Source: a virus. Taken from it: a stretch of 23,426 bases of DNA. The notes beneath the pieces are model-generated. The model ran no database searches and was not told the DNA's origin. It saw only the letters and a program-made list of their open reading frames with translations. Of the stretch, positions 1 to 23,426 are shown piece after piece. The DNA lies in IMG/VR virus record IMGVR_UViG_3300045996_000063, positions 1 to 23,426 of that record. One strand, written 5' to 3'. The position numbers and the translations under genes are program-made. Each line of letters starts with the position of its first letter. The stretch's first letter is position 1.

Positions 1-1
1 A

Positions 2-1249
2 GAGCGGATTTTGTACGGGCTCAACGACGTCGACCCTGTCCGGTGCGTGATCGTTGAGGGCGAGGTCGACAAGCTCTCGGTTGAGATGGCCGGTTTTGTC
101 AGCTGCGTATCGGTGCCGGATGGTGCGCCGGCAGAGAACGCGAAGGACTACAGCAGCAAGTTCACGTTCCTCGACAGCGACGTGGTAAGCGCGGTCAAGG
201 AATGGATTATTGCTGTGGACAACGACGGGCCCGGCAAGAGGCTCGAGGACGAGTTAGCGAGGCGATTGGGCCGCGAGAAGTGCAAGCGCGTCACCTGGCC
301 CAGCGAGTGCAAAGACGCGAATGACGTCTTGCGCTCGTTCGACGCACAAACTCTGCGCGAATGTCTTGAGAACGCAGAGCCTTTTCCGCTTGCCGGTGTT
401 TTCTCCGCGCTGGACGTGTCGACCAAGGTCACGACGCTTTTCTCGAAAGGCTGGGAGAAGGGCGTTTCGACCGGATGGGACGAGGTAGATAGGTTCTACA
501 CCGTGCGGCCAGGTGAAGTGACCATCGTCACGGGGATTCCCAACAGCGGCAAATCCAACTGGGTAGATGCGCTGGTAATCAACCTGGCGTCGATTCACGG
601 GTGGAGTTTTGCGATGTTCTCCCCTGAGAACCAGCCGCTCGAGGATCACGTCGCGCGGATGATGGAGAAGCGGGCTCGAGTGCCGTTTTACGATGGGCCG
701 ACGTCGCGCATGGACGAATCTGAATTCACGGAGTCCATGCAGTGGGTGAACGATCACTTCACATGGATTCTGCCCGACGATGACAGCGACTGGACCATCG
801 AAACGGTACTGGACCGGGCGAAGGCGCTGGTATTTCGCAAGGGCATTCGTGGGCTCGTGATCGATCCCTGGAACGAGTTGGAGCATTCCCGCCCTGACGG
901 CATGAACGAAACCGACTATGTGTCGCGCTCGCTCAAGCACATGCGTCAGTTCGCGCGTGCCCACGGCATCCACCTATGGATCGTGGCGCACCCAACAAAG
1001 CTGTACCGCGAGAAGGACGGCACCTATCCAGTCCCGACGCTGTACGACATCTCGGGCTCGGCGCACTGGCGCAACAAGGCCGACAACGGCCTGTGCGTAT
1101 GGCGCGACTTCAAGGACGACAACGCTTGCGTTGAAGTTCACGTCCAGAAGATTCGCTTCCGCCAGATCGGCCGCATAGGCGTTGCGAAGCTGCGCTATCT
1201 GAAACCAACGGCGAGCTATCGAGAACTGTCATTCGGAGAGCGCGCATGA
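2..1249 (+). CDS. Primase-helicase, Toprim plus DnaB/Twinkle-like RecA ATPase (5' truncated)
   Basis: Replicative DNA primase/helicase of the T7 gp4/Twinkle type, acting at the phage replication fork. The reading frame is open to the left window edge (codons for E-R-I-L before a TTG at 11), so the N-terminus, including any zinc-binding primase domain, is missing. Numbering from the TTG: the Toprim acidic motif VEGEVD is at 15-20 and the metal-binding DND at 70-72. A linker leads to a RecA-fold ATPase with Walker A GIPNSGKS at 175-182, a Walker-B-like segment LVIDPW near 285, and a late HWRNKADN segment typical of DnaB-family helicases. The fold assignment is established family knowledge; the role at the fork is inference. 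It is the last large gene of the early/replication block, and its TGA overlaps the next start as ATGA. Confidence 0.88.
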   Translation, partial: ERILYGLNDVDPVRCVIVEGEVDKLSVEMAGFVSCVSVPDGAPAENAKDYSSKFTFLDSDVVSAVKEWIIAVDNDGPGKRLEDELARRLGREKCKRVTWPSECKDANDVLRSFDAQTLRECLENAEPFPLAGVFSALDVSTKVTTLFSKGWEKGVSTGWDEVDRFYTVRPGEVTIVTGIPNSGKSNWVDALVINLASIHGWSFAMFSPENQPLEDHVARMMEKRARVPFYDGPTSRMDESEFTESMQWVNDHFTWILPDDDSDWTIETVLDRAKALVFRKGIRGLVIDPWNELEHSRPDGMNETDYVSRSLKHMRQFARAHGIHLWIVAHPTKLYREKDGTYPVPTLYDISGSAHWRNKADNGLCVWRDFKDDNACVEVHVQKIRFRQIGRIGVAKLRYLKPTASYRELSFGERA

Positions 1250-1413
1250 GAATCCCCACCCGTAACGACATCTGGAAAGCGCGTTTAAGGATTCATCCCA
1301 TAGACAGGCCGAGCAATGCGAGAAATCGGTGTCGGGTTTGCACTGTGGAATTGCCGCGCGGAAAGGATACGTGCGGTGCGTGCGGGAATCGAAGGGCGAG
1401 GGGACTGTTGTGA
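1246..1413 (+). CDS. 55-aa putative zinc-ribbon protein
   Basis: Short ORF whose ATG overlaps the primase-helicase stop (ATGA) and whose TGA overlaps the next start (GTGA), so it fits the operon perfectly. It encodes 55 residues and is basic, with two CxxC knuckles (C29/C32 and C43/C46) separated by ten residues. That is the pattern of a small treble-clef or zinc-ribbon metal site. Such mini-proteins in phage replication operons may bind nucleic acid or host proteins; no specific function can be assigned. The four cysteines and the two coupling overlaps are what separate it from a chance ORF. Confidence 0.6.
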   Translation: MRIPTRNDIWKARLRIHPIDRPSNARNRCRVCTVELPRGKDTCGACGNRRARGLL

Positions 1414-1673
1414 GCAAGTTCAAAACGATGGCTATTGTTTTTCTCGTGGCCATTGCTGGGTGTGAGAAGACCAAAGTGGAAGAAGCTGTTGACTTGCAGA
1501 AGGGCGCGCTGCGTCGAGAGCTATTTGCCGAGTGCATGAAGCTTCTGCCCGCAGGTCCAAATCACACGAAGTACAACGATTGGGCTGAAGTGGTTGAGAC
1601 CTGCAACAGCCATTCGCTCTACCTGCTTAACACCACATGCCCGGGAAAAACCTGCAATTGGAAGCCGGAGTAG
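1410..1673 (+). CDS. Small cysteine-rich lipoprotein
   Basis: Predicted 87-aa outer-membrane or periplasmic lipoprotein. From the GTG at 1410 the protein has a short basic N-region (SKFK), a hydrophobic stretch and a lipobox I-A-G-C with the lipidated cysteine at residue 18. The mature part has four more cysteines (42, 65, 77, 82), enough for two disulfides, consistent with export to an oxidising compartment. The start was chosen because it overlaps the preceding TGA as GTGA, is preceded by AGGGGA, and puts the signal peptide at the N-terminus; an upstream in-frame GTG at 1329 would bury it. Small phage lipoproteins of this kind are known in some phages to block receptor-dependent superinfection (T5 Llp is the classic case). 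Applying that here is inference only. Confidence 0.68.
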   Translation: MSKFKTMAIVFLVAIAGCEKTKVEEAVDLQKGALRRELFAECMKLLPAGPNHTKYNDWAEVVETCNSHSLYLLNTTCPGKTCNWKPE

Positions 1674-1680
1674 AGACCGC

Positions 1681-1908
1681 GTGACCCTAAGCCCCCACCG
1701 CCGCGACACCGAGTTAGAGCTATGGATCTGCTCGCGCCTGAAGCTGCCGCACCTGTTTTCAGGGGTTACAGATACAGGGACGAGGAGAGACCGGTTGAAG
1801 GTATTGCTGCTGGAGCGAGGCCTTACCGATTCGGTAGCGGGTCGAAGGGAAGGGGAGCCGATTGCGTGGAGAGCGGTGTATCGAAATCTGTACGGGGAGG
1901 AGTTGTGA
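1681..1908 (+). CDS. 75-aa hypothetical protein
   Basis: Unrecognised small basic protein starting at GTG 1681, seven bases after the lipoprotein stop, and ending in a GTGA overlap with the methyltransferase start. The sequence is rich in Arg and Leu, with no clear domain, signal peptide or membrane segment. The competing reading of this stretch is an N-terminal extension of the methyltransferase from 1722 in another frame. That extension is low-complexity and lies upstream of the first conserved methyltransferase residues, so the separate small gene is preferred. The ribosome binding site is weak (GGAG about 12 nt upstream), so this call is tentative. Confidence 0.45.
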   Translation: MTLSPHRRDTELELWICSRLKLPHLFSGVTDTGTRRDRLKVLLLERGLTDSVAGRREGEPIAWRAVYRNLYGEEL

Positions 1909-2612
1909 GTCCCGTGACCATCGGAAACGCCACGCTGTATCACGGGGATTGCTTGGAGATACTGCCGACTCTTCCTAGGGTCGATGCGGTGGTGACTGAT
2001 CCGCCGTATGGGCAATCGTACAAAGTCAACACGTTTTATGCTGGCGGAACTAGAGAAAGTGCCGTTGTTCAGCGCAACGGAAAGACTCTGGTTGTTAGAC
2101 CGAACATCTACCCAGATATCCACGGCGATGATCGGCCATTCGATCCGTCACCGTGGATTACCTTCGCACCTCGCGTGGTTTTTTGGGGTGCTCACAAGTT
2201 CGCTGACCGCTTGCCGCCTGGCGGCTGGCTTGTTTGGGACAAAGTCCCAACAGGGAAGATTCGCGACCAAGGTGACGGAGAAGCGGCGTGGATCAACTGC
2301 GATCAGCCAATGCGGATATTCAGGCTTCTTTGGGACGGCCTGTGCGTTGGAACCGGCGCGCGTCACGAGGTGACTGCAGGCCAGAAGCGCCACCATCCAG
2401 CGCAGAAGCCAGAAGCGTTAATGGCGTGGACGCTTGAGCAGGCCGGAGCTGCCGGCGTCGTTCTTGATCCATATATGGGCGCCGGGTCGACCGGCGTTGC
2501 CGCGATCAAGCGCGGCCTGCCATTCATCGGCATCGAGATCGATAAGCGCTACTTCGACATCGCCTGTGAGCGCATCGAGAACGCGCAGAGACAAGCAAGG
2601 ATGTTCGCATGA
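1905..2612 (+). CDS. DNA methyltransferase, beta class (DPPY type)
   Basis: SAM-dependent DNA methyltransferase of 235 aa, most likely methylating adenine N6 or cytosine N4 in duplex DNA. The catalytic motif IV DPPY is at residues 32-35. The SAM-binding motif I, LDPYMGAGS, is at about 187-195, followed by an acidic GIEID segment. The order IV then I is the beta-class arrangement, with the target-recognition segment in between. Start GTG 1905 was chosen because a near-perfect Shine-Dalgarno (GGGGAGGAG) lies just upstream and it overlaps the previous stop as GTGA; a second GTG at 1914 is possible. The gene sits in the early block next to a VRR-NUC nuclease. A plausible role is shielding phage DNA from host restriction, which is inference. 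Confidence 0.85.
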   Translation: MSPVTIGNATLYHGDCLEILPTLPRVDAVVTDPPYGQSYKVNTFYAGGTRESAVVQRNGKTLVVRPNIYPDIHGDDRPFDPSPWITFAPRVVFWGAHKFADRLPPGGWLVWDKVPTGKIRDQGDGEAAWINCDQPMRIFRLLWDGLCVGTGARHEVTAGQKRHHPAQKPEALMAWTLEQAGAAGVVLDPYMGAGSTGVAAIKRGLPFIGIEIDKRYFDIACERIENAQRQARMFA

Positions 2613-2896
2613 GACGCGCCGCCAAACGCGACCAGTCCGAGCAAGCCATCGTCAAGGTGCTGAGAGCTGCGGGTTGGGAAGTGCACATCATCGGCCAGCC
2701 TGTTGACCTTCTGGCCATCAAGGGCGGCGTGATTCGATTACTCGAAGCGAAGACCCCGACCAAAACAGGCCGCATACCGAAACGTAAAGACCAGCCTAAG
2801 CAGAACGAATTCTGCGAGCGGCACGGTATCCCGCGTGTTGGAACGCCAGAGGCCGCCCTTGAGGCTTTGGGCGAGAACTACTTCGGAGAGAGGTAA
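2609..2896 (+). CDS. VRR-NUC domain nuclease
   Basis: Stand-alone 95-aa VRR-NUC protein of the PD-(D/E)xK nuclease superfamily. Visible active-site residues are an N-terminal Glu (E11), the Asp of QPVDLLA (D33), and E46-A-K48, the ExK pair on the next strand. The length is normal for phage versions. In phages these small enzymes are generally taken to be structure-specific (Holliday-junction or flap-like) nucleases that resolve replication or packaging intermediates. The start ATG overlaps the methyltransferase stop as ATGA, so the two are translationally coupled. A restriction-like partnership with the methyltransferase is possible but not favoured. Confidence 0.82.
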   Translation: MRRAAKRDQSEQAIVKVLRAAGWEVHIIGQPVDLLAIKGGVIRLLEAKTPTKTGRIPKRKDQPKQNEFCERHGIPRVGTPEAALEALGENYFGER

Positions 2897-2959
2897 ATGA
2901 ACGCCGCTACCCACCACTACATCCAAACCAATCCCAGCAATCTATTGAAGTTGAGTTAA
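2897..2959 (+). CDS. 20-codon micro-ORF
   Basis: ATG at 2897 directly abuts the nuclease stop codon and is preceded by a good purine-rich site (GGAGAGAGG), about 4 nt from the start. The ORF gives only 20 residues with no recognisable feature, ending in TAA four bases before the next gene. It may be a real micro-protein, or a translational bridge keeping ribosomes moving to the next gene. The strong ribosome binding site is the only support. Confidence 0.3.
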   Translation: MNAATHHYIQTNPSNLLKLS

Positions 2960-2963
2960 CACA

Positions 2964-3275
2964 ATGGCCGCACCCTTAGGAAATCAAAACGCAGTCAAAG
3001 GCCGTAGATGGTCCAAGGCTATCGAACGGGCTGTGGACGCATGGCCTGAAAGAGCTATTTCGCTGGAGATCAACAAAGGCCTGGACAAGATGGCCTATGA
3101 ATTCGTCGCACGCATGGTCGAGACCAAGGACATCGCGTTCTATCGCGAGTTCGGGGACAGGATCGACGGCAAGGCACCGCAGGCGATTGTGGGCGATGAC
3201 GAACTGCCGCCAGTGATACGCGGTGTTGTGACGTTGGTGAAGCCGGATGGCACCAGCGGCGGGGAGGGTGAGTGA
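2964..3275 (+). CDS. Conserved small phage protein (N-terminal GNQNAVKG), candidate terminase-associated
   Basis: A 103-aa protein beginning MAAPLGNQNAVKG, an N-terminal pattern familiar from many short phage proteins encoded near packaging genes and often annotated as hypothetical or putative small terminase. The middle is helical, with a YREFGDRIDGKAPQ segment recalling the 'GDRLDGKP' ending of that family. No catalytic motif is visible. It begins the run of four small genes before the late operon. Terminase small-subunit function is possible by context but unproven. Confidence 0.6.
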   Translation: MAAPLGNQNAVKGRRWSKAIERAVDAWPERAISLEINKGLDKMAYEFVARMVETKDIAFYREFGDRIDGKAPQAIVGDDELPPVIRGVVTLVKPDGTSGGEGE

Positions 3276-3463
3276 GCGCCCCTGACCCAAGCTACGAAGA
3301 AAAGCTAGAGGCGTGGTGTCGCCAGAACATGGTTCGCATCGAGGTGTACGCCAGCGGCGGTTACGGCTGCTTGGACATCAAGCCAGTTGACGACCCTGCG
3401 AAGGCTTGTGTCGATGAAGAGGTCGCAGATGCGATGGAGTGGAACAGGTGGAGCAAGCCATGA
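3272..3463 (+). CDS. 63-aa hypothetical protein
   Basis: Unrecognised acidic small protein with two cysteines in the body (C16, C29) and one near the C-terminus. Its GTG overlaps the previous stop as GTGA, behind a strong CGGGGAGGG site, and its own stop overlaps the next ATG as ATGA. The coupling at both ends and the ribosome binding site support it as real. There is no signal peptide or membrane segment. Confidence 0.62.
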   Translation: MSAPDPSYEEKLEAWCRQNMVRIEVYASGGYGCLDIKPVDDPAKACVDEEVADAMEWNRWSKP

Positions 3464-3711
3464 GCAAGCCCCGCGTCACGACAGCGGAGCAGGATGCTGA
3501 GCTTGCAGCCTGGTACACGCATCTACGCTCCCTTGGCAGCGTTCAGCAAAAGGCGAGAGAGCTAGGCATCTCGGTGTGCGCGGTCTACGACGCCATTGCG
3601 CGCGGGCAGGGCAAGCCAACAGCTGGGGCGCGTTTCAAAGTTCGCGATCACGTTCCACGTGAATCCATCGACAGTGAATCCATTGAGCTAACTACCAAAG
3701 GCGCAGTATGA
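3460..3711 (+). CDS. Helix-turn-helix protein (possible regulator or small terminase)
   Basis: An 83-aa protein with a predicted helix-turn-helix at about residues 26-48 (SVQQKARELGISVCAVYDAI), in which an alanine/glycine turn precedes a recognition-type helix. The start at 3460 is preferred over an in-frame ATG at 3439 because it overlaps the preceding stop as ATGA and has GGTGGAG at good spacing. DNA binding is inferred from the motif. Two roles fit the context: a transcription regulator working with the next gene, or the missing small terminase subunit, since none lies next to the large terminase. Confidence 0.6.
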   Translation: MSKPRVTTAEQDAELAAWYTHLRSLGSVQQKARELGISVCAVYDAIARGQGKPTAGARFKVRDHVPRESIDSESIELTTKGAV

Positions 3712-4094
3712 TCATCGACACCAACTTGATCGGCATTCGCATCCAGCTGACACGCTGGGGTCGTATATGCCGCGCTCTCGGCATCGGCTACCCAAGCATG
3801 GCCGCAACTGAAAAGGCGCGCATAGGGCGCGGTGGCTCGTTTAACGGCCCATCATTGCCGCCCGACCTCGAGGAGATCGACCACGAGGTAACGATTGCGC
3901 CCATAGAGCACAAGCGCGTGATCATCGAGGTCTACACCAAGACCGGCACATGGCGTGAACACGCGCTGCGTCTGGGATTCGGCAAGGACCTGTACTACGA
4001 CAGCCGCAAAAGAGCGGAAGTGTATTTAAACAGCCAGTTGTGCAAGCCGAATAGAAATCTACACTTCATGCACGCTGACTCATTGTCAGCATAA
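3708..4094 (+). CDS. Q-like antitermination / late-gene regulator candidate
   Basis: A 128-aa protein that fits phage late regulators of the Q/ArpU-like group. It has an N-terminal WGRICR...LGIGYPS segment and a gly/ser-rich centre. The C-terminal half, with IEVYTKTGTWREHALRLGFG followed by YYDSRKRAEVYL, looks like a sigma-region-4 or HTH-like DNA-binding unit. Such proteins modify RNA polymerase so that it reads through terminators into the late genes. Position supports this: it is the last gene before a strong intrinsic terminator, and all structural genes follow. The ATG overlaps the previous stop as ATGA. The assignment rests on motif resemblance and synteny, not on a diagnostic residue. 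Confidence 0.6.
   Translation: MIIDTNLIGIRIQLTRWGRICRALGIGYPSMAATEKARIGRGGSFNGPSLPPDLEEIDHEVTIAPIEHKRVIIEVYTKTGTWREHALRLGFGKDLYYDSRKRAEVYLNSQLCKPNRNLHFMHADSLSA
4074..4090 (+). repeat. Inverted repeat at the end of the Q-like gene
   Basis: Perfect 6-bp inverted repeat GCTGAC / GTCAGC with a 5-nt loop, covering the last codons of the Q-like gene. It is immediately followed by ATAAT and lies about 45 nt before the intrinsic terminator. With no T-tract it is not a terminator itself. It could be a protein-binding half-site pair or an RNA hairpin. Confidence 0.45.
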
Positions 4095-4095
4095 T
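4090..4095 (+). promoter_or_regulatory. Possible late-promoter -10 box
   Basis: CATAAT matches the sigma70 -10 consensus at five of six positions. It lies in the only appreciable non-coding gap before the late genes. No convincing -35 hexamer is present at 16-18 nt upstream, so an activator or an unusual sigma contact would be needed. A start near 4102 would give a leader of about 60 nt ending at the terminator, like a lambda pR'-tR' arrangement. Weak evidence. Confidence 0.25.
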
Positions 4096-4135
4096 CCGAC
4101 TTCCCCAACTCGTGCGCCACCCGCGTCGAGCCTTC

Positions 4136-4164
4136 AACCCCGCCTGGTGCGGGGTTTTTCTTTT
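4136..4164 (+). terminator. Intrinsic terminator before the late operon
   Basis: An 8-bp stem AACCCCGC / GCGGGGTT (4136-4143 with 4149-4156), GC-rich at its core, with a 5-nt loop, followed by a T-rich tail (TTTTTCTTTT). This is a textbook Rho-independent terminator. It separates the Q-like gene from the structural genes, and the ribosome binding site of the next gene starts only three bases after the T-tract. Read-through is therefore required to express the late region unless another promoter exists. Confidence 0.88.
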
Positions 4165-4176
4165 CTGGAGCATCAC

Positions 4177-4578
4177 TTGGCCAGTTTCGTCAAATACAAC
4201 TCGTTCGTGGAAAAGCTCGCTGAGAAGGTCCACAACCTGGGCTCTGACCAGCTGGTGATCGCGCTCACGAACTCGACGCCGACCTCTGCCAATGCGGTGC
4301 TGTCGGAACTCACTGAAATCACCTACACCAACCTGTCGAGCAGGAACGTCACGACCAGCGCCAGTTCGCAGACCTCCGGCACCTATTCGCTGGTGTGTAC
4401 CGACCTCGTACTGACTGCCAGTGGCAGCGTGGGGCCGTTCCGTTACGCCGTGCTCTACAACGACACGGCAACGAACAACGATCTCATCGGGTACTGGGAC
4501 TACGGGTCGTCCATCACGTTGGCCAACGGCGAGACGTTCACCGTGAATTTTGGCGCGTCAGTCCTGACGATTGCTTAA
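4177..4578 (+). CDS. Phage virion-associated protein (134 aa)
   Basis: Conserved phage protein whose N-terminus (FVKYNSFVEKLAEKVHNLGSD followed by LVIALTNSTPTSANAVLSELTEI) matches a family found in many phage structural regions, probably a decoration or tail-associated protein. The rest is beta-rich and ends in GETFTVNFGASVLTI, typical of a small jelly-roll-like module. Start TTG 4177 is chosen because GGAG at 4167-4170 gives 6-nt spacing and related proteins begin at this point; an in-frame ATG at 4147 lies inside the terminator hairpin. First gene of the late operon. Precise virion location unknown. Confidence 0.7.
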   Translation: MASFVKYNSFVEKLAEKVHNLGSDQLVIALTNSTPTSANAVLSELTEITYTNLSSRNVTTSASSQTSGTYSLVCTDLVLTASGSVGPFRYAVLYNDTATNNDLIGYWDYGSSITLANGETFTVNFGASVLTIA

Positions 4579-4581
4579 GCC

Positions 4582-5040
4582 ATGGCCTTCCCCTCAACCG
4601 CAGGAACCGCACCCGAAGCCCTAAGCGTGGCTTGGGTGAGTGCGATGTCCGTTGCAGGCGCGATCAAGACCGACACGCAGGCTGTACGGGCGCAGAGCCT
4701 TGCCGGAAACGTCGGTGCGTCTCGCATCCTCAACCACCTGACCTTCCTCGCCGACCAGAAGGCACGGCTACAGGCCATTGCAGCATTACCCGGTATCGGC
4801 GCTTATGCACAGGCACAGGCCAATGACCCGGGATTGAACGTGGCCACCGAGTTCACGGCCATGCTTGACGCGATGGACGGTGTACGGGATTGGGTGATTG
4901 CAAACTTCCCGGCATCTGGCGGCTTCCTTCAGGCGCAGAGCATTCAGGCTGACGGTCGCACCACTGACCGTCAGTTCAGCACGGTGCAGCTCGCGAACTA
5001 CCGCACGCAACTGGATGCGCTGATCGCTGCGATCAACTGA
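4582..5040 (+). CDS. Hypothetical phage protein, likely virion-associated
   Basis: A 152-aa mostly alpha-helical protein rich in Ala and Gln. No catalytic motif, signal peptide or membrane span is visible. It lies three bases after the previous gene and nine before the repeat-bearing gene, so it is expressed with them. The amphipathic helical middle (LNHLTFLADQKARLQAIAAL) and the C-terminal region would suit a small virion or chaperone-like component, but no family is recognised. The ribosome binding site is weak (TTAAG), suggesting coupling to the upstream gene. Confidence 0.65.
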   Translation: MAFPSTAGTAPEALSVAWVSAMSVAGAIKTDTQAVRAQSLAGNVGASRILNHLTFLADQKARLQAIAALPGIGAYAQAQANDPGLNVATEFTAMLDAMDGVRDWVIANFPASGGFLQAQSIQADGRTTDRQFSTVQLANYRTQLDALIAAIN

Positions 5041-5049
5041 AGGTAGCCG

Positions 5050-6576
5050 ATGGCGATCTCCGTAGACGCATCGGTTACGCGCTGGACGGGCACGCCGTCT
5101 GGAACAGCCGCGATCACGTCGGCGAGCTTTACGCCCGCCAACAGCTCGCTGCTCGTGCTGTGCATCAATGCGGACGAAGGCGACCCCGGTACGCCGGTAA
5201 CGCTCGCCGTATCGGGTGGCTCGCTCACGTGGACTGAGCGACCAAGGCGCGGCAATAGCGAGTCCGGCGCCGGTCTCGCAGCGATCTGGACAGCGCCCGT
5301 TGCGACGGGCTCGAGCATGACGATCAGCGTCAATCGCTCGGCTGGCACGGGCGGGACGAACCGCCTCTCCGCCAAGGTCTACATCGTCACCGGGCAGCAC
5401 GCGAGCCCGATAGGCAACAGCAACACCGCTGACTGGACGACGAACCCTCAGTCGCTTGCGGTTACTGCTGCTGGGGCAGGGCGGTTATTCGGCTGCGGTA
5501 CGGACTGGAACCAGACCGGAACGCCAGTATCGACGGACACCGAGGACGGCGCTGACTACACAGGCGCGATCTCGGTCATGTCGGCATACAAAGCCGCTGA
5601 CCACGCAAGCGGGTCTCAGAGCATCCAGTTCGACCCGGTGGGGACACCATCGGGAAACGTGGTGGTGCTGGAGATCCTGGCTGATGCCGGGGGCGGTGCC
5701 TACGAAGTAGCCGCAGATTCAGGTTCCTTCACGCTAACTGGCACGGCTGCTGACTTGCAGTCCGGCCGTGTGGTTGGTGCTGACTCCGGTTCGTTCACGT
5801 TAACCGGAACGGATGCAGGGCTTGAGCGCGGCTACCCGATAAGCGCGGACTCGGGTTCGTTCGAGCTTGCTGGCACAGATGCGACGCTCACAGCGACGCG
5901 CACGCTGTCATTCGAGAGCGGGGCATTCACCCTCACGGGAACAGATGCTGATCTCGAGTACGACTCTCTAGACGCCACGCTCGATGCTGACGGCACGAGC
6001 TTCACGTTCACGGGCACCGATGCCGAGCTAACCGCTACCCGCACCATCAGTGCTGACAGCGGCACGTTCGAGCTTACTGGCGGGGATGTAACGCTTGAGT
6101 TCGGCGGCTATGTACTGGTCGCTGATGTCGGCTCGATTGTGCTCACCGGCCAGGCGGTGGAGTTTGAGACCACGGCTCCAGTACCAGAGCCCGAGGTAGT
6201 CAGCCAAACACCTGCTGGAACATCTCGCAAGCGCCGCCTCTACGTCGAGATAGACGGACAGCAATTCCCGGTTGAGAGCGTTGCAGAGGCCACTGAGCTG
6301 CTACAGCGCGCACGCGCCCTTGCTGAGAAGCAGGCCGATGAACGCGCAGTTGTCGCTACCAAGAAGCTCAAGCGCAAACGTGTTGTACCCAAGGTACGCA
6401 TTGCAGCGCCGGTTATCACGGTATCGCCACAGATCGCGGTCGATGTATCGCCGCTGATCGCCGATATCGAACGGCTGTACCGACAGGCTGCTGAGACAGC
6501 AGAGCTTCGGCTACTGCTCATCCGGCAGATGCGGGAAGAGGACGAGGACGAAGCGGAGTTGTTGTTGCTGATATGA
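5050..6576 (+). CDS. Repeat-containing virion/appendage protein (508 aa)
   Basis: Large beta-rich protein in three parts. Residues 1 to about 215 form a Ser/Thr/Gly-rich region like a lectin-type beta-sandwich. Residues 222 to about 374 hold seven tandem repeats of about 22 residues around the core DSGSFTLTGTDADL. The last ~110 residues are highly charged, with a coiled-coil-like segment (ATELLQRARALAEKQADERA), an Arg/Lys patch and an acidic tail (EEDEDEAELLLL). Such 'SGSFTLTG' repeats recur in phage virion proteins of unknown function. Likely a surface or appendage protein, possibly contacting the host, but enzymatic activity is not indicated. RBS AAGG lies upstream of ATG 5050. It ends in an ATGA overlap with the terminase, an unusual neighbour. 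Confidence 0.72.
   Translation: MAISVDASVTRWTGTPSGTAAITSASFTPANSSLLVLCINADEGDPGTPVTLAVSGGSLTWTERPRRGNSESGAGLAAIWTAPVATGSSMTISVNRSAGTGGTNRLSAKVYIVTGQHASPIGNSNTADWTTNPQSLAVTAAGAGRLFGCGTDWNQTGTPVSTDTEDGADYTGAISVMSAYKAADHASGSQSIQFDPVGTPSGNVVVLEILADAGGGAYEVAADSGSFTLTGTAADLQSGRVVGADSGSFTLTGTDAGLERGYPISADSGSFELAGTDATLTATRTLSFESGAFTLTGTDADLEYDSLDATLDADGTSFTFTGTDAELTATRTISADSGTFELTGGDVTLEFGGYVLVADVGSIVLTGQAVEFETTAPVPEPEVVSQTPAGTSRKRRLYVEIDGQQFPVESVAEATELLQRARALAEKQADERAVVATKKLKRKRVVPKVRIAAPVITVSPQIAVDVSPLIADIERLYRQAAETAELRLLLIRQMREEDEDEAELLLLI
5713..6171 (+). repeat. Seven tandem ~66-bp coding repeats
   Basis: Repeats begin at about 5713, 5779, 5845, 5911, 5986, 6052 and 6121, so the spacing is 66 nt except for 75 between the fourth and fifth and 69 between the sixth and seventh. 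Protein identity is strongest in the first three units. The nucleotide sequences have diverged, so this is an old expansion rather than a recent slippage product. Confidence 0.85.
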
Positions 6577-7862
6577 ACGCCGCAGTCGAAACCGTCACCT
6601 ACCCGATCCCGCACAAGTTCGCGCCGTTCCTGAAGCCTAAGCGATTCAAGATCGCCAAGGGAGGACGAGACTCTGGTAAGTCGTGGACCATCGCCCAGCT
6701 GCTGCTGCTCGAAGGTGCATCGAGACCTATCCGGGTCGGGTGCTTTCGCGAAGTACAGAAGTCGCTCAAGGATTCGGTCTACACGCTGCTGTTAGACCAG
6801 ATCAAGCGACTTGGTCTCTCGCACTTCTACACCGCGACCAGGGAAGAGATCAGGGGCGGTAACGGGACATCGTTCGTGTTCTCGGGCCTGTCCTTGCAGA
6901 CGAAGGACTCGCTCAAGTCGTTTGAGGGTTTGGACTATGCGTGGGTCGAGGAAGCGCATTCAGTCTCCCAAGGTAGTTGGGACGTACTGACGCCGACCAT
7001 CCGCAAGCCGGGCTCAGAGATTTGGTGCTCGTTCAATCCTGAACTGGACACAGACCCCGTTTACAAGATGTTCGTCGCCAAGGAACGCGACGACACGGTT
7101 GTTGTATCGGTCAACTGGTACGACAACCCGTGGAAGTCCGACGCGCTCGATAGCGAACGCGAGGCGATGAAGCGCGACGATCCCGAGAAGTACACGCACA
7201 TCTACGAGGGTCAATGCAGGCCCGCCGTAGAAGGCGCGATCTACTACAAGGAAGTCTCAGCCTTACGTAGCTCCGGCCGGTTCCATGCCGTGCCGTATGA
7301 CCCGATGCTCAAAGTCCACGTCGTGTGTGACCTGGGCTTTAACGACTACATGTCGTTGCTGCTCGTGCAGCGGCTGGCGTCCGAGATACGCGTGATCCGC
7401 TACATCGAGGACAGGAAGCGCGACATACCGAGCTACAGCCAGGAACTTAAAGACCTGAAGTTCAACTACGGCACGGTCTACCTACCGCACGACGCCCGCG
7501 CGACAACGCTCACGGCTGCGAGCAACCCCATCGGGGCGACGGCGCAGGAGCAGTTCAGGAACCTCGGGTGGACGACCGAGATTGTGCCGAACATCAACGT
7601 CGAGCAGGGCATCAGGAAGACGCGCGAGACATTCCCGCGCGTGCACGTTGATTCCACCAACGCCGCTGAACTCATGAACCGCCTTGCCAGGTATCGCCGG
7701 CATGTGAAGCCCGATGGGCAAGCGACGATTCCTGTTCACGACGACCAGTCACACGGTTCAGACGGGTTCCGCTATCTCGCGCTCGTGTGCGACCAGATGA
7801 CAAACGATTCTGATGATGGATGGGGCAAGAAGTTGAAGTACGACAATCGCGGGATTTATTGA
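6573..7862 (+). CDS. terL: Terminase large subunit (PBSX/T4-like fold)
   Basis: DNA-packaging motor: ATPase that pumps DNA through the portal, plus a nuclease that cuts the concatemer. Walker A GGRDSGKS is at residues 30-37, Walker B YAWVEEA at 122-128 with catalytic Glu 127, and the coupling motif SFNP at 153-156. The RNase H-like nuclease starts at VCDLGFND (Asp253), with LPHDARA near 310 and a late DDQSHGSDGFRY segment carrying the final acidic residue. At 429 aa it has the usual family length. ATG 6573 overlaps the previous stop as ATGA. No obvious small-terminase gene precedes it directly; the candidates are the two small genes near 3 kb. Confidence 0.93.
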   Translation: MNAAVETVTYPIPHKFAPFLKPKRFKIAKGGRDSGKSWTIAQLLLLEGASRPIRVGCFREVQKSLKDSVYTLLLDQIKRLGLSHFYTATREEIRGGNGTSFVFSGLSLQTKDSLKSFEGLDYAWVEEAHSVSQGSWDVLTPTIRKPGSEIWCSFNPELDTDPVYKMFVAKERDDTVVVSVNWYDNPWKSDALDSEREAMKRDDPEKYTHIYEGQCRPAVEGAIYYKEVSALRSSGRFHAVPYDPMLKVHVVCDLGFNDYMSLLLVQRLASEIRVIRYIEDRKRDIPSYSQELKDLKFNYGTVYLPHDARATTLTAASNPIGATAQEQFRNLGWTTEIVPNINVEQGIRKTRETFPRVHVDSTNAAELMNRLARYRRHVKPDGQATIPVHDDQSHGSDGFRYLALVCDQMTNDSDDGWGKKLKYDNRGIY

Positions 7863-7871
7863 GGATAGCTA

Positions 7872-10232
7872 GTGCCAGACGTTGAACGCCTTCTAAACGC
7901 CATCGATGCAGCCGAGGAGAACTCCTATGGCTCCGATTCCGATGGCCAGTTGGCGAAAGAGCGCGCTGTCGCCGTAGACCTCTACCTCGGGCGCAACATC
8001 ACGCCCGCCCCCGATGGCCGCTCACAGGTTGTGGACCGTTCGGTCTACGAAACCGTGCAGTGGATGATGCCTAGCTTCTCGCGCATCTTTGCCAATGGCG
8101 ATGACGTCGTGGAACTTCCGCCCGTGGGTCCCGAGGATGAGGAAGGCTCCAAGCAAGAAGCGCAGTTCCTCAACCACGTTCTGCTGCAAAAGAACAACTG
8201 GTTCGAGATATTCGATACGGCTGCGAAGGACGCCTTGCTCACCAAGGCCGGATACCTGCATCCCTACATCGAGAAGCGCAGGCAGATCGAGCTAGAGAAG
8301 TACGAGCGCCAGACCCCTGAGTCCATTGCGCTCATCATGCAGGACCAGCCGGATGTCGTGAGTCAGAAGGAATACCCCGATCCTGACTACGTAGAGCCTC
8401 CTCCGCAGCCGATGATGCAGCCTGGTCCCGATGGTCAACCCATGCCCGTGCTGGACCAGATGGGTCAGCCCATCATGCAGCCGCCGCCTCCTGCACCGAT
8501 GCTGTATGACATCGAGATACGCAGGACGAAGGTCGAAACGCACTACTGCATAAAGGCCTTACCCCCTGAGCGGTGCAAGATCGCGGAGAGCACGGACACG
8601 GTACAGGTGTCACGCAGCTGCCCGTACTTCGAATACTACGATTTCCCGACCATCTCCGACCTTCGCGAGATGGGTTACAAGGTTGAAGACGACATCGGCG
8701 ACGGTTCGTCGGACGACACTGAGGAAAGCCAGGCTCGAGACCAGTACAACGAGCAGGGCGACGAAGACATCAACCAGAACGACCCCTCGATGAAGCGGGT
8801 CAAGTGCCGGTGGGTGTGGATTCGTCACGACTACGACGATGACGGTATCGCGGAATTGCAGTACGTCGTTCGCGTGGGACAGACGATGCTGCACCGGGAG
8901 GAAGTCACCCGCATTCCGGTGGCCGTGCTGTGCCCGGACAAGTTACCGCATAGGCATGTGGGCTTGTGTCCTGCCGACATCGTCAGTGACGTCCAGCAGA
9001 TCAAGACCGCGATCATTCGTCAGGGGTTGGACAACCTCTACCTGTCGAATAACCCGGTCAAGTACGCAGACCCCAAGTTCGTCAATCTTGATGACATGCT
9101 GGTGTCGCGTTCAGGCGCGACGGTGCGACTGAAGCCGGGCGCGGTGTTCGGCCAGAACTTCGGCGTCATGCCAATCCCGTTTGTGTTCCCTCAAGCTATC
9201 GAAGGCTTGGGGTACATGGACCACGTCCGCGAAACCCGCACGGGAGTAAACAACAGCTTCCAGGGGTTGGATGCCGGACAACTGACCCAGCTCCAGCCCG
9301 GCACGGTCAATCAGATCAGCTCCATGGCGGCGCAGCGTACCGAGCAGGTCGCGCGGCATTTCGCCAACGGCGTCACCGAGCTGATGTCGATCCTTCACGA
9401 ACTCATCCTCAAGTCCGGCCACAAGAAGGAAGTCGTCCAGCTTCGCGGCCAGTGGGTGACGGTCGATCCCTCGACGTGGAGAAAGCGTACCGATTTTCGC
9501 ATCTCGGTTGGGTTTGCGGCTGGTAACAAAGACGCGCAGATCACGCGCCTGATGATGATCGGCAACATGCAGAAAGAAGCCATGGCAGGCGGCCTCTCCA
9601 TCGTAAGCGAGGAGAACGTCTACGAGACCATGAACGAACTCATCAAGGCCGCAGACATGCAGGCCCCGCAGAGATTCCTGACGCATCCCTCCAAGGCTCA
9701 GCCCAAAGGTCCGCCGCAGCCTGACGTGACGGTCATGGCGATGGAGCAGATCAAGAGCGAGACGACGCTACAGGTCAAGAACGCAGAACTCGAGACCGAA
9801 AAGCAGGTCAAGGCTGCCGAGATCGAAAAGGACAAGGCACTCGCCCAACTCGACTCGCAGACCAAGCTCACCATCGAGCAGATGCGCGCACAGCACACGG
9901 CGCAGTTGAAGGAATTTGACGCCCACAATGCGGTGGGCATGAAACAGCTGGAAGGCCAGCAGTCCGCGCAGCTGGAAGAAAAGCGCATTCAGTTGAAGAA
10001 CCAACCCGCAGCCGAATTAGCTGGACAGGTGAAGGAACTCGCCAACCAGTTAGGCGATGCCATCGAGTCCATGCGTGAGGCATTACAGACCGTGCTCACG
10101 GCCAAGCGGCAAATCCGCAGAGGCAAGAACGGCAGGGCCGAGGGTGTGGATGTGATCGGCCCTGACGGCGCTGTAATCGCCTCTCAGAGCATACAACGCG
10201 ATCCTGACGGACGAGCGGTAGGGACGCTGTGA
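7872..10232 (+). CDS. Portal protein (P22 gp1-like)
   Basis: Portal (head-tail connector ring) of 786 aa, forming the dodecameric vertex through which DNA enters and leaves. The N-terminal region with VVDRSVYETVQWMMPSF and the following ALLTKAGY segment match the P22-type portal family. Starting at GTG 7872 with a TGAGGA site, it sits directly after TerL. An insertion at about residues 176-211 is very rich in Pro, Gln and Met. Residues ~618-745 form a long charged coiled coil, as expected for the helical barrel of P22-like portals. The family length is typically 600-800 residues, so this is complete. It ends in a GTGA overlap with the next gene. Confidence 0.9.
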   Translation: MPDVERLLNAIDAAEENSYGSDSDGQLAKERAVAVDLYLGRNITPAPDGRSQVVDRSVYETVQWMMPSFSRIFANGDDVVELPPVGPEDEEGSKQEAQFLNHVLLQKNNWFEIFDTAAKDALLTKAGYLHPYIEKRRQIELEKYERQTPESIALIMQDQPDVVSQKEYPDPDYVEPPPQPMMQPGPDGQPMPVLDQMGQPIMQPPPPAPMLYDIEIRRTKVETHYCIKALPPERCKIAESTDTVQVSRSCPYFEYYDFPTISDLREMGYKVEDDIGDGSSDDTEESQARDQYNEQGDEDINQNDPSMKRVKCRWVWIRHDYDDDGIAELQYVVRVGQTMLHREEVTRIPVAVLCPDKLPHRHVGLCPADIVSDVQQIKTAIIRQGLDNLYLSNNPVKYADPKFVNLDDMLVSRSGATVRLKPGAVFGQNFGVMPIPFVFPQAIEGLGYMDHVRETRTGVNNSFQGLDAGQLTQLQPGTVNQISSMAAQRTEQVARHFANGVTELMSILHELILKSGHKKEVVQLRGQWVTVDPSTWRKRTDFRISVGFAAGNKDAQITRLMMIGNMQKEAMAGGLSIVSEENVYETMNELIKAADMQAPQRFLTHPSKAQPKGPPQPDVTVMAMEQIKSETTLQVKNAELETEKQVKAAEIEKDKALAQLDSQTKLTIEQMRAQHTAQLKEFDAHNAVGMKQLEGQQSAQLEEKRIQLKNQPAAELAGQVKELANQLGDAIESMREALQTVLTAKRQIRRGKNGRAEGVDVIGPDGAVIASQSIQRDPDGRAVGTL

Positions 10233-10522
10233 CGCTTCAGGAAGAAGCAGATCGCGGCCAACGCGCTGCGAGGCTCATTGCTGACCCCATGCTGCAAGAG
10301 GCATTCGGCTCAGTCGAGCAAGCCATACACGAGAAGTGGGCCGACTGTCCGTTACGAGACAGGGAAGGCGCACACGAATTGAAGTTGATGTTGAAGCTCT
10401 TAGGCGACGTAAGGGCGGTCTTGGAGTCAACCGTGGCGGACGGAAAGGTTGCTGCCGCGGAACTCGAAAGACTCAATCGTCGTGTACTCACTCCCGCTCA
10501 ATGGAGCGGTAGAGCAGGTTAA
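10229..10522 (+). CDS. Small helical protein between portal and scaffold
   Basis: A 97-aa all-alpha protein with no known motif, beginning at a GTG that overlaps the portal stop. Small proteins in this slot are common in phages with P22/SU10-type heads and are usually uncharacterised; a head-assembly accessory role is plausible. No signal or membrane segment. It ends only two bases before the scaffold start, so expression is tied to portal and scaffold. Confidence 0.68.
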   Translation: MTLQEEADRGQRAARLIADPMLQEAFGSVEQAIHEKWADCPLRDREGAHELKLMLKLLGDVRAVLESTVADGKVAAAELERLNRRVLTPAQWSGRAG

Positions 10523-10524
10523 TC

Positions 10525-11463
10525 ATGATCGATCAAACGAATGGACAAGCCGACATGGCATCCATTGAAGCCCGTGCCAGTGCCATTTTTGGCGATGCCC
10601 CCAAGGCCCCAAAGAATCCAGTCGAGCCCCAGGCCAAGCCAGAAGAGCAGCCGCAGGAAACTGGTGAAGCGCCGGACCCGGAGACTGTTGAGACGCAGCA
10701 GGAAGGCGATGCTCCGGCAACGGAGGAAACCTTCGACTTTGAAGCGGACGGCGTTACCTACGCCATCCCCAAGGCACTGCAGAAAGCGTTTCAGCAGCAG
10801 AAGGACTACACGCAAAAGACGATGGAGATCGCCGAACAGCGTAAAGCCTTCGAGTTACTGCACGAGCAGGCCCGCATCGCGAACTTCCGTCAGGCGTTCG
10901 AGGCAGAGGCCGCAACTGAGCTACAACAGCTCCAAGCGTATGACGCCGTGCTGAAGCAGCCCGTCGATTGGGCTTCGATGTCCACCGATGAGGCCTTCCG
11001 CGCGAAGATTCAACGCGATCAATGGAAAGACGAGCGCGACGCTATCGCGAAAACCCTGCAGGGCAAGTACCAGCAACACGAGAAGAATATTCAAGACGCG
11101 ATGAGAGAGTTCAAGGCAAAGGCTCTCGATACCGTCTCGAAGAAGATTCCCAACTGGGGCGAAGCCACGCAGAAGGCAATCCGCGAACACGCAATCGCAG
11201 AGGGCTACACGGCTGCTGAGCTGGATTCAATCGTTGACCCACGGCACACGTTGACTTTGTGGAAGGCGCAACAGTTCGACCAACTGAAAGCCAAAGCCAC
11301 CAAGGCCGTTGCTGATGTCAAAACGGTGAAGACCACGCCTAGCAATCCCATGCCTCAGCACGTCAAAGACAAACTCAATTTCCGCAAGGCGCTTTCCAAG
11401 GCTCAGCCCGGCGAGAAGCGAAAGCTCGTCGAAGCGCGCGCGGCACAAATTTTCTCGAGGTAA
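10525..11463 (+). CDS. Scaffolding protein
   Basis: A 312-aa strongly hydrophilic protein rich in Gln, Glu, Lys and Ala, with a disordered N-terminal third (Pro/Glu-rich) and long helices after it. The C-terminal end is basic (KLNFRKALSKAQPGEKRKLVEARA), resembling the capsid-binding tail of P22-type scaffolds. Composition, helical content and position immediately before the major capsid gene are the classic signature of a scaffold that guides procapsid assembly and then leaves. It is followed three bases later by the capsid gene with a strong GAGGTAAG site. No protease motif was seen. Confidence 0.82.
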   Translation: MIDQTNGQADMASIEARASAIFGDAPKAPKNPVEPQAKPEEQPQETGEAPDPETVETQQEGDAPATEETFDFEADGVTYAIPKALQKAFQQQKDYTQKTMEIAEQRKAFELLHEQARIANFRQAFEAEAATELQQLQAYDAVLKQPVDWASMSTDEAFRAKIQRDQWKDERDAIAKTLQGKYQQHEKNIQDAMREFKAKALDTVSKKIPNWGEATQKAIREHAIAEGYTAAELDSIVDPRHTLTLWKAQQFDQLKAKATKAVADVKTVKTTPSNPMPQHVKDKLNFRKALSKAQPGEKRKLVEARAAQIFSR

Positions 11464-11466
11464 GTA

Positions 11467-12495
11467 ATGGCTTTTGTAACTGGCACTACGTGGACGCACG
11501 CTACGGCGTCGTCCATGACCTATGGCACCCAGCAGCGCGAGGACGTGGAAGACGTTCTGTGGCAGTTGGACCCGATGGACACCTGGGCGCTGTCGAATCT
11601 CGACAAGGTCTCGGCGACCGGCACCTTGCACGAGTGGCTGTCTGACACTCTGGCGGCTCCCGGCACGAACATCGTCGAGGAAGGCGATGACGCCTCCTAC
11701 GCGACGGCTTCCCCGGCTCCTCGCTACGGCAATTACCAGCAGATCATCCGCAAGACCTTCATCGTCTCCGACACCTTGGACGAGGTGAAGAAGATCGGCC
11801 GCGATACGGAAACCGGCCGTCTCGGTGTCAAGCTCATGAAGGAGTGGAAGCGCGACGCCGAATACGCTCTCGTGCGCAACCAGATCAGCACCATCGGTGG
11901 TGCGGGTACTGGCCGTTCTTCGGCCGGCATGGAAACGTGGATCTACGGCCCCACGGCGCAGACCGCGAACACCATCGCGAATGTCGTGGCGGCCACGCTC
12001 TCGGCTGCGACGGCTACTACCCCGTCTCTGGCGACTGGCGGCATCCCCGGCACGGCCATCACGGACGGCGGTACTACGGCGGCTCTGACGGAAGGTTCGC
12101 TTCGCATGGCACTTGCGGGCGCGTGGGAAGACGGCGGCGATCCGCGCGTCATTCTCGCGAGCGCGCAGAACAAGACGGCCATCGACGGCTTCTCTGGTGT
12201 CGCTACCCGCATGGTCGATAGCTCGCCCAACAAGCAGGCAACGATCATCGGTGCGGCGAACATGTACGTGTCGAGCTTCGGCTCGCCTCACATGGTGGTC
12301 CTGAGCCGATACGTGCGTAACCAGGCGGTGATGTGCATCGACCCGGACTACTGGGCGGTGTCGTATCTGCGCCGTCCGAAGGTGGTCCCGCTCGCCAAGA
12401 CGGGTGACGCGACCAAGAAGATGATCATCGGCGAACTGGGCCTCGTGTGCCGCGCGCCTCTGGCGAATGGCAAGGTCGTCAGCCTCGCGCCGTAA
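11467..12495 (+). CDS. Major capsid protein (SU10-like, HK97 fold)
   Basis: Structural subunit of the head, 342 aa. The N-terminal part includes NIVEEGDDASYATASPAPRYGNYQQI, followed by SDTLDEVKKIGRDTETGRLG and a KRDAEYALVRN helix, which match the SU10-type (DUF5309) major capsid family. A Thr/Ala-rich central region and a C-terminal APLANGKVVSL end complete it. It has the best ribosome binding site in the block (GAGGTAAGTA before ATG), as expected for the most abundant virion protein. A 17-bp RNA hairpin follows the stop within 60 nt. Confidence 0.9.
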   Translation: MAFVTGTTWTHATASSMTYGTQQREDVEDVLWQLDPMDTWALSNLDKVSATGTLHEWLSDTLAAPGTNIVEEGDDASYATASPAPRYGNYQQIIRKTFIVSDTLDEVKKIGRDTETGRLGVKLMKEWKRDAEYALVRNQISTIGGAGTGRSSAGMETWIYGPTAQTANTIANVVAATLSAATATTPSLATGGIPGTAITDGGTTAALTEGSLRMALAGAWEDGGDPRVILASAQNKTAIDGFSGVATRMVDSSPNKQATIIGAANMYVSSFGSPHMVVLSRYVRNQAVMCIDPDYWAVSYLRRPKVVPLAKTGDATKKMIIGELGLVCRAPLANGKVVSLAP

Positions 12496-12496
12496 T

Positions 12497-12997
12497 GTGG
12501 TGATTGTCGGTCATGGACCCTCCGTCCTTTGTGGGCGAGGGTCCGTGATCGATTCACACAAGACCGTCATCAGGCTCAAGGCTGGCTTGGTTCCAAGTCA
12601 GTTGCCTGAGCACTTCGGGACGCGCACGGATGTTATCTGTGCGCGCTCCCACCTATTCGAGCGGCCGGGCGTCAAGTTTTGGCTGTTCCCCGCTCTGCCT
12701 GACCCGGTGGCGGAGAAGTGGCTGAAGCACTACTGGGAGTTCGGCCCCAAGACAAAGGGCGGTAAACCTTCGGTCGGACTCTGCGCGATTTTCCTCGCGA
12801 TGGAGTACCTGAAGCCGAAGAGCATTTCCCTGATCGGCTTTGACCGCGTGTTGAATCCGCTGGATGACACCAGTGGGAAGTGGAACCAGCGGCCGTTCAA
12901 GAATCGATTTGGTACGGGCTCGCACGACCAGGACGCCGAGGGGCGTTGTGTGCGGGCACTGCCTGTGAAGATCGTCAACTTAGCTGAGATGCCATGA
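12497..12997 (+). CDS. GT29-like (sialyltransferase-fold) putative glycosyltransferase
   Basis: A 166-aa protein resembling glycosyltransferase family 29 domains. The N-terminal nucleotide-binding motif VVIVGHGPSVL leads into GSVIDSHKTVIRLK. In the middle is PSVGLCAIFLAMEYL with a following SLIGFD, and near residue 141 lies GSHDQDAEG, where the family keeps a catalytic-type His. It is shorter than eukaryotic members, as phage and bacterial versions are. The start is uncertain: GTG 12497 (or 12500) directly follows the capsid stop and begins at the conserved motif, while ATG 12467 would add ten residues inside the capsid gene. First gene of the accessory cassette. The donor sugar and acceptor cannot be read from sequence. 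Confidence 0.6.
   Translation: MVIVGHGPSVLCGRGSVIDSHKTVIRLKAGLVPSQLPEHFGTRTDVICARSHLFERPGVKFWLFPALPDPVAEKWLKHYWEFGPKTKGGKPSVGLCAIFLAMEYLKPKSISLIGFDRVLNPLDDTSGKWNQRPFKNRFGTGSHDQDAEGRCVRALPVKIVNLAEMP
12506..12553 (+). promoter_or_regulatory. 17-bp RNA hairpin just after the capsid gene
   Basis: Positions 12506-12522 pair with 12537-12553 in 17 consecutive pairs (14 Watson-Crick and three G-U) around a 14-nt loop. It lies 11 nt after the capsid stop and inside the first codons of the GT29-like gene. There is no T-tract, so it is not a standard terminator. It could stabilise the capsid mRNA 3' end, attenuate transcription, or hide the next gene's early codons. Confidence 0.6.
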
Positions 12998-13368
12998 GTA
13001 AATTTGTCGATTTTGACCATCTGCGCGGTATGGAAACGCGCATCTCCTTTCACCAGCACGGTGACATGGGAGAGCAGCAAATCCACTACTCGCAGGACGT
13101 AGAACCATTGCTTGACCTCACCAGCATCGAGCGAAGTCAGGGGTTGGCGGATAAGCAGGCGAAGACAGCGAAGTGGGGCGAGGAGATTCACCTTTACGCC
13201 CGAATCCCACCGGTGATCATTCTCGAGCTCAAGAACAAGTGGGGCGTAGACATCTTCAAGAAGGACCATCTGAAGAAGGCCTTCGAGATAATCAACCTGC
13301 ATTACCCCAAGCTCAAATGCACTGAGAAAACGCATCGGTTAGGCAAGGAGCAGCAGGTGTTCGTTTGA
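12994..13368 (+). CDS. Conserved phage structural-region protein (124 aa)
   Basis: Matches a small uncharacterised family I recall next to head genes in podovirus-like phages: an N-terminal VDFDHLRGMETRISFHQHGD with HYSQDVEPLLD, then EIHLYARIPPVIILELKNKWGVDIF, and a C-terminal LKCTEKTHRLGKEQ. It has no catalytic signature of a sugar enzyme, so it probably belongs to virion assembly rather than to the glycosyl cassette that surrounds it. The start overlaps the previous stop as ATGA and the end overlaps the next start as TTGA. Function unknown; possibly a head-completion factor. Confidence 0.65.
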   Translation: MSKFVDFDHLRGMETRISFHQHGDMGEQQIHYSQDVEPLLDLTSIERSQGLADKQAKTAKWGEEIHLYARIPPVIILELKNKWGVDIFKKDHLKKAFEIINLHYPKLKCTEKTHRLGKEQQVFV

Positions 13369-14741
13369 GCGCGGTAATCCAGCTGGAGCCCGCAGGCCCG
13401 AACAAGGATCTGGTCGCGGCGATGGAATTTCTCGAACGCGGCGACATCGAGAAAGCAGACAAGATCGTCAACGATCATCTGATGCGAAGTCCCGACGATG
13501 CACAGGCGCTGTGCTTGGTCGTGGACATCCTGAAGAAAGCCAAACGCATTCCCGCTGCCTATCATTTGGCCAAGAGAGCGACTGAGCTACGGCCTGACCG
13601 TGGCGAGACGTGGTGCGCGTTAGGTGGTGCTGCGCAGGAACTCTGGAAGCTGGACGAAGCGATCAGCTGCTACCGCAAGGCCAAGCAGCGCGCGACCAAT
13701 AACCAGCAGAAAGCCAAGTACACGAACAACATCGCTTCATCCATGCTGGATGGTGGGCAGTTCGAGAAGTCCGAAGCTGTATGTAGAGAGGGCCTGACGC
13801 ATGACCCAAACGACAGCAGCCTGAACCACAACCTCGGGTTGTCGTTACTCGCGCAGCGTCGTTGGAAAGAAGGATGGCCGCACTACTCGGCATCAGTCGG
13901 CACAAAGGCTCGTCTGCTGATGAAGTACAAGCAGGACGAACCCGTATGGGACGGGTCGAAAGACAAGACCGTCGTTGTCTACGGCGAGCAGGGATTAGGA
14001 GACGAAATCTGCGCGGCTTCGATGCTGCCGGATGTGATTCGCGACAGTAAGCGTGTCATCTTGGACTGCGACCACAGGCTTGAGGGTTTGTTCCGAAGGT
14101 CCTTTCCGCAGGCCAAGGTTTATGGCACGCGATGGAAGAAGTCCACGCAATGGCCGGAACTGTCTGAGGTTGAGGCTTCTATCCCAGGTTTTGAAGTCGG
14201 GAAGTTCTACCGAAATGACGCCGCCGATTTTCCGGGAACGCCATACCTTGTGCCGTGTTCTGATCGCCTTGCCATGTGGAAGGCACTGTTCTCCGCAAAG
14301 CAAAAGCCGGTCATTGGCATCGCGTGGAGTGGCGGTATTTGGCAAAACGCCTCGCTATACCGACAGCTGCCGCTTGCGGACTGGAAGCCGATTTTCTACG
14401 CCATAGACGCGCACTGGGTGTCCCTGCAATACAAGGACGCCTCCAAAGAGATCGAGGGCACTCCGGTCACCCAGTACCGCTACGGGACGTTGACCGATGA
14501 CTACGACGACACGGCGGCGATGGTCGCGGCTTGCGATCTTGTGATCGCGGTCCAGACCTCCGTCGTCCATTTGGCCGGAGCCTTAGGTGTTCCGTGCTGG
14601 GCGATGATCCCAAAGGTTTCGCAATGGCGGTATGGGGAGGCTTTCACAGACCTGCCGTGGTATCGCTCAGTCAAACTATTCCGACAGACCGGCGAGTGGC
14701 CGGTAAAGCAGATCGCAGATGAACTCAAGACTTTCCGATAG
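13365..14741 (+). CDS. TPR-containing glycosyltransferase (heptosyltransferase/GT9-like)
   Basis: Two-domain protein of 458 aa. Residues ~15-175 are tetratricopeptide repeats (pairs of helices with Ala/Gly at packing positions). From about residue 200 a GT-B fold follows, with VVVYGEQGLGDEI near 203, IGIAWSGG near 316, and DDTAAMVAACDLVIAVQTSV-HLAGALGVPCW near 385-411, the donor-binding region of TPR-linked heptosyltransferase-like enzymes. The usual family motif reads V-D-T before the His; here it is V-Q-T. TPRs commonly bind the acceptor protein, so protein glycosylation is a fair inference. TTG start overlaps the previous stop as TTGA. Confidence 0.78.
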   Translation: MSAVIQLEPAGPNKDLVAAMEFLERGDIEKADKIVNDHLMRSPDDAQALCLVVDILKKAKRIPAAYHLAKRATELRPDRGETWCALGGAAQELWKLDEAISCYRKAKQRATNNQQKAKYTNNIASSMLDGGQFEKSEAVCREGLTHDPNDSSLNHNLGLSLLAQRRWKEGWPHYSASVGTKARLLMKYKQDEPVWDGSKDKTVVVYGEQGLGDEICAASMLPDVIRDSKRVILDCDHRLEGLFRRSFPQAKVYGTRWKKSTQWPELSEVEASIPGFEVGKFYRNDAADFPGTPYLVPCSDRLAMWKALFSAKQKPVIGIAWSGGIWQNASLYRQLPLADWKPIFYAIDAHWVSLQYKDASKEIEGTPVTQYRYGTLTDDYDDTAAMVAACDLVIAVQTSVVHLAGALGVPCWAMIPKVSQWRYGEAFTDLPWYRSVKLFRQTGEWPVKQIADELKTFR

Positions 14742-15279
14742 CTACCGCGACATGCAGCACAAGCTGCACGAAACCGGCTCATACGGTGTCGCGAGCATTC
14801 ACTACGCGCCGCTTGTCACGCAGATCATCGACAAGCTCGAGATCACGCATCTCCTAGACTACGGTTGCGGTAGTGCGATGAATTTGGGTAAGTCGATCAA
14901 GCCCAAACAAAAGCTGCAATACCAGGCCTACGACCCTTGTGTACCTGACCTGTCAGGAGACCCTGTCCCCGCACAACTCGTGTGCTGCATCGACGTGTTG
15001 GAACACATCGAGCCCGAGTATCTCGACAACGTGCTGGATCATCTGGTGTCGCTGACGGAAATCGCCGTTGTGCTCACAATCCACACGGGACCCGCACTCA
15101 AGAAGCTCTCGGACGGACGTAATGCCCATTTGATTCAGGAGCCGATGCAGTGGTGGCTGCCGAAGCTGTGGGACCGCTGGGACATCCAGACGGTGCAGAA
15201 GAACGGCGAGAAAGCCTTTCATGTCATCGGATACGCGAAGCCTCGCTTAGAGGCTGTTGACGGCTCCAAGCTCACCTAA
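14719..15279 (+). CDS. SAM-dependent methyltransferase, class I
   Basis: A 186-aa Rossmann-fold methyltransferase. The SAM-binding motif I LLDYGCG is at residues 45-51, the acidic strand AYDP follows about 25 residues later, and motif IV-like IDVLEHIEP is at about 91-99. After that comes HTGPA (122) and DGRNAHLIQ...WWL, a signature of a phage-borne family often found beside glycosyltransferases. It likely methylates a small molecule or sugar rather than DNA (no DPPY or PC motif). It overlaps the upstream glycosyltransferase gene by 23 nt; an ATG at 14752 is a possible later start. Confidence 0.78.
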   Translation: MNSRLSDSYRDMQHKLHETGSYGVASIHYAPLVTQIIDKLEITHLLDYGCGSAMNLGKSIKPKQKLQYQAYDPCVPDLSGDPVPAQLVCCIDVLEHIEPEYLDNVLDHLVSLTEIAVVLTIHTGPALKKLSDGRNAHLIQEPMQWWLPKLWDRWDIQTVQKNGEKAFHVIGYAKPRLEAVDGSKLT

Positions 15280-15282
15280 GAC

Positions 15283-15984
15283 ATGGCGCAGCCGATCCCC
15301 CTTTATTGCGGTTACGACGCAAGGGAGGCGGCTGGGTATCACGTTTTCTGCCAATCGGTGATCGAGCGTTCATCGGTGCCGGTGTCGTTCATGCCGTTAC
15401 ACGGCCCGATGCTCGACGGGTTCGACGGACAGAAGGACGGCACGAACAAGTTCATCTACTCGCGCTTTCTCGTTCCGTACCTGCAGAACTACAACGGCTG
15501 GGCACTGTTCATGGACGGCAGCGACATGGTCTGCCTCGATGACATCGCCAAGCTCTGGGCGTTGCGCGAACAGAATTCGTTCAACAAAGCCTTGGCTGTG
15601 GTTAAGCATGACTACAAGACCAAGCACCCCAGGAAGTACATCGGGACTCCGATGGAAGCCGACAACGCGGACTATCCCGGGAAAAACCGCAGCTCGGTGA
15701 TCCTCTTCAACTGTGGTCACTACGCGAACCGACGGTTAACACCGGAACTCGTGAGCGAATCGCCGGGATCGTTCCTGCACCGCTTCCAGTGGGTCAATGA
15801 CGATCAGATCGGAGAGTTACCAGCTGAGTGGAACCGACTTGCAATGGAACAGGACATCTCGGATGCCTCGCTCGTGCATTTCACTTGCGGAAGCCCCGGG
15901 TTCTCTCACTACCAATACTGTGACGGCGCGGACCATTTCCACCGCGCCAGGAAGAACGCTATGCACATGATCGGTGAACGCTGA
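15283..15984 (+). CDS. GT8-like (GT-A fold) glycosyltransferase
   Basis: A 233-aa putative sugar transferase. The N-terminus IPLYCGYDAREAAGYHVFCQSV fits the GT8-type nucleotide-sugar binding start, followed by YSRFLVPYLQNYNGWALFMDGSDMV, where D78-G-S-D81 stands at the place of the metal-binding DxD. Late NRSSVILFNCGH and the final VHFTCGSPGFSHY match the acceptor-side loops of such enzymes. Metal-dependent transfer from a nucleotide-sugar is family knowledge; the actual sugar is unknown. It closes the cassette, and its stop shares a base with the adaptor start (TGATG), so the cassette and tail genes are co-translated. Confidence 0.75.
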   Translation: MAQPIPLYCGYDAREAAGYHVFCQSVIERSSVPVSFMPLHGPMLDGFDGQKDGTNKFIYSRFLVPYLQNYNGWALFMDGSDMVCLDDIAKLWALREQNSFNKALAVVKHDYKTKHPRKYIGTPMEADNADYPGKNRSSVILFNCGHYANRRLTPELVSESPGSFLHRFQWVNDDQIGELPAEWNRLAMEQDISDASLVHFTCGSPGFSHYQYCDGADHFHRARKNAMHMIGER

Positions 15985-16607
15985 TGGCAGTCGTAAGCTC
16001 CTACACCACGCTGCTTTCCGAGGCCGCCAGCTGGCTTGCGCGCAGCGATCTCACTTCAGCAATCCCCGGCTTCGTGCAGGGATTCGAGGAAGATTTCTTA
16101 AGCGATCCTGAGAACCTTGGCCCCTGGATGGAATCGGCCCTCAGTGTAACCCTCTCTAACAATGTAGCCGCATTGCCTACAGACTACCTTGGGCTCAGGA
16201 TCGCTTACTTCTCCGGCAAACTGCCGCTTGAGCGCGTGACGCTCGAGCAGCTGTACAAACGCTACCCGCGTGGTAATGGGTCCTCTGGCGGTCCGCGATT
16301 CATCGCAAGGAACGGCTCGAACTTCGAGTTCGGCCCGGAAGCGGCTACAGGCACGCTTCTCGGCACGTACTACGCAAAGCCAGTGCTATTGCGGTCGTTT
16401 GCGTCAGACGCCGCCGCGCATTTCCTCATCGTCAACTTCCCGCAGCTGTGCCTGTACGGAACCTTGCTTCACGCCATGCCGTTCATCAAAGACGATGCGC
16501 GGTTGCCAACGTGGAAGATGGCCTATGACCTTCAGGTCGAAACCTACCGCGAGCGCATCAAGGAAGAAGGCTGGTCGGGGTCCACGCCGTTCACGGTGGC
16601 GGTGTGA
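15984..16607 (+). CDS. Head-tail adaptor protein (SU10-like)
   Basis: A 207-aa protein of the phage adaptor type that sits below the portal ring and closes the head for tail attachment. Features supporting this are the N-terminal SYTTLLSEAASWLAR helix, LPTDYLGLRIAYF in the first half, FEFGPEAATGTLLGTYYAKP, and a helical C-terminus ending in YRERIKEEGWSGSTPF. Position downstream of capsid and before the hub gene matches SU10/P22-type order once the cassette is set aside. ATG 15984 overlaps the preceding TGA. It ends in a GTGA overlap. Confidence 0.78.
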   Translation: MAVVSSYTTLLSEAASWLARSDLTSAIPGFVQGFEEDFLSDPENLGPWMESALSVTLSNNVAALPTDYLGLRIAYFSGKLPLERVTLEQLYKRYPRGNGSSGGPRFIARNGSNFEFGPEAATGTLLGTYYAKPVLLRSFASDAAAHFLIVNFPQLCLYGTLLHAMPFIKDDARLPTWKMAYDLQVETYRERIKEEGWSGSTPFTVAV

Positions 16608-18037
16608 ATTCCAGCATCGTTTTCAAGGAATGGTTACCGGATCAACCCGCGCTGGGTAGCTCTGGTCTGATACGCGCCGAAAACGTCATTCCCGGTGACG
16701 GCGGATACGAGCCATATTCAACCTTCACCGCGAATTCAGGCACGGTTGGTACAGGCGTAATTGGATCTGGCATCGCCACTATGAGTGATGCAGGAGTTCA
16801 ATTCCTGTTCGTTCAGTCTGGTACGCCTGTCTACGAGGCCGTCAATAACGGGGACAACTGGACGGCAAAGGGATCGGTAAGCGCCGGCTCAGTAGTGTTC
16901 GCGCAGTACGATGAATTTGTCATTGCGGTTGGTGAGGCTGCTCGCCCCATTGCCAAAACCATTGGCTCTACCAGCAATTTCGCAATACTGGCGACCTCTG
17001 GCACTGCTCCTCCCGCCAATGCGATTGGAGTGGTTGGACAATTTGTGGTCCTTGGTGGCTTGAGCCAAACAACGGGAAGTTCCGGTGCTCTGATCCCGCA
17101 CGCGGTTCAGTGGTCTTCAATCGATCAGCCAAGGAACTGGCCCACCCCAGGAAGTGCGACCGCCATCGCTTCGCAGTCGGGATTGCAGGAGCTATTCCAA
17201 GGCTACGGGAAAGTCCAAGCCATCCACGGCGGCGATCAGTTCGGCGTGATCCTTCAGGAAGGCGCGGTCAACCGCATGACCTATGTAGGTCCACCCGCTG
17301 TCTTCCAGTTTGACGTGATCGACAATCGACACGGGTCGTACTTCAAGCAAGGCAGCATCAAAGTCGGCGGCATCACGTACTTTTTGTCGCGTGATGGGTT
17401 CTATAAAACCGATGGCGTTTCGGTCGTTCCGATAGGCGACGGAAAGGTAGACAAGTTCTTCTGGAGCAGCTGGAGCGGCAACGGTGCCGACAATTGCTGC
17501 TGGGGCTACGACTCCACGAAGAACATGCTGTATTTCGGGTTCAGCATCACGGCGAGCGCCAATCTCGATTCGATCCTCGCTTACAACGTACTGAGCGGAC
17601 AGTGGTCCTACTGTCGTGAAATAGACGGCTTCCGGCAGTTCATCACGTCCGCACCTGGAACTGACTTTTCGGACGACCTATATGCGTTCTCCGTCACGAC
17701 CAACAAGGTCTGCGGGACGTTCTCGGGAGCACCGGGAACCGCTGTCATAGAGACAGCCGAAAGCGAGCCGAACGTAGGCGGCAGGACGTATATCGATGCC
17801 GTCAAACCGCATGTGGAATCCAGCGGCACAGCGCCGTCGGTGACGATCTCCGTGGGGTATCGCGACACACTCAGCGGAAATGCGAACTACACAACCGAGG
17901 CTTCTGCGAACTCGCGCACCGGGTTTGTGAACATGCGCGTGGATGCTAAGTACATCCGCATCGTCGAGACGATCACTGGCAATTTCAACAAAGCAACCGG
18001 ACTCGATTTTAACGCGAGCATGTCCGGGCAGGCGTGA
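16604..18037 (+). CDS. Tail hub/nozzle-like beta-propeller protein
   Basis: A 477-aa beta-rich protein rich in Gly, Ser and Thr, with many short hydrophobic strands separated by turns and no transmembrane helix. Segments such as AVQWSSIDQPRNWPTPGSA, GVILQEGAVNRMTYVG, YFLSRDGFYKTDGVSVVPIGDGKVDKFF and YDSTKNMLYFGF recall propeller blades of tail nozzle/hub proteins in short-tailed phages (P22 gp10 or T7 gp12 analogues). It lies right after the adaptor, as expected for the next ring. GTG start overlaps the adaptor stop. Identity rests on fold-like patterns and synteny. Confidence 0.7.
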   Translation: MNSSIVFKEWLPDQPALGSSGLIRAENVIPGDGGYEPYSTFTANSGTVGTGVIGSGIATMSDAGVQFLFVQSGTPVYEAVNNGDNWTAKGSVSAGSVVFAQYDEFVIAVGEAARPIAKTIGSTSNFAILATSGTAPPANAIGVVGQFVVLGGLSQTTGSSGALIPHAVQWSSIDQPRNWPTPGSATAIASQSGLQELFQGYGKVQAIHGGDQFGVILQEGAVNRMTYVGPPAVFQFDVIDNRHGSYFKQGSIKVGGITYFLSRDGFYKTDGVSVVPIGDGKVDKFFWSSWSGNGADNCCWGYDSTKNMLYFGFSITASANLDSILAYNVLSGQWSYCREIDGFRQFITSAPGTDFSDDLYAFSVTTNKVCGTFSGAPGTAVIETAESEPNVGGRTYIDAVKPHVESSGTAPSVTISVGYRDTLSGNANYTTEASANSRTGFVNMRVDAKYIRIVETITGNFNKATGLDFNASMSGQA

Positions 18038-18435
18038 ACCTGTTCTGTCTCGGCAGCGAGCAAATCGACTCGCTGTGGGATGAGTTTGCCCATCACATCT
18101 ATCGCATGGAGCGCATGGGGTTTCTCGGCGCTGATGAACTACGCGAAGAACTGAAGCTGTCTAAAAAGCAGCTGTGGGGCGTTCAGGACGACACCGGCAA
18201 GGTAGCGGGTGTCTGCATCACGAGAGTGTGCGGCAAGTGCTGCGAGATTTACGCGGCAGCCGGCACACAAACCAAGCGCGGACAGATTCTCGCGCTTTAC
18301 CAACACATTGAGCAGTGGGCTCGAGATATCGGGTGCACACGCATGCGCGTTATCGGCCGCAAAGGCTGGATGCGGATGCTCTCAGGGTATTTAGAGACCG
18401 GCATCATTTTGGAGAAGGACTTAGATGAACACTAG
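18034..18435 (+). CDS. GNAT-like protein (133 aa)
   Basis: Small protein with the layout of a GNAT acetyltransferase core: beta-alpha segments, then WGVQDDTGKVAGVCITRV as strand pair, EIYAAAG, the QTKRGQILALYQHIEQWARDIGCTRMRVIG helix-strand unit, and a C-terminal RKGWMRMLSGYLETGIILEKD. The acetyl-CoA loop is not classic (no clear Q/RxxGxG/A). It is often found between tail hub and internal-protein genes in podovirus-like phages, so it may be a virion assembly factor or modify a virion protein. GTG 18034 overlaps the previous stop; the last 11 bases overlap the next gene. Confidence 0.6.
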   Translation: MNLFCLGSEQIDSLWDEFAHHIYRMERMGFLGADELREELKLSKKQLWGVQDDTGKVAGVCITRVCGKCCEIYAAAGTQTKRGQILALYQHIEQWARDIGCTRMRVIGRKGWMRMLSGYLETGIILEKDLDEH

Positions 18436-19165
18436 CAGCGGTGGAACGACAAGTTCGGTTGGTCCGCCCAAGTGGCAGCTGCCGTATATCCAGCAGGGCT
18501 ATCAGGGAGCGCAGGATCTGTACAACCAAGGAGGGACCGGTGTTGCGCCATTGTCCTCTGAAACGGAAGCCGCCCTGACTGGAACGGCTGCACGCGCACA
18601 AGCAGGCAGCGCAGGCGTCTCTGCGGCTCAGGATGTCAACCAGCAGACCATCAACGGCGGGTTCCTCGGTGCGAACCCCTACCTTGATTCGATGTTCGAC
18701 AAAGCTGCATTAGCCACGCAGAACCAGCTGGCTTCGCAGTTCGCTGGCTCTGGAAGGAACGTAGATCAGTCCCAAGGCAACCGCGCGCAGCAGCTGAACG
18801 ACCTCGCGACCGGAATTTATGGCGGGGCCTATGACTCAGAGCGCAACCGTCAGCAGCAGGCCATCGGTATGGCATCTGGACTTGCAAATCAGGACTACGT
18901 TGATTTGGGCCAGCTTGCGAACGTCGGTGCCCAGCGCGAAGGCTACGCGCAGGAACTGCTAAACCAGCCTGGCCTCAATCTCGACCAGTACCTGGGGCGA
19001 GTGACCGGCAGTGTTGGCTCCACTAGCTACCAGCCATCCACCAGAAATCGTGCGGCAGGGGCCATTGGCGGCGCTTTGCTGGGATCGCAAATGGGTAACC
19101 AGTACGGCGGCTGGGGACAGCTTGGCGGCGGATTGCTCGGTGGCGTGTTGGGTGGGTGGGGCTAG
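18425..19165 (+). CDS. Putative internal virion (ejection) protein A, 246 aa
   Basis: Gln/Ala/Gly-rich helical protein with a disordered Ser/Thr/Gly N-terminus and a glycine-zipper-like C-terminus (GAIGGALLGSQMGN and GGGLLGGVLGGWG). Together with the next three genes it forms the block expected to encode ejected proteins that build a conduit through the envelope in short-tailed phages. Good ribosome binding site GGAGAAGG about 6 nt before ATG. No enzymatic motif. Function is inferred from composition and place, not from a family hit. Confidence 0.62.
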   Translation: MNTSSGGTTSSVGPPKWQLPYIQQGYQGAQDLYNQGGTGVAPLSSETEAALTGTAARAQAGSAGVSAAQDVNQQTINGGFLGANPYLDSMFDKAALATQNQLASQFAGSGRNVDQSQGNRAQQLNDLATGIYGGAYDSERNRQQQAIGMASGLANQDYVDLGQLANVGAQREGYAQELLNQPGLNLDQYLGRVTGSVGSTSYQPSTRNRAAGAIGGALLGSQMGNQYGGWGQLGGGLLGGVLGGWG

Positions 19166-20172
19166 TGCCTGTCGATCCTAACTGGGCTTACGGCATTTAT
19201 TCGCCGCCATCCACAGACGAGGCCGCCTCGCGCGCACAGCAACAGGGCCCTACGTACAACCTGCCAGTCATGGGAGGGCCAACCGTAGATTTCATGCTGA
19301 CGCCGGGTCACCGCGTCACCTCCTACGACCCGAATGCTACTGAAGAGTCGTTGCGCGCTCGGCTGCTTGCGACATCCGACATGCGCAATACCGGCGTGAA
19401 AATCGGCGGATTAACGCAGACGCACGATACGCCAGCCTATTGGCAGGCGTTGCATCCGAACGCCACTCCAGAGGAGCGCGCCGCGCAGGAGAGCGCATAC
19501 AACAGGCGTATGCGCGAGAACGCTGACCAGGGCAACTTTGCGCCAAGCAGCCCGTGGGGAACCATGGCCGCCATGATCGCGGCTGCTGCTGGTGGTGCGG
19601 CGCTGGTAGGCATGGGCGGTGGTGCCGCCGCTGGAGCAGGGGCCGGAGCAGGATCTGGCGCTGGTGCAGCCGGAGCCGGAGCTGGAGCTGGCGCGGGAGC
19701 TGGGGCAGGTGCCGCAGGCGCAGGAGCGGCCGGAGCCGGAGCCGGAGCCGCTGGTGCAGGGGCAGCTGGAGCAGCTGGAGCCGGAGGCATAGGCGCAGGA
19801 TTCGGCACCAATGCGGGAGGCCTTGGGCTTTTCGCCAATGGTGGCACCGCAGGACTTGCGGGACTTGGCGGCGGTAACGCTGGCCTTCTGGCATCAAGCG
19901 GTGCCATTGCAGGCGGCGCTGGCGCTCTCGGTGGCGGGCTGCTCGGTAGTTTGACCAAGTACGGCGGTCAAATCGGTAGTTTGCTCGGACAGGCTCCGCC
20001 TCAGCAGATGGCAGCTATGCCTATGCCTCAGGGACAGGCGCTACCAGCGCAGCAAGGAATGATGGGCTCCATGCCAATCAGCAGGCCGGTACTTCCCGGA
20101 ATGCCGGGAGGGCCCATTCAAGGCTTTAGCCGAAGGCCGTATCAATTCGCTGGCCAAACTATCTGGATGTAA
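19165..20172 (+). CDS. Putative internal virion protein with Ala-Gly tract, 335 aa
   Basis: Starts at GTG 19165, sharing its base with the previous TAG (TAGTG); an in-frame GTG at 19156 would add three residues. Residues ~1-130 are ordinary soluble sequence, then a hydrophobic MAAMIAAAAGGAALVGMGGG, a long Ala-Gly tract, a glycine-rich loop region (LGLFANGGTAGLAGLGGGN) and a Pro/Met/Gln-rich C-terminus ending in GQTIWM. The hydrophobic and AG-rich part is suited to membrane insertion. It likely belongs to the ejection-protein set with its neighbours. Family not recognised. Confidence 0.65.
   Translation: MPVDPNWAYGIYSPPSTDEAASRAQQQGPTYNLPVMGGPTVDFMLTPGHRVTSYDPNATEESLRARLLATSDMRNTGVKIGGLTQTHDTPAYWQALHPNATPEERAAQESAYNRRMRENADQGNFAPSSPWGTMAAMIAAAAGGAALVGMGGGAAAGAGAGAGSGAGAAGAGAGAGAGAGAGAAGAGAAGAGAGAAGAGAAGAAGAGGIGAGFGTNAGGLGLFANGGTAGLAGLGGGNAGLLASSGAIAGGAGALGGGLLGSLTKYGGQIGSLLGQAPPQQMAAMPMPQGQALPAQQGMMGSMPISRPVLPGMPGGPIQGFSRRPYQFAGQTIWM
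19618..19793 (+). repeat. Ala-Gly low-complexity tract
   Basis: About 58 codons are nearly all Ala or Gly in patterns GAGA and GAAGAG. At DNA level GGAGCC-like hexamers recur, but Ala and Gly are written with all their codons (gca/gcc/gcg/gct, gga/ggc/ggg/ggt). This is low-complexity protein sequence more than simple DNA repeat, though a partial hexamer array stands at 19729-19749. Confidence 0.85.
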
Positions 20173-20174
20173 CG

Positions 20175-21344
20175 ATGTCACTGATGCCGGTCGATCAGAA
20201 CAACCCTCTCTACAAACTGCTCATGGGCGGGATGGCGATGCCGTCTCCGCAAATCCCAGTGGGCCAGATGAACCTACCGCCGTCCTTCGGGCAGCGTCTT
20301 GGCGCGATGGTCGCGCCTCAGGCGGGTGCGCCTCAGCAGGGCCTGCGTGGACTTCTCTCCAACCCCGACTTCGCGATGGCACTGCTCGCGAACTCTGGCG
20401 GCCCGCAGAGGCGATCCTTCGGCGAAATACTCGGTCAGTCTGGACTGCAAACGCAACAGATGGGCCAGCAGCGCGAGGATGACGCCTTCAAGCGCAGGTA
20501 CATGGAAGCGCAGATGGCGGCGATGGGCGGCAAGAAGCAGGCGCAGCCGTCATCCGTGCAGGAGTACGAGTACGCCAAGGCCAACGGCTTCAAGGGCTCG
20601 TTTCAGGAGTGGATCACGGCCGGTGGCCAGACATCGCGTCCGTCTGCCGTGCAGGAGTGGGAGTTCTACAACAGCCTCATTGAAGAGGACAAAAAGAACA
20701 ACACGAACCGCGCGCAGCTTTATCTCGAGATGAAGCGCAACCCGAACTTTGCCGTGAAGGAAGTTAATCAGGTTCCGACGTCTATCCAGCAGTCTATCGT
20801 GGGCGGAGTAAACACGCTGCCGCTGTCCACGCTACCGCAGACCGCTGCGGCGGCTGAAACAGTTAAGCAGGCGGAGCAGCGCGGCGGAGCCGTTGGTACG
20901 GCGCAAGGCCAGATTGTTGGCGGAATCCAGACCAAGGGGTCCGACGCAGAGCAGATGATGGGAGCTATCCAGATGGCTGGCGGTTTGCTAGACAAATCGA
21001 CTGGAAGCTGGGCCGGCTCTCTCATCGACAAAGGCGCGGCTGTCTTCGGAAGGTCCACTGAGGGCGCGCAGGCTGGAGCGCAGCTTAAGGTATTGCAGGC
21101 TAGCCTTCTGTCGTTCGTGCCGAAGATGTCCGGCCCGCAATCTGATGCTGACCGCGAGGTCTACATCCAGGCCGTTGGCCAGATCGGCGATACCAACACG
21201 CCTGTCGAAACCCGCAAGGCCGCACTCAAGACGGTGCAGGACATGCAGAACAAGTACATCCAGAACGCTGGCGGCATGACTAGCGGCTCTGGCGTGAAGC
21301 CGAAGGAAACTGCCGCCGAACGCGCTAAGAGGCTTGGACTCTGA
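20175..21344 (+). CDS. Putative internal virion protein, 389 aa
   Basis: Gln/Met/Ala-rich helical protein. The N-terminus MSLMPVDQNNPLYKLL recalls that of the preceding gene (MPVDPN). A motif pair, SSVQEYEYAKANGFKGSFQEW and then PSAVQEWEFY, lies at about residues 126-175; such VQEYEYAK motifs recur in phage structural proteins. The C-terminal half is a helical domain with DADREVYIQAVGQIGDTNTP and KTVQDMQNKY, similar to regions of phage DNA-transfer proteins. No active site is visible. It ends TGATG with the next gene. Best guess: ejected or internal head protein. Confidence 0.65.
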   Translation: MSLMPVDQNNPLYKLLMGGMAMPSPQIPVGQMNLPPSFGQRLGAMVAPQAGAPQQGLRGLLSNPDFAMALLANSGGPQRRSFGEILGQSGLQTQQMGQQREDDAFKRRYMEAQMAAMGGKKQAQPSSVQEYEYAKANGFKGSFQEWITAGGQTSRPSAVQEWEFYNSLIEEDKKNNTNRAQLYLEMKRNPNFAVKEVNQVPTSIQQSIVGGVNTLPLSTLPQTAAAAETVKQAEQRGGAVGTAQGQIVGGIQTKGSDAEQMMGAIQMAGGLLDKSTGSWAGSLIDKGAAVFGRSTEGAQAGAQLKVLQASLLSFVPKMSGPQSDADREVYIQAVGQIGDTNTPVETRKAALKTVQDMQNKYIQNAGGMTSGSGVKPKETAAERAKRLGL

Positions 21345-23032
21345 TGGCCGACGAAGCGCGCCTCAACGAACTGCTCGACCTCGTTGAGCAGGCCCGCGCG
21401 GAAGGGGACAAGGACACTGAGGCCAAGGCCGTTGCCGCGTACAAGCGCGAGTCTGCGCCTAACGCTCCGTTCCGAGATATCTACGGCGGCGCTGGCGGCT
21501 ATAACCCCATTGGCAACAGCATCTCCGGCCTAGTGCAGCGGAGCAACACTGCGCTCGGCATGACGCCTGAGAACCTCGAAGGCATGGGCAACTCCTTCGC
21601 GCCTGCTGAGGTCGGAATGCAGATGGCGACTGGCGCTGCATCGTTCCCGATAGCTGGCTTGGCTGGCGTTGGACAGGGAGTAAAGAACCTGTTCTCCCCC
21701 GGTATGCCAGCGACTGATCGCGTGGCGCAGGTGCAGAATGCGATGACGTACCAGCCGCGCTCTGGTGCTGGTTCCGGCATGTCACGAGTGGTGAACGCCC
21801 CGTTTGAGTTGTACGGAAAGGGCACGAACTACTTGGGCGAGAAGGTGGCTGACACCACTGGCTCGCCTGCGGCTGGCGCTGCTGTCAAAACCCTGGGCGA
21901 TCTCGCGCCGTCACTGATCGGCGCACGTTCGGCACCCAAGCGCCCTACCGGGCCGCGTCCCACTGGCACTTACAATCCAGAGCCAAAGTTCAACAGCGTC
22001 CCTACGACAAAGCAGTTAGGGGATGCCGCCAAGGCAGCATACAAGCGCGCTGAAGACGCTGGTATCGCGATTAGCTCGGATAGCTTCGATGGACTGAAAG
22101 CGCGTGTTGCTGACACGCTCAATAAGGAAGGATTAGACAGGGACCTGCACCCGAACACTACGGCTGCGCTCAAGCGGCTTACGGAAGAGTCAGGCCCCAT
22201 CACGCTTGAGAAGCTAGAGACTTTGCGGCGCATTGCGCTAGATGCAGAAGACACGCTGGTCAAGTCTGACGCCAAGAAGGCTGGTGACATCGTTGATGCA
22301 ATCGACGAGTACGTGGACAACCTGTCTGATGCGGAGCTAACGAGCGGTCGCGCAAAGGATGCCGCCGCACTCAAGGAAGCCCGCGCGCTGTATACGCGCA
22401 AGCGTAAGGGCGAGGACATTGACCGCCTTATCAAGCGTGCCGAATTCTCCCCTTCTGGCTTTGAGAACGGCCTTGCAATCGAGTTTCGCTCGCTCGCAAA
22501 GAATGACAGGCGATTCAAGCGGTTTAGTCCCGAAGAACAAGCCGCAATCGAGCGAGTAGCGAAGGGCGGACTTGCTGAGAAAGGCCTGCGCTTGCTTGGT
22601 AAAGCTGCACCTACCGGTATCGTTTCCGGGGGCCTCAGCTCTGGCGCTGGCTTCGCCTTTGGAGGGCCTGTAGGCGCTGTTGCTGTCCCAGCCCTCGGTA
22701 TCGCTGGCCGTGTTGGAGCTAAGTATCTAACCGCCAGGAATGCCCGTCAGGCGTCAGAGCTGGTTCGCGGCGGCCCTACCGCAAACCCACTAGCCACAGA
22801 CATCCCAATGCTGCCGCTCGAACTGGCGCAAGCATTAGTCGCGCCAAAAGCCGCTCGTTCGCCGGCCAAAGCTCGGACCGCTGAGCAGGTTCGTCAGGAT
22901 ATAGCCCGGCTTTCTTCTCGAGTTCAATTTGAGCTTGCGTCGGAATCAGCGGGATCGCCGAAGGTTCAGGCGGCAATCGCCGAGCTTCAAGCTTTGCAAC
23001 GCGAGCTTGCAGCCACTCAAGCAGGTAGATGA
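21344..23032 (+). CDS. Putative DNA-ejection protein, 562 aa
   Basis: Largest of the internal-protein block. Order of parts: an acidic helical N-terminus (residues 1-35), a Gly/Ala/Pro-rich stretch with moderately hydrophobic segments (45-200), and a helical domain at ~230-385 (DSFDGLKARVADTLNKEG, LEKLETLRRIALDAEDTL, IDEYVDNLSDAEL) that I recognise from phage ejection-type proteins. A glycine-rich hydrophobic segment at ~425-462 may span or penetrate a membrane, and a Gln/Ala-rich coiled coil closes the protein. ATG 21344 overlaps the previous TGA. The final ~85 codons lie opposite a possible minus-strand ORF. Confidence 0.68.
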   Translation: MADEARLNELLDLVEQARAEGDKDTEAKAVAAYKRESAPNAPFRDIYGGAGGYNPIGNSISGLVQRSNTALGMTPENLEGMGNSFAPAEVGMQMATGAASFPIAGLAGVGQGVKNLFSPGMPATDRVAQVQNAMTYQPRSGAGSGMSRVVNAPFELYGKGTNYLGEKVADTTGSPAAGAAVKTLGDLAPSLIGARSAPKRPTGPRPTGTYNPEPKFNSVPTTKQLGDAAKAAYKRAEDAGIAISSDSFDGLKARVADTLNKEGLDRDLHPNTTAALKRLTEESGPITLEKLETLRRIALDAEDTLVKSDAKKAGDIVDAIDEYVDNLSDAELTSGRAKDAAALKEARALYTRKRKGEDIDRLIKRAEFSPSGFENGLAIEFRSLAKNDRRFKRFSPEEQAAIERVAKGGLAEKGLRLLGKAAPTGIVSGGLSSGAGFAFGGPVGAVAVPALGIAGRVGAKYLTARNARQASELVRGGPTANPLATDIPMLPLELAQALVAPKAARSPAKARTAEQVRQDIARLSSRVQFELASESAGSPKVQAAIAELQALQRELAATQAGR

Positions 23033-23042
23033 CCTTTGTCAT
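22776..23042 (-). CDS. Possible antisense gene overlapping the ejection-protein 3' end
   Basis: Open frame of 88 codons on the minus strand, beginning at an ATG (23042) that overlaps the stop of the upstream minus-strand lipoprotein gene as ATGA. The protein has a plausible helical N-terminus (VIYLLEWLQARVAKLEARR), a Pro-rich middle, and a hydrophobic C-terminus (APVRAAALGCLWLVGL). Against it: it lies wholly opposite the last 257 bases of the plus-strand gene, and the neat ATGA overlap may be a by-product of the local inverted repeat. Listed as a low-confidence candidate, possibly a small membrane-associated partner of the lipoprotein. Confidence 0.3.
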   Translation of the reverse strand: MTKVIYLLEWLQARVAKLEARRLPPEPSAIPLIPTQAQIELEKKAGLYPDEPAQRSELWPANERLLARLMLAPVRAAALGCLWLVGLR

Positions 23043-23050
23043 CTGCACCT
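23023..23050. promoter_or_regulatory. Inverted repeat at convergent gene ends
   Basis: AGATGAC / GTCATCT, seven perfect pairs with a 4-nt loop (23027-23033 and 23038-23044), extended by AGGT / ACCT at 23023-23026 and 23047-23050 with a 2-nt bulge. Both stop codons, plus strand at 23030-23032 and minus strand at 23039-23041, fall inside it. It may act as a transcription barrier between convergent genes, but there is no T-tract on either side. Confidence 0.4.
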
Positions 23051-23308
23051 AACCGTGATGCTCTTCTTTTCCATCATCCCGAAGTGAGCAACGTCAGCGG
23101 TCATGACGCCTTGCGGGATGAGTGAGCCATCCGCTGCTAGCTGATCCCAGCCAGTGGCGCAGACCTCGTTCGCCTTTTTGTAGCAGACCGAAAGCGGGAC
23201 CGCTGCCCCGTCGCATTCGACGCGGTAGATGGTCCCGTTACCTGTATTGAGCTTGGTTGCCGTCGCGCAGCCGCATAGCAGCAAACACAAAAGGATTGTT
23301 CTTTTCAT
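23039..23308 (-). CDS. Minus-strand lipoprotein (moron-like)
   Basis: An 89-aa lipoprotein precursor encoded against the direction of the phage operon. The N-terminus is MKRTILLCLLL followed by C-G-C, a lipobox-like site with the lipidated cysteine at 14. The mature part has four cysteines (32, 42, 50, 88) and the pattern YRVECDGAAVPLSVCYKKANEVC, recalling small proteobacterial outer-membrane lipoproteins with an 'IxCxG...CxxxAxxxC' arrangement. The ribosome binding site GGGAGAA sits 5 nt before ATG. Reverse orientation, a compact single-gene unit and a host-like family suggest a moron that may alter the host surface or exclude other phages; that role is inference. No convincing promoter was found in the 40 nt upstream. 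Confidence 0.72.
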   Translation of the reverse strand: MKRTILLCLLLCGCATATKLNTGNGTIYRVECDGAAVPLSVCYKKANEVCATGWDQLAADGSLIPQGVMTADVAHFGMMEKKSITVRCR

Positions 23309-23348
23309 GATTTCTCCCTTCAGGAACTCCTGAGGCTAGCACGCGCCC

Positions 23349-23426
23349 ATGGCCCTACAAAAGCTCCCCGTCACCAGCCTAGATGACATTAATCATCAAC
23401 GGCGGGCGCGCGAGACCATCAATCAG
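23349..23426 (+). CDS. Start of next late gene (3' truncated)
   Basis: ATG 23349 opens a plus-strand frame that runs off the window after 26 codons. The visible protein, with KLPVTSLDDIN and RRARETINQ, resembles N-termini of short phage proteins that sit near tail-fibre genes, but the fragment is too short to name. A GAGG lies about 13 nt upstream, rather far for a ribosome binding site, so the start is tentative. Confidence 0.45.
   Translation, partial: MALQKLPVTSLDDINHQRRARETINQ

Follow-up and report, generated by a model that had tools for sequence, protein, structure and literature searches.

Two in-frame hairpins in a phage glycosyltransferase gene as a candidate 3'-end element of the upstream capsid transcript

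The glycosyltransferase (GT) gene that adjoins the major capsid protein gene in the phage DNA analyzed here encodes two RNA hairpins, HP1 and HP2, within its early codons. These hairpins are selected for pairing beyond protein coding and form a conserved structured RNA, and among related phages they alternate with intergenic terminators. The HP1 stem is probably an RNA element that serves the capsid mRNA. Our best explanation, which we consider fairly likely, is that the 3'-end element of the capsid transcript is encoded inside the next gene, with HP2 acting as a partial terminator and HP1 as a trimming barrier that also masks the GT start. The window, meaning the whole stretch analyzed, comprises 23,426 bases of a virus record (IMG/VR IMGVR_UViG_3300045996_000063, positions 1 to 23,426), and its relevant features are as follows.

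11467..12495, + strand: major capsid protein gene of the SU10_MCP type (PF17236, E 1e-70; phrog_1328, major head protein).
12497..12997, + strand: GT29-like glycosyltransferase gene, host of HP1 and HP2 (ORF; PF00777; 13 family members aligned).
12506..12553, + strand: HP1 core, a 17-pair hairpin with a 14-nt loop in the codons for VGHGPS...GSVID (folding, hairpin scan).
12497..12559, + strand: HP1 with its outer extension, in which the GTG start-codon region pairs with 12554-12559 (fold -42.8 kcal/mol).
12617..12650, + strand: HP2, a second in-frame hairpin in the codons for GTRTDVICARS (-25.9 kcal/mol; recoding control; covariation).
12651..12658, + strand: HP2 tail ACCTATTC, a weak U-tract in the window that is stronger in several relatives (T counts).

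The capsid gene ends in a TAA whose last base is 12495, and the GT gene putatively starts at a GTG at 12497 or 12500; an in-frame ATG is also present at 12467. PF00777 scored 26.8 bits against the window GT protein (cut-off 23), with a match spanning 36-48 residues only, and it matched one of the 13 GT family members.

The original prediction, made from the window sequence, described a stem of 17 consecutive pairs, three of them G-U, with a 14-nt loop and beginning 11 nt past the capsid stop. Folding reproduced this stem exactly: 12506-12522 pairs with 12537-12553 through 14 Watson-Crick and three G-U pairs. The surrounding region (12490-12570) folds at -44.7 kcal/mol, a z-score of -6.29 relative to dinucleotide shuffles, none of which was as good (0/200). 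When both strands of the window were scanned, HP1 was the lowest-energy 60-nt stretch (-42.0, against -36.7 for the runner-up), and no other uninterrupted hairpin reached 15 pairs (G-U allowed, loop 3-21). The second lowest-energy stretch, at 12111-12170, is located within the capsid gene. Overlooked by the prediction were the outward extension of the stem over the GTG start codons and HP2 at 12617-12650.

The codons for VGHGP and GSVID are nearly complementary and in register, third codon position opposite first, so part of HP1 folding comes free. The observed -42.8 kcal/mol compares with a mean of -22.6 for synonymous recodings of the same protein, and about 20 kcal/mol of the stem is therefore codon choice. 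No recoding was as stable (0/5000, z -5.36), nor was any shuffle of codons within the GT gene (0/3000). The stem is also kept in relatives, and the earlier view that it is not casual holds.

HP2 lies approximately 110 nt downstream of HP1 in the same gene. None of 5000 synonymous recodings and 11 of 3000 within-gene codon shuffles were as stable. When a synonymous control was slid along the GT genes of 28 loci, peaks recurred at two places, at HP1 and about 100-130 nt beyond it; in the relatives HP2 coincides with the codons that spell (W/F)GxRTDYLCARS. Elsewhere in the window GT gene, a third stretch (12758-12830, around the KPSVGLCAIFLA codons) has a synonymous fold z of -5.1, and weaker peaks occur at similar places in the GT genes of L009, L025 and L040.

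Both hairpins have the G+C-rich stem-loop of an intrinsic terminator. Behind HP1 there is no U-tract, as the original prediction had noted, and there are fewer T than expected; HP1 is disfavoured as a plain terminator because the T-tract is missing. The window HP2 tail holds 3 T in 9, short of a U-tract. Across the 21 HP2 loci, the three codons right behind HP2 contain 80 T vs 70.6 expected (p 0.0045), with no excess in later codons or behind HP1. A strict scan, which stopped short of HP2 in L014 and L017, identified a T-rich tail behind HP2 in 8 of the 21 HP2 loci. No + strand site in the window passed a consensus terminator scan. Rfam covariance models gave no match to the whole window at the gathering score; the sole hit near the locus was at chance level (E 6.9), on the other strand and inside the capsid gene.

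Relatives were found by scanning IMG/VR with the capsid and GT proteins. The GT protein had no match in a phage collection, and alignments of both proteins found no relatives among GTDB genomes. The 54 distinct capsid loci fell into three classes. In class 1 (n=23, window included) the GT gene adjoins the capsid gene with no intergenic T-tract terminator; this class includes L014, with an intergenic stem that has no T-run, and L017, with a 106-nt spacer. Class 2 (n=9) has an intergenic terminator between the two genes, and in class 3 (n=22) no GT gene was found in the stretch. The class 2 count omits L021, L044 and L092, which are same-contig repeats or near-identical stretches. Also omitted as repeats were L022-L024, L026, L028-L030, L032, L036, L037, L039, L065, L067-L069, L073, L083, L091 and L093. 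L087 was set aside since its capsid gene runs off the stretch, and L096-L118, from a further GT scan, are mostly repeats and were not added. The L017 spacer (461-566) is flanked by the inverted repeat GCATGTTCGC ... GCGAACATG and looks like a small inserted element, behind which HP1 and HP2 are retained.

The synonymous z of HP1 ranged from -1.8 to -6.0 in all 23 class 1 loci, and that of HP2 was -2.2 or lower in 21. In the two exceptions, which lack HP2, the HP1 region itself holds a hairpin followed by a T-rich tail, TTTGATAT in L045 and TCTTTTCC in L051, the latter in the same early GT codons. L014 possesses both the intergenic hairpin and HP1/HP2. In class 2, HP1 was absent from eight of nine loci, the exception being L050, where a weaker HP1 (z -2.83) lies behind the terminator. 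HP2 was absent from all seven class 2 loci in which the motif was read at the right place. L066 has no HP2 motif, and in L007 HP2 was taken at 4633 rather than at the true site, 4708, where the stretch folds weakly (-16.0). The classes differed at p 2.2e-5 for HP1 and 4.4e-5 for HP2, with relatedness ignored and with the misplaced L007 row left in the HP2 test and in the contrast test described below, where it counts against our reading.

These differences can be compared with several controls. The HP1 z was -0.3 to -1.0 in five GT genes that keep the VGHGPS motif behind a terminator (L007, L008, L019, L020 and L043, the last as VGHGPG). GT homologues without such a capsid gene in the stretch had z around zero, that is, almost no signal; only L061, in which a GT but no capsid gene was found, went beyond -2 (HP1-window z -2.2). 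RNAalifold found 15 consensus pairs in an HP1 alignment of 17 of the 23 class 1 rows (rows that have a one-codon insertion or whose loop diverges were left out) and no pair in 17 control rows, comprising five class 2 and twelve distant genes.

The selected structure is on the sense strand. Over 23 loci, HP1 had a z of -3.94 on the sense vs -1.69 on the antisense strand (p 3.6e-7), and HP2 of -3.29 vs -1.87 (p 1.7e-6). A DNA-level palindrome or antisense element is thus disfavoured, as it also is by 62 G-U pairs vs 16 A-C mismatches, a count that takes in all pairs and is partly forced by the amino acids.

Compensatory changes in relatives, named as a check in the original prediction, are present for HP2 and modest for HP1. 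The HP2 alignment (21 of 23 rows, without L045 and L051) contained four covarying pairs and nine double-change cells, values equaled by 5/500 and 0/500 shuffles, respectively; some covariation measures also respond when the structure is slid by two columns, and the consensus that RNAalifold itself gives for HP2 is weak (-1.05). For HP1, covariation beyond column composition was modest (paired cells 9/500, covariation score 13/500) and the number of pairs with double changes was not significant, because the amino acids there hardly vary. One variable HP1 pair involves the third base of the second Gly codon in VGHGP, which is a purine in 6/8 cases where the facing codon starts with T (Ser) and a pyrimidine in 9/9 where it starts with G (Ala, Asp). 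With relatedness ignored, this base-dependence has a Fisher p of about 0.002.

Hairpins behind the capsid gene are not limited to loci with a GT. Within 60 nt of the capsid stop, 21 of the 22 class 3 loci contain a stretch that folds at -19 kcal/mol or lower; the remaining one, L074, shows a T-run behind a stem with a large loop. Compared with 40 random places in the same locus, the post-capsid stretch ranked in the best tenth in 15/22 class 3, 21/23 class 1 and 6/9 class 2 loci. The strict scan identified T-tract terminators in 13/22 class 3 and 8/9 class 2 loci; most remaining sites have shorter T-runs by eye, with L077 and L090 having none. Post-capsid hairpins also occur in three records of named phages whose capsid genes are more distant, including Sinorhizobium phage phiM5. 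In phiM5 (L121:3470-3544), a tRNA-Met gene lies immediately 3' of this hairpin.

A capsid tree covering 48 of the 54 loci (L017, L027, L035, L090 and L095 were too short, and L088 was left out) requires nine changes of hairpin class, at least six of them forced by well-supported branches. These changes may represent new origins or exchange of the whole cassette. On the GT tree, the clade of L007, L008, L019 and L020 is sister to L018 (class 1), L066 to L003, and L050 to L045. There, the presence of an intergenic terminator suggestively accompanies lost or weakened coding hairpins: of four independent contrasts on well-supported branches, three agree, none oppose and one shows no difference (p 0.25).

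That the hairpins alternate with ordinary terminators suggests a role at the 3' end of the capsid mRNA. The proposed mechanism starts from relatives, in which a conventional hairpin, usually with a T-tract, sits a few nucleotides past the capsid stop. Where a GT29-like gene abuts the capsid gene, this intergenic element is missing, and HP1 and HP2, both in frame within the first ~150 nt of the GT gene, would replace it. We propose HP2 as the terminating hairpin since the T excess behind it is the sole terminator-like trait; it may end part of transcription as a weak terminator. HP1, having no U-tract, may block 3'-to-5' exonucleases and so retain capsid mRNA, and its base may mask the GT start, so that few ribosomes would melt the hairpins. 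As a net outcome, capsid protein would be abundant and glycosyltransferase scarce. An mRNA-stability element or RNase stop had been among the predicted functions, and this part of the prediction fits HP1, although it missed the second hairpin and the terminators of the relatives. A more specific version, which we put forward tentatively and at slightly less than even confidence, is a dual-code gene end. Here, the conserved VGHGPS region of an inserted, moron-like GT would have been recoded, with the protein unchanged, as a two-hairpin 3'-end module for the capsid gene, HP2 terminating and HP1 stopping 3' trimming, with coding and intergenic forms exchanged many times within one phage group.

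The main rival, which we regard as unlikely, is a translational brake, also named in the original prediction. HP1 would occlude the GT start and early codons so that only ribosomes just off the capsid gene translate the GT, and the stems would set the GT dose with no role at the transcript end. This would agree with the position of the GTG start codons within the HP1 base stem, with the capsid stop that overlaps or abuts the GT start in many relatives (e.g. GTGA), and with the lack of T excess behind HP1. However, a brake leaves unexplained HP2, which lies ~110 nt inside the gene, the same-place hairpin in relatives that have no GT, and the loss of both hairpins beside an intergenic terminator. 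The conventional terminator at the same place in relatives argues for a 3'-end element behind the capsid gene and against a brake alone.

It appears improbable that the stems have a different role on the late transcript, for instance in binding a phage or host RNA-binding protein, in processing by RNase III, or as a small RNA internal to the ORF. Stems of 17 to 22 pairs are plausible RNase III substrates. There is no Rfam family match, and PMC7815308 describes 3' ends and small RNAs that arise within E. coli ORFs. Against a specific binding site, the hairpins alternate with plain T-tract terminators of unrelated sequence, which suggests a generic 3'-end role. Finally, the hairpins are most improbable as a by-product of the amino-acid motif, whose near-complementary VGHGP/GSVID codons bring even synonymous recodings to about -23 kcal/mol and explain how easily the region turns into a stem: as a full explanation, this and chance are refuted by the recodings (0/5000 reaching the observed energy at HP1 or HP2), the within-gene codon shuffles, the low z of VGHGPS genes behind terminators, and the absence of RNAalifold pairs in the control rows.

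Post-capsid terminators and ORF-internal terminators are both already known. Phage LUZ100 has a strong terminator immediately after its capsid gene, likened to that of T7 in the description given in PMC10134795, and it shares with our stems the place past the capsid stop and the G+C-rich stem. Close relatives of the window phage have exactly such a terminator. Unlike that of LUZ100, the window element lies inside the conserved coding motif of the next gene, has two stems, and has no U-tract at HP1. A hairpin in the first ~150 nt, with ribosomes maybe behind, likewise characterizes early-CDS terminators. In E. coli, a terminator located 30 bp inside a reading frame retained most of its efficiency; the authors of PMC4824070 explain this by ribosomes rarely catching the polymerase within the first 100 bp. 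The likely beneficiary in our case is instead the gene upstream, and over evolution an intergenic terminator alternates with the coding hairpins. The same source describes terminators a few bases past a stop codon as repressed by the ribosome. This repression applies to HP1 and the intergenic stems alike, and it may account for the presence of HP2 at its more distal position. PMC11696848 describes higher levels of upstream transcript with strong terminators. Such upstream-protecting 3' stem-loops also place a strong stem behind a highly expressed gene, whereas here it is encoded in the downstream open reading frame. In the open-access literature, we found no description of a post-capsid element that is encoded in the next gene's conserved motif and alternates with an intergenic terminator.

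If our reading is true, a cargo gene can slot directly behind what is probably the most highly expressed phage gene while the 3'-end signal is kept, carrying the signal of the upstream gene in its own codons. The repeated swaps between coding and non-coding forms provide a natural experiment on terminator function and a ready reporter test for termination inside an early reading frame. They also warn that gene ends should not be sought in intergenic DNA alone.

A small conserved gene with a QDVEP motif (window 12994-13368; phrog_3982, unknown function) follows the GT gene, and relatives of this small gene sit directly behind the terminator in loci without a GT, e.g. L011, which marks the GT as an insertion behind the capsid gene. 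Further downstream, at 13365-15984, a cargo-like cassette encodes a TPR protein and methyltransferase-like and GT8-like proteins. The window also contains, at 19156-20172, a predicted protein with a long Gly/Ala low-complexity run.
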